Below, one piece after another: positions 1 through 64,000 of a DNA stretch of 64,000 bases. Every line of letters starts with the position of its first letter. Positions within the stretch are counted from its first letter, which is position 1. Position numbers and translations under genes: made by a program. The DNA is from Planctomycetota bacterium (GTDB taxonomy: Bacteria; Planctomycetota; Phycisphaerae; Phycisphaerales; UBA1924): the NCBI GenBank assembly GCA_039819165.1, contig JBCBSM010000001.1:1550001-1614000 (forward strand), written 5' to 3'. The notes under the pieces were generated by a model that saw only the letters and a program-made list of their open reading frames with translations, did not search any database and had not been told where the DNA came from.

Positions 1-1
1 C

Positions 2-949
2 GACCTCAGCGGCACGAGCATCGCCGGCGCGGACGACGTCAACGGCGACGGCATCGACGACATCATCATCGGTGCGAAGGACGCGCGCGCGGGCCGCGGC
101 GAGGCGTACGTCGTGTTCGGTCGCCGTGGCACGCACCCGGCGGAGGTCGAGCTGTCGGATCTCGATGGCACCGACGGGTTCCGCCTCACGACCGGATCCC
201 ACTCGGTCGCCCTGACCGAGGTCGGTGTCGCGGTGGCATCCACCGACGTCAACGGCGACGGCCTGGACGACGTCGTCGTCGGTGCCCCGGGTGCGGGACC
301 CATCGGCAGCTACTACGGCCAATACAACGCGGGCCAGACCTTCGTGGTGTTCGGTCGCGACTATGGCTTCCCGGCGACGGTCACGCTGAACGAACTCCAT
401 GGTTCCACGGGATTCCGGATCGATGGCGACCAGCCGATTGATGACTCGGGGCGTTCGGTGGGCCCGGCGGGCGACATCAACGGCGACGGCCTCGATGACC
501 TGATCATCGGAGCGGAGCACCGAGGATCGGTGCACATCGGGTATGGCTACTACGATCGCGGCGAAGGAGCGGCGTACGTCGTATTCGGCCGCAAGGGTGG
601 CTTCCCGGCGGTCGTGGAACTCAGCCAGGTGGACGGCGAGAGCTCCATTCGAATCGACGGCACCGGCTGCTGTCTTGCTCGCTCGGTGTCGGGCGCGGGC
701 GACGTGAACGCCGACGGCTCGGACGACGTCGTGATCAGCAACTACGGGCGCAGCTTCGTCGTCTATGGCCGGCTGGCCGCGTGTCGCGCCGACCTGGACG
801 GGGACGGCGAGCTGACCCTGTTCGACTTCCTCGTCTTCCAGAACCTGTTCGACGCCGGCGATCCGCTCGCGGACTTCGACGACGACGGCGAGCTGACGAT
901 TTTCGACTTCTTGGCCTTCCAGAATGCGTTCGCCGCGGGCTGTTCGTAG
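2..949 (+). CDS. FG-GAP repeat protein with C-terminal dockerin-like repeats (5' end outside window)
   Basis: The reading frame is open from base 2, so the start lies upstream. The visible part holds at least four FG-GAP/integrin-alpha-like repeats, each with a calcium-loop motif such as DVNGDGxDD followed by a GxGxAYVVFGR strand, which predicts a seven-bladed extracellular beta-propeller. The last ~55 residues are two EF-hand/dockerin-like units (DLDGDGELTLFDFL and DDDGELTIFDFLAFQ), ending in AAGCS. Being a known exported-protein architecture in Planctomycetota, it is probably secreted or surface-bound and calcium-dependent; the substrate is unknown. A close architectural relative with an intact start lies at 48054-49853. 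The signal peptide cannot be seen because the 5' end is missing. Confidence 0.9.
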   Translation, partial: DLSGTSIAGADDVNGDGIDDIIIGAKDARAGRGEAYVVFGRRGTHPAEVELSDLDGTDGFRLTTGSHSVALTEVGVAVASTDVNGDGLDDVVVGAPGAGPIGSYYGQYNAGQTFVVFGRDYGFPATVTLNELHGSTGFRIDGDQPIDDSGRSVGPAGDINGDGLDDLIIGAEHRGSVHIGYGYYDRGEGAAYVVFGRKGGFPAVVELSQVDGESSIRIDGTGCCLARSVSGAGDVNADGSDDVVISNYGRSFVVYGRLAACRADLDGDGELTLFDFLVFQNLFDAGDPLADFDDDGELTIFDFLAFQNAFAAGCS

Positions 950-1062
950 GACTGACGGCGATCTTCCTCGGCGCTCGATGCCCCCGGTCGCGGGCGGCTC
1001 ACCGCTAGCATGATGCCATCAACGGTTCAAGGGCGATCAGGCCGCGAACCGACCGAGGTGGC

Positions 1063-1863
1063 ATGGCACGCATCTCCGCATCGATAGCGCACGCGGTTGG
1101 CCGGGCGTCGCCGGGCGATCGCGGGGCACGCACCGACGCGAGCGGCGATCGCATCCAGGGCCTCGCTCCGATCGGGGTCGTGTGGCCGCCGCTGGCCGCG
1201 CTGGCGGCGTTGCTCGGTGTCGTGCTGGGACTGGCGATCGCGGGCTGGCCCGCGCACTGGAGCGGGGGCATCGCCGTCGAGGGCGGTCCCATCGAGGGCG
1301 CGCAGCTGTGGGTGTGGATGCTGGCGTTGCTGCTGCTCACCCGGGGCATGGCGCGGGGGCTGCGTGGCGAGGTTGCGGGCTGGACGGGCCGCGACGCCTG
1401 GCACCTCGGCTGGCTGATGGTGCTCAGCGGGCTGGCGGTGCTCCGCGAGTTCGACGCCCACGTCGTGCTCAACCCCGAGGTGCTGGGCGATTGGGGCGTG
1501 CGGTACCGCCTCGACTGGTGGCTGGCGGCGGACAGCCCGGTGCTGCCGCGGATCGCCTGGGCCATCGCCGGCGCGCTCGGCGTGGCGGCCGTCGTGGTGC
1601 CGCCCGTGGTCTTCCGGGCGCGCGTGTTCGCGCTGCTGCGTCGGCTGGACCTCGCGTCGATCCTGATGGCGGCCGGCGTGGCGCTCGTCGTGGCGGGCTA
1701 CCTGTCCGACGACGTGCTGGGCCGCGACCAGTTCGTGCCCACGGCCTACATGCAGATGATCGAGGAGGGGGCCGAGCTCGTCGGCGTCGCCTTCGTGCTC
1801 TGCGCCATGCGGGTGGTCGCGGCGCGGCCGCTGGCGGTGCGGGAGGGTCGAGCGGCGGCGTAA
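1063..1863 (+). CDS. polytopic membrane protein of unknown function
   Basis: The 266-residue product has about six hydrophobic segments (near residues 34-60, 80-96, 112-130, 165-190, 200-220 and 235-255), joined by short charged loops, after a polar N-terminus of about 33 residues. It is therefore predicted to be an inner-membrane protein. A conserved-looking patch, YMQMIEEGAELVG, sits before the last helix. I do not recognise the family. The ATG at 1063 follows a weak GAGGTGG at very short spacing, so the start is only moderately sure. The gene stands alone between the dockerin gene and the oppositely oriented folE2. The gap 950-1062 shows no clear terminator. Confidence 0.7.
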   Translation: MARISASIAHAVGRASPGDRGARTDASGDRIQGLAPIGVVWPPLAALAALLGVVLGLAIAGWPAHWSGGIAVEGGPIEGAQLWVWMLALLLLTRGMARGLRGEVAGWTGRDAWHLGWLMVLSGLAVLREFDAHVVLNPEVLGDWGVRYRLDWWLAADSPVLPRIAWAIAGALGVAAVVVPPVVFRARVFALLRRLDLASILMAAGVALVVAGYLSDDVLGRDQFVPTAYMQMIEEGAELVGVAFVLCAMRVVAARPLAVREGRAAA

Positions 1864-1907
1864 GGCCGGCGACCGCGATCTCGCCGTCCCGCTCTATGCG
1901 GCCGCGG

Positions 1908-2678
1908 CTACTTCTGCCGCTCGAGCTCGGCGTAGGCGTTGTGGCTGTGGATGCTCTCGTAGTTCTCGCTGGAGATCGCGAACCAGGTCACGCGGTCCTC
2001 GTCGTTGAGCGCGATGGCGAGATCGCGGACGATGTCCTCGACGAACTTGGGGTTGTCGTAGGCCTTCTCGGTGACGTACTTCTCGTCGGGCCGCTTGAGC
2101 AGCGCGAACACCTCGAGCGAGCTGGCGCTCTCGCAGATCTCCACGAGGTCCTCGATCCACATGGCGCCATCGAAGCGCACGCTCGCGGTGATGGTGCACC
2201 GCTGGTTGTGGGCGCCGTACTCGCTGATCTCCTTGCTGCAGGGGCACAGGCTCGTCGCGGGGGCGGCCACGGTCATGATGAAGTCGTCGTCGCCGTTGCT
2301 CGTGCAGGCGAAGGTGACGTCGTAGTCCATCAGGCTCTCGATGCCGGTGACGGGGGCCTTCTTCTTGACGAAGTAGGTGAAGCCGGCCTCGATGTGGGCC
2401 TCCTGGGCGTTCAGCCGCTCGCGGATGGCCCGGGCGACCTCGGGGAAGCGCTCGGGCGTGAGCGGCTCGCACGCGTGGGCCTCGAGCACCTCGATGAAGC
2501 GGCTCATGTGCGTGCCCTTCTGGGTGTGGGGCAGCGCGACGGACATGCTGAGCGTGGCCACCGACGCCTGCTCGCCGCCATCGCGGGTCGCAAGGCGGAT
2601 GGGATAGCGGACCGAGCGCACGCCGACGCGATCGATGGCAATCTCGCGGCGGTCGGCCGTCGACTGCATGTCGGGCAT
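1908..2678 (-). CDS. folE2: GTP cyclohydrolase FolE2 (type IB)
   Basis: This enzyme converts GTP to 7,8-dihydroneopterin triphosphate, the first step of folate (and queuosine-type) synthesis. The N-terminus MPDMQSTADRREIAIDRVGV matches the family, and the catalytic cysteine lies in the LCPCSKEISEYGAHNQR segment. FolE2 differs from FolE1 in not strictly requiring zinc. The 256-residue form starting at 2678 has the usual family length. An upstream in-frame ATG at 2756 (MSANGGLVP) would add 26 polar residues; neither start has a clear Shine-Dalgarno, so the N-terminus is uncertain. The upstream membrane gene on the same strand ends at 2809. Other folate genes in the window are pabB (38653), a NUDIX gene (39963) and folC (46713). 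Confidence 0.92.
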   Translation of the reverse strand: MPDMQSTADRREIAIDRVGVRSVRYPIRLATRDGGEQASVATLSMSVALPHTQKGTHMSRFIEVLEAHACEPLTPERFPEVARAIRERLNAQEAHIEAGFTYFVKKKAPVTGIESLMDYDVTFACTSNGDDDFIMTVAAPATSLCPCSKEISEYGAHNQRCTITASVRFDGAMWIEDLVEICESASSLEVFALLKRPDEKYVTEKAYDNPKFVEDIVRDLAIALNDEDRVTWFAISSENYESIHSHNAYAELERQK

Positions 2679-2808
2679 GGCCGTCGTGGCGCCGTTGCCG
2701 GACGCGGGCCGCTCGTTGTCGGATTCGTTGGGCACGAGACCTCCGTTCGCGGACATGGATCTGCGGCCGTGCATGGTGCAGCGTGCGCGTCCTGCCACGC
2801 GAGAATTC

Positions 2809-3630
2809 CTACGCGTCGGCGCGTTTGAGGATCGAAGCGGCCCAGGCCAATCCGATGGGAATCCCCAAGAGGGCGCCGGCAGACCAGTCCAGGGGCGTCG
2901 GCCGGCTGACGGCGGGCAGTTGCTGGGCATAGCTGGCGGCGAGCGCATCGCCCGGGGGCACGGTCGCGAGCGCGAAGGCCGGCCCGGCAACGGCGAGCAC
3001 CGCGCAGGCGAGCACCGCGCCCAGGGCCGGCGTCGCGCGATCGATGACCCGGACCACGAGCGTCAGGCCGACGGCCGCCAGCCCCGCCGCCGCGATGGCC
3101 TGGCCCTTGAGCGGGGTGACGGCGAACACCCAGACCAGCGCGCCGCCGGCGACGACGGCGGCGGCGATCGCCAGGGCCGACCGGCCCGACAGCGCGACGC
3201 CGCGCTCGGCCTCGACGCCGTGCTGGGCCTCGACGGGCTTGGCCAGCACGCCGATGGCCGCTCCGACGCCGGCGAGCATGACGGCGACGAGCACGCCCTC
3301 GATCACGAGCGAGGTCCACGGGCCGGTGCCCTGGGCGCGGATGATCTCGGCGGTGCTGGCGGTGCGGCCGGCCATCCAGGCCAGCACGATGCCCGCGGTC
3401 GTCAGCCCCGCCCGGGCGCCGCAGAAGCGGGCGGATACGGCCCCCAGGATCGCCGCCAGCGTACCGCCGCCCGCGAGGCCGACGACGCCCAGCACCGGGG
3501 CGCGGGACAACAGGATGGTGCCCTCCGAGCCGTCGGCGGCCTGGTTCATCGCCGCCAGCCCACCCGCGATGGGGCCTACGACGACCAGGGCGGCGATGTA
3601 CAGCGTCCAGCGGATGACGGCTTCGGCCAA
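2809..3630 (-). CDS. polytopic membrane protein of unknown function (TTG start)
   Basis: The 273-residue product has about eight hydrophobic segments across its whole length (from RWTLYIAALVVVGPIAGG at the N-terminus to GALLGIPIGLAWAASIL at the C-terminus) and ends in ILKRADA. I chose the TTG at 3630 because a good GGGGAG lies six bases upstream and the first membrane segment begins right after it; there is no ATG in a sensible place. The open frame continues far upstream, but that part is antisense to the gene at 3766. The family is not recognised. It lies upstream of folE2 on the same strand with a gap of 130 bases or less, so the two could be co-transcribed. Confidence 0.65.
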   Translation of the reverse strand: MAEAVIRWTLYIAALVVVGPIAGGLAAMNQAADGSEGTILLSRAPVLGVVGLAGGGTLAAILGAVSARFCGARAGLTTAGIVLAWMAGRTASTAEIIRAQGTGPWTSLVIEGVLVAVMLAGVGAAIGVLAKPVEAQHGVEAERGVALSGRSALAIAAAVVAGGALVWVFAVTPLKGQAIAAAGLAAVGLTLVVRVIDRATPALGAVLACAVLAVAGPAFALATVPPGDALAASYAQQLPAVSRPTPLDWSAGALLGIPIGLAWAASILKRADA

Positions 3631-3765
3631 GGGCGACTCCCCGGGCGGATGGACCGCCCGCAAGGAGCATTGTTGGCCCCGCACGAGTGGCGTGCCCGCG
3701 GCGGCCGCGCTGCCGCGCGGAGTGGCAGCCGACGCTGCGGGGCGATGGCGGGGGTAGTCTGTCTC

Positions 3766-4773
3766 ATGACCGATCGACCGCTGCTCGAGCCGTCGGGGCC
3801 CCACCACCGGATGAAGGTGCCGGGCTCGTGGGCGGAGATGGCCGAGTCGCTGGCGTTCGTGCTGCGGGCGCCGTCGCTCGCGCTGCACCCGGTGGTGCTC
3901 GGCGTCGCGGGTGCCGGGGCCCTCGCGATGGCCTGGGCGGCACCTGCCGACGTGCGGGATGCGCTGCCGTGGTCCGCCGACGCCACGTTCGGCGGCGTGC
4001 TCCGGTCCTGGGTGCGGCTCCTGTGGTGCGGCGTGGCGATCGCGGCAGCGGGCGGTGTGGTCGCTCGGTGGGTCGCCGCCCGGCCGACGCGGGCCGCGGT
4101 TCGCACGCCCCTGCCGCGGATCGTCTCGGCGGCCGCGGGCGGCGTGGTGGGCCTCGCGGTCGTGCTGGTGCTCGTCGTCCTGCTGGCCTGGGTGGGGGTC
4201 GCGATCGGGCGGGCGATCGGCGGCGGCACGGGAGCGGCGCTCTCGGCGCTGTCGGCGGCGGCGGTGGTCGTCGTGGCGCTCGTCGGCGTCGCGATGGCGC
4301 TGCTCGGCGTGCCGTCGATCGCCGCGAGCGACGTCGACGCGCCCGACGGGGCGCATCGGGCGGCGGCCTACCTGATGGCCCGACCGGGACTGTCGGCGGC
4401 GCTGCTCGCGGCGTCCCTCGGCCTGGCGTGGGTGGGCGGAACGGCCGCGGAGGAGCTCGTTCGCGTCGGGCACGCCCTCGCGACCGACGCGGCCTCGTCG
4501 GCGGCGGATGTCCCGTGGCTGGCGACGACCGTGTTCTGGATCGGCGTCCTGGCGGTGGGCCTGCCGGCCTGCACGCTGGCGATGCTGTCGCTCCGCGAGG
4601 CCGTCGACCGCGAGGACCGGACCGCCTGCTGGGACGCGTCCGCCCATGCGCGTGCGGTCCGCGAGGCGGCCGAAGCTCGGGCGATGCAGGTCGATCCGGC
4701 CGGGCGGTCGGCCGAATCGGGCGTTCGCCTGCAGATGAAGCCCGAGGTGGCCGGCGCGACGGACGACGCGTGA
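3766..4773 (+). CDS. polytopic membrane protein of unknown function
   Basis: The 335-residue protein starts at the ATG of MTDRPLLEPSG. A polar N-terminal stretch (…GSWAEMAESLAFVLRAPSLALHPVVL) precedes about six long hydrophobic helices, including VVGLAVVLVLVVLLAWVGVA. The C-terminal ~65 residues are charged and probably cytoplasmic. The N-terminal layout resembles large membrane proteins with EI24/DUF4013-like folds, but this is only an impression. Its stop overlaps the GTG of the next gene by four bases (GTGA, 4770-4773), so the two are translationally coupled. It is divergent from the gene starting at 3630. Confidence 0.7.
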   Translation: MTDRPLLEPSGPHHRMKVPGSWAEMAESLAFVLRAPSLALHPVVLGVAGAGALAMAWAAPADVRDALPWSADATFGGVLRSWVRLLWCGVAIAAAGGVVARWVAARPTRAAVRTPLPRIVSAAAGGVVGLAVVLVLVVLLAWVGVAIGRAIGGGTGAALSALSAAAVVVVALVGVAMALLGVPSIAASDVDAPDGAHRAAAYLMARPGLSAALLAASLGLAWVGGTAAEELVRVGHALATDAASSAADVPWLATTVFWIGVLAVGLPACTLAMLSLREAVDREDRTACWDASAHARAVREAAEARAMQVDPAGRSAESGVRLQMKPEVAGATDDA

Positions 4774-5045
4774 AGGCGACGCAGGCGGCCGGCGTGCTGG
4801 CCGAGGCCGGCGTGGCCCGGCTGTGGCTGCACGCCCCCGGCCGCCCGCCGCGGGCGATGGACGCCCGCTCGACCGATCTGCCGGCCGTGCTCAACGAGAT
4901 GCCGGCGGACGCGACGGTGCGGGACGACGCGGGCATCGTGGTGGTTCGTGTGGCGAACGATCCGGCTCATCCAGGCAGCACCGCTCGCACAACCGATCGG
5001 CAGTTCTCGATTGAACGCCCCGGCGGCGGCGAGCCACTCGCGTAG
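4770..5045 (+). CDS. small protein of unknown function coupled to the upstream membrane protein
   Basis: The predicted product has 91 residues and begins with GTG inside the stop of the preceding gene (GTGA overlap), the usual sign of translational coupling. It is soluble, with no signal peptide or membrane segment. It starts VKATQAAGVLAEAGVARLWLHA and contains TDLPAVLNEMPADATVRDD. No family is recognised. Because of its short length and the high GC, the call depends mainly on the overlap and on the absence of any alternative gene here. Confidence 0.5.
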   Translation: MKATQAAGVLAEAGVARLWLHAPGRPPRAMDARSTDLPAVLNEMPADATVRDDAGIVVVRVANDPAHPGSTARTTDRQFSIERPGGGEPLA

Positions 5046-5081
5046 TGCCGCCGCGTCGGCAGACCGGTGGCGTATCCTGCG

Positions 5082-7082
5082 ATGATGGCGTGGCTTGCGT
5101 GCATCCCGGTGCTCGTCGTCGCGGCCGGTACGCCGCAGGACGCCGGCGCGACGCCCCTGCCGGCGGAGGCGATCGCCGGCCCGAGCGCCGCGGCCAACCC
5201 GGCCGTCGCGCTGAGCGACGCCGCCACTCCCGAAGAGGGCCTCGCGGCGGCCCGGGCGGTGCTGCAGCGGCTCGACGATCCGGCCGTCGCGGCCTTCGTG
5301 CCCCGATGGCTCGCGGAGGATCCCGCGGCGGCGATGGGCTACCTGGCCGCCGCGGCGAGCGATCGGCGTGAGGTCGACCGCCTGGGTTCGGCGATCATCG
5401 GGGCGCTCCGCATCGACGCCGAGCGAGCCAACCCAGACGATGGCGACGACGCCGGGGCCGGCGCGGCGTGGGTGTTCGATCGCGCGACGGCCGCGGCGGC
5501 GCGCGAGGCGCGGCGTGTGCTCGCGCGATCGGGCGGCGTGGCGGCCGCCGAGGCGCTGGTCGCCTGGCTCGAGGCCTCGGACCCCGCCGACCGCCGGCAG
5601 GTCGCCGCCTCCCTGGTCGCGCTCTCGGGCCGCGAGGACGTGCCGCCCGAGCCGGGTGCCTGGCGGAGTTGGTTCGAGCGGCACCGCTACCTGCCACCGG
5701 GCGAGTGGGCGTCGATGCTGGCCGCGGACACGCGGGCGCGTGCCATCCGCCTGGCCGACCGCGAGCGGGCGCTGGGCGGCCGGCTGGGCGAGACCCACCG
5801 GCGGCTGCACGCCGCGCTGCCCGCCGACGCGCGGCCCGGGCACATCGGCCAGCTGCTCGCCGACGACATCGCCGCCCTCCGCCGGCTCGGGCTCGAGCTG
5901 GTCTCGCGGGGCCTGGAACGGGGCGCGATGCCGGGCGAGGACATCCGCGGCGGCATCGTGGCGCTGCTCGGCGATGCCGACGCGGACATCCGCATCTCGG
6001 CGGCGCTGCTGGTGGATCGGATCGCGCCGGCCGGCGCGGGCGAGCGCGTCGTCGAGGCGCTGCGTAGCGAGACCTCGCCCCGCGCCGCCGCCGCGTTGCT
6101 GCGCGCCTTCGGGCGGGCGCCCAACCCGGCGGCCGCCGACGCGGTGCTGCACTGGCTCGAGCGGGACGCGCCCACGCGCGCTGCCGCGGCCGACGCGCTC
6201 TTGTCGCTCGCGGAATCGGGCCACGAGATCGATGCCCGTGCGATCGAACGGCTGCGGGCGGTCTACGCCGGCGTCGATCCGGCCGCATGGACGCCCGCGG
6301 AGATGCGGCTGCTCGCGCGATCGGGCGGAACGGAGGCGGAGGAGGCCCTGCACGGGCTCGTCGAGAACGGCTCGGCCGAGCGGCGGCGGGCCGCGGCCGC
6401 GGCGCTCGCGCCGAAGGCCGCGAGCGCCGGGCGGCTGCTGTCGGCCGCCGAGCGGTACGACGACCTGCTGCCCATCGCGGCCGACGCGCTCGCACGACAC
6501 GGGACCGATCTCGGGACGCTCGTTCGCCTCGCGCGGGCCGAGGCGCTCGTGCCCGATTCGGATCGGTCGGCGGCGAGGCCTGGCACACGGCTCGTGGCGC
6601 TGGCGTCGGCGGATGTGCGTCGGCTGGCGGCGGCTCGGCTGCTCGCGGACGATCCGCTCGCCGTGGTCGCGCTGCTCGGACCCGTTGGCGAGGCGCCGCT
6701 GCCCGTTGGCCATCGCGCGCCGCTGGCCCGTGCGTTCGATCGGCTGCAAGATGCCGCCGGCGTGCTCCGCGCAACCACCGACGCGACGGACGACGATCTG
6801 GTGCTGCTTCGCATCCGGGCGCTCTGCATGCTGGGCCGCCTGGAAGAGGCGGCGACGCTGGACGTGACCGAAGGCGGCGATGCGGGCCGCGTCGCGGCGG
6901 CCTGGCTGGCGGCGCTCCGTCGATCGATGGACGAGCCCTTCGCCGGCGAGATCGCCGCCGCACTCGAGGCGCGCTTTGGCGCGGCGCTCACCGCCTGGCA
7001 GCGAAGCGAGTTCGATGCCCTCCGCGCGGCGCTCGCGCCCGACCCGCCTCCGCCCGCCGAGGGCGACGGCGGAGGTGGCTAG
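5082..7082 (+). CDS. exported alpha-helical repeat protein (HEAT-like)
   Basis: The product has about 666 residues. Two adjacent ATGs (5082, 5085) precede a hydrophobic signal-like segment, MAWLACIPVLVVAAG, so export is likely. I prefer these ATGs to the in-frame GTG at 5067 because the signal peptide then begins at once. The rest is Ala/Leu/Arg-rich with repeated helix pairs (for example LGDADADIRISAALLVDRI and AAADALLSLAESG), typical of HEAT/armadillo-like solenoids used for protein binding. It ends in a Pro/Gly tail (PPPPAEGDGGGG). The function is unknown. Its stop overlaps the stop of the convergent gene at 7079 within a CTAG palindrome. Confidence 0.75.
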   Translation: MMAWLACIPVLVVAAGTPQDAGATPLPAEAIAGPSAAANPAVALSDAATPEEGLAAARAVLQRLDDPAVAAFVPRWLAEDPAAAMGYLAAAASDRREVDRLGSAIIGALRIDAERANPDDGDDAGAGAAWVFDRATAAAAREARRVLARSGGVAAAEALVAWLEASDPADRRQVAASLVALSGREDVPPEPGAWRSWFERHRYLPPGEWASMLAADTRARAIRLADRERALGGRLGETHRRLHAALPADARPGHIGQLLADDIAALRRLGLELVSRGLERGAMPGEDIRGGIVALLGDADADIRISAALLVDRIAPAGAGERVVEALRSETSPRAAAALLRAFGRAPNPAAADAVLHWLERDAPTRAAAADALLSLAESGHEIDARAIERLRAVYAGVDPAAWTPAEMRLLARSGGTEAEEALHGLVENGSAERRRAAAAALAPKAASAGRLLSAAERYDDLLPIAADALARHGTDLGTLVRLARAEALVPDSDRSAARPGTRLVALASADVRRLAAARLLADDPLAVVALLGPVGEAPLPVGHRAPLARAFDRLQDAAGVLRATTDATDDDLVLLRIRALCMLGRLEEAATLDVTEGGDAGRVAAAWLAALRRSMDEPFAGEIAAALEARFGAALTAWQRSEFDALRAALAPDPPPPAEGDGGGG

Positions 7083-8083
7083 CCCCGGGGCGTGAGATCG
7101 CCCGCCGGCTGCGCGAAGTACATGGTGATGAGCGCGTAGGAGCGGGATCCGAAGCGGTGCACGCTGCCGCTGACCTCGAAGGCCGTCTGGCCGCCGAAGC
7201 GGCCGACGATGTCCTCCATCGCCTGCATCGCGCTGCCGGGCAGCAGCACCAGCGGGGGCTCGGCGGCGTCCACGTTGGCGGGCTGGTCGAAGCGGAGCGT
7301 CCACAGCCCTCGATCGCGGACCATCCGCGCGCGGCGGCGGACGAGACGCTGGCCCTCACGCAGGACATCGCTCGTCGCCGACGGCTGCCCCACGCTGCGC
7401 TCGCGCTGCGCGGCGACCGGCGGCGCGGCCAGCGCACGCGCCTCCCGCCGGCCGGCCTCGAGTTCGTCGGCCATCCGCTGCAGCTCCGGCGTGATCTCGG
7501 GCGTCGCCGATGAATCGGCCGGCCCCGGCTCCGTTGGTGACTGGTCGGCCGGCTGGTCACCTTGTGCGGGCTCCACCGGCGCGAGCAGGCCGAAGGCGGT
7601 GGGCAGCAGGTAGTTGGCCCGCCGGTAGACGGTGAATCGGCCCGTGAGCCGCACGCCCAGTTCGGTGCGATCGTCGTCGATGGCGTCGATGATCCGCTCG
7701 AGCAGGCGGCAGGGCAGCAGCACGCTTGCGCGGACCTCGCCGCGTTCGTCCAGGTAGACGAAGACCCACTCGCCGAAGGGCGTCTGGCGGACTAGGCCGG
7801 GCCGCTCGGGCAGCGTGGATCCCTCGACCTCCAGGGGCTCCTGCACGCGGGCGTCGCCCAGCCCACCGAGCAGCAGCGAGCGGATGGACTCGGGGATCGC
7901 GCCATCGCGAGCACCCGCACCGGGGTCGGCTTCCTGGGCCGAATCCTGCGCTTCGGGCGGGTTGGCTTGCTCGACCGAATCTTGGGTGGATGGGCCAGCG
8001 GGCAGCGCGAGAGCGACTGTCCCCAGCATCCAGCAGCAGAATGGGCAGCACGAGACCAACCAGGTGCGTCGGCGGGGGTCCAT
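7079..8083 (-). CDS. exported protein of unknown function
   Basis: The 334-residue product starts at ATG 8083 (MDPRRRTWLV). It has a cysteine-rich hydrophobic N-terminus (SCCPFCCWMLGTVALALPAG), which reads as a signal peptide or anchor. An acidic low-complexity linker rich in E, D, P and A follows. Two predicted beta-rich segments come next (GEWVFVYLDERGEVRASVLLP and …LTGRFTVYRRANYLLPTAFGLLAPVE), then a charged helical region and a C-terminal domain with GLWTLRFDQPANVD. The phrase VYRRANYLLPTAFG is typical of short planctomycete proteins of unknown role. No catalytic motif is seen, and the Shine-Dalgarno is poor. Confidence 0.7.
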   Translation of the reverse strand: MDPRRRTWLVSCCPFCCWMLGTVALALPAGPSTQDSVEQANPPEAQDSAQEADPGAGARDGAIPESIRSLLLGGLGDARVQEPLEVEGSTLPERPGLVRQTPFGEWVFVYLDERGEVRASVLLPCRLLERIIDAIDDDRTELGVRLTGRFTVYRRANYLLPTAFGLLAPVEPAQGDQPADQSPTEPGPADSSATPEITPELQRMADELEAGRREARALAAPPVAAQRERSVGQPSATSDVLREGQRLVRRRARMVRDRGLWTLRFDQPANVDAAEPPLVLLPGSAMQAMEDIVGRFGGQTAFEVSGSVHRFGSRSYALITMYFAQPAGDLTPRG

Positions 8084-8233
8084 GTGGGAGGGTATCGGAT
8101 GGGGCCGGCCGCCGGCATTCTCGAAGTCCGCGGAATAGTCGGCGGCCCGCCGGGGTTTGCCCGGCCTCGCCGCGGTCGTCGGTGCGCGCCGCGGATGCTC
8201 ACGATGTGCCGATTCCACGAGGAGATCCCGATC

Positions 8234-8692
8234 ATGAACACCCGACGCCTGTTCGCCACGGTGGCCGCCACCGCCTCGCTCGCCACGCTCGCCGCCTGCT
8301 CGAGCGGACCCGCCACGGTGCTGACCGACACGGACCAGTCCCGCCTGACGGCCTACGCCGGCGAGGCCGAGGTCGTCGCCGTCGCGATGCACGCCGACTG
8401 GTGCGGGGCGTGCCAGCAGCTCGGTCCCAAGATGCAGCAGGCCGCCACCGACCTGGACGATCCGCGGCTCACGCTGGTCAAGGCCGACCTGACCGACCGT
8501 GATTCGCCGACGGGCGAGCGGACGCTGGACGAGATCGGGCTGTCGAGCCTCTTCGAGAGCAACGGCGGCGCGACGGGCGTGGTCTACCTGATCGACGCCG
8601 AGACGGGTGCGATGCTCGGCGAGATCACCAACGGCAACTCGGCGGCGAGCATCCGCGAGAAGCTGAGCGACGCGATCGCCACTGCGAGTTGA
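8234..8692 (+). CDS. thioredoxin-fold lipoprotein
   Basis: The 152-residue protein has a lipoprotein signal (…LATLAACSS, lipobox LAAC), so it should be anchored to a membrane outside the cytoplasm. A thioredoxin domain follows, with the redox motif WCGAC near residues 55-60 in AMHADWCGACQQLGPKM. That motif is close to the canonical WCGPC and keeps both cysteines. It probably carries out thiol-disulfide exchange in the periplasm; its partner is unknown. GAGGAG at 8219-8224, nine bases before the ATG, fixes the start. A hairpin with eight T's lies downstream at 8794-8822. Confidence 0.85.
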   Translation: MNTRRLFATVAATASLATLAACSSGPATVLTDTDQSRLTAYAGEAEVVAVAMHADWCGACQQLGPKMQQAATDLDDPRLTLVKADLTDRDSPTGERTLDEIGLSSLFESNGGATGVVYLIDAETGAMLGEITNGNSAASIREKLSDAIATAS

Positions 8693-8793
8693 TCGCCATC
8701 ACGAGCCGATTCTGGCTCGCAGGCGTGGCGACGGGGACGGACCGCCTGTCGCCGCTCCATCGTGATTGCGCATGCAGATGCCCATGCCTGGCG

Positions 8794-8822
8794 GCGACCG
8801 CTCTGCGTCGTCGCTTTTTTTT
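8794..8822 (+). terminator. candidate Rho-independent terminator
   Basis: A GCGAC/GTCGC stem (8794-8798 with 8810-8814) with an 11-base loop is followed at once by eight T's (8815-8822). The stem is short, but the T-run is striking in DNA of this GC content. It lies 102 bases after the thioredoxin-like lipoprotein gene and would end its transcript before the next gene on the same strand. The rest of the 8693-8915 gap holds no gene that I can see. Confidence 0.5.
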
Positions 8823-8849
8823 GGGCGCGCGATGCGGTCGTGGTAGCGC

Positions 8850-8907
8850 CCACGACGCTCTTGCCTTATGCAATATTGGAATGTCCTTATATTTGTCAGC
8901 GGGAGGG
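8850..8907 (+). promoter_or_regulatory. AT-rich promoter-like region and ribosome binding site
   Basis: About 40 bases ahead of the 8916 gene are unusually AT-rich (TATGCAATATTGG and CCTTATATTTG), after a candidate terminator. No -35/-10 pair with ideal spacing stands out, so the exact promoter is uncertain. GGGAGGG at 8901-8907 is a clear ribosome binding site eight bases before the ATG. Confidence 0.3.
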
Positions 8908-8915
8908 ATTGCGTG

Positions 8916-9917
8916 ATGCGAGATCGATGCGGCCGATTGTTCGGATCTCGTTCGTGGCTGGTTGGAATCGTGGCGGCCTGCGCGTCCGCTGCCTCTGGAC
9001 AGGTAGTGGTCAACGTGCCGCCGGATCCGGTGCCCGATGCGGCGTTCTTCGCGGCCAACCCGGGCGCGATCGTCAACGTCCACTCCGGCTTCGCCAGGTT
9101 CGCGAACTGCGCCATCGGCGTGTGCGATTCGTTCGACTTCAACGGCGCGACAATCAACGTGTTCGAGGATGCGATCGTCAGCATTCGGGTGGGCGTCTAC
9201 GGCAACATAAACGTCTTCGGCGGGACGCTCTCGAGCGTATCGCTGGTGGGCTGCAACCTGCTCTCCGTCGACGGCGCGATCCTCGGCGGTTTCGGGATGT
9301 CCGACGACCCGCAGGATCCCCTGGGCGTCGAGGCGAGGCTGGTGCGCACGACCGGCCAGCTCGTGACGTTCGGCAACATGGGCTCGGTCTCCATCTTTGG
9401 CGGCGACTACGACATATTGGTCCTCGACGCCACCGTCGGCACAGACGAGCGGTCTCCGGCCCGCATCGAGGGGGCCAGCATCGACTCGTTCCGCGCGATC
9501 GAGTACGAGGTGGACATCGACGATGCAACGCTGGGCGCGTACGCCCAGATGGACACCAACACGCACGCCACGATCGCCACCAGCGACTTCGACGTGCCGC
9601 TGATCGTCGATTGCGGCCGCAGTCCGGGGACCACCGAGCTCACCTTCGAGGTCGTCCGGGCCCAGCACCAAACACTCGAGGATCTCATCCTGGGCCGGGA
9701 GGGCACCGTCTACGAGGGGTCGGTCGGGGAGGTCTTCGAGGTGCCGCAGCGAGAGGGCTTCCTCACCATCGAGTTCGCCAACGGCGACGAACGCATGCTG
9801 GAAGTCGGCACGAGCATCTTCTCCGCCGACGTGTCGGTGTGCGGCACCGCTGCCTTCTTGTTCGTCGAGATCGTCGAGCCACGGCCGGCCAACCGGTTCT
9901 CGAGGCGGGCGCCCTAG
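8916..9917 (+). CDS. secreted protein of unknown function
   Basis: The 333-residue protein begins MRDRCGRLFGSRSWLVGIV and has a signal peptide ending near ASAASGQ. The mature part is acidic and rich in beta-strand-type repeats (ATINVFEDAIVSIRVGVYGNINVFGG, GSVSIFGGDYDILVL), suggesting a right-handed beta-helix or similar passenger fold. Four or five cysteines are scattered in it. Unlike most secreted proteins in the window it lacks the dockerin-like tail, and no sorting signal such as PEP-CTERM is visible. The upstream AT-rich region and the ribosome binding site support the start. No function can be assigned. Confidence 0.75.
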   Translation: MRDRCGRLFGSRSWLVGIVAACASAASGQVVVNVPPDPVPDAAFFAANPGAIVNVHSGFARFANCAIGVCDSFDFNGATINVFEDAIVSIRVGVYGNINVFGGTLSSVSLVGCNLLSVDGAILGGFGMSDDPQDPLGVEARLVRTTGQLVTFGNMGSVSIFGGDYDILVLDATVGTDERSPARIEGASIDSFRAIEYEVDIDDATLGAYAQMDTNTHATIATSDFDVPLIVDCGRSPGTTELTFEVVRAQHQTLEDLILGREGTVYEGSVGEVFEVPQREGFLTIEFANGDERMLEVGTSIFSADVSVCGTAAFLFVEIVEPRPANRFSRRAP

Positions 9918-9926
9918 GCCCCGGCT

Positions 9927-10751
9927 CTACCGCATCCGCCGAGCCAGCACGCCGAGCGTCCCCGCCAGTCCGGCACGAGCGACCTCGAACGCCGCCTGCG
10001 GATCGGTGCCGCGGCGGAACTCGACCGTCAGCGTCGCGATGCCTCGATCGAGGCCGGCGTAGCTGCCCAGCGAACCCGGCGGGTTCGTGAAGTCGGCCTG
10101 CACCCGCCAGCGTGGATCGACGGTGCGGGCCGCGGCGACGAAGGCGTGCGCAAGATCGTCCGCGGGGCCGTCGGGATCGACCAGCGGCCCGCCCCGCATC
10201 GAGTGCAGCACGATGATCGCGTCGGGGTCAAACGCGAGCAAGTGCTCGTGCACGGCGGCGGTCTCGGGCTCGCTCAGGGGTGCGGGGCCGCGGGTGCGGC
10301 CGGGCCGGAAGTTGCCGGCGGGCCAGTTGCGGTTGAGGTCCACGCCCCGCGCGTTCGAGCGGCGGCGCTGCTCGTAGCCGTCGGGGTTCATGCTCGGGAT
10401 GGCGTGCAGCGTGATCACGTGGTCCATGCCGGCGGCGACGAGGGCGGCCCACAGGTCGTCAAAGCGATCGAACGCCTCGGCCTCGTCACCGTGGATGAGG
10501 CCGATGAGCAGCACGCGGATCGGGCCGCGGCCGTGGGTGCGCAGCTCGAGGGGCCGTCCGAGCGCCGATCGTCCCAGCAGCAACAATCCAGCGATCTCTG
10601 GAGCCGCTCCGCCCTCGCTGGCAAAGATCGGCGTGCGAGGAGGAGGGGGGGCGTCCATCCCCGGCGCACGACCATCGATCTTTTCCGCGGCACAGCCCGC
10701 GAGCCACACGGTGCAACACGCGGCGAGCGGTGCCAGCAGCCGCCGCTTCAT
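9927..10751 (-). CDS. M14-family zinc carboxypeptidase-like lipoprotein
   Basis: The 274-residue protein starts MKRRLLAPLAACC and has a lipobox LAGC, so it is predicted to be an extracytoplasmic lipoprotein. The domain matches M14 peptidases of the MpaA/DUF2817 kind. It has the zinc motif HGDE (HxxE), the substrate-binding stretch NPDGYEQRRRSNARGVDLNRNWP, a later histidine in IIVLHSMRG and a catalytic-type glutamate in TLTVEFRRG. It probably trims peptides such as murein tripeptides or side chains; the substrate is inferred. Its ATG overlaps the stop of the upstream ATP-grasp gene (10748-10751), showing translational coupling. Confidence 0.82.
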   Translation of the reverse strand: MKRRLLAPLAACCTVWLAGCAAEKIDGRAPGMDAPPPPRTPIFASEGGAAPEIAGLLLLGRSALGRPLELRTHGRGPIRVLLIGLIHGDEAEAFDRFDDLWAALVAAGMDHVITLHAIPSMNPDGYEQRRRSNARGVDLNRNWPAGNFRPGRTRGPAPLSEPETAAVHEHLLAFDPDAIIVLHSMRGGPLVDPDGPADDLAHAFVAAARTVDPRWRVQADFTNPPGSLGSYAGLDRGIATLTVEFRRGTDPQAAFEVARAGLAGTLGVLARRMR

Positions 10752-11698
10752 GGACCCACCCGGTTGTAGATCGCATCCGCGAAGCGATCGGCGGCCTCGG
10801 GGTGCATGTCCAGGAACAGCTCGGGCTCGATAAGCTCGAGCTCGCCGAGCAGCGGATCGCCATCGTCGCCGGGCACGAGATCGACGCGGGCGTACAGCGG
10901 CATCTCGCCGTGGATCGCCCGCCAGGCGTCGAGCGAGCGTTCGGCCACGTCTCGCTGGGCGTCGGTCGCCTCGACGAGCTCGTACCGGCCGCCGAAGTCG
11001 CTCTGGCTGCGGAAGTCGCCGGCCTTGGGAATCTTGCGGACGGCGTGGGACAACTCGCCGTCGAAGTAGACGAGGGAGGTCTCGCCGTCGGTGGTCACGC
11101 GATGGAGGAAGGGCTGCAGCAGCACGCCCCGCGGGGTCATGATGCGCTGGACGTGCTCGCGCAGGCGGGACGCGTCGCGGGCGTCGAACCTGGCCAAGCC
11201 CGCGGCGGCGGCCCCCACCACGGGCTTGGCGATGACCGCATCCCATTCATTGCCGGTCGCGTGCTCGATCTGCGCGTCCCAGTCCGCGTGCGTCGCCAGC
11301 AGCGTGGGCACGATCGGAACGCCTCGATCCGCCAACTGGTGCATGTAGGTCTTCGCGAGGTTCGCCAGGATCGCCTGGCCACCATTCGCGAGGCGATCCG
11401 AGCGACCCAGCTCGCGGACCCAGGCCTCGAACTCGTCGGCGCGGTCCCAGTAATCCCACGGCGTCCGCAGCACCACGAAGTCGAGCACCTGCACGACGTC
11501 GCGGAGCCCGTCGACGTCCTTCGCTTCGCCCAGCAGGCCCGCGAGGTCGTCCCAGGCCACGAGCGTGACGGCGGCCCCGTATCGCACGAGGGCCTGCGCC
11601 AGCTTGCCCTCCGAGGCGTGATCGATGTGGTCGTGGTGGCGGCACGTGACCAGGCCGATCCGCGGCGTCGTGTCGTGCGCAGCGGGTCGCTCGCTCAC
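10748..11698 (-). CDS. ATP-grasp ligase (glutathione synthetase/RimK-like)
   Basis: The 316-residue cytosolic protein starts with GTG at 11698, inside the stop of the carboxyltransferase gene, and ends overlapping the start of the M14 gene. Family features include the N-terminal LVTCRHHDHIDHASEGKLAQ, the RTPWDYWDRADEFEAWV motif, the ATP-grasp lysine in DAVIAKPVVGAAAAG, and the metal-binding C-terminus YARVDLVPGDDGDPLLGELELIEPELF. Proteins of this type (DcsG, prokaryotic GshB-like) ligate a carboxylate to an amine or thiol through an acyl phosphate. The substrate here is unknown. The operon context does not resolve it but suggests a peptide- or amino-acid-linked product. Confidence 0.83.
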   Translation of the reverse strand: MSERPAAHDTTPRIGLVTCRHHDHIDHASEGKLAQALVRYGAAVTLVAWDDLAGLLGEAKDVDGLRDVVQVLDFVVLRTPWDYWDRADEFEAWVRELGRSDRLANGGQAILANLAKTYMHQLADRGVPIVPTLLATHADWDAQIEHATGNEWDAVIAKPVVGAAAAGLARFDARDASRLREHVQRIMTPRGVLLQPFLHRVTTDGETSLVYFDGELSHAVRKIPKAGDFRSQSDFGGRYELVEATDAQRDVAERSLDAWRAIHGEMPLYARVDLVPGDDGDPLLGELELIEPELFLDMHPEAADRFADAIYNRVGP

Positions 11699-13458
11699 GT
11701 CTGGAGCACCCCGGTCTTGAATTCGCGGCTGTAGTCCCAGCCCTGGTTGGCGGCCGCAAGTGCGTCGACCAGTTCCTCGCGGGTGCGGTGCGGCTCGATG
11801 ATGCGGTCCACCCAGCCCCGAGCGGCGCCGTAGCGGATGTCCTGCTGCTCGCTGTAGCTGGCGCGGACGGCGGCGAGGATCTGCTGGTGGGTCTCCTCGT
11901 CGATCTCCTCGCCCTTGCGCTGGCGGCTGCGCTCCTCGATCATGGCGAGGGTGCCGCTGGCCTGGGCGGCGCCCATCACGGCACACTTGCTGCCGGGCCA
12001 GGCGAGGCTCAGGAACGGCTCGAAGGCCCGCCCGCACATGGCGTAGTTGCCCGCGCCGTAGCTGCTGCCGGTGATCACGACGATCTTGGGCACCACGCAG
12101 TTGCTCATGGCGTTGACCATCTTGGCGCCGGCGCGGATGATGCCGCCCTGCTCGCTATCGCGGCCGACCATGAAGCCCGTCGTGTCGTGCAGGAAGACGA
12201 TGGGCACCTTTCGCTGGTTGCAGTCCATGATGAAGCGGGCGGCCTTGTCGGCGCTGTCGTCGTAGATCACCCGCGGCATATTGGCGGCGGTGCTCGGGCC
12301 GGCCTTGCCGCCGGGCTGCGTCCGCTCGGTCAGGGCGCCTTGGTTGGCGACGATGCCGCACGCGTGCCCGCCGAGGCGGGCGTAGCCGCAGACGACCGAC
12401 TGGCCGTACTCGGCCTTGTACTCGTCGAAATCGGGCTCGAGGCTCTCGTGGCCCTCGGCGTTGGGCAGCGCCCGGGCATCGACGATGCAGGCCAGGATCT
12501 CCTTGGCGTCGTACTGCTGGCCGGCCTTGTCGGTGAAGATCTCGTAGACGTCCTCGGCGGTGCGCAGCGGCGGGATGGCCTCCGCGGGTGCGTTCTCCGG
12601 GGCTTCGACGGCCTGCTTGCCCACGACTTCCCGCACCCGCACGAGGCAGGCCTCGTCATCGGGCTCCTTGAAGTCGATGGTGCCGCTGATCGCCGCGTGC
12701 ATGTCGGCGCCGCCGAGTTCCTCGTCGCTGACGTCCTGGCCGATGGCGGCCTTGACCAGCGCCGGGCCCGCGAGGTAGAGGCCGCTGCCCTCGGTCATGA
12801 GCAGCGTGTCGCAGAGCACCGGCAGGTAGCCCCCACCGGCGACGCAGTAGCCCATGATGGCCGCCGTCTGGCGGATGCCCTCGGCGCTCAGCACGCTGTT
12901 GAGGTAGAAGATGCGGCCGAAGTCATCGGTGTCGGGGAACACGTCCTCCTGTAGCGGCAGGTAGACGCCCGCGCTATCGACGAGGTAGATCAGCGGCAGC
13001 CGGGCCATCCGGGCGACGTGCTGGGCGCGGATGATCTTCTTGCAGGTCATCGGGAAGAACGCGCCGGCCTTGACCGTGGCGTCGTTGGCGATGATGACGT
13101 GCCGGCGGCCCTGCACGACGCCGATGCCGGTGACCACGCCCGCCGCCGGCGCCCCGCCGTGCTCGGCGTACATGCCATTGGCGGTCCACAGCCCGAGTTC
13201 CTGGAAGCCGGGGATCTCGTCGGCGTGCGGGTCGACGGAGCGTGGGTCGATCGCGCCGCCGCCCACCGGATCGACCAGGCGAGCGACCCGCTCGCGGGCC
13301 GTCAGGCGGCCCTTGGCGTGCTGGCGATCGATGGCCTTCGCGCCGCCGCCGGCGCGGATCGAGGCGGCTTGCTCGGCGAACTCACCGGCGCGTCCGCGGA
13401 GCGTGGCGTTCGGGTCTTGTTGCGTCTTTTTCTCGGCAACCTGCTCGCTCACCCGCAT
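11695..13458 (-). CDS. acyl-CoA carboxylase, carboxyltransferase (beta) subunit
   Basis: The 587-residue protein belongs to the biotin-dependent carboxyltransferases (methylcrotonyl-/propionyl-CoA carboxylase beta type). It shows the N-terminal crotonase half (KGRLTARERVARLVD, YLVDSAGVYLPLQ, GYCVAGGGYLPVLCD) and the C-terminal half (FLHDTTGFMVGRDSEQGGIIRAGAKM, GSSYGAGNYAMCGRAFEPFL, CAVMGAAQASGTLAMIEER). The motifs look nearest to methylcrotonyl-CoA carboxylase. It transfers CO2 from carboxybiotin to an acyl-CoA, in branched-chain amino-acid or propionate metabolism. No biotin carboxylase or biotin carrier is adjacent, so the alpha subunit must be elsewhere. Downstream it is coupled by GTGA to the ATP-grasp gene. 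Confidence 0.9.
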   Translation of the reverse strand: MRVSEQVAEKKTQQDPNATLRGRAGEFAEQAASIRAGGGAKAIDRQHAKGRLTARERVARLVDPVGGGAIDPRSVDPHADEIPGFQELGLWTANGMYAEHGGAPAAGVVTGIGVVQGRRHVIIANDATVKAGAFFPMTCKKIIRAQHVARMARLPLIYLVDSAGVYLPLQEDVFPDTDDFGRIFYLNSVLSAEGIRQTAAIMGYCVAGGGYLPVLCDTLLMTEGSGLYLAGPALVKAAIGQDVSDEELGGADMHAAISGTIDFKEPDDEACLVRVREVVGKQAVEAPENAPAEAIPPLRTAEDVYEIFTDKAGQQYDAKEILACIVDARALPNAEGHESLEPDFDEYKAEYGQSVVCGYARLGGHACGIVANQGALTERTQPGGKAGPSTAANMPRVIYDDSADKAARFIMDCNQRKVPIVFLHDTTGFMVGRDSEQGGIIRAGAKMVNAMSNCVVPKIVVITGSSYGAGNYAMCGRAFEPFLSLAWPGSKCAVMGAAQASGTLAMIEERSRQRKGEEIDEETHQQILAAVRASYSEQQDIRYGAARGWVDRIIEPHRTREELVDALAAANQGWDYSREFKTGVLQT

Positions 13459-13559
13459 TCTCCCTTCGTCGCGAGCGGCACCTTCCGGTAGGCTCTGCGG
13501 TGGGCAGCGTAGCGAGGCTGCCCGGCCACAGCCCGAGCATCACACCGGGAGCCAGCCCC

Positions 13560-14036
13560 ATGCGGATGACCATGAGCACGCACATCGACGCCGACCCGGA
13601 CACGGTCTTCGAGGCCACCACTCGGTTTGCGACCGCGGCGGACTTCATCGGCGGCATCGACAAGGTCGAGATGCTCACCGATGGGCCCGTGGGCGTGGGC
13701 ACCCGCTTCCGCGAGACCCGGACGTTCTTCGGCAAGACCGCCACCGAGGTGATGGAGGTCACCGACTTCCGGCCCGGCGAGAGCTACACGCTCGGAGCGG
13801 CGTCCAACGGGTGCATCTACCAGACGATCGTCCGCTGCGTGCCCGAGGACGGCGGCACCCGCCTGGAGTACGACTTCTCGGGCGAGCCGCAGGGCCTGAT
13901 TGGCAAGCTGACGGCCCCGCTGATGGCGCTCGCCCTGGGCGGCACCATGCGCAAGTGCCTGGCAAAGGACCTCGAGGACATCAAGGCCAGCGTCGAATCG
14001 GGCGGCGACGCCCCCGAGAGCGCCGCGCTGGCCTAG
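13560..14036 (+). CDS. SRPBCC (START-like) family protein
   Basis: The 158-residue protein starts MRMTMSTHIDADPDTVFEATTRF. It has the usual START/polyketide-cyclase pattern: an N-terminal strand followed by a short helix, then FIGGIDKVEMLTDGPVGVGTRFRETRTFFG, EVMEVTDFRPGESYTL and a long C-terminal helix (GTMRKCLAKDLEDIKASVE). Such proteins bind hydrophobic ligands in a helix-grip cavity; the ligand is unknown. It is divergent from the carboxyltransferase gene, whose start is 101 bases away, so the two promoters probably share this gap. Confidence 0.82.
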   Translation: MRMTMSTHIDADPDTVFEATTRFATAADFIGGIDKVEMLTDGPVGVGTRFRETRTFFGKTATEVMEVTDFRPGESYTLGAASNGCIYQTIVRCVPEDGGTRLEYDFSGEPQGLIGKLTAPLMALALGGTMRKCLAKDLEDIKASVESGGDAPESAALA

Positions 14037-14124
14037 ACGGCACCGCCGAACCGCCGCATCCGTGCATGACGATGCACCACCGCAGGCCCATGCAACGCGG
14101 AATCGATCCGCCCGGAGAGATCTC

Positions 14125-15468
14125 ATGACACGCCCGCTCGACAGACTGCGCTCCGCGGCGATCGCCCTGGTGGTCGGCGCCGGCACGGTCGCGCTCGCCC
14201 AGGTCCAGGCTCACGTCCAGGACGAGCACCTCGACGCCGTCCTCGGCGAGCTGGCGGCCGACCGTGCGGCGTTCGCCGCGTCCGGCGGCGGCACCTACGA
14301 CCAGTGGATCGCCATGCAGCGAGACGCGCTCGCCAAGATCGACTTCGGCGGGCTCTCCATGCACCAGCTCGCCCGGCTCTACGGCGAGGCGCTTCTGGAC
14401 CGGCCCGACGGACGGAGACCGGCCCTCGATCGGCTCGACGCCCTGCGACCGATGGTGCGGGAGCACTCCGCCGAGGGCGCTGCGCTGGCGGCGCTGGAGT
14501 ACGGGCTTCGCGGCGCGCCCTCGCCGGAGCACCACCCGGACACCGAGCTGCAATCGAAGCTGCTGGGCCGTGCCGTCCGCCACGCCCACCTCCACGAAGC
14601 GATGGCCCGCGGCCTGACCCCGGGCTTCGTGAACGCGATCGAGCAGGCACGCGACCCGGAGGTTCTGCGTGCGCACCGCGACGCGATCGCGGACCTGCCG
14701 CGCATGGTGGTCGCCTCCCCGCCCCGGATGGCGGTCGAGGTGCGATCGCTGTGGAGCCTGCTGGGGCGGCTCGACCTCGACGCCGAGCAGCGAGAGGCCC
14801 ACCGCGTGATGCTCGTCGACTACCTGCGCCGCAGCGCCGAGGCCGCTGGGCCGGATGGCGGCGACGCGATCGCCGACGACGGCGAGCGTGCGTTCGTGCG
14901 GGACACGCTGGCGGTGCTGGACGGAGCATCGGCTCGCGGCACGCTCATCGGCCACGAGGCGCCGGAGATGACCATCGAGTGGTCGAGCGATGACTCCATC
15001 GCGTCTCTGGCGGATCTCCGAGGCAGCGTGGTGGTCCTCGACTTCTGGACGACGTGGTGCGGGCCGTGCCTCTCGAGCTTCCCCGATGTACAGGCCCTCA
15101 TCGATCACTACGAGGGCCTGCCGGTGCGGGTCATGGGCGTGACCAGCCTCCAGGGCAGGGTGTACAACCTGCGGAGCGACGGGCCGATCGACTGCGAGGA
15201 CGACCCGGCCGCGGAGCACGACCTCATGCCCGAGTTCATGGCGGAACGCAACATGACGTGGCCGGTCGTGTTCACGCGGCAGGACGTATTCAACCCGGAC
15301 TTCGGCGTGCGCGGCATTCCGCACGTCGCGATCATCGATGGCCGGGGGATCGTCCGGTACAACGGCCTGCACCCCGCGGCCCCGATGGCGGCCAAGACCG
15401 AGAAGATCGACGGCCTGCTCCGCGAGATGGGCGTCGAGCCGCCGGCCGGCGACGATCCCGACGGCTGA
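14125..15468 (+). CDS. exported TlpA-like thioredoxin-domain protein
   Basis: The 447-residue protein starts MTRPLDRLRSAAIALVVGAG with a signal peptide ending near ALAQ. The first ~270 residues are helical and Arg/Leu/Asp-rich with no family recognised. The C-terminal ~150 residues form an AhpC/TSA-TlpA-type thioredoxin domain: GHEAPEMTIEW, VVVLDFWTTWCGPCLSSFPDVQALI with an intact WCGPC near residue 310, and the cis-Pro-type GIPHVAIIDGRGIVRY. It probably acts as an extracytoplasmic thiol-disulfide reductase. GGAGAG (14114-14119) supports the start. It abuts the convergent AhpD-like gene with no gap. Confidence 0.85.
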   Translation: MTRPLDRLRSAAIALVVGAGTVALAQVQAHVQDEHLDAVLGELAADRAAFAASGGGTYDQWIAMQRDALAKIDFGGLSMHQLARLYGEALLDRPDGRRPALDRLDALRPMVREHSAEGAALAALEYGLRGAPSPEHHPDTELQSKLLGRAVRHAHLHEAMARGLTPGFVNAIEQARDPEVLRAHRDAIADLPRMVVASPPRMAVEVRSLWSLLGRLDLDAEQREAHRVMLVDYLRRSAEAAGPDGGDAIADDGERAFVRDTLAVLDGASARGTLIGHEAPEMTIEWSSDDSIASLADLRGSVVVLDFWTTWCGPCLSSFPDVQALIDHYEGLPVRVMGVTSLQGRVYNLRSDGPIDCEDDPAAEHDLMPEFMAERNMTWPVVFTRQDVFNPDFGVRGIPHVAIIDGRGIVRYNGLHPAAPMAAKTEKIDGLLREMGVEPPAGDDPDG

Positions 15469-16053
15469 TCAGCCGCTTGGCCGCGACTCCTCGGGCCACG
15501 CACCGGTCACCCCTTCGCCGGTGCCCAGCTCGGCCCCGAGCCCCAGCACGATGCGATTGGCGTAGGCGAAGTACGCCGCCGCCTGCGCGACGTCCACGAT
15601 CTCTCGGTCCGTGAGGCCTGCCGACCGCAGCGCCTCGACGTCGCGTTGCGCCACGCCCGCGGGGTCGCGTGTGAGCTTCTCGGCGTACTCGACCATCGCG
15701 CGCTCGCGTTCGGTCAGCCCGGACGCATCGCCGTCCTTCAGGGTGGCTGCGAGGGACTTGCGTTCCCCGGGCAGCAGGCGTGCCAGACCGGCGGCGTGGT
15801 GCTCCAGGCAGTACGTGCAGCCATTGAGCCGGCTGACGGCGACGCCCACGATCTCTCGCTCGGCCCGCGACACCGGACCGGGCCGGTGCATCGACTGGAC
15901 GTACAACGCGCAGTGGGCCGCGAGCGACTCGGGGTTGGCGCTGTGGACCTTCAGGACGTTGTCCACGGTGCCGTCTGGGTTGCCGAAGCGGCGGTAGAGC
16001 CCGGCCAGCTCGCCGGAGGCCTGCGACTCGGGCACGATCCGGACGTACGCCAT
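15469..16053 (-). CDS. AhpD/carboxymuconolactone decarboxylase-like (peroxidase-related) protein
   Basis: The 194-residue, all-helical protein is of the peroxidase-related (CMD) family. It has the conserved RAEREIVGVAVSRLNGCTYCLEHHA segment with the redox CxxCxxxH motif of AhpD, followed by LTERERAMVEYAEKLTRDPAGV and a second helical repeat (AGLTDREIVDVAQAAAYFAYANR). Known members take part in alkylhydroperoxide defence. Here there is no adjacent ahpC, so the electron donor is unknown. It is convergent with the thioredoxin-domain gene and divergent from aspS (79-base gap). Confidence 0.85.
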   Translation of the reverse strand: MAYVRIVPESQASGELAGLYRRFGNPDGTVDNVLKVHSANPESLAAHCALYVQSMHRPGPVSRAEREIVGVAVSRLNGCTYCLEHHAAGLARLLPGERKSLAATLKDGDASGLTERERAMVEYAEKLTRDPAGVAQRDVEALRSAGLTDREIVDVAQAAAYFAYANRIVLGLGAELGTGEGVTGAWPEESRPSG

Positions 16054-16132
16054 GGGGACACCGTAGCGCCGCCCCTACACTCCGCCCCGTGGCGAGCCCT
16101 CCCACCGCTGCCGCGGCCGGAGGGCGATTGCC

Positions 16133-18004
16133 ATGCTGAAGCGCACGACCGCGTGCGGCGAGCTCCGCGAGGCCAACGTCGGCGAGACCGTCAGCCTCGC
16201 GGGCTGGGTCAACAACTACCGCGACCACGGCTCGGGGCTGGTGTTCATCGACGTCCGCGACCACACGGGACTGACGCAGTTGGTCTTCGACAAGGAAGAT
16301 GCGCCGCACGAGGTGGTGGACGCGGCCGACAAGCTGCGCAACGAGGACGTGATCGCGGCCCGGGGACGGGTCCGCCTGCGAGACGGCGGCCCCAACCCGA
16401 AGCTGGCGACGGGCACCATCGAGGTGGTGGTCGAGGAGCTGCACACGCTGGCGAAGGCCGACACGCCGCCCTTCCAGCCCGGCGACGAGCAGAACCTGCC
16501 CGGGGAGGAGCTGCGCCTGAAGTACCGCTACCTCGACCTCCGCCGGCCCGCGATGCAGCGAACGCTCCGGACGCGGCACCGGGTGACCAAGATCGCGCGG
16601 GACTTCTTCGATGCGCTGGGGTTCATCGAGGTCGAGACGCCGAGCCTGTGCCGGTCGACGCCCGAGGGCGCGCGGGACTACCTCGTACCCAGCCGGCTGC
16701 AGCCCGGCGAGTTCTACGCGCTACCGCAGAGCCCGCAGCTGTTCAAGCAGATCCTGATGGTGGCCGGCGCCGACCGCTACATGCAGGTCTGCCGCTGCTT
16801 CCGCGATGAGGACCCCAGGGCCGACCGCCAGGCCGAGTTCAGCCAGATCGACCTCGAGCTGTCCTTCGTGGAGCGCGAGGACGTGCTGGAGATGATGGAG
16901 GCCTTCGCCCGCACGCTCTGGAAGGAGGTGCTGGGCGTCGAGGTCCCCGCCTTCCAGCGGATGACCTACCGCGAGGCGATGGACCGCTTCGGCATCGACC
17001 GGCCCGACCTGCGCTTCGGGCTCGAACTGGTGGACATCTCCGACCTGGCCGCGAAGACCGACTTCCGCGTCTTCGGCGATGCGCTCGCGAAGAACCCGGG
17101 CGAGGCGCCCGCCTTCCTGCGCAACGGCGGCGTGGTCAAGGCCATCCGCGTGCCGGGCGGGGCCGCCACGCTGACCCGCAAGCTGACCGACGGCTACACC
17201 GAGTTCGTCAAGCAGTTCGGCGCGGGCGGCGTGCCCGTCGCCAAGGTGGCCGAGAGCGGGTTCGAGACCGGCATCGCGCGGTTCGTCGAGCCGATCTTCG
17301 CGGACCTCAAGGAACGCATGGGGCTGGAAGCCGGCGACACCGTGCTCTTCGGCGCCGACGCGTACGACACCTGCACCAGGGCGCTGGGCGAGCTGCGGAT
17401 CAAGGTCGCCCGCGACCTGGGCCTCATCGACGAAAACCAATGGGCGTTCCTGTGGGTCGTCGACTTCCCGATGTTCGAGTTTGACGAGGGAGGCGGCCGC
17501 TACCACGCGCTGCACCATCCCTTCACGGCGCCGCGGTCCGACCAGATCGAGGACTTCCTGGCGGTGGACCCGGCCAACCGCGAGGCGGTCAAGGCCATCC
17601 TGAGCGACGGCTACGACATGGTGTGCAACGGCAGCGAGATCGGCGGCGGCTCGATCCGCATCCACCGCCGCGACGTGCAGCAGAAGGTCTTCGGGCTGCT
17701 CGGTCTGTCCGAGGAGGAGGCCCGGGAGAAGTTCAGCTTCCTGCTCGAGGCGCTGCGCTTCGGCGCGCCGCCGCACGGCGGCATCGCCTTCGGCCTGGAT
17801 CGGCTGGTGATGCACCTGGCGGGCACGGACAACATCCGTGACGTGATGGCGTTCCCCAAGACGCAGACCGGGGCGGACCTGATGACCGAGGCCCCGGCCG
17901 CCGTGGACGAGGCCCAGCTGCGAGACCTGCACATCCGCCTGGCGGACGAGGCCTCGCCGGCGGACTCCCGGGCGGGCCAACCGCTGAGCGTCGAAGCGAC
18001 GTAG
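16133..18004 (+). CDS. aspS: aspartyl-tRNA synthetase
   Basis: The 623-residue class II synthetase attaches aspartate to its tRNA. Its N-terminal OB-fold anticodon-binding domain is seen in VSLAGWVNNYRDHGSGLVFIDVRDHTG. Motif 2 lies in CRCFRDEDPRADRQAEFSQIDLELSF and motif 3 in GIAFGLDRLVMHLAG. A bacterial GAD insertion domain (about residues 290-430) lies between motifs 2 and 3, so this is the long bacterial form. The C-terminus is extended by ~20 low-complexity residues. A single aspS may be discriminating or non-discriminating; no Asp/Glu-amidotransferase genes lie in the window to decide. The ATG at 16133 fits the family start. Confidence 0.97.
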   Translation: MLKRTTACGELREANVGETVSLAGWVNNYRDHGSGLVFIDVRDHTGLTQLVFDKEDAPHEVVDAADKLRNEDVIAARGRVRLRDGGPNPKLATGTIEVVVEELHTLAKADTPPFQPGDEQNLPGEELRLKYRYLDLRRPAMQRTLRTRHRVTKIARDFFDALGFIEVETPSLCRSTPEGARDYLVPSRLQPGEFYALPQSPQLFKQILMVAGADRYMQVCRCFRDEDPRADRQAEFSQIDLELSFVEREDVLEMMEAFARTLWKEVLGVEVPAFQRMTYREAMDRFGIDRPDLRFGLELVDISDLAAKTDFRVFGDALAKNPGEAPAFLRNGGVVKAIRVPGGAATLTRKLTDGYTEFVKQFGAGGVPVAKVAESGFETGIARFVEPIFADLKERMGLEAGDTVLFGADAYDTCTRALGELRIKVARDLGLIDENQWAFLWVVDFPMFEFDEGGGRYHALHHPFTAPRSDQIEDFLAVDPANREAVKAILSDGYDMVCNGSEIGGGSIRIHRRDVQQKVFGLLGLSEEEAREKFSFLLEALRFGAPPHGGIAFGLDRLVMHLAGTDNIRDVMAFPKTQTGADLMTEAPAAVDEAQLRDLHIRLADEASPADSRAGQPLSVEAT

Positions 18005-18068
18005 GTGCGCGCTTCCCGCATCGCTGTTGGACTTCGACTCGAATGGACGCATCGGAGGAGGTTCCGCC

Positions 18069-18953
18069 ATGACGCCACGACGACTCTCGCTGCCCGCACT
18101 GGCCGTGCTCTTCGTTGGCGCGTGCATGACGCTCGGCCACGACTTCTGGCTCGAGCCGTCGTCGCACCGCGTTGCCCCCGGAGACCGGGTCGACGTCGCG
18201 ATCATGATCGGCCACCACGACGATCTGGATTCGTTTCCGCGTCGGCCCGGGCACGCCAAGTCGTTCCGATTGGTTGGTCCGAGCGGGCACCACGAGATCG
18301 CCGGCGAGGATGGCGATGACCCGGCGGGCTCCCTGACGGCGCCCGAGGATGGCGCGTACTGGATCGTCTACCACGGCAATCCCAGCTTCATCGAGCTCGA
18401 CGCCAAGAAGTTCGAGGAGTATCTCAAGCACGAGGGGCTCGGACACATCATCGAGGAGCGCGCCCGACTGGGCGAGTCGGACGAGCCGGGCCTCGAGGCA
18501 TATTCACGCTGCGCCAAGGCGGCCATCCGCGTCGGAGCCAGCTCGACGCCCGCGCACGCCGAGTTCCTGCGCACGCCGGTCGGCCTCCCGCTGGAATTGA
18601 TCCCGCTCGACGATCCGTTTACGCTGCGCGCGGGCGACGACCTGGCGGTGAGGCTGCTGCACCGGGGCGAGCCGCTGGCGGACGCGATGATCGAGGCCAT
18701 GCACCGCCGGGACGACCAGCAGACCCCCCGGACGGCCTGGGTGCTCACCAACGAGCGCGGCGAGGCGATGATTCGCTTCGATCATCCCGGACGCTGGGTG
18801 CTCGCGAATACGCACATGGTCCGCAAGACGGTGTCATCCGCGACCGACGCCGAGTCCGCTGGCGGATCCGCGGCCGAACCGACCAGCGAGGCCGACCGGG
18901 CCGACTGGGAGAGCCACTGGGCGACGCTGGCGATCGAGATCGCGCCGCGTTAG
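18069..18953 (+). CDS. exported DUF4198 (NikM-like) domain protein
   Basis: The 294-residue protein starts MTPRRLSLPALAVLFVGACM with a signal sequence. A GGAGGAGG eight bases upstream fixes the start. The motif GHDFWLEPSSHRVAPGDRVDVAIMIGHHDD near the N-terminus is typical of DUF4198 proteins, some of which accompany metal (nickel/cobalt) uptake. The C-terminal half has the second conserved domain (LRAGDDLAVRLLHRGEPLADAMIEAM … AWVLTNERGEAMIRFDHPGRWVLANTHM). No transporter gene is adjacent, so a metal role is only a possibility. A downstream ribosome binding site suggests co-transcription with the PhzF-like gene. Confidence 0.82.
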   Translation: MTPRRLSLPALAVLFVGACMTLGHDFWLEPSSHRVAPGDRVDVAIMIGHHDDLDSFPRRPGHAKSFRLVGPSGHHEIAGEDGDDPAGSLTAPEDGAYWIVYHGNPSFIELDAKKFEEYLKHEGLGHIIEERARLGESDEPGLEAYSRCAKAAIRVGASSTPAHAEFLRTPVGLPLELIPLDDPFTLRAGDDLAVRLLHRGEPLADAMIEAMHRRDDQQTPRTAWVLTNERGEAMIRFDHPGRWVLANTHMVRKTVSSATDAESAGGSAAEPTSEADRADWESHWATLAIEIAPR

Positions 18954-18998
18954 CGAACGATGGGGCGACGGCATAGGGTCGGCCGGAGGTGCCCGCCC

Positions 18999-19853
18999 AT
19001 GAAGCTGTACCACGTCGATGCGTTCACCAGCCGCGTGTTCGGGGGCAACCCCGCCGCCGTCATCCCCGTGGGCGAGTGGCCCGACGACGACGCGATGCAG
19101 GCCATCGCCGCCGAGAACAACCTGAGCGAGACCGCCTTCATCGGCCCGGACGCCGACGGGGACGATCGCCGCATCCGCTGGTTCACGCCCGAGCGGGAGG
19201 TCGACCTGTGCGGCCACGCCACGCTCGCCAGCGCACACGTGCTGTGGAACCACGAGGGTGAGGTCGTCGAGCAGCTCACGTTCGCCTCGAGGAGTGGGCC
19301 GCTGTCGGTCTCCCGCGAGATGCAGCAGGGCGAGCACGCCATGGACCTCATCGTGCTCGATTTCCCCGCCTTCGGCACCGAACCCGTCGAGATCACCGCG
19401 GCCTTGGTCGAGGCGCTCGGTGCCCGCCCGAGCGAGCTGCACCGCAGCACCGGCGCCAAGCGCAATCTCATGGCGGTCTTCGAGAGCAAGAAGGACGTGC
19501 ATGACCTGCGGCCCGACTTCGAGACGCTGGCCGACCGGGCGCTGGTCGGCGACAGCCTGGGGCTCATCGCGACGGCCCCGGGCGCGAGCCACGACTTCGT
19601 GTCCCGCTACTTCGCGCCCGCCGCGGGCGTGCCGGAGGATCCCGTCACGGGGTCGGCCCACTGCGTGCTCGCGCCCTACTGGGGCGCGCGGCTCGGCAAG
19701 TCACGGCTGTCGGCGCGGCAGGTCTCGAAGCGCGGCGGCGAGCTGCGGTGCGACCTCGCGTCGAGCGAGCACGGCGACCGCGTGCTCATCGCGGGGCACG
19801 CGGTGACGTACATGGTGGGCGAGATCGGCGTCGCGACGCCCGTGACCGCGTAG
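18999..19853 (+). CDS. PhzF-family isomerase/epimerase
   Basis: The 284-residue protein is a PhzF-like enzyme of the diaminopimelate-epimerase fold. The family motifs are MKLYHVDAFTSRVFGGNPAAV, the catalytic-acid region NNLSETAFIG, EVDLCGHATLASAHVL and GVPEDPVTGSAHCVLAPYW. Members catalyse proton shifts on small substrates; the true substrate is unknown for most and no phenazine genes are nearby. GGAGGT at 18985-18990, eight bases before the ATG, supports the start. The gap of 274 bases after it (19854-20127) contains no recognisable gene. Confidence 0.92.
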   Translation: MKLYHVDAFTSRVFGGNPAAVIPVGEWPDDDAMQAIAAENNLSETAFIGPDADGDDRRIRWFTPEREVDLCGHATLASAHVLWNHEGEVVEQLTFASRSGPLSVSREMQQGEHAMDLIVLDFPAFGTEPVEITAALVEALGARPSELHRSTGAKRNLMAVFESKKDVHDLRPDFETLADRALVGDSLGLIATAPGASHDFVSRYFAPAAGVPEDPVTGSAHCVLAPYWGARLGKSRLSARQVSKRGGELRCDLASSEHGDRVLIAGHAVTYMVGEIGVATPVTA

Positions 19854-20127
19854 CCGCGGGTTTTCGATTTCTTGGACAGGAACTGCCATCCGCATGGCCG
19901 GGCGACACGCCGGCACGCAGCCAGACGGAATGCGCATGGCTCGGATTACTCGCCACGATGGCAAGAACAACGGACCACCGGTATCGGTCGTGCGTCGCAG
20001 CCTGGCTGCCGACGTGGCTCGATCGCCCAAGGCCACCGCCGCGAACATCGCGGTACCGAGCATTGGCCCGGACGCCCGTCGCATATGCGGGCGCAGGTCC
20101 ATCCAGACGCACAGAGGAGAAAGACGC

Positions 20128-20826
20128 ATGCAGCCGAAGACCATCGCGACCCTGCTGGCCGCCGGCACCGCCTCGTCGGCGCTCGGCCAGATCGAGCCCA
20201 TCCTGTACTCCGACGACCCCATCCCGGGCGTGACGACCACGGGCGGCGACCAGGCCACCGTCTGGCAGACCGGCCCGTAGCGCGTCCGCAACAGCCTCGA
20301 CCGCTCCCGCTGGGCCATCCGCGTCAACCAGACCAGCGCCAGCGACAACGAGTACATCGTGTCGGGCCAGGGCCTCACCGGCTCGGTCGTGGTGAACACC
20401 AGCGGTGAGGCCAACGCCCAGCGCGGCTCGGTCTTCTTCTTCGAGACCGCCGGCGACCCACCCGTGGTCGGCTTCGGTGGCGATCTCGACGGCACCTCCA
20501 CCGACGACAACTTCTTCGCCATCCGCGACGAGTCGACCGGGCTGTTCAACTCGGTCTGCCGCGAGCTGGACACCATCGACGGCCAGACCATCGTCTCCCC
20601 GATCGTCCCCGTCGACTGGGTGGACGCCCAGGGCAACACCTACGCCGCGCCGGCGGGCGCCTTCTCGGCGCTGCCCGAGATCTTCGCGGGCACCATCCCG
20701 GACGATCTCTTCGCCCGCATCGCGCTGCCGGGCCCCGTCTGCCGCGTCGACCTCGATGGCGACGGCGAGCCGACCATCTTCGACTTCCTCGAGTTCCAGA
20801 ACGAGTTCGACGCCGGCTGCGCGTAA
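20128..20826 (+). pseudogene. secreted dockerin-tailed protein interrupted by an in-frame TAG
   Basis: An ATG at 20128 with a good GAGGAGA upstream begins a signal peptide (MQPKTIATLLAAGTASSALG). The frame runs to a TAG at 20278-20280 and then continues open in the same frame to 20826. Continuity is shown by RVRNSLDRSRWAIRVNQTS directly after the stop and by a proper C-terminal dockerin-like unit (CRVDLDGDGEPTIFDFLEFQ). The full form would have 231 residues. Explanations are a recent nonsense mutation, a base error in the sequence, or a restart at the GTG 20359, which would lack a signal peptide. Only one dockerin unit is present instead of the usual two. Confidence 0.75.
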
Positions 20827-20851
20827 GGGAGCCCGAGCGGCGCTTAGAACT

Positions 20852-22867
20852 TCACGCGACCCGCTGCCCCGGCAGCAGCGGCGGCATCGGCACTCCAAGC
20901 ACGGCGGCGAGCGCCCGGAAGAGCTCGGCCTCTCCGGGCGCGATGTCGCCGTCTGCACCGACGACGGCCGCGCAGGCCTCGATCAGCCGCCGCTTCTGCT
21001 GGGGCACCAGTCCCCGCAGCTCGCCGAGCGCCGCGTCGAGCGCGCGGTGGTCGAACGCGGTCTCGCGGAACTGGGTGGGCACCTGCGCGATCGCGCGGGC
21101 GCCCGCCTCGAAGGCCCGCCACGCGGACTCGTCGTCCTCGGCCCCCGCCCGGGCGAGCACGGACAGCACGACGGCCGCCTCTTTGCCGAGCCGGTTGAGC
21201 GACGAGCGGGTGATGGCGTCCTTCGAGCGACCCAGCTGCGCCTCGACGTGCGACTCGAGGACGCGGAGCAGTGCCCACTCGAAGGGCTCGATGCGGCCGT
21301 CGGCCTCGGCGAGCGCACGCGTGTTGCGCGCGAAGGACTGGAGCTGTCCCCGCGACAGTCTCTGGAGTGGAGCGAGGCATAGCTCGAGCAGGGGCAGCCG
21401 CAGATCGCGGTCGAGGCTCGCGGCCTCGGTCTCCAGCGCACGCACGACGCGCAGCACGCCAAAATCTGCCCGTCGCTGGAGGACATCGAGCTGCGCGCGG
21501 AGCGACGCATCGTCGCTCGACCAGTGCATGAGCAACGCATAGACCACCGCGCGGCAGCCGTAGGGATCGTGCGCGGCCTCTCGGAGGGCGGCGGGCAGGC
21601 GATCGAGCATGCCCCTGGCGTGGGCCACGTGCTGCGGCGTCGCGGTCCCGATCAGCGCGAGCAGCGGGATCGCGGCGTGCCCGGCGAGCTGCTCGGCCGC
21701 CTGCTCGCGGCCCATGCGGCGGTCCCGCAGCCGCTCGAGCTGCTCGCGGGGCGAGAGCGGCCCGCCGCTCGATTCGGCGGCCGGCCGCCGCGCGGTGGAT
21801 GGCGCCGGGCTGCGCTCCAGCGGGTCCAGCATGCTGCCGTCCCAATTCGGATCCACGCGGCGGATGCGGTCGGGCAGCGGCGGGTGGCTCGCCAGGGCCG
21901 AGCCGAGGAAGGACGACGCCACCGCGTTGCCGAAGAACATGTGGCTCATCTCGCGGGCGTGGGCGTTCTCGATGTTTGCTCGCTGCGCACCGCCGCCGAT
22001 GCGCCGCAGCGCACCGGCGATGCCGCCGGGGTTGCGGGTAAACTGCACGGCGCTGGCGTCGGCGAGGAACTCCCGCTGCCGGCTGACGGCGGCCTGGATG
22101 AGCCGCGCGCACACGGAACCGATGCCGCCGATGGCGACCAGCGCGATGGCGAGCACCATCATGCCGGCCACGCCCCGGCCGTCGCGCCGCCCGCGGCCGC
22201 CGCCGCTGTACGCCGTGGCGCGCAGCAGCGTGTAGCCCGCGAGGCTGAGCAGGACGATGCCGCCGAGCACGCCGACGAGGCGGATGTTGGTCCGCATGTC
22301 GCCGTTGAGGATGTGGCTGAACTCGTGGGCCATGACGCCCTGCAGTTCGTCGCGGGTGAGGCCGTCCACGCAGCCCCGGGTCACGCCGATGACCGCGTCG
22401 CTGGGTTCGTAGCCCGCGGCGAAGGCGTTGATGCCCCGTTCCTCGCCCATCATGTAGACCGGGGGCACGGGCACGCCGCTGGCGATGGCCATCTCCTCGA
22501 CGACGTTGAGCACGCGACGCTCGGACGGATCGCTCGTGGATTCGTCGATGGGCCGCCCGCCGAGCTGGAGCGCCACGACGCTGCCGCCGCCGCGGAGCTC
22601 GCTGATGCGGTAGGCCGTGCCGCCCGCGATGAGCAGCGCCGCGCCCGCCGCACCGGCGGCCGCAAAGCCGGCGAGCGGCGCGGCGTCGACGTCGCCCTTG
22701 GACGCCACGAGCGCCGCGATCACCACCGCCGCCGCGACCGCGACGCAGGTAACCAGCACGGATACGACGTAGAGCGCAACCAGCAGCTTCGTGCGGCCGC
22801 GCGCACGGTCCTGGTGGGCGAAGAAGTCCATCGTGGCGCGGCCGTCGGCCATGGGGTTGTCGTTCAC
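20852..22867 (-). CDS. M48-family membrane zinc metalloprotease with TerB-like C-terminal segments
   Basis: The 671-residue protein has two N-terminal membrane helices (TKLLVALYVVSVLVTCVAVAAAVV and GFAAAGAAGAALLIAGG). The M48 peptidase domain follows, with MGEERGINAFAAGYEPSDAVIGV and the zinc motif HEFSH (HExxH) in LQGVMAHEFSHILNGD. Two more membrane segments come after the motif. The C-terminal ~300 residues are helical and contain two TerB-like acidic patches (ALAEADGRIEPFEWALLRVLE and VGADGDIAPGEAELFRALA). It lies 17 bases downstream of lemA, the classic LemA-M48 pairing. It may process membrane proteins or act in quality control. Confidence 0.88.
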   Translation of the reverse strand: MNDNPMADGRATMDFFAHQDRARGRTKLLVALYVVSVLVTCVAVAAAVVIAALVASKGDVDAAPLAGFAAAGAAGAALLIAGGTAYRISELRGGGSVVALQLGGRPIDESTSDPSERRVLNVVEEMAIASGVPVPPVYMMGEERGINAFAAGYEPSDAVIGVTRGCVDGLTRDELQGVMAHEFSHILNGDMRTNIRLVGVLGGIVLLSLAGYTLLRATAYSGGGRGRRDGRGVAGMMVLAIALVAIGGIGSVCARLIQAAVSRQREFLADASAVQFTRNPGGIAGALRRIGGGAQRANIENAHAREMSHMFFGNAVASSFLGSALASHPPLPDRIRRVDPNWDGSMLDPLERSPAPSTARRPAAESSGGPLSPREQLERLRDRRMGREQAAEQLAGHAAIPLLALIGTATPQHVAHARGMLDRLPAALREAAHDPYGCRAVVYALLMHWSSDDASLRAQLDVLQRRADFGVLRVVRALETEAASLDRDLRLPLLELCLAPLQRLSRGQLQSFARNTRALAEADGRIEPFEWALLRVLESHVEAQLGRSKDAITRSSLNRLGKEAAVVLSVLARAGAEDDESAWRAFEAGARAIAQVPTQFRETAFDHRALDAALGELRGLVPQQKRRLIEACAAVVGADGDIAPGEAELFRALAAVLGVPMPPLLPGQRVA

Positions 22868-22884
22868 CTAGCTCGATGCCGCGA

Positions 22885-23499
22885 TCAGGAGAAGGAGACC
22901 TTGGGCGCTTCCTTGATCTCGGCGGCGTCCTCGAACTCGAGAAGCCCGGCATCCTGGCCGTGGCCGAACAGGCCCGCGAGAACCACGGGCGGGAAGCTCT
23001 TGCGGTAGGTGTTGTACTCGGTCACCTGGTCGTTGAAGGCCTGGCGCGCGAAGGCGACCTTGTTCTCCGTCGAGGTCAGCTCCTCCTGCAGGCTCATCAT
23101 GTTGGTGTTGGCCTTGAGGTCGGGGTAGGCCTCCATGACCGCGAACAGCCGGCCCATGGCGCCCGTGAGCGCGCCCTCGGCGCTGGCGAGGCCCTGCATC
23201 GCGCCGGCGTCGCCCGGGTTGCCCGAGGCGGCATCTAGGCCGCTGACGGCCTGGTTGCGGGCGGCGATGACGGCCTCGAGCGTCTCTCGTTCGTGGGCCA
23301 TGTAGCCCTTGGCGGTCTCGACCAGGTTGGGGATCAGGTCGTGCCGCCGCTTGAGCTGCACGTCGATCTGGGCGAAGGCGTTCTTGAAGCGCTCCCGCAG
23401 GCGGTTGAGCGCGTTGTAGATCGACACGCCCCACCCGATGACGCCCAGGCCGCCGAGCGTGATGAACAGCCCCACCGCCAGCAGCACCCAGACGACCAT
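22885..23499 (-). CDS. lemA: LemA family protein
   Basis: The 204-residue protein has one N-terminal membrane helix (MVVWVLLAVGLFITLGGLGVIGW) and then the long helical LemA domain: YNALNRLRERFKNAFAQIDVQLKRRHDLIPNLVETAKGYM and the conserved AYPDLKANTNMMSLQEELTSTENKVAFARQAFNDQV … YNTYRKSFPPVVLAGLFG. LemA proteins are membrane-anchored helical bundles with an outward-facing domain. Their gene is often next to an M48 protease, as here (20852-22867), suggesting a joint role in envelope homeostasis. The ATG follows a GGGGGAGGC-type ribosome binding site. Confidence 0.95.
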   Translation of the reverse strand: MVVWVLLAVGLFITLGGLGVIGWGVSIYNALNRLRERFKNAFAQIDVQLKRRHDLIPNLVETAKGYMAHERETLEAVIAARNQAVSGLDAASGNPGDAGAMQGLASAEGALTGAMGRLFAVMEAYPDLKANTNMMSLQEELTSTENKVAFARQAFNDQVTEYNTYRKSFPPVVLAGLFGHGQDAGLLEFEDAAEIKEAPKVSFS

Positions 23500-23594
23500 G
23501 CCTCCCCCTTTCGCGGTGCCGGCAGCACACCGGCGACTCGCGAGTGTATTAGGGAAACACCGCCCGAGTATTCAGAATCGGCCGCGCATGCCGG

Positions 23595-24623
23595 CTAGGG
23601 GCAGCCGGCGGCGAAGGCGTTCTGGAAGGCCAGGAAATCGAAGAGGGTCAGCTCGCCGTCGCCATCGAAATCTGCCGACGCCTCGCCCAGATCGAAGGCG
23701 TTCTGGAAGGCCAGGAAATCGAAGAGGGTCAGCTCGCCGTCGCCGTCGAAGTCCGCCGGGCAGGCATCGCCGAGCAGACCGGGCACGTAGCCCGCACCGC
23801 CCGTCGGATTGGGCGCTATCGGGCTGCCGGCCGGCGCCGGGTAGGGCGAGGGCTGCGTCGAGAACGCGCCCGTCGCGAGGTCGTAGAGGTAGTGCTCGCC
23901 GCCGTTGGCGTCGGCGTTGTCGGTCAGCAGGAGCACGACGCCGCCACCGACGGCGAGGCCGTCCACGTCGGTCACCGCCGGCGGCAGGGCCGCAACCTCG
24001 ACCAGGCCCGAGCCGGGATCGCCCGGATCGAAGGCATACAGGAAACGCCCGCCGGTCGCGTCGTCGTCGGCCAGATAGATCAGCCCGTCGTCGGGATTGA
24101 AGTCGATGCCACCGATGGTCAGCAGGCTGCCGCCGTCGGCGTAGTCCAGCACGAGCGACACGACGCCCGTATCCAGATCGATCGTGAAGAGGCCCTCGGC
24201 TTCGCCCGCGGAGGCCAGCGTCCGCGTGCCGTACAGCACGTCGGCGGCTGGGTCATACGCGAGGCCGTCGATGGACACGTCCGTGCCGCCGGCGCTCTGC
24301 GTCTCGACGAGCTTGATGGGGTTGAGCAGGTCGTCGTAGGACACGACGTAGATGTCGTCGTTGGGCCCGTTGCGGACCGACGCGAAGAAGCGGCGGTTGG
24401 CGTCGTCGCCCGCCAGCCCGCCGAAGCCCGGAGCGGTGGCGGGGATGCCCAGGTCGGCCTCGATGTCGAACAGGAGTGTGTTGACGCCATCCTCGAGGAA
24501 GAAGGCCTCGGGCTGGTTCTCGCCGAACACCGGCTTGGTGATGCCGGTGATGAACTGCGCGTGGACCGACGCCGAGCAAATAGCGACGGCCGCAATGGAG
24601 CTGGTGATGATGCGTGTACCCAT
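23595..24623 (-). CDS. secreted beta-propeller-like protein with two dockerin-like repeats
   Basis: The 342-residue protein starts MGTRIITSSIAAVAICSASVHAQ, a clear signal peptide. The middle (about residues 30-270) is a set of beta-strand repeats (IDGLAYDPAADVLYGTRTL, IGGIDFNPDDGLIYLADDD, DVDGLAVGGGVVLLLTDN), as expected of an NHL/SMP-30-like propeller. The C-terminus carries two nearly identical dockerin-like units with DFDGDGELTLFDFLAFQNAF, ending AAGCP. The role of the propeller is unknown. Its downstream neighbour on the same strand is lemA, 95 bases away. Confidence 0.88.
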   Translation of the reverse strand: MGTRIITSSIAAVAICSASVHAQFITGITKPVFGENQPEAFFLEDGVNTLLFDIEADLGIPATAPGFGGLAGDDANRRFFASVRNGPNDDIYVVSYDDLLNPIKLVETQSAGGTDVSIDGLAYDPAADVLYGTRTLASAGEAEGLFTIDLDTGVVSLVLDYADGGSLLTIGGIDFNPDDGLIYLADDDATGGRFLYAFDPGDPGSGLVEVAALPPAVTDVDGLAVGGGVVLLLTDNADANGGEHYLYDLATGAFSTQPSPYPAPAGSPIAPNPTGGAGYVPGLLGDACPADFDGDGELTLFDFLAFQNAFDLGEASADFDGDGELTLFDFLAFQNAFAAGCP

Positions 24624-24705
24624 GCTCGTTCCTCCCCACGGATGCTAGATGGCGTGCCGTGAAGTGTTCGCGTCTTCTCGGACGCGCGGCGCACCTCTAG
24701 GAAGC

Positions 24706-25422
24706 CTACGGGGTGACCTCGATCGACGTGCCGTTGTCGCCGTCTCGCTCCCCGCACGCGCAGGCCACGATGACCTCGGCGACGACCCCGGGATCGAGGG
24801 CGGCCGAGGGCGGGACGGCCTTCTCGTCGAAGTTCGCCCGCAGCATGCCGGTCTCGACGGCGCCGGGCGCAACGGCGAATGCCCGGACCTTCTGCCGCTT
24901 GCCCTCCTTGGCGATGCTCTTGGTCAGCACGTCGATGGCGCCCTTGGCCGCGCCGTAGGCGTAGAAGCCCGCGAACGGATCCCGCGTGGCCATGGTCGAC
25001 ACGCTCACGACGCGGCCACCGCCGTCCTGGGCGCTCTCGGTCAGCAGCGGCCAGGCCTCGAGCACCAGCTTGGCCGGCCCCACGGCGTTGACGGCGAAGG
25101 ACTCGTCGATCTCCTGCATGGTGGTGTCGGCCAGGGGCGTCAGCGGCGCGTAGCCGGCGTTGTTGATCAGCGCATCGAGCCGGCCGAACTCGCCCAGCAC
25201 GCATTGCATGATCTCGCGGGGCGCATCGGGCGAACCGACGTCGGCCTGGCACGCGCGGGCGTCCTCGCCCAGCTCGTCCATCGCGGCATCGAGCTTCGAG
25301 CGGGTGCGCCCGACGATCAGCACCCGCCAGCCCTTGGCCACCAGCATGCGGGCCGTTTCGAGGCCGATGCCCTCCGAGCCTCCGGTGATGACCGCCGCCC
25401 TCGCATCGCTGCTCTCGCTCAT
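24706..25422 (-). CDS. short-chain dehydrogenase/reductase
   Basis: The 238-residue protein has the classical SDR Rossmann signature TGGSEGIG near the N-terminus, NNAGYAPL after strand 4 and the catalytic Tyr-Lys pair in FYAYGAAKGAID (YxxxK) with a preceding Ser in SVSTMA. It is a NAD(P)-dependent oxidoreductase of unknown substrate. The length is normal. It is divergent from the solute-binding gene, with only 21 bases between the two start codons, so their promoters must overlap the coding starts. Confidence 0.92.
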   Translation of the reverse strand: MSESSDARAAVITGGSEGIGLETARMLVAKGWRVLIVGRTRSKLDAAMDELGEDARACQADVGSPDAPREIMQCVLGEFGRLDALINNAGYAPLTPLADTTMQEIDESFAVNAVGPAKLVLEAWPLLTESAQDGGGRVVSVSTMATRDPFAGFYAYGAAKGAIDVLTKSIAKEGKRQKVRAFAVAPGAVETGMLRANFDEKAVPPSAALDPGVVAEVIVACACGERDGDNGTSIEVTP

Positions 25423-25443
25423 GAGGCAGCGTAGACTCGGTCG

Positions 25444-27057
25444 ATGCGATGGAAGGCCGCCGTGCTGCTCGCGGGCATGCTCGCCCTGCTGGCCCTGCCG
25501 CTTGCCCTAAGGCGTGGTGATGCGACCCCGCAGCGCGACGGCCCGACGCTGGTCGTCATCACGCCGCACACGCAGCAGATCCGCGACGAGTTCGCAATCG
25601 CCTTCGCCCGCTGGCACGAGCAGAACTTCGGCGAGCCCGCGAACGTCGATTGGCGGACGCCCGGCGGCACGAGCGAGATCCGACGGCTGCTGCAGGACCA
25701 GTACCGCGCCGCGCTCAACGCCGGCGAATTCGGCATCGTGCCCGGTGCGCTCGGCGAGCCCTTCGTGGAGATCGACGCCGGCCGCATGGGCTACGACATC
25801 CTGTTCGGCGGGGGCAGCTACGAGCACGGCCAGATTGCGCGGGGCGTGAGGATTGCGGTGCCGGAGGGCGTCCCGGGGGCCGAACTCGCCGGCGGCGCGG
25901 GGGCGGAGCTGGCCGTGCCCATCAGCGTTCCGGCCGGATTCACGCCGCAGCAACTCGATGGGTGGTACGGCGAGAATGCCATCGGCTCCGAGCGGCTGTA
26001 CCACCCCAAGCAATACTGGCTCGGCACCGCGCTCTCGAGCTTCGGCATCCTCTATAACAAGGACCTGTACCGCGAGCGGGGACTCGAGCCGCCCCGGGCC
26101 TTCGAAGACCTGACCGATCCCCAGCTCGCCGGCATGGTCGCGCTAGCCGACCCCAGGCAGAGCGGCTCGATCACCACCACCTTCGAGTCGATCCTCAACG
26201 CCTATGACTGGGACGAGGGCTGGCGGATCCTGCGCGAGATGGCCGCCAACACGCGCTACTTCACCAACGCGGCGACCAAGCCCCCGCTCGACGTCGCCGC
26301 GGGCGAGGCGATGGCCGGCCTGGCGATCGACTTCTACGGCCGCACCCAGAGCCAGTCCGTCGTGCCCCCCGGTGCGCCCGCGAGCGCGAGCCGCGTGGGT
26401 TATGTTGATCCGGTGGGCGCAGTCTACATCGATGCCGACCCGATCTCGATACTCCGCGGTGCGCCGCACCCTGAGCTGGCACGCCGCTTCGTCGAGTTCA
26501 CGCTCACCGAGCAGGCCCAGAGCCTGTGGCAGTTCCCAGCCAATCCCGACCAGACCGGTCCGCCGCCGACCGGGCCGGTGCAGTACGAGCTTCGGCGGGC
26601 CCCGGTCCGCCGGGTGATGTACGAGCGGCACGCCGACCGCTTCATCGACGAGCTCGATCCGTTCAACGCCGCCGCCGACGTCGAGAACCGCGGCTGGCGC
26701 TCGTCGATCTCGATCATGATGGGCGCCTTCGGCGTGGACAGCGACGAGGAACTGCAGCGGGCGTGGGCAGCACTCAATGAGCTGCGGGCGATGGCCGCCA
26801 CCGACCCGGCGTTCGAGTCAACGCTCCGCGAGGCCGAGGCCGCCTTCTACGCCTTCCCCAGCGAGCCCGTGACCGGCGAGGATGGTGCCGTCCGCGAGCT
26901 GGTCTTCAGCGCGGAGAACTACCGGCCGGTCCGCAACGCCTGGAGGGATCCCGAGCGGGCGGTCGAGGCGCAGATCGAGTACACCCGGTTCTTCCGCGAC
27001 CGATATAGGGAAGTGGTCAAGCTCGCCCGCGACGCCGCCCGGCGACGCGACCCCTAG
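25444..27057 (+). CDS. extracellular solute-binding protein (family 1 type), membrane-anchored
   Basis: The 537-residue protein has an N-terminal hydrophobic segment (AVLLAGMLALLALPLALRRG) without a clear cleavage site or lipobox, so it may stay anchored. The rest matches iron/polyamine/sugar-type periplasmic binding proteins: LVVITPHTQQIRDEFAIAF, VDWRTPGGTSEIRRLLQ, WLGTALSSFGILYNKDLYRERGLEPPRAFEDLTDP and VALADPRQSGSITTTFESIL. It is longer than usual because of a C-terminal region of about 170 residues. No permease or ATPase gene is adjacent, so the transporter is elsewhere or the protein has another role. Its stop is 16 bases before the pyruvate kinase start. Confidence 0.85.
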   Translation: MRWKAAVLLAGMLALLALPLALRRGDATPQRDGPTLVVITPHTQQIRDEFAIAFARWHEQNFGEPANVDWRTPGGTSEIRRLLQDQYRAALNAGEFGIVPGALGEPFVEIDAGRMGYDILFGGGSYEHGQIARGVRIAVPEGVPGAELAGGAGAELAVPISVPAGFTPQQLDGWYGENAIGSERLYHPKQYWLGTALSSFGILYNKDLYRERGLEPPRAFEDLTDPQLAGMVALADPRQSGSITTTFESILNAYDWDEGWRILREMAANTRYFTNAATKPPLDVAAGEAMAGLAIDFYGRTQSQSVVPPGAPASASRVGYVDPVGAVYIDADPISILRGAPHPELARRFVEFTLTEQAQSLWQFPANPDQTGPPPTGPVQYELRRAPVRRVMYERHADRFIDELDPFNAAADVENRGWRSSISIMMGAFGVDSDEELQRAWAALNELRAMAATDPAFESTLREAEAAFYAFPSEPVTGEDGAVRELVFSAENYRPVRNAWRDPERAVEAQIEYTRFFRDRYREVVKLARDAARRRDP

Positions 27058-27073
27058 CCCCGCGGAGGTTCGC

Positions 27074-28675
27074 GTGCCCACAAGCCCCACCGTCCCCGAG
27101 CACGCCGCCGGCGAGGCCGACCGCGCACCCGGACCCCACCACGCCCCGGCCCGCCGGGGCGAGCGGCCGCCGCTGACCAAGATCGTCGCGACCATCGGCC
27201 CCGCGTCCGACGACGCCGCCATGCTCGCCCGGCTGATCGACGCCGGCGCCAACGTCTTCCGGCTCAACTTCTCGCACGGCACCCTGGAGGAGCACGGCCG
27301 GCGGCTGCGCACCATCCGCGAGGTGGCCGACGACATGCACGCCCGTGTCGGCGTGCTGGGCGACCTGCCGGGCCCCAAGATCCGCGTCGGGGCGGTGCCC
27401 GACCTGGCCCGCGGCGGCGGCATCGACCTGGAGACCGGCCAGGAGGTGCTCCTCGACCGCACGCTCAGCGAGGCGATCATCCGCAGCGAGAACGGCCAGC
27501 CGCTGCCCGCGCTGCCGCTGACCTACGGCGGGCTGGTCGACGAGGTCGAGCCGGGCCAGCGGGTGCTCATCAACGACGGTGCGGTCCGCATGCTGGCGGT
27601 CGCCACCGAGCCGGGCGGGCAGGCCATCCGCTGCCTGGTGACCGTCGGCGGCAAGGTGACGTCCCGCAAGGGCATCAACCTGCCCGAGACCGACGTCCGC
27701 GCACCCGCGCTGACCGAGCGGGACATCGAGCTTGCGCAATGGGCCGCCGAGCACGAGCTGGACTACCTGGCGCTGTCCTTCGTCCGCAGCGCCAAGGAGA
27801 TCCGCGAGCTGCGGGCGCTCGTCGAGCAATACTCGGGCGATCGCGGGACGATCCCGATCATCGCGAAGATCGAGAAGCCCCAGGCGATCCGCTGCATCGA
27901 CGAGATCGCCGAGGCGACCGACGGCATCATGGTGGCGCGAGGCGACCTGGGCGTGGAGATGGACATCCCCGAGGTGCCGCCCGCGCAGAAGCGGATCATC
28001 AAGGCCGCCCGGGACTGGGGCAAGCCGTGCATCGTGGCGACGCAGATGCTCGAGACGATGATCGAGAACGCCACGCCGACGCGGGCCGAGGCCAGCGACG
28101 TGGCCAACGCCATCTTCGATCGCGCCGGCGCGGTCATGCTGTCGGGCGAGACCGCCGTCGGCCGGCACCCGGCGCTCGTCGTCGAGACCATGGCCCGCAT
28201 CGCCCGCAGCGCCGAGCGGGCCCTGGCCGACCGCGATGATGAAGCCACGCCGCCCGCCCAGCTCCGCCAGACGCGCTACCGCACCGCCGCCCTGGCCCAC
28301 GGTGCGTGGCACCTGGCGCGGGACCTGGACGCGAAGGCCATCGCCTGCTGGTCGCAGCTGGGCGGCACCGCCCGCTACCTCAGCCAGAACACCTTCGACA
28401 TCCCCATCGTCGCGTGGTCGTCCGACCCCGCGGCATCGCGGCGGATGGCGCTGCTCCGCGGCGTGTATCCGCTGCTGGCCGAACCGCCCGAGTCCGGCCG
28501 CCTCGCCGAGTGGACCGACGAGGTCGAGGCCTACCTGCTCGATCATGGGTGGGCATCCCGGGGCGACCAGGTGCTGCTCATCGCCGGCCGGCCGCTGGGC
28601 GTCGCCCGCGTAGTCAACTCGATCTCGGTGCTGAAGCTGGGCGATCCCGACGGCGGCTACCGGCTGCACGCCTAG
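27074..28675 (+). CDS. pyk: pyruvate kinase
   Basis: The 533-residue enzyme converts PEP and ADP to pyruvate and ATP, the last step of glycolysis. Visible motifs are LTKIVATIGPAS, GANVFRLNFSHGT, the catalytic lysine in IPIIAKIEKPQAI, and the metal-binding/active-site stretch DGIMVARGDLGVEMDIPEVPPAQKRII. The C-terminal domain (AIACWSQLGGTARYLSQNTF) ends in a normal regulatory half. I chose GTG 27074 because GGAGG sits five bases upstream; it adds ~35 low-complexity residues before the core. PPDK (35771) provides the reverse route, so PEP/pyruvate flux can be switched. Confidence 0.96.
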   Translation: MPTSPTVPEHAAGEADRAPGPHHAPARRGERPPLTKIVATIGPASDDAAMLARLIDAGANVFRLNFSHGTLEEHGRRLRTIREVADDMHARVGVLGDLPGPKIRVGAVPDLARGGGIDLETGQEVLLDRTLSEAIIRSENGQPLPALPLTYGGLVDEVEPGQRVLINDGAVRMLAVATEPGGQAIRCLVTVGGKVTSRKGINLPETDVRAPALTERDIELAQWAAEHELDYLALSFVRSAKEIRELRALVEQYSGDRGTIPIIAKIEKPQAIRCIDEIAEATDGIMVARGDLGVEMDIPEVPPAQKRIIKAARDWGKPCIVATQMLETMIENATPTRAEASDVANAIFDRAGAVMLSGETAVGRHPALVVETMARIARSAERALADRDDEATPPAQLRQTRYRTAALAHGAWHLARDLDAKAIACWSQLGGTARYLSQNTFDIPIVAWSSDPAASRRMALLRGVYPLLAEPPESGRLAEWTDEVEAYLLDHGWASRGDQVLLIAGRPLGVARVVNSISVLKLGDPDGGYRLHA

Positions 28676-28724
28676 CGACACCCGCGGCCGTCGCGCCGCG
28701 CGAGCATCGCGGGTACACTCGTTC

Positions 28725-29654
28725 GTGCCCCGACCGCCCACGCCGCTGCGACCGAAACGCGCCACCACCGACAGCGACTGCCGGGTGTACGTGGGCGACT
28801 GCCGCGAGGTGCTGCCGGTGATCCCCGAGGCGGCGCAGGGTCGGGTCGATCTCGTCTTCGCCGATCCGCCGTTCAACTGGGATCGCGGCTACGACGAGTG
28901 GGACGATGCCCTGCCCGACGAGCAGTACTGCCGCGTCGCCGACAGCTTCCGGGAGCCCTCGGACGAACTGGCCTTCACCCAGCGCTGGATCGACCTGTGC
29001 ATCGCGGCGCTGACGCCGACGGGCTCGATCTGGATCAACATCCCCGACGACTGGGCCGCCGAGATCGTCGTGCACCTCAAGCAGCGCGGCCTCACCATGG
29101 TCAACTGGTGCGTGTGGCACTACCGCTTTGGCCAGAACACCACGGGCCGCTTCATCAGCAGCAAGGTGCACGTGCTGTACTTCTGCAGGGATCCGAAGCG
29201 GCGGACGTGGCGGCCCGAGACCATCCTCGAGCCCTCTGATCGCGCGAGCACCTACTTCGACCCCCGGACCAACGACAAACGCGACGGCATGCCCGCGGGC
29301 CGGCGGGTGCCCACCGACGTGTGGTACGGCAAGCACCTGGGCCGCATCCAGGGCAACAACAAGGAACGCCGCGGCAAGCACGACAACCAGCTGCCCGAGC
29401 GCTACCTCGCCCGCGTGATCCGCTGCTCGTCCCACCCGGGCGACCTGGTGCTCGATCCGTTTACGGGCAGCGGCACGACCGCCGTCGTCGCGAATGCCCT
29501 GGGGCGGCGATTCATCGGCTGCGAGTACTCGAGCGCGATGGCCGCCAGCGCCATCGAGCGGGTCGAGGCCGGCCCCGTCCGCGACCTGCGGGCGCCGGCC
29601 GAGAGCACCGCCATCTTCCCCGCGCGACGCCGGGCCGCAGCCGCGCCGTCCTGA
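28725..29654 (+). CDS. orphan DNA adenine/cytosine-N4 methyltransferase (beta class)
   Basis: The 309-residue protein is of the N6_N4_Mtase family. Motif IV (DPPFNWDRGYDEWDD) comes before motif I (DPFTGSGTTAVVANALGRRFIGCEY), the order of beta-class enzymes. It should methylate adenine N6 or cytosine N4 in DNA; the recognition site cannot be read from sequence. No restriction endonuclease gene is adjacent, so it is probably an orphan regulatory or housekeeping methylase, as CcrM is in alphaproteobacteria, though it lacks an evident CcrM-type C-terminal domain. The start is a GTG at 28725 with no strong Shine-Dalgarno. Confidence 0.9.
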   Translation: MPRPPTPLRPKRATTDSDCRVYVGDCREVLPVIPEAAQGRVDLVFADPPFNWDRGYDEWDDALPDEQYCRVADSFREPSDELAFTQRWIDLCIAALTPTGSIWINIPDDWAAEIVVHLKQRGLTMVNWCVWHYRFGQNTTGRFISSKVHVLYFCRDPKRRTWRPETILEPSDRASTYFDPRTNDKRDGMPAGRRVPTDVWYGKHLGRIQGNNKERRGKHDNQLPERYLARVIRCSSHPGDLVLDPFTGSGTTAVVANALGRRFIGCEYSSAMAASAIERVEAGPVRDLRAPAESTAIFPARRRAAAAPS

Positions 29655-29684
29655 AGCGCGAGACGGCCCGCGTGCCAACGACAA

Positions 29685-29716
29685 CGGCGGGCGATGCCTC
29701 CCCGCACCGCCCGCCG
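29685..29716. terminator. 9-bp perfect hairpin between convergent genes
   Basis: CGGCGGGCG (29685-29693) is exactly complementary to CGCCCGCCG (29708-29716), with a 14-base loop. It lies between the convergent methyltransferase and subtilase genes. There is no T-run on either side, so it is only a possible terminator or transcript-stabilising hairpin. Confidence 0.4.
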
Positions 29717-29745
29717 AGCGGGAACAACGAAGCCTCCCTGTCGGC

Positions 29746-31968
29746 CTAGCAGCCCGCGTCGAACGCGTTCTGGAAGGCCAGGAAGTCGAAGATCGACAGC
29801 GACCCGTCGCCGTCGAAGTCCGCGGACGGATCGCCCGCATCGAAGGCGTTCTGGAAGGCCAGGAAGTCGAAGATGCTCAGCTCACCGTCGCCGTCGAAGT
29901 CGGCCGGACAGGCGAGGTCCCGCGAGAGATCACCGGCCGACACGACCTGCTTGACGCCGTCGGTATCCCGCAGGCTGAAGATGACGCCCGCGCCGCCGCC
30001 GGCCTCGAAGAACTCGACGCGAAGGGCGTGCTTGCCGGCCAGCAGCGCGACCTCGGTGCCGATCTCGACCATGCCGTGCAGGCCGTCGTTGTCGACCACG
30101 AGGTCATCGCCCAGGTAGAGCTTCGATCCATCGTCGGAGTTGGTGAACAGCGTGTACACGCCGGTCTCGGCGACCTCGACGTAGCCGCGGAACACGGCGC
30201 CGACGTTGTCCGACCGCCCGCTGTTCATGAACTCGCCGCTGGTCGACGGGAAGTTGATCTGGTCGGCGACGTCGGTCGCGTAGGGCAGCAGGGTATCGAA
30301 GTCCGGCAGCACGCTGGCGCCGATGACCTCGTAGTAGGCCACGTCCACGCCCGGCTGCGTGAGCGACGGGTTCTCCGGCGTGCGGAAGGTCGACGGATCG
30401 AGCACGTCCACGGTGACCGTGCCCTCGGCGGTGAAGCCACCATCGGTGATGGTGTAGGTGAACTCGTCGAGGCCGAACGTCCCCGCCGGGCCGCTGTAGA
30501 CCAGCTCGTCGCGGCCGTCGGGCCCGGTGCCGACGCTGCGCTCGATGGTGCCGCCAAGCGAACCAGTCGCGTCGAAGCCGTCGATGGTGATTGGATCGCC
30601 GTTGATGTCGAAGTCGTTGGACAGCACGTCGATGGCGACCTCACCGCCGGCGATGACCGACGACTCGTCGTCCACCGCGACGGGCGCCGCGGGCTCGCCC
30701 GAGCCGGCCGCCGCCGCGACGGCCTGGAAGAGGTTGACCCGGCCGTTGCCGTAGATCGATGACGGGCCGATGTCGTCGCAGGTGTCGTAGAGCATGGCCT
30801 GGATGATGTCGGGCGTCAGGTCGGGAGCGGCCGACCACATCGTGCCGATCACGCCGTTGGTCACCGGAGTCGCCATGCTGGTGCCGCTAGCGCGGCCGTA
30901 GCCGCCGTCCCGGGTCGAGCTGAGGATGTCCACGCCCGGCGCGAAGACGTCGACGGCGCGGCCGAAGCTCGAGAAGCCCGCCCGCACGTCGCTCGGGTTG
31001 CTGGCACCGACGACGATGGTGTCGGGCCACTCGAAGCCGCTGTGGTCCTGGCCGAAGTTGTTGGCCGCGTACAGCAGCAGGCCGCCCTGGCTCTTGATGT
31101 AGGTACCCGAATCGCCCACCGCAGGCGCCTCGACGCCCGTCCAGGAGCAGCTCGCGGTGCGGGCGCCGTTCTCGACGGCCCACTCGGCGCCGTGCAGGAT
31201 GGCCGTGAGCGAGGTGCCACCCCCGCCACCCGCCGACGCGGCCGTCGCGCGGACGGGGCGGATCCCCAGGTTCCAGCCCACGCCGGCGACGCCCACGCCG
31301 TTGTCGCCGATGGCCGCACCGCAGCCGGCGACGTGCGTGCCGTGGCCGTTCTGATCGTTGACGACGCCGCCCGCGGACTCGAGCAACCGGTCCGCCGAGT
31401 TGTACCCCTCCAGCAGCGACGCGGACAGATCCTCGTGGCTCGTGAGCACGCCGGTGTCCACATAGGCCGTCACGATCGACGAACTGCCCGTGGTAATCTC
31501 CCAGGCCATCTCCGACTGCATGATCGGATGGTGCCACTGCTCGTCGTACCGCGGATCATCGGGCTCGAGCGTCGGGAACACGATCCAGTCGGGGTGCGCG
31601 AAGCGGTAGTCGTCCGTGTTGCCAAGCAACGCGCCGTACTGCGTCTCGTCCATGCCGTCGGGCAGCCGGACCGTGAAGCGATCCGGACCACGATCGTGAT
31701 GCACCACGACATCGGCGAGGCGGGCGATGGCCGTCGCCCGGCGATCCGCGGCGGCCTCGAAGGTCATGCCCTCGCGCTGGAAGTCGAGCACCGTCCGCGG
31801 CGCCACGAGCATCCGGCCGCTGAACTCCAGGGCGCCCGCACGCTCCTCGAAGGGCCCGAAGTAGGCCTCGCCCAGCGTCGCGGAGCGATCGCCGGCGAGG
31901 GCGGAGGCGGCGGTGCCGGCAACGGCAACGAAGGCGCACAGCCTCGTGCGCGAGAGCGAATTTCGCAT
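29746..31968 (-). CDS. secreted subtilisin-like protease with PA14-like module and dockerin-like repeats
   Basis: The 740-residue protein starts MRNSLSRTRLCAFVAVAG with a signal peptide; GGGGAG six bases upstream fixes the start. An inhibitor-like propeptide (about residues 30-135) is followed by an S8 domain with Asp171 (TAYVDTGV), His209 (NGHGTHVAG), an oxyanion AANN near 301-304 and Ser364 (SGTSMATP). Then come a cadherin/Ig-like segment with VAVDDESSVIAGGEVAIDVLSNDFD, a PA14-like glycan-binding module (GYVEVAETGVYTLFTNSDDGSKLYLGDDLVVDNDG) and two dockerin-like units. It should be an active exported endopeptidase held on a surface structure; the target is unknown. Confidence 0.93.
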   Translation of the reverse strand: MRNSLSRTRLCAFVAVAGTAASALAGDRSATLGEAYFGPFEERAGALEFSGRMLVAPRTVLDFQREGMTFEAAADRRATAIARLADVVVHHDRGPDRFTVRLPDGMDETQYGALLGNTDDYRFAHPDWIVFPTLEPDDPRYDEQWHHPIMQSEMAWEITTGSSSIVTAYVDTGVLTSHEDLSASLLEGYNSADRLLESAGGVVNDQNGHGTHVAGCGAAIGDNGVGVAGVGWNLGIRPVRATAASAGGGGGTSLTAILHGAEWAVENGARTASCSWTGVEAPAVGDSGTYIKSQGGLLLYAANNFGQDHSGFEWPDTIVVGASNPSDVRAGFSSFGRAVDVFAPGVDILSSTRDGGYGRASGTSMATPVTNGVIGTMWSAAPDLTPDIIQAMLYDTCDDIGPSSIYGNGRVNLFQAVAAAAGSGEPAAPVAVDDESSVIAGGEVAIDVLSNDFDINGDPITIDGFDATGSLGGTIERSVGTGPDGRDELVYSGPAGTFGLDEFTYTITDGGFTAEGTVTVDVLDPSTFRTPENPSLTQPGVDVAYYEVIGASVLPDFDTLLPYATDVADQINFPSTSGEFMNSGRSDNVGAVFRGYVEVAETGVYTLFTNSDDGSKLYLGDDLVVDNDGLHGMVEIGTEVALLAGKHALRVEFFEAGGGAGVIFSLRDTDGVKQVVSAGDLSRDLACPADFDGDGELSIFDFLAFQNAFDAGDPSADFDGDGSLSIFDFLAFQNAFDAGC

Positions 31969-32140
31969 CGTGTACTCCCCATAGATCCTTGGAAACGCGG
32001 CAGACGCGGCGGGCGGACCCGGGCATGGTGACCGATGCCCCGGCTCCCTCCAACCCAAATAGCGGAATTCGGCGGCCGGCGTTAGCGGCAACGCCCGATA
32101 GCTCCGCACACGCCCGGGCAAACCCGACCGCCGCGGGCCA

Positions 32141-33274
32141 CTAGGGGCCCCGGGCCGGGGCCGGGGCCGGGGGCTGCGGCTGGGTTGCGGGCGGCGGGCC
32201 GCCCGCCTGGGCCTCCGACGCGGGTTGCGGAGCCGGCTCCGGCGAGATCACCCACAGCGTCAGCGCGATCTGGAGCGCGTTGAAGGCCGCGTGCATCGTG
32301 ATGGGCACCCCGACGCCCTTAAACCGCTCGTAGGCGATGCCGATCGCCAGCCCGAGCACCATCAGCGTGGGGATCTGGTGCCACGGCACCGTGTCGCCGA
32401 TGCGATGCACCAGCCCGAAGATCACCGCCGTCAGGATGATGGCCGTCCACGCCGACCCGAACAGCCGGAGCAGCCCGGTCTGGATGAACGCGCGGTAGAT
32501 CAGCTCCTCGATGATCGCCACGCCGATCACCGCGCAGCCGATGAGCACCCAGGCCCACGGATCGCCCGCGTGGTCCTGGATGAGCCGCAGCGTCGGATGG
32601 GCCACCTGCTCGACGACCTCGCCCGACGACGACTCGTACACCTGTACCGACAGCTCGGCCGCCGCGCTCACCAGCGGGAACGCGAGCAGGAACGCGACGA
32701 TGCCGATCGGGATGTCCTGGGGCCCGAAACGCATGCCCTCGTCGTGCTCGCGGCGATTGAGCAGGAAGACCATCACGCCGCCGGCGAACACGCCGAACAG
32801 CACCGCGCCCAGCTGCGTCAGCGCCTCCTCACGGATCTCGCTCCGCGGCAGCGATTGCACGGGCACCTGGTTGCTCGCGGCCTTCTCCCAGAGGTCCGGA
32901 ATCTGCGCGAACACCTGGGCACCGAAGATCTGCGCCGAGATCACCACGAAGGCGCCGAAGAGCCACACGGGCCACGCGTACGCCTTGACGTCCCGCAGCC
33001 CCTTGCGCTGGAACGAGCCCGGCCGCACGATGTCGGCCAGCAGCAGGATGACCACGACGAGCGGCGCCGCCACGCGGATGCTGATCGCCAGCCAGTCCGA
33101 GAGCGTGAGCGCCTCGACGCCACGGCCCGGGGGCGGAGGCGTCTGGACCTGCGCGAGCGTTGCCGGCGGTGCCCCCGTGGCCGACTGCGCCATCGCGACC
33201 GCCTGGGCGGCGGCCTCCGACGCCATCCCTAGCCCGCCAACAATCGCGGCGATGCCAAGCACCCTCAGCGACAT
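32141..33274 (-). CDS. CPBP-family intramembrane glutamic protease
   Basis: The 377-residue protein has a signal-like N-terminus (MSLRVLGIAAIVGGLGM…AQA) and about eight membrane segments. The CPBP (Abi/CAAX protease) motif EELIYRAFIQ is present with the second motif region FGLVH and HAAFNALQIAL. Such enzymes cleave or mature membrane proteins or peptides; some are linked to bacteriocin immunity. The C-terminus is an unusual low-complexity tail (PQPASEAQAGGPPPATQPQPPAPAP). With the ATG at 33274 its 5' end overlaps the divergent trpC start by 23 bases. A second in-frame ATG 48 bases later would avoid the overlap but cut into the signal sequence. Confidence 0.85.
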   Translation of the reverse strand: MSLRVLGIAAIVGGLGMASEAAAQAVAMAQSATGAPPATLAQVQTPPPPGRGVEALTLSDWLAISIRVAAPLVVVILLLADIVRPGSFQRKGLRDVKAYAWPVWLFGAFVVISAQIFGAQVFAQIPDLWEKAASNQVPVQSLPRSEIREEALTQLGAVLFGVFAGGVMVFLLNRREHDEGMRFGPQDIPIGIVAFLLAFPLVSAAAELSVQVYESSSGEVVEQVAHPTLRLIQDHAGDPWAWVLIGCAVIGVAIIEELIYRAFIQTGLLRLFGSAWTAIILTAVIFGLVHRIGDTVPWHQIPTLMVLGLAIGIAYERFKGVGVPITMHAAFNALQIALTLWVISPEPAPQPASEAQAGGPPPATQPQPPAPAPARGP

Positions 33275-34070
33275 CGTCGAGCACAAGCACCGAGAGATCG
33301 ACGCGCTGCTGCGGATGCACCCGCCCGGCGAGCTCGAGCACGCCGCGAGGGCCGCGCCCCCGGCCCGGCCGCTGCCCGAGTTCCCCACCGACGATCCGCT
33401 GGCCATCATCGCCGAAATCAAACGCATGAGCCCCTCCGCCGGCCCGATCCGCCCCGAGGGCTTCGACCCCCAGGACCTGGCGGTTCGCTACGCGCAGCAC
33501 GGCGCATCGGCGATCTCCTGCCTAACCGACGAAAAGTTCTTCGGCGGCTCGCTGGCCGATCTCACCGCCGCTCGGTCGGCCTGCGGGGTCCCCCTGCTCC
33601 GCAAGGACTTCGTGCTCCACCCCGCCCAGATCGCCCAGGCCCGGGCCGCCCACGCCGACGCGGTGCTGCTGATCGCCGAGTGCCTGCCGGACGACGGCCT
33701 GCTGGCCGACCTCCGTCGCGCCGCGGCCGACCTGGGCATGTCCGTGCTGCTGGAGTGCCACGACACCGCCCAGGCCCGGCGGCTCGCCGGCCTGCTCGAC
33801 TCGGGCGCGATCTCGGCCGACGGGCTGCTGCTGGGGATCAACAACCGCAACCTTTCCACGATGACCACCGATCTGCGGCACGGCATCGCGATGGCGCCGA
33901 TCCTGGCGGGCCGGGCACCGCTGGTGGCCGAGTCCGGCATCCGAACGCACGCCGATCTGGTCCGGCTCGGCGAGGCGGGGTTCGCCTGGGCGCTGGTCGG
34001 CGAGCACCTGATGCGGCAGCCCGATCCGGGCCTCGCACTGGCCGGCATGCTGCGGCCCGGGGGCGGCTGA
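33252..34070 (+). CDS. trpC: indole-3-glycerol phosphate synthase
   Basis: The 272-residue TIM-barrel enzyme catalyses ring closure to indole-3-glycerol phosphate in tryptophan synthesis. It begins MPSTLSDIVEHKHREIDALLR, the standard family start. Active-site motifs are AEIKRMSPSAGPI, SCLTDEKFFGGS, LLRKDFVLH, LLGINNRNLSTM and VAESGIRTHAD. No other trp genes are in the window, so the pathway is dispersed. Its start lies inside the 5' end of the divergent CPBP gene, hence its promoter lies within that coding region. Confidence 0.95.
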   Translation: MPSTLSDIVEHKHREIDALLRMHPPGELEHAARAAPPARPLPEFPTDDPLAIIAEIKRMSPSAGPIRPEGFDPQDLAVRYAQHGASAISCLTDEKFFGGSLADLTAARSACGVPLLRKDFVLHPAQIAQARAAHADAVLLIAECLPDDGLLADLRRAAADLGMSVLLECHDTAQARRLAGLLDSGAISADGLLLGINNRNLSTMTTDLRHGIAMAPILAGRAPLVAESGIRTHADLVRLGEAGFAWALVGEHLMRQPDPGLALAGMLRPGGG

Positions 34071-34264
34071 GCGTCCTATAACCATTGGACTGTCGCGGCT
34101 CTCCGGCCGGAAGACGCCGGCGCCCAAAGCTACCATGGTGGCTCGCCGACGGGAACGCAGGCCGGTGCGCATCGCGGGGAGTCGGTGCGGCGGCCCGCGG
34201 CCGGCGGCCCCTCGTGGGACGATCCGCGGAACACCACAGAGAGAGTGACCCCAAGGAGGCTTCC

Positions 34265-35668
34265 ATGCTCGCCCGTGATACCCGACCCGTCCGCCGGCCG
34301 ACCGGCTGGCTCGCCGCCATCGCGGCCATCGCGCTGCTCGCGATGCCCGCCGTCGCCCAGGAGGACGCCGGCGGCGAGGCCGATCGCCCCCGCTCGGAGG
34401 CCGAGCTGAGGCTGCTCGAAGCCCGCGAGGCCATCCAGAAGCTCGAGAGCCTGAACTACAAGGCCAACATCTCGAGCGAGGGCGCCCTGCTCGGCGCCAT
34501 CGAGCAGGTCGACATCGAGGTCTGGCTCCGCCGGCAGGGCGAACCGCCCGCCGCCCAGTGGGACCACCGCCGCCAGGGCGACGCCCGGCTGCTGGGCATC
34601 GGCGATGTCCGCTTCGACATCGGCCGGCTCGGCACCGTGACGTCCTACATCGACCACGAGCGGCGGATCAAGAACATCCGCTTCCATCGCGCCGCAAGGC
34701 ACAAGACCATCACCGTCGCCGACTCCGCCTGGATCACCGAGCTGATCGTCGACCAGCCCTTCGCCCGCGAGCTGGACGGCCCCGATTCGCAGCACGAACT
34801 CATCATCGGCGGCGACACCGTGGGCGAGGTCGTGTGCGACGTCGTCGTCGTGGACATGGGCGAGCAGCGGCCCACCATCCGCTGGTCCATCGCCCAGAGC
34901 GACGACTTGCCCCGCCGCATGGACATGCGGCTCAACGAGAGCAACCGCAAGGTCCTTACCGTCACCAGCCTGACCAAGAACCCCGAGCTGCCCGACTCGT
35001 TCTTCGAGCCCGAGCGGCCCGCAGGATACGCCCAAAACGACCAGAGCGCCCGGGCTCGGCAGGCCCGCGGCGCCCAGCAGCAGCGGCAGGCGCCGACCTA
35101 CCCCGAGGCCCAGTCCTTCGACGTCGAGATCGTCGCCGGACCGCGCGAGGGCCAGAACGTCACCCTGGGTGACCTGGCCGAACGCGTCGTCGTCCTGGAC
35201 TTCTGGGCCAGCTGGTCGGGCGCGTCGAAGCAGTCGCGCGGCGACATCCAGAAGGTGCACGAGGCCTTCGAGGACCAGCCCGTCACCGTCCTGAGCCTGC
35301 CGTGGCGCGAGCGGCGGCCCGATGCCGCCCGCAAGGCCCGCGACGCGGCCGGCGGCACCTACGACATGGCCGCCAGTGCCGATGAGGTCGCGATGGCCTA
35401 CGGCATCGAGGCCTTCCCCACGGTCATCATCGTCGACCAGCAGCAGCGGGTTGTCGACGGCATCGCCGAGTACAACCCCGACACCTTCCTCGAGACGCTG
35501 ACCGCGGCCATCCAGAAGGCGCTGGACGGCGGCTACGACGTCATCGAGGAGGCGGGCCAGGCGGCCAGTGGCCAGCTGGGCGGCGGAAACACGGGTGGTG
35601 GAAATAGCGGTGGTGGAAACACCGGCGGCGGAAACTCGGGCGGCGGAAACTCGGGCGGCGGAAACTAG
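34265..35668 (+). CDS. exported thioredoxin-fold protein lacking the redox cysteines, with GGGN tail
   Basis: The 467-residue protein has a signal peptide (…LAAIAAIALLAMPAVAQ). Its middle (about residues 40-260) resembles DUF2092/LolA-type beta-rich domains found ahead of thioredoxin folds (ESLNYKANISSEGALLG … MDMRLNESNRKVLTVTSLTKN). A thioredoxin-like domain then has VVVLDFWASWSGASKQSR near residue 313, where the WCxxC motif is replaced by WSGAS, while GIEAFPTVIIVDQQQRVVDGI is conserved. So the fold is kept but dithiol chemistry is lost. The tail is six GGGN units. AAGGAGG six bases upstream is among the strongest ribosome binding sites in the window. Confidence 0.85.
   Translation: MLARDTRPVRRPTGWLAAIAAIALLAMPAVAQEDAGGEADRPRSEAELRLLEAREAIQKLESLNYKANISSEGALLGAIEQVDIEVWLRRQGEPPAAQWDHRRQGDARLLGIGDVRFDIGRLGTVTSYIDHERRIKNIRFHRAARHKTITVADSAWITELIVDQPFARELDGPDSQHELIIGGDTVGEVVCDVVVVDMGEQRPTIRWSIAQSDDLPRRMDMRLNESNRKVLTVTSLTKNPELPDSFFEPERPAGYAQNDQSARARQARGAQQQRQAPTYPEAQSFDVEIVAGPREGQNVTLGDLAERVVVLDFWASWSGASKQSRGDIQKVHEAFEDQPVTVLSLPWRERRPDAARKARDAAGGTYDMAASADEVAMAYGIEAFPTVIIVDQQQRVVDGIAEYNPDTFLETLTAAIQKALDGGYDVIEEAGQAASGQLGGGNTGGGNSGGGNTGGGNSGGGNSGGGN
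35579..35665 (+). repeat. six tandem GGGN-(T/S) units at the 3' end of a coding region
   Basis: The last 29 codons before the stop read GGGN T GGGN S GGGN T GGGN S GGGN S GGGN. The 15-base unit GGCGGAAAC(A/T)CGGGC varies little, the later copies being almost identical, so it looks like a recent slippage expansion. The encoded tail should be flexible and polar. Confidence 0.9.
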
Positions 35669-35718
35669 CCACGCTCGACTCCCCATCGAGCACTCCGAGA
35701 ATACAGCAGAACAAAGAA

Positions 35719-35752
35719 GAGCCCGCGGCAAACGCCGCGGGCTCTTTCCTTC
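35719..35752. terminator. strong bidirectional Rho-independent terminator
   Basis: GAGCCCGCGGC (35719-35729), loop AAAC, and GCCGCGGGCTC (35734-35744) form an 11-bp perfect stem. It is followed on the plus strand by TTTCCTTCCC and on the minus strand by TTCTTTGTTC. It lies between the ends of the convergent thioredoxin-like and ppdK genes and can serve both. Confidence 0.85.
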
Positions 35753-35770
35753 CCTCGTTCTTGGCTTGGA

Positions 35771-38512
<2,742 letters not shown>

Positions 38513-38652
38513 CGGCGCGTCCTATGGTCGGGCGTTATTCGGTACCACAACTCCGGCCGGTCGCGCGACCGGGCCGTGCCTAGCGTCGAGGTTTGCTGCT
38601 CAGCGGGGCTGCCGCCGGCCGATTCGCCGCTGGGAGCCAATCCTAGAAGACC

Positions 38653-39966
38653 ATGGCCGGGATGGCGAGCGTCCCACGGCGGCGAAAGCCCCCGCACGCT
38701 ACGACTGCCGCAAGGAAACACGCCCACGTGCCAGCCCCCGCCGCCCGGCCCATCCCAAGCCCGCCGCCCTCGCCGAGGTCCGATCCAAGGTCCGCTGCGC
38801 CCGTCGCCGCGCTGTGGCGAGATGGCGCCCTCCGCGGCGGCCCCATCGAGGCGTGGTCGCCCGTGCACCCCGATCGGCTCCTCCCGCCGGCCGGCCGCCG
38901 CTGGATCGGGGCCATCTGCTACGAGATCGGCCACGCCCTCGAGCCCACGAGCACCGCCCACCGGCCCGGCAGCCCGCCCGCCGGTCCCCGCATCGATCCG
39001 ATCTGGGGCTACGGGGGCTGGTGCGGCCTCACCCCTAGCTCTGGAAGCGAGGCCATTCCCGCCGCCGGCGTGCCGGAATCGCCCGGTGGCTACGCCCTCG
39101 GCCCGCTCCGCAGCCGCACCGGCCGCTCGCGATACACGGCGGCGGCGGCCGAGGCCATCCGGCTCGTGCACGCCGGCGACGCCTACCAGGTCAACCTCGC
39201 CCACCCGCTCGTCGGCCGCTTCGAGGGCTGCCCGCGGGCGCTCTTCGCCGACCTTGCCGCCGCGGCCGATCCCGCCTTTGGCTGCTACGCCGAATTGCCT
39301 CCGCTGCCCGACGGACGGCGACGCTGCATCCTGGGCCTCAGCCCCGAATTGCTGCTCCGCTACGACGCCGCCACCCGTCGGCTGACGACCGAGCCGATGA
39401 AGGGCACCCGCCCGCAGTCCCGCCACGCCCGCCGCGACCTCGAGCACGCCGCCAAGGACCGGGCCGAGCTGGCGATGATCGTCGACCTGATGCGCAACGA
39501 CCTGGGCCGCGTGGCGGAGGTCGGCAGCGTCCGCGTCGACCAGCCCCGCCGCGTCGATCGCCACGGCCGCGATGCCGCGGGCGTGTGGCAGGCGAGCGCC
39601 CGCGTGTCGGCCACGCTGCGGCGCAAGCTCTCGCTGCACGACGCACTGCGTGCAGTGCTGCCCGCCGGCTCGATCACGGGCGCGCCAAAGGTGCGCGCGA
39701 TGCAGGCCATCCACGCTCTCGAGAACGAACCCCGGGGCGCCTACTGCGGCGCCATCGGCTCCATCGACGAACGTGGCAACGCCGAGCTGGCCGTGGGCAT
39801 CCGCACCGCCACGATCGCCGGCGATCGGTTCCGCTACTGGGTCGGCGCGGGCATCGTGGCCGACTCGGATCCCCACGCGGAGTGGTCCGAGACGCTCGCG
39901 AAGGCGGCACCGCTGCGGGCCATCGGCGTCGAGATCGAGGACGACGCCGGCGGCGACGCACCATGA
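38653..39966 (+). CDS. pabB: aminodeoxychorismate synthase component I
   Basis: The 437-residue chorismate-binding enzyme has DAYQVNLAHPL, LSPELLLRYD, MIVDLMRNDLGRVAEVGSV, GSITGAPKVRAMQAIHALE and WVGAGIVADSDPHAEW. The key region reads TEPMKGTRP: the lysine replaces the alanine of anthranilate synthase (PIAGT) and is the residue that forms the covalent intermediate in PabB. This favours 4-amino-4-deoxychorismate synthesis for folate over tryptophan synthesis. The first ~50 residues are low-complexity and the true start could be later. Its stop overlaps the ATG of the NUDIX gene (ATGA), so the two are translationally coupled. Confidence 0.92.
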   Translation: MAGMASVPRRRKPPHATTAARKHAHVPAPAARPIPSPPPSPRSDPRSAAPVAALWRDGALRGGPIEAWSPVHPDRLLPPAGRRWIGAICYEIGHALEPTSTAHRPGSPPAGPRIDPIWGYGGWCGLTPSSGSEAIPAAGVPESPGGYALGPLRSRTGRSRYTAAAAEAIRLVHAGDAYQVNLAHPLVGRFEGCPRALFADLAAAADPAFGCYAELPPLPDGRRRCILGLSPELLLRYDAATRRLTTEPMKGTRPQSRHARRDLEHAAKDRAELAMIVDLMRNDLGRVAEVGSVRVDQPRRVDRHGRDAAGVWQASARVSATLRRKLSLHDALRAVLPAGSITGAPKVRAMQAIHALENEPRGAYCGAIGSIDERGNAELAVGIRTATIAGDRFRYWVGAGIVADSDPHAEWSETLAKAAPLRAIGVEIEDDAGGDAP

Positions 39967-40460
39967 TCCCCAAGGTGCGGACCGACATCATCGACGCCTA
40001 CGTCTTCCGCCGAACGGGCGGGTCCGCCGAGTTCCTGCAGCTGCGTCGCGTCGGCGAGCCCCTGGCGCGGACGTGGCAGCCGGTCATGGGCCACGTCGAG
40101 GCCGGCGAAACCGCTGCCAGCTGCGCCCGCCGAGAGCTGCTCGAGGAGGTCGGCCTGCGACCCGACGACCCGCGGTGGCTCGGCTTCTGGCAGCTCGAGC
40201 AGGTGCACCCCTACTTCGTGGCCGCGCTCGACGCCGTGGTGCTGTCGCCGCGGTTCGCCGCGGAGGTCTCCCCGGTGTGGGCGCCGGATCTTCTGGGCGA
40301 TCCGCAGCACAACGGCAGCCGATGGGTGCCCCACCGCGACGTGTCCGCGCGATTCATGTGGCCCGGCCAGGTCGCCGCCTGCGACGAGATCGTGCAGGGC
40401 ATCCTGCCTCCCGATTCGCTGTGCGAGCCGCACCTCAGGCTGCCCAAGTACTCGGGCTAG
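39963..40460 (+). CDS. NUDIX hydrolase, possibly dihydroneopterin triphosphate diphosphatase
   Basis: The 165-residue protein has a perfect NUDIX box, GHVEAGETAASCARRELLEEVGL (Gx5Ex7REUxEExGU). It starts MIPKVRTDIIDAYVFRRTGG, like small NUDIX enzymes of nucleotide metabolism. It is translationally coupled to pabB through an ATGA overlap. NudB-type enzymes remove pyrophosphate from dihydroneopterin triphosphate in folate synthesis, so this gene is a good candidate for that missing step. This is an inference from context; the box does not fix the substrate. Confidence 0.85.
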   Translation: MIPKVRTDIIDAYVFRRTGGSAEFLQLRRVGEPLARTWQPVMGHVEAGETAASCARRELLEEVGLRPDDPRWLGFWQLEQVHPYFVAALDAVVLSPRFAAEVSPVWAPDLLGDPQHNGSRWVPHRDVSARFMWPGQVAACDEIVQGILPPDSLCEPHLRLPKYSG

Positions 40461-40470
40461 GCCGAGATCG

Positions 40471-41595
40471 TCACGCGAGCGATGGCGCCCGCTGGCGTGA
40501 GGCCGCGTACCGCTGCGCGAACGTCCACGGCGCGAGCACCCGATCGTCGTCGCTGCGCAGGAAGGTGTCGACCGCGTCGAGCATCGGCCCGGGCGACATC
40601 GTTGCGATCGCCAATCGGTCCGCGCGATCGGCGTCGCCGACGATCTCGACGCCCGCGTCGCGCAGCGCGCGCTCGACCGCCCACGCGTGCTTGCCGGCCT
40701 CCACGAGGGCGGCCGTCGCGAACGGCCGCTCTTGGAGCGCCGCGGCGATCGCCTCTCGGGCGTGGTGCAGGCCCGTGAACCGCTCGAAGTGCGCACGGCT
40801 CAGCGGCTCTCGGACCAGCGACCTCCGCGCCGAGCGCAGTTCGGCGAGGCCCTGCGCGAAGCCGTCGACCGCGTCCTCCTTGCGCGCGATCCACGCGCAG
40901 CGACGGATGTGGTCGCGTCGGAGCGATCGTCGCTCGGCGTCGGGCGTCGTTCGCTCGATGAGCACCCCCGCGTTGCGGGTCAGCAGCCGCAGCATGCGAT
41001 CCAGGTCGCGGTTGGTGGGCGTCTTGTGGTGCAGCACGCGGAATACGGTGGAGGCCTCCAGCCGCCAGCCCGCCGCGATGAGCCGCGCGCACAGGTCGGG
41101 CTCCTCGGCCGCGAAGAAGATCGCCGGGTCGTAGCCGCCCACGCCCAGGTACGCCTCGCGGCGGACGGCCGCCCCGCACCCCACGAGCACCTCGGGCAGC
41201 CCGCCCCGCTCCCGCGAGCCGTCGGGCAGCGTGACGTCGGCGAGCACGGCGGCGACGCCATCGTCCACGCGATCCAGCACGTCCAGGAAGCCGAGATCGA
41301 GCGGCGCGCTGTCGTCGTCGAGCATCACGAGCCACGCGCTGCGGGCCCGCTCGGCGGCCGCGTTGCGCGCGGCGGCGGCGATGTTCTCCGGCAGCGTCAC
41401 GACCTCGACGTGCAGCTCCGTTTGCGGCAGCCACTCGTGGATCGGCGGATCGGACGCGTTGTCGGCCAGCACGACCTCGGCGACGCTCGGATCGTCGCGG
41501 TGCAGCTCGTCGAGCGTGCGCAGCGTCCGGGTCAGCTCGTCGCGACGGTTGCGGGTGCAGGTGACGTAGCTGACGCGGGTGGCGAGACGGGTCAC
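40471..41595 (-). CDS. family 2 glycosyltransferase
   Basis: The 374-residue protein starts with GTG at 41595, overlapping the stop of the upstream HldE-like gene (GTGA), so the two are translationally coupled. The GT-A fold has VSYVTCTRNRRDELTRTLRTL at the N-terminus, the nucleotide-sugar motif VVLADNASDPP, LPENIAAAARNAAAERARSAWLVMLDDDSAP (with the DDD metal site), and GCGAAVRREAYLGVGGYDPAIFFAAEEPDLCARLIAAGWRL. It belongs to the rhamnosyl-/N-glycosyl-transferase-like GT2 enzymes. It is soluble and should add a sugar to a glycan precursor on the cytoplasmic side. The acceptor is unknown. Confidence 0.92.
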   Translation of the reverse strand: MTRLATRVSYVTCTRNRRDELTRTLRTLDELHRDDPSVAEVVLADNASDPPIHEWLPQTELHVEVVTLPENIAAAARNAAAERARSAWLVMLDDDSAPLDLGFLDVLDRVDDGVAAVLADVTLPDGSRERGGLPEVLVGCGAAVRREAYLGVGGYDPAIFFAAEEPDLCARLIAAGWRLEASTVFRVLHHKTPTNRDLDRMLRLLTRNAGVLIERTTPDAERRSLRRDHIRRCAWIARKEDAVDGFAQGLAELRSARRSLVREPLSRAHFERFTGLHHAREAIAAALQERPFATAALVEAGKHAWAVERALRDAGVEIVGDADRADRLAIATMSPGPMLDAVDTFLRSDDDRVLAPWTFAQRYAASRQRAPSLA

Positions 41596-43268
41596 GAAGC
41601 GGCTCGCGCCGCGGCGGCATCGGGCGCGGTATGCACCAGCGGCGAGGGCTCGTGGTAGACCAGGTGCGCATCGTGCAGCCGGACGACCGACTCGCGGAGG
41701 TCGACGGCCGACACCGCCGCGTAGCCGGGCCGCTGGAGCGCCGCGGCCTCGGCCATGGCGCCGAAGACGGCCGCGGTGATGGGCTCCAGGGCGCGGTCAT
41801 CGCCACGAGCGCGTCCGCCGACGACGGCGAGCATGGCGGCGGCGAGGATGGCCGCGTCGGCGCCCGTGGCATCCAGGGGCATCGGCGCGAGCGAGGGCAC
41901 GGGCTGGGCCTGCACCCGGGTCGGCCAGCCGTCGCCGGTGGAGTGCGGCTCGGGCAGGCGATCGAAGGCCAGCAACCCCTCGGCTCCGAGGCCGACGACC
42001 GCGGCGTGCGCCCGCGCCGATTCCATGGCCGTCCACGCCGCCGCCGTCAGGCTGCCCGCCGGGTTGCCCACCGCACGGCGGAGTTCGGCCTCGGACGCGC
42101 ACAGCAGATCCGCGCCCCGCACGCCCAGCAGCGATGCCGCAACGCCCGGCGCGGCGGCGGCCAGGGCGCACCGCCGCTCGTGCAGGGCCGCGCTCAGCCG
42201 GTGCATGACCGGGGCGGGCAGCATGCCGAGCCCAAAGTCGGCGATCACGACCGCGGCCCGATCGGCGGCCAGCGCCTGCACGCGGTCGACGAGCGCATCC
42301 CGCAGCGACGCATCGAGCGCCATGGGCCGGCAGTGGTCGATGGTGGTGAGCTTCTGCGTGCCGGCGAGGTAGTGCTCGACCACCAGCGGCGGGCCGCCGT
42401 CGGCGAGGGCCTCGACCTCGACGCCCGCGGCGGCCAGCCGCTCGCGAAGCTGAACGCCGGGCTCGCCCGCGGGCGGACAGGTCAGCAGCGTGACGCCGAG
42501 CCCCATCGCCGCCAGGTGCCTCGCGACGCCCGCGGAACCGCCGTCGAAGCGCCGCTCCTCGGCCGGCCGCAGCGTCATGACGGGCTCGCGCGAGCCCACG
42601 CGGGGCGCCTCGCACAGCCGGTAGACTTCGCTCAATGCTTCGCCGACAACCAGCACGCGAGCGCCCTGCGCGGCATCGATCACGCCCGACAGCCGGCCCG
42701 CGGGCAGCGCCGGATGCCGCACCAGTGCGCCGAGCGCGCGAGATGCGGCGTCGAGCCCCGTGTTCAGTTCCGACCCCAGAGCCGCGATCAGCGCCGAGGA
42801 GCTGAACACCACGTCGCCCGAGGAGAACACGACCCGACCGCCCGAGGCCTCGACGGCGGCCCGCTCGGCCGCGAACCGCGGGTCGTTGTTGGTCTCGTAC
42901 TCGCGGCCCTTGACGTAGACGTCGGGCTGCACCGCCTCGAGGATGGCCTGGGCGGTCGGCTCCCGCACGATGTGCACAGCGTCGACCATGTCCAGGGCCG
43001 CGAGGTTCTCGGCCCGCAGGTGCTCGGGGATGAGCGGCCGGCCCACGCCCTTGGCGACGTCGCGGTCGCCGGTGAGCGTGACCAGCAGCGCGTCGCCCTG
43101 CTCGCGGGCCCACCGCAGGTGGCGGACGTGGCCCGGATGCACGATGTCGAAGCAGCCGTGGCACTGCACCAACCGGCGGCCCGCGGAGCGCATGCCCCGC
43201 CGCCACGCGAGAATGGACTCTCTCGAGAGGATGCCCCCCGGCGTCGATCTGCCCTGCGGCTCGGCCAC
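41592..43268 (-). CDS. HldE-like protein with swapped domain order and degenerate kinase half
   Basis: The 558-residue protein combines an RfaE2/cytidylyl-type nucleotidyltransferase (GCFDIVHPGHVRHLRWAREQG with HxGH at residues 44-47; FSSSALIAALGSEL) followed by a PfkB/ribokinase-like domain (from about residue 185). In E. coli HldE the kinase comes first, so the order here is reversed. The kinase is damaged: the GAGD anion-hole/catalytic motif reads LDATGADAAIL and the N-terminal GDxxxD motif reads GEALSEVY. GTG 43268 is preferred over ATG 43193 because ILSRESILAW upstream of that ATG aligns with family N-termini, though it has no strong ribosome binding site. It is coupled to the GT2 gene. 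Confidence 0.82.
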   Translation of the reverse strand: MAEPQGRSTPGGILSRESILAWRRGMRSAGRRLVQCHGCFDIVHPGHVRHLRWAREQGDALLVTLTGDRDVAKGVGRPLIPEHLRAENLAALDMVDAVHIVREPTAQAILEAVQPDVYVKGREYETNNDPRFAAERAAVEASGGRVVFSSGDVVFSSSALIAALGSELNTGLDAASRALGALVRHPALPAGRLSGVIDAAQGARVLVVGEALSEVYRLCEAPRVGSREPVMTLRPAEERRFDGGSAGVARHLAAMGLGVTLLTCPPAGEPGVQLRERLAAAGVEVEALADGGPPLVVEHYLAGTQKLTTIDHCRPMALDASLRDALVDRVQALAADRAAVVIADFGLGMLPAPVMHRLSAALHERRCALAAAAPGVAASLLGVRGADLLCASEAELRRAVGNPAGSLTAAAWTAMESARAHAAVVGLGAEGLLAFDRLPEPHSTGDGWPTRVQAQPVPSLAPMPLDATGADAAILAAAMLAVVGGRARGDDRALEPITAAVFGAMAEAAALQRPGYAAVSAVDLRESVVRLHDAHLVYHEPSPLVHTAPDAAAARAAS

Positions 43269-43403
43269 GACCGAGCTTATCGGCAGCCTCGGGCCACGCG
43301 GCCCACTCCGCGTTCGGGGGACGGTCAAGCCCGCGACACAGATGGACGACACGTAGGTCGCGATAAGCCGGAGGCGGGTCGCGAGAAGCCGGAGGTGCCG
43401 CCC

Positions 43404-44789
43404 ATGACGCCCATTTCGGACGCCCTCGTGGTGATCCTGGACGAACGCTCGACGCTCGCCGGCCTGGAGCGGGCGAAGCGGCTTCGGATGGTCTGGACGC
43501 TCTGGGAGACCCTGGCAGAGGGCCACGGCCGGCTGCTGGTCGTCACGCACGGCGGGGCCGAGGACGCCCGTCTCGCCCAGGAGCGGGGCGTGACCTGCGT
43601 GTGCAACATCCATGGGCTGCTGGCCTACGAGCATCTGGAGCACGCCGCGATGGGCGTCGCCACCGAGCTGCGGGGCTGCGCGACGGCCGTCGTGCAGACC
43701 ACCGATTTCACCTGCGGGCCGCTGGGTTCGGCCGTCTGCGCCGCCCTGGACCACGCGGGCGTGCGGGTAGGACACGTGGCGGTCGGCAGCGACCTCTCGT
43801 CGCGGCAGCAGCTCTACGAATTCGGGCCGACGTCCCGAGCCGCCCGGGAGGCGGCCTTCCGCGAGCACGCCGCCTGCCGCAACGCCCACGTCGTGGTCGC
43901 GGGCTGCGACCCCGTGGCCAACGACCTCATCTGGCGCTTCAACCTGCCCGAGGAGCGGGTCCGCATCATCCCCAGCTGCGTGGTGGCCGAGCGGATTCCC
44001 GTCGCCACCGAGAGCCGCCCGGGCAATACGTTCGTGGCGTTCGGGCCCGCGACGAAGCGGAGCCGCCTGGACGTCGCCATCGAGTCGGTGGCACTCATGC
44101 GGCAGACCGACCTGCCCGACGCCGAGTTGACGATCCTGGGCGAGGGGCCCGAGACGCCCCGGCTCCGCGCGCTGGCCGAGGAGCGAAGCGTGCCGACGCG
44201 CTTCGAGAAGCACTTCCGCGGCGAGGAGATCGTCGAGGCCATCGCCAACGCCACCGTGGGGCTCTACACCGGCGCCAACGAGACGCACCCAAGGCCGGTC
44301 TTCGAGGCCATGGCGCTGGCAACGCCCATCGTGCTCGCCGCCGATCCGATGTGCGCCCTGGAGATCACGCACGGCGTCACCGGCATTCGGATGACGTGCG
44401 AGCCCGAGGCCATCGCGCGGGCGCTCTCGGGCCTGGCGATGGACGCCCCGTGGCGGGACACGCTGGGCCGCACCGGCCGCGAACGGATCCTCCGCGAGCA
44501 CGGGCTCAAGGGCGTGAGCGACGGGATGCACGAGGCGCACCGGGCCGCCCTGGACGCGGCCGGCCAGGACACCGCGATCACGCTCTCGGGGCTGATCCTG
44601 GCCTCCGAGGCCGTGGGCGAACTGCCCGCGGCCCAGGCGGCCCAGGCCTGGGCGGGCGCGATCCGCGATCACGTGGAGCGGCTCGGCCCCTGGGGTACGG
44701 GCCATCTGGAGGCCATCCGCGACGCCGTCGAGCGGCTGTGCGCGGAGTCTGCCGACCTGGATCGCCGGTCGGAGCGGCCGGCAGCGTAG
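43404..44789 (+). CDS. family 4-type glycosyltransferase
   Basis: The 461-residue protein has a C-terminal GT-B donor domain: NTFVAFGPATKRSRLDVAIESVALM, ELTILGEGPETPRLRALAEERSV, FRGEEIVEAIANATVGLYTGANETHPRPVFEAMALATPIVLAAD (the glutamate-containing signature). The N-terminal half (…GVTCVCNIHGLLAYEHLEHAAM, DFTCGPLGSAVCAALDHAGVRVGHVAVGSDL) is less typical and may recognise the acceptor. It probably transfers a sugar from a nucleotide donor. GGAGGT seven bases before ATG 43404 marks the start; the open frame extends far upstream but that part is antisense to the HldE-like gene. It is divergent from that gene. Confidence 0.88.
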   Translation: MTPISDALVVILDERSTLAGLERAKRLRMVWTLWETLAEGHGRLLVVTHGGAEDARLAQERGVTCVCNIHGLLAYEHLEHAAMGVATELRGCATAVVQTTDFTCGPLGSAVCAALDHAGVRVGHVAVGSDLSSRQQLYEFGPTSRAAREAAFREHAACRNAHVVVAGCDPVANDLIWRFNLPEERVRIIPSCVVAERIPVATESRPGNTFVAFGPATKRSRLDVAIESVALMRQTDLPDAELTILGEGPETPRLRALAEERSVPTRFEKHFRGEEIVEAIANATVGLYTGANETHPRPVFEAMALATPIVLAADPMCALEITHGVTGIRMTCEPEAIARALSGLAMDAPWRDTLGRTGRERILREHGLKGVSDGMHEAHRAALDAAGQDTAITLSGLILASEAVGELPAAQAAQAWAGAIRDHVERLGPWGTGHLEAIRDAVERLCAESADLDRRSERPAA

Positions 44790-44882
44790 TTATCGGGCTT
44801 CGCCAATCACCGGCTGCGTCGCGGAAGGCCGGCGGGCCGAGAGACCGATATCCCAAGACGGGACGAATCCCACGAGGACGAC

Positions 44883-45227
44883 ATGAGCCACGACACCGAG
44901 ACCGATCGCCGCCGCCACCGCCGCACGCAGGTGGACCGCCCCGGCAAGGCCTTCCTGCGGCATGCGCTGCGGTACCTGCCGGTGCGGGCGCTGGACGTCT
45001 CCGTCGGCGGCATGCTGCTGGAGATCCGCAGCGAGCGGACGCTGAGCCCCGGCGAGAGGCTGGACGTCGTCGTGAGCGACGGCCACGCCGGCCTGGTGGA
45101 GTCCTCGGAGGTCGTGCCCGCCACGATCGCCCACGTGCGCAGGACGGCGGGCGGCACGCAGCACGTTGGCTTGGAGTTCCTCGTCGGCGAGCCGGCCGAC
45201 GCGGCGACGACCGCCGCGGCCGCCTGA
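44883..45227 (+). CDS. PilZ-domain protein
   Basis: The 114-residue protein is a stand-alone PilZ domain. It has an N-terminal arginine-rich RRRHRR region corresponding to the RxxxR motif and a DVSVGGMLLEI match to the D/NxSxxG motif, both needed for cyclic-di-GMP binding. It ends in a short Ala-rich tail. It could link cyclic-di-GMP to the surface-glycan genes just upstream (41.5-44.8 kb, same strand as the GT4 gene), but this is inference. No diguanylate cyclase is in the window. A CACGAGGACGAC sequence upstream gives a moderate ribosome binding site. Confidence 0.9.
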   Translation: MSHDTETDRRRHRRTQVDRPGKAFLRHALRYLPVRALDVSVGGMLLEIRSERTLSPGERLDVVVSDGHAGLVESSEVVPATIAHVRRTAGGTQHVGLEFLVGEPADAATTAAAA

Positions 45228-45294
45228 GCCCTCCACGCAGCTCCCCCGCAACCCGCGGGACTCTTGATGCACGAACTGATGGGGTGGGCACGCC

Positions 45295-45714
45295 CTAGGC
45301 GTGGCCGGCTGCGACGGGCTGCGGCCGCGGCTCGACGTGGACATGCGGCATCGCATCGTCGGCACGGGCGTGGCCATTGCTATGCACGCCGTCGTGCCGC
45401 TCGGCGGCCGGGCAGGCGTCCGCCTCGAGGGCCTCGCGCATCAACCGGCCGACCTTGAAGCGGACGGCCCGCTTTGGCGGGACGGGCACGCGCTCGAGGG
45501 TCTTGGGGTTCTGGGCGGTCCGCGCGGCCCGCTGCTTTACCTCGAACACGCCGAAGTCGCGGAGCTCGATGCGGCGACCAAGGCGGACCTCTTCGACGAT
45601 CTGGTCGAGCACGCCCTGCACGACCGCCTGGACATCGCTGCGCCGCAGCCCGGTGCGGGCCGCGACGCCATCGATGATGTGCTTCTTCGTCACGTTCGGC
45701 GCGGTGGCTGGCAT
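45295..45714 (-). CDS. HU/IHF-family DNA-binding protein with His-rich tail
   Basis: The 139-residue protein contains the complete HU/IHF fold (VTKKHIIDGVAARTGLRRSDVQAVVQGVLDQIVEEVRLGRRIELRDFGVFEVKQRAART … VRFKVGRLMREAL). It bends or packs DNA as a dimer. The DNA-intercalating arm keeps NPKTLERVPVPPKRAVRFK. Unlike ordinary HU (about 90 residues), it has ~45 extra C-terminal residues rich in His and Ala (HDGVHSNGHARADDAMPHVHV), which might bind metal. AGGAG five bases before ATG 45714 decides the start against an upstream ATG at 45750. A candidate promoter with a palindrome lies at 45801-45851. Confidence 0.93.
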   Translation of the reverse strand: MPATAPNVTKKHIIDGVAARTGLRRSDVQAVVQGVLDQIVEEVRLGRRIELRDFGVFEVKQRAARTAQNPKTLERVPVPPKRAVRFKVGRLMREALEADACPAAERHDGVHSNGHARADDAMPHVHVEPRPQPVAAGHA

Positions 45715-45800
45715 GACGACTCCTGTCTCATGGATGGATCGCGGCGACATAACCCACCCGCGGGGCGGGCCTTGCGTGCGTCGGGGGCCGATGGGGATGG

Positions 45801-45851
45801 GCCCTGCACTCCTCCGCAGGGCAGTATCTCGCTTTTTGCTCCCAGAATCAA
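45801..45851 (-). promoter_or_regulatory. candidate promoter with overlapping palindrome for the HU-like gene
   Basis: On the minus strand TTGATT (45851-45846) and GATACT (45828-45823) are separated by 17 bases. Immediately downstream is the perfect palindrome GCCCTGC-N8-GCAGGGC (45822-45801), whose loop is GGAGGAGT. It would cover the start of transcription, so it may be an operator or a 5' leader hairpin. The spacing is ideal but the hexamers match consensus in four of six places each. An alternative is a terminator for the gene that ends at 45878. Confidence 0.35.
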
Positions 45852-45877
45852 ATGAGAGTGCATCCGGTTGCCCAGCT

Positions 45878-46684
45878 TCACCAGGGGATCGTCGGTCCCG
45901 GGGCGGCAGCCCCGCCCTGGTGGGGCATTACCCCACGCCGGGTGCCCTCGCCGGTCGCCCGGGCCGCCTGGCCGATGACCCCTGGCAACGCGGTCTGGTA
46001 GGTGCCCGCAAGGGCCCGGCGGACGAGCTCCATCGCGTCCTCCGCGTCGTCGACGAGGTGAAAGAGCGTGAGGTCCTCTGGAGAGATGGTCGCGAACTTG
46101 TCGCACATGACTTCCCGAATCCAACGAATGGGCTCCCGCCAGAATTCCGAGCCGTAGAGCACGAGCGGGAAGGGCTCGATCTTGAGGGTCTGCATGAGCG
46201 TCATGGCCTCGAAGAACTCGTCCATGGTCCCGAAGCCGCCGGGGAAGATCACGAAGGCCCGGGCGTACTTGACGAGCATGACCTTCCGCACGAAGAAGTA
46301 CTCGAAGGTCAGCTGGTCGGTCTGGTAGGGGTTGGGCGCCTGCTCGCGGGGCAGGGCGATGTTGAGCCCGACGCTGCGGCCGCCGGCCTCCAGCGCGCCG
46401 CGATTGGCGGCCTCCATGATGCCCGGGCCACCGCCGGTGATGACCGCCAGGCCCTCGTGTGCAGCGATCGCCGCGAAGCGGCGCGCTGCGGCGTACATCG
46501 GGTCGTCCTCGGGCGTGCGGGCCGACCCGAAGACCGTGACCGCGGGCGGCAGCGTCTCGAGGGCCTCGAAGCCCTCGACGAATTCGGCCATGATCTTGAA
46601 GACTCGCCAGGAGTCCTCGCCGCGCTGGGGCGCACCGGCGGTCGGACGGGTGTTGGAACTACGCTCGGGGGGGACGGGCGGCAT
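45878..46684 (-). CDS. LOG-family protein (nucleotide phosphoribohydrolase-like)
   Basis: The 268-residue protein starts MPPVPPERSS. The core matches the LOG (lonely-guy/TIGR00730) family: VTVFGSARTPEDDPMYAAARRFAAI, the conserved ITGGGPGIMEAANRGALEAGGRSVGLNI, and FVIFPGGFGTMDEFFEAMTLMQT. Family enzymes cleave nucleoside 5'-monophosphates at the N-glycosidic bond to release a base and ribose phosphate; the cytokinin-like activity is known for some. The C-terminus has a ~25-residue low-complexity end. The start is only 28 bases from the divergent folC start. Confidence 0.92.
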   Translation of the reverse strand: MPPVPPERSSNTRPTAGAPQRGEDSWRVFKIMAEFVEGFEALETLPPAVTVFGSARTPEDDPMYAAARRFAAIAAHEGLAVITGGGPGIMEAANRGALEAGGRSVGLNIALPREQAPNPYQTDQLTFEYFFVRKVMLVKYARAFVIFPGGFGTMDEFFEAMTLMQTLKIEPFPLVLYGSEFWREPIRWIREVMCDKFATISPEDLTLFHLVDDAEDAMELVRRALAGTYQTALPGVIGQAARATGEGTRRGVMPHQGGAAAPGPTIPW

Positions 46685-46712
46685 GCGGGGATCGTCGGCG
46701 CCCGGGAGCGGA

Positions 46713-48044
46713 ATGCAAGCACCAGCGACCGATTCGTCCTGGACCTTCGACGACGCCGAGGCGTGGCTGGACGCCCGCGTGGACTTCGAGCGGCGGCCCG
46801 CGACAACCCCCGACGCCCTGAAGCTCGACCGCATGCGGGCGCTGGCGGCGGCGCTCGGCGACCCGCAGGACCGCGTGCCGGCGATCCACGTGGCGGGCAG
46901 CAAGGGCAAGGGCTCGATTACGCGGATGGCGGCGTCGATCCTGTCGGCGGCCGGCCTGAAGACCGGCGCCTTTACCAGCCCCCACCTGGTCTCGGTGCGC
47001 GAGCGGATCGCGATCGGCGGCGAGCCCATTGATCCGGGCGGCTTCGCCCGCGCGGCGCGCGGGGTCGCGGCGGTCGAGGATCGCGTGGCCGCATCGCACG
47101 GCACGCCGACCTACTTCGAGTGCGTGACGGCCATGGCGATGCGGCACTTCGCCGAGTCGGATTGCGACGCAGCGGTGCTCGAGGTTGGCCTGGGCGGGCG
47201 GCTGGATTGCACCAACATCGTCACGCCGCGGGCGTGCGTGCTGGGCGCCATCGAGTTGGAGCACACGCGGATCCTGGGCGACACGCTCGAGGCCGTCGCG
47301 GGCGAGAAGGCGGGCATCCTCAAGCCCGGCGTGCCGGCGGTGTGCGTGCCCCAGAGTGATGCGGTGCTCGGCGTATTTCGTGGCGTGGCCGGCCGCGTCG
47401 GTGCACGGCTCCTCGTGATTGGCGAGGACATCGAGGTGGCGTCGCGGATGGATGGTGGGCACGCGGCGATCGATCTTGCGATCCACGGGCGTGCGCTGCG
47501 CGATCTGCGTGCACCGCTGCCCGGTGCACACCAGGCGTCGAACGCGGCGGCCGCGGTGGCGGCGTGCCTGCTATTCGAGCCCGGGCTCACCGAGACGCAG
47601 ATCCGGGCCGGGCTCGAGCGCACGCCGCGGGACGGCCGGATGGAGGTGGTCTCGAGGGACCCGATCGTGGTCGTTGATGGTGCGCACACGCCGCTGTCGG
47701 TGCGCGCATTGATGGCAACGCTGCGGACCGAGTTTGGCGGCGGACGGACCGTCGTCGTCTTCGGGTGCGCCGCCGACAAGGACATCGACGGCATGCTGCG
47801 CGAGTTCGCGGACGCCGGCGTCTCGCTCGTGCTAACGCGGGCGGCGGGCGGCCCGCGGGCCATGCCGGTCGAAGGCCTCGCCGATCGATGCCGGCACACC
47901 GGTACCGACTTCGAGGCGGCGGAGCCCGTAGCGGCGGCGATCGAGAGGGCCCGAAAGATGGCGGGCGCACGGGGACTGGTGTGCGCTTGCGGCTCCTACA
48001 TGGTGGCCGGGGCGGCCAAGATGGCAGCCCGAGCCAGCCGCTAG
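46713..48044 (+). CDS. folC: folylpolyglutamate synthase/dihydrofolate synthase
   Basis: The 443-residue Mur-ligase-like enzyme adds glutamate to dihydropteroate and folates using ATP. It shows the P-loop HVAGSKGKGSITRM, CDAAVLEVGLGGRLDCTNIVTP, GDTLEAVAGEKAGILKPGVPAV, VVVDGAHTPLSVRALMATL and the C-terminal domain with FGCAADKDIDGML. The start ATG 46713 has GGGAGCGGA just upstream. The overlap of the divergent regulatory region with the LOG gene (28 bases between starts) implies overlapping promoters. It is the third certain folate gene in this window. Confidence 0.96.
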   Translation: MQAPATDSSWTFDDAEAWLDARVDFERRPATTPDALKLDRMRALAAALGDPQDRVPAIHVAGSKGKGSITRMAASILSAAGLKTGAFTSPHLVSVRERIAIGGEPIDPGGFARAARGVAAVEDRVAASHGTPTYFECVTAMAMRHFAESDCDAAVLEVGLGGRLDCTNIVTPRACVLGAIELEHTRILGDTLEAVAGEKAGILKPGVPAVCVPQSDAVLGVFRGVAGRVGARLLVIGEDIEVASRMDGGHAAIDLAIHGRALRDLRAPLPGAHQASNAAAAVAACLLFEPGLTETQIRAGLERTPRDGRMEVVSRDPIVVVDGAHTPLSVRALMATLRTEFGGGRTVVVFGCAADKDIDGMLREFADAGVSLVLTRAAGGPRAMPVEGLADRCRHTGTDFEAAEPVAAAIERARKMAGARGLVCACGSYMVAGAAKMAARASR

Positions 48045-48053
48045 GGACGGGCG

Positions 48054-49853
48054 CTACGGACAGCCGAGCGCGAAGGCGTTCTGGAATTCCAGGAAATCGA
48101 AGATCGTGAGCACGCCGTCACCGTCGAAGTCGGCGGCGAGGTCGCCCGCATCGAACAGGTTCTGGAACTCCAAGAAGTCGAAGACGGTCAGTTCGCCGTC
48201 GCCATCGACGTCGGCGGGGCACGACGAAAGGTCTCGGCCGAAGAGCACGTAGGCCTCGCCGTTGCGGCCTGCGCCGCGGGCGCCGAAGATCACATCGGGC
48301 GCACCATCGGCGTTGATGTCGCCGGCGTGGGCCACCGACGCGGCGGCACGCTCGTCCTGCAGGCCGCCGGGCAGCAGGATGCCCTCGCCTTCATCGAAGA
48401 AGCGGGCATCGACCTCGGCGGGGAAGCCGGCGGCCCGGCCGAACAGGACGTAGCCCGCGCCGATGTCGCCGTAGCTGTAGTAGGAGTACGGTGGCGTCGC
48501 CTCGTAGTAGCCGTAGCCCGGCGCACCCGCGACGAGATCGTCGATGCCGTCGCCGTTGATGTCACCGGCGGAGGCCACGGACCTGCCGAACTCGGCGTTC
48601 TTCTCGCCGGTGTTGATGCGGAAGCCGTTGGTGCCGTCGAGCGTCGCGAGCGGGAGCAGGGCCGGGAACCCGCCGCCGTCGCGGCCGAAGACCACGTAGG
48701 CCTCGCCGGCGTTGCTCGCGCCCCTATTCGCGCGGGGCGCGCCGATGATGGCGTCGTCGACGCCGTCGCCGTTGACGTCGCCCGCCGCCGCGACCGAGTA
48801 GCCGCAGTCGTCGAACCCCGAGATCGGACCGATGCCGAAGCCATCGGTCCCGTCCAGGTCGTCGATGTCGATCCTGGCCGGGAACGCGGGGCCGCCGGTC
48901 GCATCGCGGCCGAAGACGACGGCTGCGCCGCGGATGTCGTCGCCTGGTGCGCCGACGATGACGTCGTCGATGCCGTCTCCGTTGGCGTCGAATCCGCCGC
49001 CAACGGATTCGCCGGCGCGGCCGAACGACGCGGAACCGTCGATGCGGAAGCCGTTGCCGCCGTCGAGCGTTGCGACGCCGAGTATGCCCGGGAACGTCTC
49101 GCCCGCGGTCGAATCGCGGCCGAAGACGACGAAGGCGGCCCCGATTGTCGTCCGCGGCGCACCGACGATGAGGTCGTCGATGCCATCGGCGTTGACGTCG
49201 CCCGCGGCCGCTGCGGACGCGCCGAGCTCGAAGACGGCGGTCGTGGCGTCGATGCGGAAACCGCCGCCGCCGAGCGACGCGCCGAGGTCGATCTGGGCCG
49301 GGAACGACTCGCCGGCGGTGGAGTCGCGGCCGAAGACGACGTAGGCCGTGCCGAGGCCGACTCCCGGCGCTCCGATCACGATGTCGTCGATGCCGTCGGC
49401 GTTGATGTCGCCGGCCGCGGCGACGGCCGTGCCCGCGGCGGCGCGCTCCGAGCCGCCGATCAGCCGGAAGCCGTTGGTGCCGTCGAGGTCGGCGAGATCG
49501 ATAACCGCCAGGAGGCCGCTACCCGCCGCGGGATCTTGTCCGAACACGACGAAGGCCTCGCCGGCGTCGCGGCGGCCCAGCGGATCGGCGAAGCGGTGTC
49601 CGACGAGCACGTCGTCGACGCCGTCGCCGTTGACGTCGCCCGCCGACGACACGGCGTTGCCGATGAAGGCGGGCTCGCTCGTGACGATCGTGACGCCGGT
49701 CCCGCCACGACCGACGTCATCAAACGGCAGCACCTGCGGGAAGGGCTGCTCGAGGGGCCCCTGCGCCAATATCGGCGCGGCGAGGCCCACGACCACGACC
49801 AGCGCGGTGATCCGCGCCCTCGAATTCCCGCAGGGGGATCCGATCAGGTTCAT
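48054..49853 (-). CDS. secreted FG-GAP repeat protein with two dockerin-like units
   Basis: The 599-residue protein starts MNLIGSPCGNSRARITALVVVVGLAAPILAQG with a signal peptide. An AAAGGAGGAG five to eight bases before the ATG is a strong ribosome binding site. The body has about seven FG-GAP repeats, each with a DVNGDGVDDVLVG or DINADGIDDIVIG calcium loop followed by GxAYVVFGRD, forming a predicted seven-bladed propeller. The two C-terminal dockerin-like units end ALGCP. It is closely related to the truncated gene at 2-949. Calcium-stabilised adhesion or polymer binding is a reasonable but unproven role. Confidence 0.93.
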   Translation of the reverse strand: MNLIGSPCGNSRARITALVVVVGLAAPILAQGPLEQPFPQVLPFDDVGRGGTGVTIVTSEPAFIGNAVSSAGDVNGDGVDDVLVGHRFADPLGRRDAGEAFVVFGQDPAAGSGLLAVIDLADLDGTNGFRLIGGSERAAAGTAVAAAGDINADGIDDIVIGAPGVGLGTAYVVFGRDSTAGESFPAQIDLGASLGGGGFRIDATTAVFELGASAAAAGDVNADGIDDLIVGAPRTTIGAAFVVFGRDSTAGETFPGILGVATLDGGNGFRIDGSASFGRAGESVGGGFDANGDGIDDVIVGAPGDDIRGAAVVFGRDATGGPAFPARIDIDDLDGTDGFGIGPISGFDDCGYSVAAAGDVNGDGVDDAIIGAPRANRGASNAGEAYVVFGRDGGGFPALLPLATLDGTNGFRINTGEKNAEFGRSVASAGDINGDGIDDLVAGAPGYGYYEATPPYSYYSYGDIGAGYVLFGRAAGFPAEVDARFFDEGEGILLPGGLQDERAAASVAHAGDINADGAPDVIFGARGAGRNGEAYVLFGRDLSSCPADVDGDGELTVFDFLEFQNLFDAGDLAADFDGDGVLTIFDFLEFQNAFALGCP

Positions 49854-50023
49854 AATACTCCTCCTTTGCTGTGGTTTATGAGTAGATATCACCTTCACGA
49901 TATCGGTTTGCGACCGCGAATCCAAGCCTTTTCTGGCTCCGTGCGCAGCTCGTACATCCGGCGCACGGTGGGCGTGCGTGCGGCAGGAGTGCACTTCGTG
50001 CGTGCGCGCCGGCGCGGAGTGGA

Positions 50024-50698
50024 TCACGCGGTTGTGGACAGCGTTGCGTGGTGCGCCCGGTGGCTCCTCCACCACAGGAACACTTCCGCGGCGACGAGGT
50101 TGGGCAGCCAACTGGTCCACGCCAGCCACGGGTAGTAGACCTCGAAGGGGATGCCGGAGGCGGCGCCCAGTCCGAGTTGGATGCGGAGGGTGACCGCGGC
50201 GAGTGCGAGCGCGAAGTTGCGGACCATCCAGCGGCGGTGCGCGACGGCGTCGCGATCGAGGATCGCGCTGAGGGCGGCCGCGCCCGTCAGCAGGAAGGCA
50301 ACGGCGAGCGTCGCGAAGCCGATCCGGCTCGGCAATCCGCCGAAGGCGCTAAAGGAGAGGATCAGGCCGGCGCCGCCGCCGACGAGCACGCCCAAGCCGA
50401 GGTAGGCCCGGCCCATCCATCGGTGCGCGGCGCGCCAGCGGCGGCGGATGGCGGGCAGGAACTGCCAGGGGCCGAGCAGCAGCGTGACCATCGCGCCGAA
50501 GATGTGCGCGTAGACGGCGAGGCGGTTGGCCTCGAACGCGGCCCGCATGTCGGGGTGTACGAGCGAGCCGAGCGGACGGAAGCCGTAGGCGTAGATGGCG
50601 TAGCCCGCGACGCCGACCGAGCCGGCGGCCATGATGGCGAACGAAAACCTACGGGCCGCCGCACGCCCGCGCGCCGGGACCCGCACGATGGGAGCCAT
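50024..50698 (-). CDS. DUF2306-like membrane protein
   Basis: The 224-residue protein has about six hydrophobic segments. A HIFGAMVTLLLGPWQFLPAIRRRWRAAHRWMGRAYLGLGVLVGGG stretch and a later VAHRRWMVRNFALALAAVTLR carry paired His/Arg residues as in DUF2306 proteins, which resemble haem-linked membrane cytochromes; haem binding has not been shown here. The ATG at 50698 follows a minus-strand TATAAT (50710-50705) by six bases, so the transcript may be nearly leaderless. The gap 49854-50023 upstream of the FG-GAP gene holds no gene. Confidence 0.75.
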   Translation of the reverse strand: MAPIVRVPARGRAAARRFSFAIMAAGSVGVAGYAIYAYGFRPLGSLVHPDMRAAFEANRLAVYAHIFGAMVTLLLGPWQFLPAIRRRWRAAHRWMGRAYLGLGVLVGGGAGLILSFSAFGGLPSRIGFATLAVAFLLTGAAALSAILDRDAVAHRRWMVRNFALALAAVTLRIQLGLGAASGIPFEVYYPWLAWTSWLPNLVAAEVFLWWRSHRAHHATLSTTA

Positions 50699-50704
50699 GG
50701 GAGA

Positions 50705-50710
50705 ATTATA
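50705..50710 (-). promoter_or_regulatory. consensus -10 element TATAAT close to the DUF2306 start
   Basis: The minus strand reads CCACTATAATTCTCCCATG, with a perfect TATAAT ending six bases before the ATG at 50698. In DNA of ~70% GC this is unlikely by chance. A transcript starting there would begin at or within a base or two of the start codon, that is, leaderless. No good -35 hexamer is evident at 17 bases. Confidence 0.4.
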
Positions 50711-50855
50711 GTGGCGGATCGCAAGAAACCCCCGGGATTTGCATCGCGGGGTGATGAGCGATTGGAGTGAGGACTCATAACTCATTCGCCGGCGGGCTGG
50801 CGAGCAGAGCGTGCGTCGCGCTTGGATGGCAATTGGGGACGGCTGGGCGCTTGGC

Positions 50856-51461
50856 CTAGTGGTTGCGGCCGCACTCGGGACACGTGACCGTCTGGCGCGG
50901 GTAGCTACACCCCGGACACGCTTGTCGCGCGGCGCGGACGAGCGCGATCTGGCTGCGGACGAGGCCGATCGCGAGCATGGCCGGTACGAAGAAGATCGCG
51001 ATGTTCGCCAGAAGCGGGAGCACGCGAGGGCGGTATGTGACGTGGCCGACTGATTCTCCGTCGAGCGTGAGCGTCCCGCCGGTCCAAGCCAGATCGATGT
51101 CCCAGAACGGTTCTGTTCGATGGCCCTCCAGGACGGTGACGGACAGTGGCCAGCCGGCGCGGACGCGGTAGGAATACGCGTCATCGGGAAGGTCTCGTTG
51201 TCGCACCACTTCATGCTTGGCGATCGCCGGGAGTTCTTCAAACGAGGCAATGTCGTCCGTGAGGTAGTTAACGAGCATGCGTACCTTGGACAGGATGACG
51301 AGATCACCTCCCTCGCGCGACACAACCTTGCCAGTCAGCTCTCGCCAGCGTACTTGTGGCTGCTCTACATCGTCGAATATGACGTACGACACGCGGCCAG
51401 CCTGGCGCAGCTGGAATAGGCCGAAGCCCATGACACCTATGGCCGCCGCGATCGCAAGCAT
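50856..51461 (-). CDS. membrane protein with C-terminal zinc-ribbon motif
   Basis: The 201-residue protein begins with a hydrophobic helix (MLAIAAAIGVMGFGLFQL), then a polar, presumably extracytoplasmic domain of ~130 residues (…LTGKVVSREGGDLVILSKVRMLVNYLTDDIASFEELPAIAKHEVV). A second membrane segment follows (VLPLLANIAIFFVPAMLAIGLV). It ends in a zinc ribbon with four cysteines, CPGCSYPRQTVTCPECG, on the cytoplasmic side. The composition is somewhat lower in GC than in its neighbours. Planctomycete genomes often carry small membrane proteins with such a C-terminal CPxCG…CPxCG; their role is unknown. The start has only a weak ribosome binding site. Confidence 0.65.
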   Translation of the reverse strand: MLAIAAAIGVMGFGLFQLRQAGRVSYVIFDDVEQPQVRWRELTGKVVSREGGDLVILSKVRMLVNYLTDDIASFEELPAIAKHEVVRQRDLPDDAYSYRVRAGWPLSVTVLEGHRTEPFWDIDLAWTGGTLTLDGESVGHVTYRPRVLPLLANIAIFFVPAMLAIGLVRSQIALVRAARQACPGCSYPRQTVTCPECGRNH

Positions 51462-51597
51462 GAGCGCGAGCGCCGCGTCGCGTGAAATTCCGCCACCAGG
51501 GCATGGGTAGCTCCGGGAGCAACCTCGCTCGTGGGATTCGACGCCTAGGCGAGCGCATGTTCCAACCGGGCGTGATGTGCTGCGTCGCCGCCGCGGC

Positions 51598-53019
51598 TCA
51601 GTGGTGCGCCGCCGCCCCCACCGTCATCTTGACCGCGACGTGGCTGGGGCGGACGCGGGCCTCGAACTCGTCCCTGAACTTGTTCATGATGGTCCGCAGG
51701 GCCCAGTTGTTGCCGTCCGCGAGTCCACAGATGGTCGTGCCGGGCATGGAGCCCATGGACGTGGCGATCTCGAGGGCCATGTCGAGGTCCTTGGTCTTGG
51801 CGTGGCCGTCCTCGATGCGGCACATGAGCTGGTAGAGCCAGCCGCTGCCCTCGCGGCAGGGGGTGCACTGGCCGCAGCTCTCGTGCTTGTAGAAGCGGGC
51901 GATGTTGCGGGAGACGGCGACCATGTCGGTGTCCTCGTCGAACACCGTGGGGCCGGCGGTGCCCAGCCCCAGCACGTTGTGCTTGCGGCCGATGTCGAAG
52001 TCGAGCTCGGCCTCGTACTGGTCGGTGCCCAGGATGCCCATGGACACGCCGCCGGGGATGGCGGCCTTGTATCTCTTGCCGTTGCGCATGCCGCCGCAGT
52101 AGTCCTCGACGAGGGTCTTGAGGGGGATGCCCAGCTCGAACTCGTAGCAGCCCGGGCGGTTGACGTGGCCGCTGACGCCCATGAGCTTTGTGCCGTAGCT
52201 GGGTGGCCCGCCGACGGTGCTCTCGACGCCCTGGTCCATGAACCACTGCGAGCCGTGCTCGACGATGCTGGGCACGTGCGCGAGCGTCTCGACGTTGTTG
52301 ATGATGGTGGGCCGGCCGAAGAGGCCCTCGACGGCGGGGAAGGGTGGCTTGATGCGGGGCCAGCCCCGCTTGCCCTCGAGGCCCTCGAGAAGGGCGGTCT
52401 CCTCGCCGCAGATGTAGGCGCCGGCGCCGCGGTGGACGTAGCAGTCGACGCGGAAACGCGCGCCGCCGGTGTTGGCGTCGGTGTTGGTCAGGCCCTTCTC
52501 GCCGAAGATGCCGTTGGCGTAGGCCTCCTCGAGGGCCTTCTCGAGGACCTTGGCCTGGTGGTGGTACTCGCCGCGGATGAAGATGTACGCCTTGTCCAGC
52601 CGGCAGGCGTAGCAGGTGATGGCGATGCCCTCGAGGACGAGGTGCGGATCGAAGTCCATCAGCAGCCGGTCCTTGAAGGTGCCCGGCTCGGATTCGTCGG
52701 CGTTGATGGCGAGGTAGCGGGGGCCGCGGGCGTCGACGTCGTCCTCGGTTTCGAGGGCATCGTCGAGCTTGGGCAGGAAGGTCCACTTGAGGCCCGTGGG
52801 GAAGCCCGCGCCGCCGCGGCCGCGGAGCATGCTGGTCTTGACTTCGGCGACGACGTCGGCGGGCTTCATGGTGAGGGCCTTGCGGAGGCCCTCGTAGCCG
52901 CCGGTCTTCACGTACTCGTCGTACGAGACGATGTGGCGGTCCTTGGGATCGCCGTAGGGCCACGTGGGGATGCGCTTGCAGAGGACGTGGCCTTCGAATT
53001 TGGGCTGCCAGGTGGGCAT
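51598..53019 (-). CDS. nuoF: NADH-quinone oxidoreductase subunit F
   Basis: The 473-residue protein binds NADH and FMN and carries one 4Fe-4S cluster in respiratory complex I. The FMN/NADH domain has MLRGRGGAGFPTGLKWTFLP, NADESEPGTFKDR, GAGAYICGEETALLEGLEGKRGWPRIKPPFPA; the cluster ligands lie in ESCGQCTPCREGSGWL and TTICGLADG. A His-rich C-terminus (VGAAAHH) closes it. No nuoE or nuoG lies next to it, so the nuo genes are scattered, or this copy serves another NAD(P)-linked enzyme such as a hydrogenase or formate dehydrogenase. Length is slightly above the usual ~430. Confidence 0.95.
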   Translation of the reverse strand: MPTWQPKFEGHVLCKRIPTWPYGDPKDRHIVSYDEYVKTGGYEGLRKALTMKPADVVAEVKTSMLRGRGGAGFPTGLKWTFLPKLDDALETEDDVDARGPRYLAINADESEPGTFKDRLLMDFDPHLVLEGIAITCYACRLDKAYIFIRGEYHHQAKVLEKALEEAYANGIFGEKGLTNTDANTGGARFRVDCYVHRGAGAYICGEETALLEGLEGKRGWPRIKPPFPAVEGLFGRPTIINNVETLAHVPSIVEHGSQWFMDQGVESTVGGPPSYGTKLMGVSGHVNRPGCYEFELGIPLKTLVEDYCGGMRNGKRYKAAIPGGVSMGILGTDQYEAELDFDIGRKHNVLGLGTAGPTVFDEDTDMVAVSRNIARFYKHESCGQCTPCREGSGWLYQLMCRIEDGHAKTKDLDMALEIATSMGSMPGTTICGLADGNNWALRTIMNKFRDEFEARVRPSHVAVKMTVGAAAHH

Positions 53020-53063
53020 GGAGGTTGGGCTCCCTTTCCCAGGTCTGTGACGAGGTAGCCATT

Positions 53064-53483
53064 CTAGCGGGCGGGCTGCTCGGCCCCGGCCGTCGACCCC
53101 GAGGCCGGGGCATCCCGCCCGAAGATGAGCATGTGGCCATCGGGATCGACGACCTCGAACTCCTCCATCCCGTAGGAGCGAGTCGTGATCTCGCCGGGCG
53201 CGTGCCCCGCCCCGAGCAATCGCCGGCGGATGGCTTCGAGATCGTCGGCGAAGAAGTAGTACAGGCTCTGCGGATAGCGACCTTCCATCGTCGGCGCCTC
53301 GGGCAGGTAGGTCGGGCTGGCAAGCATGAGATGCGCCTGGCCGAGGCGGAGGCTGGCCCAGCCGGTGCGGCCGATGGCATCGTCGCGGTCGGCGATGGCC
53401 ATGCCGAGCAGGTCGCGGTAGAACGGTATGGACGCCTGGACATCCCCGCAGACGAGGATCGGGGCGAGAGCGCGTATGGACAT
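53064..53483 (-). CDS. VOC (glyoxalase/bleomycin-resistance) family protein
   Basis: The 139-residue protein is one or two betaalphabetabetabeta units of the vicinal-oxygen-chelate family: MSIRALAPILVCGDVQASIPFYRDLLGMAI, GWASLRLGQAHLMLASP, YYFFADDLEAIRRRL, and EFEVVDPDGHMLIFGRDA with a C-terminal acid-type metal ligand. It could be a glyoxalase-like, dioxygenase-like or antibiotic-binding protein; metal ligands are not fully clear. ATG 53483 is the sensible start. It is divergent from the epimerase gene, with 39 bases between starts. Confidence 0.8.
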   Translation of the reverse strand: MSIRALAPILVCGDVQASIPFYRDLLGMAIADRDDAIGRTGWASLRLGQAHLMLASPTYLPEAPTMEGRYPQSLYYFFADDLEAIRRRLLGAGHAPGEITTRSYGMEEFEVVDPDGHMLIFGRDAPASGSTAGAEQPAR

Positions 53484-53522
53484 GCCGGAGTCTTCGGCGG
53501 TCGGACCGGGGTATCGTGATCG

Positions 53523-54527
53523 ATGGACGTCCTCGTGCTCGGCGGCACGCAATTCAGCGGAAGAGCGTTCTCCGAACAAGCCGTGCGGGCTGGCCATCGG
53601 GTAACGCTGCTGCACCGATCTGCGAACGACCCTGGCATCCCCGGGATCGCGCAGCGGCTCGTCGGCGACCGCGACGCGATCGAGGGCGACGGCCTGGCTC
53701 AGCTGGACGAGCTCCTAGCGGCCGGGCGGACGTTCGACGCGGTAGTCGACATGTGCGGGTACGTGCCGCGCGTCGTCCGGGCGAGCTGCGAGTTGCTCGC
53801 ACGCGCCGCCGGGCGATACCTGTTCGTGTCCAGCGTGTCGGTCTATCCGATGACCGCCGGTGGATCGCCGGACGAAGATTCGCCGGTCATCGAACTGGAT
53901 GATCCCGCGACGGAAGCGGTCACCGGCGACACCTACGGCGGGCTGAAGGCGCTGTGCGAGCGCGAGGTTCTGCGGGCGTTCGGCAACCGCACGTGCATCG
54001 TGCGGCCGGGCCTCATCGTCGGCCCGAACGATCCCACCGATCGATTCACGTGGTGGACCCGCGTGCTGGCCACGGAGCCAACGGTGCTCTTGCCCGATCC
54101 GGGTGGCCTGGCTTCGTTCATCGATGCGCGCGACCTTGCGACGTTCTACCTGCGCTGCATCGAGCAGGGGCACGCAAGCACGTTCAACGCTGCCGGCCCG
54201 GCCGAGCGGATGGGCCTGCCCGAGTTCGTCCGGGAGCTCCACGGCGCGGTGGATAGCCGTACGGCACTGATCGCCACCCGGGAGCGGTGGCTGCTGGACC
54301 AGGGGGTTGAGCCCTGGCGAGACGTCCCGGTATGGCTGCCGAGCGATACCCAATCGCTGCATCGCGCCAGCGCGGCGCGGGCCCGCGACCACGGCTTGCA
54401 ACTACGACCACTCACGGAAACCGCACGCGATACCGCAGCGTGGGACGCACGCCGCGGTTCCCCGGAGTTGAAATCCGGCTTAACGCCGGCGGCGCTTCGG
54501 GCGCACGTGGCCGCACTGCAAGGCTGA
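53523..54527 (+). CDS. NAD-dependent epimerase/dehydratase-like protein
   Basis: The 334-residue protein is an extended SDR. Its Rossmann signature is VLVLGGTQFSGRAFSEQAV. Further features are VVDMCGYVPRVVRASCELLA, YLFVSSVSVYPMTAGG (active-site Ser), the YGGLKALCE motif that corresponds to YxxxK, and IVRPGLIVGPNDPTDRFTWW. Such enzymes act on nucleotide sugars or related carbonyl substrates; some planctomycete and actinobacterial relatives are annotated as isoflavone-reductase-like. The substrate is not known. The downstream AIM24 gene starts 26 bases later and may be co-transcribed. Confidence 0.88.
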   Translation: MDVLVLGGTQFSGRAFSEQAVRAGHRVTLLHRSANDPGIPGIAQRLVGDRDAIEGDGLAQLDELLAAGRTFDAVVDMCGYVPRVVRASCELLARAAGRYLFVSSVSVYPMTAGGSPDEDSPVIELDDPATEAVTGDTYGGLKALCEREVLRAFGNRTCIVRPGLIVGPNDPTDRFTWWTRVLATEPTVLLPDPGGLASFIDARDLATFYLRCIEQGHASTFNAAGPAERMGLPEFVRELHGAVDSRTALIATRERWLLDQGVEPWRDVPVWLPSDTQSLHRASAARARDHGLQLRPLTETARDTAAWDARRGSPELKSGLTPAALRAHVAALQG

Positions 54528-54553
54528 TGACCAACAACATCGAGGAGGACTAG

Positions 54554-55348
54554 ATGCCCGTCGACATCATCGATTACCGAATCATCGGCGACGACATGCA
54601 GGCCGTCATCGTCACGCTCGACCCCGACGAGGCCATGGTGGCCGAGGCTGGGGCGATGATGTATCTCGAGCCCGACATCGAGATGGCGACCTCGCTCTCG
54701 ATGAAGGAGGGCGGCGGGCTGCTGGGCAAGCTCTTCGAGGCCGGCAAGCGGGCCGTCACCGGCGAGAGCTTCTTCATCACCTTCTTCCACAACCACGGGA
54801 GCGTGCGGCGCGACTGCGCGTTCGCGGCGCCGTACCCGGGGCACGTCGTGCCCATCGAACTAGGCGAGCACGGCGGCACGATCGTCTGCCAGAAGGACGC
54901 CTTCCTGTGCGCCGCTCGCGGCGTGAACGTGGACATCGCCTTCCAGAAGCGGCTGGGCGTGGGCTTCTTCGGCGGCGAGGGCTTCATCCTCCAGAAGCTC
55001 AGCAGCGACACCGGCCAGGGCCAGGCCTTCCTGCACGCGGGCGGGACGACGCTGCTCAAGGAGCTGGCGCCCGGCGAGAAGCTGCGGGTGGACACGGGCT
55101 GCCTGGTCGCGATGGACCAATCGGTCGACTACGCCATCGAGTTCGTCAAGGGCATCAAGAACAAGATCTTCGGCGGCGAGGGCCTGTTCTACGCGGCGCT
55201 GACCGGGCCCGGCACGGTCTGGCTGCAGACGCTGCCCTTCAGCCGGCTGGCGGATCGCATCATCGCCAACGCCCCGAGCCAGGGCGGCAAGCGGCAGGGC
55301 GAGGGCGGCGTGCTCGGCGGGCTGGGGGAGATGATCGGGGGGCGCTAA
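54554..55348 (+). CDS. AIM24-family (TIGR00266) protein
   Basis: The 264-residue protein starts MPVDIIDYRIIGDDMQAVIVTLDP. The conserved pattern is MVAEAGAMMYLEPDIEMATSL, GESFFITFFHNHGSVRRDCAFAAPYPGHVVPIEL, QKDAFLCAARGVNVDIAFQKRLGVGFFGGEGFILQKL and a glycine-rich C-terminus. The family forms a beta-solenoid-like fold of unknown function; in fungi AIM24 is mitochondrial. GAGGAGGAC directly upstream of the start is a good ribosome binding site. Confidence 0.92.
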   Translation: MPVDIIDYRIIGDDMQAVIVTLDPDEAMVAEAGAMMYLEPDIEMATSLSMKEGGGLLGKLFEAGKRAVTGESFFITFFHNHGSVRRDCAFAAPYPGHVVPIELGEHGGTIVCQKDAFLCAARGVNVDIAFQKRLGVGFFGGEGFILQKLSSDTGQGQAFLHAGGTTLLKELAPGEKLRVDTGCLVAMDQSVDYAIEFVKGIKNKIFGGEGLFYAALTGPGTVWLQTLPFSRLADRIIANAPSQGGKRQGEGGVLGGLGEMIGGR

Positions 55349-55452
55349 CGGAGATCGCCCGAGCACCGTTGTGTGGCACGTCCGGGCGTGTAACACCAGA
55401 TGCTCAGATGGACGTGCGTGCGTCCGCGACCCCGCGTCGCAGGCGATCGATA

Positions 55453-57138
55453 TTACGGACAGCCGGCGTCGAATGCGGTCTGGAAAGCCGTGAAATCGAA
55501 GAAGTTGATCACGCCGTTGCAATCGAAGTCAGCGGCGAGCTCCCCGGCATCAAAGGCATTCTGGAACGCAAGAAAATCGAAAGTCGTCAGGCTGCCATCA
55601 CCATCAATATCGGCGGGGCAGTCGCGCTCTTCCTTGAGACAACGCTCGAATACAACCACGGCCGACAACACCCCGGAACCCAGTTCGAATACCTGGAGCA
55701 CGGCCGTGATGCTGCCATCGTCGTTGATGCCATTGCTCAGGCCAGACGATTGGCCCTGTTCGTTGTTCAACCGAATCAGATCGACGGTCGCGTTTCGCGT
55801 TGACGTCGGATCGGGATCGAGATCGATCGTATCCTGATCCCGAAGCAGTACGTCCAATTGGCTGATTGCATCCGTGGCGAAGAGCCCTAAGCGTGCGGCG
55901 CTCAATTCGGCAATAAACGCCACGCGGGTATCGTCAAGGCCAGTGCCGCCAATGATCGGCAATCGCATGGAACTAAAGACCTCGCCGGCGAAGCCCGGGG
56001 CGGGATCGCCCTCGACCGCCAGCGCCTGAGGGCCAATCGCGAAGACTCGCCACGCTACATCTCCATCGCTGGTGTCGGTAATGACGGCAAGCTCATCAGC
56101 CTCGTTCATCCGCAGAGCGGGGCCTGTTGGCGGATTCGGCAAGTCCACGATGCGCCCATCCACCGGCACACCGTCGGCAAACACTGGGAGAGCATCGCGG
56201 AAGATGGCGCCTTCGAACGCAACGGGTTCCAGTTCATCATCAGTAATGCCCGCCTGGAAGGACAGCAGGCTGCCGCCAATGACGAAGTTCTCAGCATCGA
56301 TCGGGGAATAGAAATCTCCTGGATCCCCTGTGATCGCCGGGTCGTTATCGCACACGACCAGCGAATCCCCAAGATAAATGCACGGAGTCAGGGTACCAGC
56401 GCTATTCGTAAAAAACACGACTCCGCCGACATCACCGGCGCTCCCGATGATGGTGTGCACGGTGCCTATGGCATCGATCTGCTGTCCGGTCACGAGATCG
56501 CCACGCTCCACTTCGATTCGCAGGTTTCCGGGAAAGCCCGCGACCAATCCGATGGGCTCGTCCGGCGCTACCGGGCAGGATGGACAAGACCATTCCATTC
56601 GGAACGCGGCTTCGCCGCGATCGTTCATGGCGAACTCACCTTGGGACAAATCTTCAACGATCGCATTTGCCGGACTGCTGAAGCCCGCAGGCTCGCCCTC
56701 GATCGCGTACGCCGAAAGCCCAGACGCTGGCGTCCATAGCCAGTAGCTCTCAACACTGCCAATGCCGGATGCCGCATCTATGGATGAACGAAACCCAACG
56801 CGACCATCGCGACCAACTCGGAGACTCCCGAAGCTGTTGAATTCTCGGGTCCCGAGCCCGGGCACGAAATCACCCTCGCGGACAACCTCGTGAAGAACGC
56901 CATCGATCTCAACCCATATTCCGTCTGTACCCGATCCGGTGCCTGCTTCCCCGAGGAACGCAATGTCACCGGTATTGCCAATCACGGGCTCATCGCCGGT
57001 CCCGACGGCCAGGTCCCCGAAGACGTCACCGTTGGGCGAGATGTCTCCCTCGACCGCAACCGCCCGCGCCTGGCCGTGTGCCGTCGTCCCGCTGGCCGCC
57101 ACTATGGCCAGCACACCCGCCAATACTCGATTCTGCAT
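55453..57138 (-). CDS. secreted dockerin-tailed protein of lower GC content
   Basis: The 561-residue protein starts MQNRVLAGVLAIVAASGTTAHGQ with a signal peptide. The middle is beta-rich with repeated VAVEGDxxP / FNSFGSLRVGRDGRVGF / MNEADELAVITDT motifs, a pattern of choice-of-anchor-type planctomycete proteins. The first C-terminal unit is regular (DIDGDGSLTTFDFLAFQNAFDAG); the second is diverged (DFDCNGVINFFDFTAFQTAF) with a Cys in the calcium loop. The GC content is about 55% in sampled stretches, lower than the ~70% of neighbours. This suggests recent acquisition or relaxed codon use. The function is unknown. Confidence 0.85.
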   Translation of the reverse strand: MQNRVLAGVLAIVAASGTTAHGQARAVAVEGDISPNGDVFGDLAVGTGDEPVIGNTGDIAFLGEAGTGSGTDGIWVEIDGVLHEVVREGDFVPGLGTREFNSFGSLRVGRDGRVGFRSSIDAASGIGSVESYWLWTPASGLSAYAIEGEPAGFSSPANAIVEDLSQGEFAMNDRGEAAFRMEWSCPSCPVAPDEPIGLVAGFPGNLRIEVERGDLVTGQQIDAIGTVHTIIGSAGDVGGVVFFTNSAGTLTPCIYLGDSLVVCDNDPAITGDPGDFYSPIDAENFVIGGSLLSFQAGITDDELEPVAFEGAIFRDALPVFADGVPVDGRIVDLPNPPTGPALRMNEADELAVITDTSDGDVAWRVFAIGPQALAVEGDPAPGFAGEVFSSMRLPIIGGTGLDDTRVAFIAELSAARLGLFATDAISQLDVLLRDQDTIDLDPDPTSTRNATVDLIRLNNEQGQSSGLSNGINDDGSITAVLQVFELGSGVLSAVVVFERCLKEERDCPADIDGDGSLTTFDFLAFQNAFDAGELAADFDCNGVINFFDFTAFQTAFDAGCP

Positions 57139-57280
57139 ACCCGAACCTCCTTGAGTTTTATTCGGTAATTGTACGTATTCTGACCGGTGGCATCAAGTGA
57201 AATACCAAACGAAAACCTATAAAAATGCCTGGATACCTGCTGGCTGTATCGATAATGACATCGCACGGTTGATTGTTCCG

Positions 57281-57997
57281 GTGAGATACCGGCTGCGAAT
57301 CTGCGGGTTCGTTGTGGCCCTTCTTTCGCCGCTGGGATGCCACGCAGCGTGGGGCCAGCCGTACGCCGACGACTCGGTGTCCGTTGGCGCCCACGAACCC
57401 CTCCCCGAGTCGTTCTTCTACTACCGCCTCGGCGCGGGCGTCCTGGACTGGGGGGATGCCCAGTTCGACGGGCTGCCGGGGAGCGTCGAGACCGACGCCG
57501 AGTTCGAGGGCGTGGGCCTGTTCTCGACGTTCGTGATCGGCCAGCGGTGGGCGAGCTGGGCCACCGAGGGGCCGGCATCGCGGCTGGGCATCCGCTGGGA
57601 GGTCGAGGGCGTGTTCGCCTTCCAGGACTACGAGCGATTCTCGACGACCAGCGGCGGCTCGGTGGGCGATGGCGAGCTGTTCGAGTACGGCGTGGCGTAC
57701 AACATCATGCCCGACGTGAAGCTGGGCCCCGTGAGCGTGTTCGCGGGCGGAGGCATCGGGGCATCGATCTTCACGTTCAGCGACAGCACGAGCAACCCCT
57801 TCGACGAGAGCCGCGGCGCGTTGATGCTGCAGGTGCTCGGCGGCGTGAGCGTGGACGTGACCCCGCTGACGTCGATCTACGGCACCGTCCGCTATCGCAC
57901 GTACAGCGACGTCATCTTTCGCGACGAAGGCAGCCGGCTGGAGATCGAGGACCTCGACGGCGTGGCGTTCGAGGCGGGGCTGCTGTTTCGATTCTGA
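57281..57997 (+). CDS. outer-membrane beta-barrel protein
   Basis: The product has about 238 residues when started at GTG 57281, which gives a signal peptide (RYRLRICGFVVALLSPLGCHAAWGQ). The open frame extends to GTG 57197, but the extra residues are polar and lie in an AT-rich stretch that looks like promoter DNA. Mature strands alternate as in small barrels: FFYYRLGAGVLDWG, VGLFSTFVIGQRWAS, SVFAGGGIGASIFTFSD, MLQVLGGVSVDVTPLTSIYGTVRYRTYSD, FEAGLLFRF. The C-terminal phenylalanine is typical of BAM-assembled barrels. It is divergent from the 57138 gene; the intervening ~140 bases are AT-rich. Confidence 0.75.
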   Translation: MRYRLRICGFVVALLSPLGCHAAWGQPYADDSVSVGAHEPLPESFFYYRLGAGVLDWGDAQFDGLPGSVETDAEFEGVGLFSTFVIGQRWASWATEGPASRLGIRWEVEGVFAFQDYERFSTTSGGSVGDGELFEYGVAYNIMPDVKLGPVSVFAGGGIGASIFTFSDSTSNPFDESRGALMLQVLGGVSVDVTPLTSIYGTVRYRTYSDVIFRDEGSRLEIEDLDGVAFEAGLLFRF

Positions 57998-58009
57998 CCG
58001 GAGCGCCGG

Positions 58010-59071
58010 CTAGCGGCGGCGGAGCAGCTCGCGCTGCACCTGGAGGTTGATGTCCTCCAGGCTGCGACGGGCGTCGGCACGGAGGTCCTTCGGACCGGGA
58101 TGCAGCAGGACGAGGCCGACGCGGCAGCGCTGGTGGGTCAGGTCCTCGCACCGGCGGACCGCGCCGACGACGCGGATCTCGTGCTCGCCGATGCTCGTGG
58201 AGAGCGCGACCCGCTCGAAGCGGTGCAACTGCATGGCGGCCACGCCGTACATCGTGACGCCCACGCCGTTGGGCGAGACGTCGGCGATCCGCACGCGGGC
58301 GTGGGGTGCCCGGCGGCGGACCTGCAGGAGCACGGACGACCAGTCGATGGCGTCGGTGGGCGCCAGCGTCCGCCAGCGGAGCGTGACGTCGGCCTGGGTC
58401 TCGGATTCGGCGGCCGCCGGCAGCGTGGTGGGTGGCTCCTCGATGTCGCCCTGCGTTGCGGGCAGCGGCGTGCCGTAGTAGGCGGCGAGTTGGTCGGCCG
58501 AGGGCAGCGGATAGAGCGAGGGCATCTCGGCGGCGGCGCGGAGCGATGTGGAGAAGGTGGTGTCGCTGGAGGCGGCGTGCGCGGGCTCGTCGGCATCGCG
58601 GTTCGAGCGATCGAGGAACCACAGGTCGCCGGCGAATTCGTTGCCGAGCACGCCGATGCTGGCGCGGTAGGCCCCGCGGCGGTTGCCGAAGGCGACGCCG
58701 GTGGGCGGATCGAGCACCATGCTGGCGACCACGGTGGAATCGTTGAGCCGCTGGGGTGTGGCCATCGTGCGGACGGTGGAGCCGAAGGCGAGGATCTTGT
58801 CGTTGAGGGTGGCGTAGCACTCGAGCCGATCGCCAACGCCGAAGCGGATCTCGCCGCCGATAACCTGGAGTTCCTCGACGAAGAGCCGCTCGCCCTCCCA
58901 CCGGAGGAGCCGACCGCTGGCCAGCGGATCCTGGCCGACGAAGCCGAGCCGGGCGAAACCCGCCGGGCAGTTCCGCTCGCACGCCTCGTGCAGGGCCTCG
59001 AGCGCGTCGGCGTCCCGGTCCTCGGCGGGCGCGGGCTTCTCGGACTTCTTCTTGCCGAAGAGCGTGCCCAT
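58010..59071 (-). CDS. YcgR-like protein with C-terminal PilZ domain
   Basis: The 353-residue protein has an N-terminal domain with LFVEELQVIGGEIRFGVGDRLECYATLNDKILAFGSTV and RRGAYRASIGVLG, resembling the YcgR flagellar-brake N-domain plus linker. The C-terminus has a PilZ-type segment: an Arg-rich RRRAPHARVRIADVSPNGVGVTMYG (RxxxR-like and DxSxxG) and RCRVGLVLLHPG. It may thus sense cyclic-di-GMP and control motility or surface behaviour. The middle (about residues 150-240) is low-complexity. No flagellar genes are adjacent. It is cytosolic, with no signal peptide (it starts MGTLFGKKKSEK). Confidence 0.75.
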   Translation of the reverse strand: MGTLFGKKKSEKPAPAEDRDADALEALHEACERNCPAGFARLGFVGQDPLASGRLLRWEGERLFVEELQVIGGEIRFGVGDRLECYATLNDKILAFGSTVRTMATPQRLNDSTVVASMVLDPPTGVAFGNRRGAYRASIGVLGNEFAGDLWFLDRSNRDADEPAHAASSDTTFSTSLRAAAEMPSLYPLPSADQLAAYYGTPLPATQGDIEEPPTTLPAAAESETQADVTLRWRTLAPTDAIDWSSVLLQVRRRAPHARVRIADVSPNGVGVTMYGVAAMQLHRFERVALSTSIGEHEIRVVGAVRRCEDLTHQRCRVGLVLLHPGPKDLRADARRSLEDINLQVQRELLRRR

Positions 59072-59156
59072 CGACGCTCTCTTCGGCCCGCAAGCGAGGC
59101 GGCTTGGGCGGAAACACGCCTAGGTATGCCGAGCAACGGAGCCGCGATGGCGGGCG

Positions 59157-59966
59157 CTAGCAGCCCGCAGATAGGGCGTTCTGGAACGCCAGGAAGTCGA
59201 AGATCGTGAGCGTGCCGCTGCCGTCGACGTCGGCCGCCGCGTCGCCGGCGGCGAAGGCGTTCTGGAACGCCAGGAAGTCGAAGATCGTCGCCCGGCCGTC
59301 GCCGTCGAAGTCGGCCGCGCACTCGACGGCGAGCAGCTCGAAGGTGAAGGTGCCCATGGCGGGCCCGCCGGCGAAGGGCAGCTGTCCGCGGATGTCGGCG
59401 ATGGGCATCGGCGGCTGCGTGTCTTGATTGGGCGAGATGTACGCAACGCCGCTATCGGTGCCGGCGTCCATGGGCCACAGCTCGACCACGACGCGATCGA
59501 GCCAGCCGGCGCCGTCGCGGAGCGGCACGCCCTGGCTGCCCACGAACCAGTCGGGGCTGGGCGAGATCATCGCGACGAGCGTGGCCAGCGGGAAGGCCGC
59601 GCTGGTCTCGAACTCGTGCGTGGACGCCTCGCCGCTGAGCGTCCCGATGCCCGACACCAGCGTGCCGGCTCGGCCGTCGTCGATGGCGATGCGGACCTCG
59701 CTCTCCAGGCTGGACTTCGACCCCGACTCGGCCATCGCCTCGATGCCCGGGGACGCCAGCCCGCCGACCCGCCAGAAGGCGATCGAGTCGTCGTGCGTGG
59801 CGCCGACGAGCCCCGAGAGGTGGGCGATGCGGGGGAAGTCGTACGGGTGGGTGTCGGCGGACCAGTCGGCCTGGAAGGTCACGCGGTAGGTAGCGCGGCT
59901 GTCGGGAGCCTGCGCGAGGGCCGGCGCACCGGCGACGAGGAGCAGCATGAGGGCGCGTGCGTGCAT
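59157..59966 (-). CDS. secreted Spondin_N-like domain protein with dockerin-like repeats
   Basis: The 269-residue protein starts MHARALMLLLVAGAPALAQ, a clear signal peptide; GGAGAA seven bases upstream fixes the start. Residues ~20-190 match Spondin_N: TYRVTFQADWSADTHPYDFPRIAHLSGLVGATHDDSIAFWRVGGLASPGIEAMAESG and ISPSPDWFVGSQGVPL. In animals this fold belongs to extracellular-matrix proteins (F-spondin). The C-terminus has two dockerin-like units (DFDGDGRATIFDFLAF, DVDGSGTLTIFDFLAF). It probably sits on the cell surface or in a matrix; ligand unknown. Confidence 0.87.
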   Translation of the reverse strand: MHARALMLLLVAGAPALAQAPDSRATYRVTFQADWSADTHPYDFPRIAHLSGLVGATHDDSIAFWRVGGLASPGIEAMAESGSKSSLESEVRIAIDDGRAGTLVSGIGTLSGEASTHEFETSAAFPLATLVAMISPSPDWFVGSQGVPLRDGAGWLDRVVVELWPMDAGTDSGVAYISPNQDTQPPMPIADIRGQLPFAGGPAMGTFTFELLAVECAADFDGDGRATIFDFLAFQNAFAAGDAAADVDGSGTLTIFDFLAFQNALSAGC

Positions 59967-60107
59967 GGGGATTCTCCGGGCGACGCCGAGAATCGGCGCC
60001 ACCGGACCAACTCCGGCGACCCGCGGCGTGTTTCGCGACGCCGGGAAACCCGCGCACGGGGGTTCTACAACACGCCGCCGGCGGCGTGCCGGCGGACGGG
60101 GGCGTGC

Positions 60108-60515
60108 ATGCGGGTCGATCACGTGGGCTTGGTGGTGGCGAACGTGCAGGCCGGCCGGCGGCACCTGGAGACGTTCTATCATGCCACGCCGCGGGGCGAG
60201 CCCATCGACGATCCGCTGCAGCAGGCCACGGTGTGGTTCTTCGATGCGCACGGCGTGACCATCGAGCTGATCGCGCCGCTGGGCGCCGATTCGCACCTGC
60301 ACAACGTGCTGGAGCGCAGCGGCGAGCACCTGGCGCACCTGTGCTACGAAGTGGATGATCTCGACGCCGCGCTGGCCGAGATGCGGGGCAACAAGGCGAT
60401 GACGATCTCCCGCAAGCCGGCGGTCGCCTTCGGCGGGCGGGACGTCGCCTTCGTGCTGCTTCCCAACAAGACCATCGTGGAGCTGCTGGCCGCTAGCCGT
60501 CGCGACGGAGACTGA
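60108..60515 (+). CDS. VOC-family protein, methylmalonyl-CoA epimerase-like
   Basis: The 135-residue protein starts MRVDHVGLVVANVQAGRRHLETFY. It has the family pattern of a small glyoxalase-fold enzyme: VWFFDAHGVTIELIAPLG, HLHNVLERSGEHLAHLCYEVDDLDAAL and VAFVLLPNKTIVELLAA. The His/Glu ligand spacing (DHVG … IELI … HLCYEV … VELL) resembles methylmalonyl-CoA epimerase. If so it would work with propionyl-CoA carboxylase-type enzymes such as the carboxyltransferase at 11695. It overlaps the 3' end of the convergent small gene by 23 bases. The upstream GTGCATG gives no clear ribosome binding site. Confidence 0.8.
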   Translation: MRVDHVGLVVANVQAGRRHLETFYHATPRGEPIDDPLQQATVWFFDAHGVTIELIAPLGADSHLHNVLERSGEHLAHLCYEVDDLDAALAEMRGNKAMTISRKPAVAFGGRDVAFVLLPNKTIVELLAASRRDGD

Positions 60516-60753
60516 TCCAGACGTCGTCGAGCAGGCCCGACCGCACGACCGCGCCGGCCGACGGGTCGCGGACCGCCTCGGCGATCTCGGCGAGCAGCAG
60601 GGCGAGTTGGTCGGGCGGCAGCCCCTCGCCCTCGAACAAGCCCGGCACCTCTGGGATGGGGCTCAGCCCGTGCGCCTCGAGCGTGGCGGCGGGCACGAAC
60701 GGCTCGGCCGCGGGCGTGGCGTTGAGGCGGATGGCGATGGCGAAGGTGGGCAT
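60493..60753 (-). CDS. small protein of unknown function
   Basis: The 86-residue product starts MPTFAIAIRLNATPAAEPFVPA at ATG 60753. GGAGA seven bases upstream supports this over the in-frame ATG at 60813, whose extra residues fall in the AT-rich region. No membrane segment or known motif is seen. The C-terminus is LAEIAEAVRDPSAGAVVRSGLLDDVWISLRRDG. The gene overlaps the convergent VOC gene end (60493-60515), which is uncommon. It lies next to, and on the same strand as, the HEPN-like gene. Confidence 0.55.
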   Translation of the reverse strand: MPTFAIAIRLNATPAAEPFVPAATLEAHGLSPIPEVPGLFEGEGLPPDQLALLLAEIAEAVRDPSAGAVVRSGLLDDVWISLRRDG

Positions 60754-60826
60754 GGAAGGTCTCCATTTTCTGCGACCAATGTTGGCCAAGCAGCCAAACA
60801 AGCCCATGCTCACGGAACATCGCGGA

Positions 60827-61489
60827 CTACTTCAGCGACTCGACAATACGACCATCTATGCTCTTGATCAGTTCGATAGCGACCTTCTGAAGGGCCTCGC
60901 ATGCCAGAATTATATCTCGCCACCTTCGCGACGTGCGGTTGCGATTAGGCGATTCGAAATCCATGTCAAGTTCATGTATAATTTTATTGCGAATCTCAAG
61001 TGCCTTCTTGATCTCTGCTTCATGTGATTTCGACAGCTTATTACAACCAAAGACCTCGAATATCTTCTGTATCTCACCCAACGACTGCAAGCTCGAGCCC
61101 GTCAAACTGCGCTGATACTTCTTCAGTAGATGCTCGCGCGGACGCAGACTAACGAGCGTCTCGGAAAGCTCTCTAGCAATCGCGATTTGAGATTCACCCT
61201 TGAGCCGACGCTCAACAAACTTGCAAAAACCATCTTGCGCTTCAGGAAAAGCAGCGATGGCATCTTCGAGCGCATCTTTGATACTCTGCTTCAGACACGC
61301 ATCCACCCCGGCGCCAACAAAAACGATCGCAGCGCGAAGAAGATCCTGATCTTCATGGGTTGGAGCGCCAGGACCGCGAGCTGACGTAGCTTCAAAATAG
61401 ATGTCCAGGAAGCTAGACGCGGACTCATGCGAATACTGCAGCGTCTTGTACGCCGACTGCAGTGCTGAGGAGCGAGGAGGACTAGGCAA
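60827..61489 (-). CDS. HEPN-like RNase-type protein on an AT-rich island
   Basis: The 220-residue helical protein has RNKIIH at residues 167-172 within KALEIRNKIIHELDMDFESPNR, the RxxxxH motif of HEPN ribonucleases, and an N-terminal RAAIVFVGAGVDACLKQSIKDAL helix pair typical of RiboL-PSP/HEPN proteins. It may be an RNA-cleaving defence or toxin protein. No clear antitoxin (for example MNT) is adjacent. Sampled stretches are 37-50% GC against ~70% around, so it is likely transferred. The start is TTG 61489; an alternative CTG at 61531 sits eight bases after a good AAGGAGG, and no ATG is available, so the N-terminus is uncertain. Confidence 0.72.
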   Translation of the reverse strand: MPSPPRSSALQSAYKTLQYSHESASSFLDIYFEATSARGPGAPTHEDQDLLRAAIVFVGAGVDACLKQSIKDALEDAIAAFPEAQDGFCKFVERRLKGESQIAIARELSETLVSLRPREHLLKKYQRSLTGSSLQSLGEIQKIFEVFGCNKLSKSHEAEIKKALEIRNKIIHELDMDFESPNRNRTSRRWRDIILACEALQKVAIELIKSIDGRIVESLK

Positions 61490-61589
61490 ATCGCTCAGCC
61501 GCTGCTCAGGCTTTCTTTGATCGCCAGCCAGTCTAGAGCCCTCCTTTGATCACGTGCTTTCGCATCTAGTGCGGAGTCAATGTACTAAT

Positions 61590-62783
61590 TTACAGATTCC
61601 CCCGCCGCTCCTGCTCCAGCTCCAGCGCTTCGAAGAGCGCCTTGAAGTTGCCCTTGCCGAAGCTCTGGCTGCCGCGGCGGGCGATGATCTCGAAGAAGAG
61701 CGTCGGGCGGTCCTGGAGGGGCTTGGTGAACAGCTGGAGCAGGTAGCCCTCGTCGTCGGCGTCGACGAGGATGCCCAGGTCCTTCACCCGCTCGTGGTCC
61801 TCCTTGACGAGTTCGTGGCCGTGCTCCTTCAGCGTGCCGTTGACGCGATCCCACACCGCCTCGTAATAGGCATCAGGCAGGGTGAGGAAGTCCACGCCGC
61901 GGCGGCGGAGTTCGGCGACGGAGTGCAGCTCGTCATCGGTGCGGAGGGCCAGGTGCTGCACGCCGGGGGTCATGCTGTGCCACTCCAGGTATTCCTGGAT
62001 CTGGCTCTTCTTCTTGCCCTCGGCGGGCTCGTTGATCGGCATCTTGATGAGGTTGTTGCCGCTGGCCATGACCTTGGACATGAGGGCCGAGTACTCGGTG
62101 GAGATGTCCTTGTCATCGAAGTGCTTGAACATGCTGAAGCCCAGCACCTCCTCGTACCAGCCGACCCAGTGGTTCATCTTGCCCTCTTCGACGTTGCCCA
62201 CGCAGTGGTCGACGAAGCGCAGGCCGCAGGGATTGGCCTTGTTGTACTCGTTGAGGGCGAAGGCCCCGAAGGGCTTGAAGCCCGGGGCGAACGTGCCGCC
62301 GTTCTTGATCTCGTCGAGGGCGTACCTGCCGCTGCGGCTGACGAAGCTGTGGCGGGCACGGCCGTAGGTCTTGATGCCGGCGGTGGTGATGCTGCCGTGC
62401 TCGTCGTTGCGGGTGACGGGCTCGTAGGCGCTCTCGCCGCCGTTCTTGATGGCCTGCTCGTAGGCGGCCTCGGCGTCGTCGACGGTGAGGGCGACGTCCT
62501 TGACGCCGTCGCCGTAGGCGCGCAGCTCGTCCTGGATGGGATGGTCGGCCGTCAGCGGGGTGGTCAGCAGGAAGCGGATGTTGCCCTGGCTCAGCAGGTA
62601 CTCGGCGGTGTCGCGGTTGCCGGTGGTCAGGTCGTTGACCTGCTGGACCTGGAAGCCGAAGAGCTGGGCGTAGAAGACGGCGGCCTGCTTGGCGTTGCCG
62701 ACGTAGAAGCGGACGTGGTCGATGTCGATCAGGCTCAACGGATCGGTGGCGGTGGCGGCCGAGGTGGTGGCGGCGGTGGTCAT
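61590..62783 (-). CDS. hppD: 4-hydroxyphenylpyruvate dioxygenase
   Basis: The 397-residue non-haem Fe(II) enzyme converts 4-hydroxyphenylpyruvate to homogentisate in tyrosine breakdown. It is a double VOC-fold protein. The iron ligands are seen as a His in RFVDHCVGNVEE, a His in GVQHLALRTDD and a Glu in LFFEIIARRG. The conserved GFGKGNFKALFEALE-type C-terminus (here SFGKGNFKALFEAL) closes the active site. GGAG eight bases upstream of ATG 62783 supports the start. No homogentisate dioxygenase is in the window. It is upstream of the AT-rich HEPN-like gene on the same strand. Confidence 0.96.
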   Translation of the reverse strand: MTTAATTSAATATDPLSLIDIDHVRFYVGNAKQAAVFYAQLFGFQVQQVNDLTTGNRDTAEYLLSQGNIRFLLTTPLTADHPIQDELRAYGDGVKDVALTVDDAEAAYEQAIKNGGESAYEPVTRNDEHGSITTAGIKTYGRARHSFVSRSGRYALDEIKNGGTFAPGFKPFGAFALNEYNKANPCGLRFVDHCVGNVEEGKMNHWVGWYEEVLGFSMFKHFDDKDISTEYSALMSKVMASGNNLIKMPINEPAEGKKKSQIQEYLEWHSMTPGVQHLALRTDDELHSVAELRRRGVDFLTLPDAYYEAVWDRVNGTLKEHGHELVKEDHERVKDLGILVDADDEGYLLQLFTKPLQDRPTLFFEIIARRGSQSFGKGNFKALFEALELEQERRGNL

Positions 62784-62980
62784 GGGCGCATCTCCGGGAT
62801 CCGGACGCCCGCGGAGTGTGGGCGGCCCCCGCTCGCCGGATCGATTGCCCGGGTCCACGCGTCGGGCCGCCATCGCGGACGCCCGCCGGCCTAGTTTAGC
62901 GGTGCCGGAGCGGGTCCTGTTTGCCGGCATCATCCGGCCACCCACCACCATTCGATCGACCACCGCTCCTGGGAGGCCCA

Positions 62981-63964
62981 TTGCTCTACGCCCCCGGACC
63001 AGCCGAAGCCCCCGCCAGCCTCGAAGAGGCCCTGGGCCCGTCGCTGCTGGAGGTGCTAGGCCGCATGCGGTTGCGGTCGCGGCGGGTGTTCGCGGGCAAG
63101 CTGCCGGGCGAGCGGCGGAGCAAGCGGCGGGGCCAGAGCGTCGAGTTCGACGACTTCCGCGAGTACGTCCGCGGCGACGACCTCCGGCACATCGACTGGA
63201 ACGTGTACGCGCGGCTGGAGCGGCTCTTCCTGAAGCTGTTCCTGGAAGAAGAGGACCTGGCGCTGCACGTTGCCATCGACTGCTCGCGATCGATGGAGGC
63301 CGGCCGGCCCTCCAAGCTGCGGCTCGCCAAGCGGCTGGCCGTGGCGCTGTGCTACGTCGGGCTGAGCAACCAGGATCGCGTGAGCTGCTGGGCGCTGGGC
63401 GTGCCGGGGCGTCAACCGGTGCTCCGCATGCCGCCGGCCCGGGGTCGGGGGTCGGCCCGGCGGCTGGTCGACTTCGTGTACAAGGACGCGGTGCCCCAGG
63501 CCGGCACGCAGCTCGGCGAATCGGCCGACCGCCCGCTGCTGGTGCCCGCGTTGCTGAGGCTGGCTCGGGGACGGGTCGGCAAGGGCGTGATGGTCGTGCT
63601 GAGCGATTTCCTGACCGACGAGGACCTGACGCCCGCGCTCAACGGGCTGGCCTTTGGCCGCGGCGGCGGCTTCGATACGACGCTGGTGCAGGTGCTCTCG
63701 CCCGGCGAGCTCGATCCCGCGGCCGAATCGGGAGAGGGACTGCTGGGCGACGTGCTGCTCAGCGACGTGGAGACCGGCCGCACCGCGGAGGTCACCATCA
63801 CCCCCACGCTCATCAAGCGGTACCGGGCCAAGCTCGACGCCCACAACGAGCGGCTGGCGCGGATGGCCAGCGCCCGCGGCATCGGCGTGATGCAGCTGGC
63901 CAGCGATGCCGACCCCGCGGACGTGCTGACCCGCACGCTGCGGAGCCGCGGCGTCGTCGGCTGA
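62981..63964 (+). CDS. DUF58 domain protein
   Basis: The 327-residue protein has the DUF58 signature VEFDDFREYVRGDDLRHIDWNVYARLERLFLKLFLEEEDLALHVAIDCSRSM, where DCSRSM is a MIDAS-like von Willebrand-type metal site. It probably works with a MoxR-family AAA ATPase, which in many genomes lies next to DUF58, but the window ends 36 bases after the stop and no moxR is seen. TTG 62981 is chosen because GGGAGG lies four bases upstream; an upstream TTG at 62921 lacks a ribosome binding site. It is divergent from hppD. Confidence 0.88.
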   Translation: MLYAPGPAEAPASLEEALGPSLLEVLGRMRLRSRRVFAGKLPGERRSKRRGQSVEFDDFREYVRGDDLRHIDWNVYARLERLFLKLFLEEEDLALHVAIDCSRSMEAGRPSKLRLAKRLAVALCYVGLSNQDRVSCWALGVPGRQPVLRMPPARGRGSARRLVDFVYKDAVPQAGTQLGESADRPLLVPALLRLARGRVGKGVMVVLSDFLTDEDLTPALNGLAFGRGGGFDTTLVQVLSPGELDPAAESGEGLLGDVLLSDVETGRTAEVTITPTLIKRYRAKLDAHNERLARMASARGIGVMQLASDADPADVLTRTLRSRGVVG

Positions 63965-64000
63965 GGGGTTTTTCTTGGATTTCGTGGATTCTCCGTGACG

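Follow-up and report, generated by a model that had tools for sequence, protein, structure and literature searches.

The DNA analysed here, a window of 64,000 bp from a planctomycete genome of the class Phycisphaerae, carries a gene for a HEPN-type protein in an AT-rich slot directly behind hppD, the gene for 4-hydroxyphenylpyruvate dioxygenase (HPPD). We read this gene as a lone HEPN abortive-infection effector that was acquired horizontally and occupies a recurrent single-gene slot behind hppD, with a probability of roughly 0.6. The slot behind hppD is most likely a recurrent single-gene insertion hotspot in the family (class Phycisphaerae). The features of the locus are listed in Table 1.

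Table 1. Features of the slot behind hppD and of its flanks (positions in the window)
Feature	Position	Strand	Evidence or remark
Small conserved gene, family unassigned, right flank of the slot	60493..60753	-	Same flank in G002 and G005
AT-rich insertion slot	60754..61589	.	Between hppD stop (61590) and small-gene start (60753)
HEPN (RiboL-PSP type) gene	60827..61531	-	PF18735 29.1 bits; AlphaFold2 model; top VIA-align matches are HEPN toxins
RxxxxH motif RNKIIH, followed by E187 and D189	60974..60991	-	R181, H186 and D189 unchanged across 7 aligned sequences
Shine-Dalgarno sequence AAAGGAGG	61540..61547	-	8 nt upstream of CTG 61531; sequence
hppD 3' tail, stretch duplicated in 7 related genomes	61590..61735	-	No copy in the window
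hppD, left flank of the slot	61590..62783	-	TIGR01263 392.5 bits, cut-off 277

The GC profile showed that the island is the sole place in the 64-kb window with a 700-bp GC below 0.53. The minimum, at position 60750, was 0.503; the window as a whole averages 0.703 (sd 0.041). The sequence-only reading had described an AT-rich island at 60754-61589, and these coordinates proved nearly exact, being the interval between the flanking genes. The island is AT-rich as described, but the GC range of 37-50% given for it was slightly low: the GC content of the HEPN ORF is 51%, and the 100-bp bins range from 43 to 59%. The GC3 of the ORF was 0.54 versus 0.96 in the neighbouring HPPD gene. A second, milder GC dip (0.57-0.60) was seen at 55250-57250 over a 561-aa secreted protein, the C-terminal dockerin-like repeat of which resembles, by eye, that of a spondin-domain protein at 59157.

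The island holds a single intact open frame of 240 codons, which ends at 60827 on the minus strand; the longest frame in 500 base shuffles was 185 codons. The non-ATG start reported earlier was confirmed. The protein has 234 aa when counted from CTG 61531 and 220 aa when counted from TTG 61489. CTG 61531 was preferred because a strong Shine-Dalgarno sequence lies 8 nt upstream of it and the relatives align upstream of TTG, and it is probably the true start. On the HEPN strand, a consensus scan detected no promoter, and it saw no terminator in the interval from hppD to the HEPN gene; transcription may therefore read through from hppD.

The HEPN protein matched the Pfam model PF18735 (HEPN_RiboL-PSP) with 29.1 bits (E 1.2e-6), 0.7 bits above the curated cut-off of 28.4. 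The match spans 143 residues and includes the RxxxxH helix. The relatives scored 35.4, 32.0, 27.9, 23.9, 19.6 and 18.3 bits against the same model, several of them below the cut-off. No fused domain was matched. The motif RNKIIH lies at R181-H186 in the 234-aa protein and at R167-H172 in the 220-aa protein; the histidine numbering given earlier, H172, is therefore correct if counted from TTG 61489 and corresponds to H186 from CTG 61531. Invariant in all seven aligned members were R181, H186 and D189 (R-x4-H-x2-D), together with D63, R66 and D77. The alignment also revealed conserved stretches peculiar to the subfamily (QDLLRAAIVF..AG.D and LTG.SLQS).

The AlphaFold2 model (five sequences) was all-helical, in line with the earlier description of a helical protein, with a pLDDT of 85.7 and a pTM of 0.82. 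In VIA-align, ranks 1, 2 and 4 were the HEPN toxin entries 7ae8, 7ae6 and 7ae2, and rank 3 was YutE. The Z scores of these four ranged from 9.3 to 8.5, and those of sacsin HEPN, Csm6 and AbiV were lower, down to 6.7. A Z of about 9 is modest for helical bundles, so the HEPN fold is supported, not proven. Foldseek returned no significant match to the PDB, its top rows being unrelated helical proteins, and a sequence search of solved structures gave a chance-level match only. No PADLOC model matched the protein. Profile, motif and predicted fold agree and support the HEPN identity. Judged by its profile match, the gene is a new, divergent member of the known family PF18735. The same model is matched by the window protein and its relatives; the window protein stands barely above the cut-off and belongs to a divergent subfamily, marked by the conserved stretches given above. 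A literature search for HEPN proteins of the RiboL-PSP type found no paper.

The HEPN gene is present as a single copy in its own genome, within a contig of 2.6 Mb. It was absent from all six congeners and from 54 other relatives (0/60). Profile searches detected this type of HEPN gene in 2 of 392 genomes of the phylum, one of them the window genome. With the window genome counted, the numbers were 5/397 for the class and 2/163 for the family, where the other genome gave a weak match. The comparison with sister genomes thus agreed with the earlier suggestion of a recent acquisition. As far as sequence comparison can tell, the gene was acquired recently by horizontal transfer, as a single gene. 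An old native gene of unusual composition, or a non-catalytic housekeeping HEPN protein, is a barely credible alternative. Some members of the HEPN domain do carry a degraded motif (PMC3710099), but here the R and H of the motif are invariant, the GC3 departs strongly from that of the gene next door, and the gene is missing from every congener and from nearly the whole family.

The relatives of the HEPN protein were found in various settings. One sits in a Druantia-like island, flanked by a DrmMI-like methylase on one side and a Druantia-type DruE3 helicase on the other. Another adjoins a phage integrase in a viral contig, and a third immediately follows an Eco57I-type restriction enzyme, within a cluster that looks defence-like. 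Two Streptomyces plasmids also carry relatives, one of them with an AbiV-annotated gene two genes away. The viral contigs gave no match when scanned with the single HEPN protein and three loci when scanned with the HEPN alignment; a larger alignment added none. At L013:7502-8900, the start of a DruE-like helicase is present twice beside a HEPN relative (truncated at 7502-7981, then again from 8688). This looks like a HEPN insertion with partial duplication, akin to the hppD tail copies described below.

The gene hppD is present in the window genome and in all six congeners. Both flanks of the slot, hppD and the small gene, are common to the window genome (G000), G002 and G005, and the slot contents differ: the HEPN gene in G000, a 326-aa coiled-coil membrane protein in G002 and a 150-aa DMP19 protein in G005. 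The small gene encodes 86 aa and occurs in 3/7 congeners; in G002 it adjoins a PilZ gene. It had no match in Pfam, NCBIfam or PADLOC.

For 101 genomes of the family with no less than 3.5 kb of sequence, the GC content of the 600 bp that follow the hppD stop codon was compared with the local background. It was on average 4.6 GC points below the background (Wilcoxon p = 8e-10, with genomes of the same genus not being independent). A deficit of more than 8 points was found in 29 of the 101 genomes, and an equally large excess in none. The 8-point cut was chosen on the first 48 genomes, and the later 53 served as a repeat set. This second set alone gave 13 genomes below and 0 above (p = 7e-6). Among other ORF ends in the same stretches, used as the control, 3 of 241 were more than 8 points below (Fisher p = 4e-14). 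Beyond about 1 kb behind hppD, approximately one gene length, the deviation is lost. In the first set, similar cargo was confined to two small groups, of which one was a clear pair (G018, G624). The hppD slot is a new form of the known gene-end hotspots, here documented at the level of a family. A literature search, with subscription papers outside its coverage, found nothing on an hppD insertion hotspot, and the slot is apparently previously undescribed.

The AT-rich cargo behind hppD consists mostly of single genes, usually on the hppD strand, which start close after the hppD stop. The cargo genes are mostly unrelated to one another, and several are defence-like. Matches were obtained to FRG (62 bits; PADLOC candidate PDC-S15, E 8e-30), RelA_SpoT (41.8 bits), HNH (37.7 bits) and DUF4145 (25.8 bits, cut-off 23.1). 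An AAA_15/OLD-like protein (65.9 bits) lies behind the tail copy of G783. Weak matches were seen to an RT-associated HEPN in the cargo of G029 and to AbiEii/WYL-type proteins in that of G036. Many cargo proteins had no family match. Among the matches listed for 24 genomes, no tyrosine recombinase was found near hppD, and tyrosine integrases are present in all 24. By eye, four genomes have REP-associated tyrosine transposase-like proteins no more than about 2 kb behind hppD: L108 (G788), L106 (G022), L117 (G781) and L159 (G808).

Searches with full-length hppD gave stray C-terminal matches downstream of an intact hppD in G776, G783 and G748. The last 49 residues of hppD were then searched against the 163 family genomes, with an N-terminal stretch of 49 residues as the control. 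An extra tail copy was present in 7 of the 143 hppD-bearing genomes (G776, G783, G748, G826, G828, G810 and G841), and an extra N-terminal copy in 0/143. Six of the tail copies lie 0.3-2.3 kb downstream of hppD in direct orientation; that of G828 is at the end of another contig, which is compatible with the same order. Several genomes show the order hppD, cargo, hppD tail and further DNA. G841 has a possible second, more decayed tail copy further downstream, and G787 has a short decayed copy near background level. At the DNA level, direct repeats scoring at least 14 were found in 10/118 regions and in 0/118 of the inverted controls, although scores of 15-16 may be due to chance.

The point at which a tail copy begins varies from 70 to 145 bp before the hppD end. 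In G828, the first 90 bp of the copy are identical to the original tail and the last 40 differ; the last 40 bp of the G776 copy likewise differ more. These differences hint at an exchange upstream of the last 45 bp of hppD. The second-last codon of hppD was AAT in 15/19 cargo genomes versus 12/27 others (p 0.03), which is suggestive, and the GC3 of the hppD tail was slightly lower in cargo genomes (p 0.08). The hppD end G-N-L is often written GGG AAT CTG, although the other Asn codons of hppD are almost always AAC. The window has no hppD tail copy, and its best direct repeat scored 11, the level of the inverted control and background. For the HEPN gene, entry by the tail route is therefore suggested by its position.

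Tail copies and odd downstream regions might also arise from mis-assembly of metagenome-assembled genomes, many of which are fragmented, and the G828 copy does lie at a contig end. This explanation is very improbable, however, as other copies lie inside long contigs (653 kb in G748 and 124 kb in G826), the copies differ in sequence from the intact tail, and the N-terminal hppD stretch is never involved. The HEPN gene of the window itself lies well inside an assembled contig of megabase size.

We propose that the slot behind hppD would repeatedly receive one foreign AT-rich gene, usually in the direction of hppD. With some insertions, additional copies of the terminal 70-145 bp of hppD would be left behind or brought along, and the hppD tail may be where the exchange happens. 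A serious rival to a dedicated cassette process is ordinary homologous recombination within the flanking genes: the content of the slot would change through allele replacement between related bacteria, and the tail copies would be accidental partial duplications. This is a real possibility, at somewhat less than even odds. It would fit the three genomes G000, G002 and G005 with the same flanks and different content, the variable beginnings of the tail copies, and the lack of a tyrosine recombinase among the listed matches near hppD. It fits less well with the right flank, which varies, the small gene adjoining hppD in just three of seven congeners; because this flank differs between genomes, flank exchange alone cannot explain loading across genera. 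The confinement of the copies to the 3' end, the direct orientation and short distance of six of them, and the compatible contig end of the seventh also argue against accidental duplication.

A more tentative and rather doubtful proposal is that an undescribed system of single-gene cassettes uses hppD as its loading site, and that the HEPN gene of the window would be one such cassette. The cassettes would be small and integrase-less, and each would combine a single gene, in many cases a defence-type one, with an hppD tail. One after another they would enter at the hppD 3' end, with the recombination activity provided in trans. In the resulting arrays, older cassettes and tails in decay would be the ones more distant from hppD.

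By analogy, the nearest known arrangement to the hppD slot would be the accretion of CIMEs, cis-mobilizable elements that accrete in tandem at the 3' end of a target gene (PMC5704250). In both cases, cargo without recombination genes lies in tandem between copies of the target-gene 3' end, and CIME-type direct repeats of the hppD 3' end flank cargo in seven genomes, in one of them across a contig break. The hppD slot differs in that its cargo is mostly single-gene, its tail copies measure 70-145 bp, and its target is a metabolic gene, hppD, across many genera of one family. Moreover, no integrase-bearing element was found near hppD among the listed matches of the 24 genomes. Integron arrays also load single, mostly co-directional foreign genes at one fixed point. 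The hppD cargo resembles them in being single and mostly co-directional, with one loading point and older genes apparently further away, but the hppD site is a coding 3' end and no integron integrase was seen nearby.

The gene was previously described as lacking a recognisable antitoxin and as a possible lone effector, and both statements held. No antitoxin (MNT or other) or partner was recognised beside the HEPN gene of the window, whose neighbours are the HPPD gene and the small gene without a family match. Three relatives (G482, G099 and G450) have another small gene immediately before the HEPN gene. Between G482 and G099 the resemblance of these genes is clear (36% identity, E 1e-24), and the G450 gene shows a short, weak similarity to the other two (36% over 39 residues, E 2e-4). 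Profile matches to the GIY-YIG clan (T5orf172, MUG113) were weak and below the cut-off, so that one of the three genes can be called distantly GIY-YIG-like. In G099 (L026:7419-8606), the pair of small gene and HEPN gene lies, by eye, directly behind ftsA in a cell-wall/division cluster, and the HEPN gene has a GC of 0.55 versus about 0.64 in its neighbours.

Such pairs raise the alternative that the HEPN gene belongs to a toxin-antitoxin pair or a defence system of two genes, and that its partner was lost or replaced here. The small upstream gene of the three relatives, together with the weak GIY-YIG-clan matches, would speak for it. We consider it unlikely: the small gene is missing at the window, the Druantia-like locus, the viral contig, the plasmids and G501, and a search of the whole window genome did not find it (best E 0.9). 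A partner would thus be optional at best, and a HEPN toxin that requires its antitoxin is not expected to survive alone. The sequence-only reading included neither the slot behind hppD nor this small upstream gene; its observation was confirmed, and its HEPN interpretation is supported.

The HEPN protein is probably an RNA-cutting anti-phage effector, the RNase activity and the defence role being what we infer for it. It would act as a dimer with an R-x4-H active site and would be held inactive in the uninfected cell. A phage component would presumably switch it on, and the activated protein would cut cellular or viral RNA, leading to growth stop or cell death. This course has been shown for Tha, which S. 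aureus prophages encode as a one-gene HEPN defence: infection activates the protein, and growth stops or the cell dies (motif RNSIMH; PMC11087260). Tha and the window protein are alike in being encoded by a single gene, in the R-x4-H motif (RNSIMH and RNKIIH, respectively), in the HEPN fold and in the mobile-element setting, since one relative of the window protein adjoins a phage integrase. Unlike for the phage-borne Tha, a search of 50,697 phage records (E 0.01) found nothing that matched the window HEPN family. The likeness may concern the mode of action, not family membership.

If the slot is real, one fixed position per genome of the family would provide a list of candidate single-gene immune effectors. 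The slot has so far yielded HEPN, FRG, RelA/SpoT, OLD-type ATPase and HNH proteins and many proteins without a known family. It also poses a mechanistic question, namely by what means single genes enter at a protein-coding 3' end when no integrase is seen nearby.
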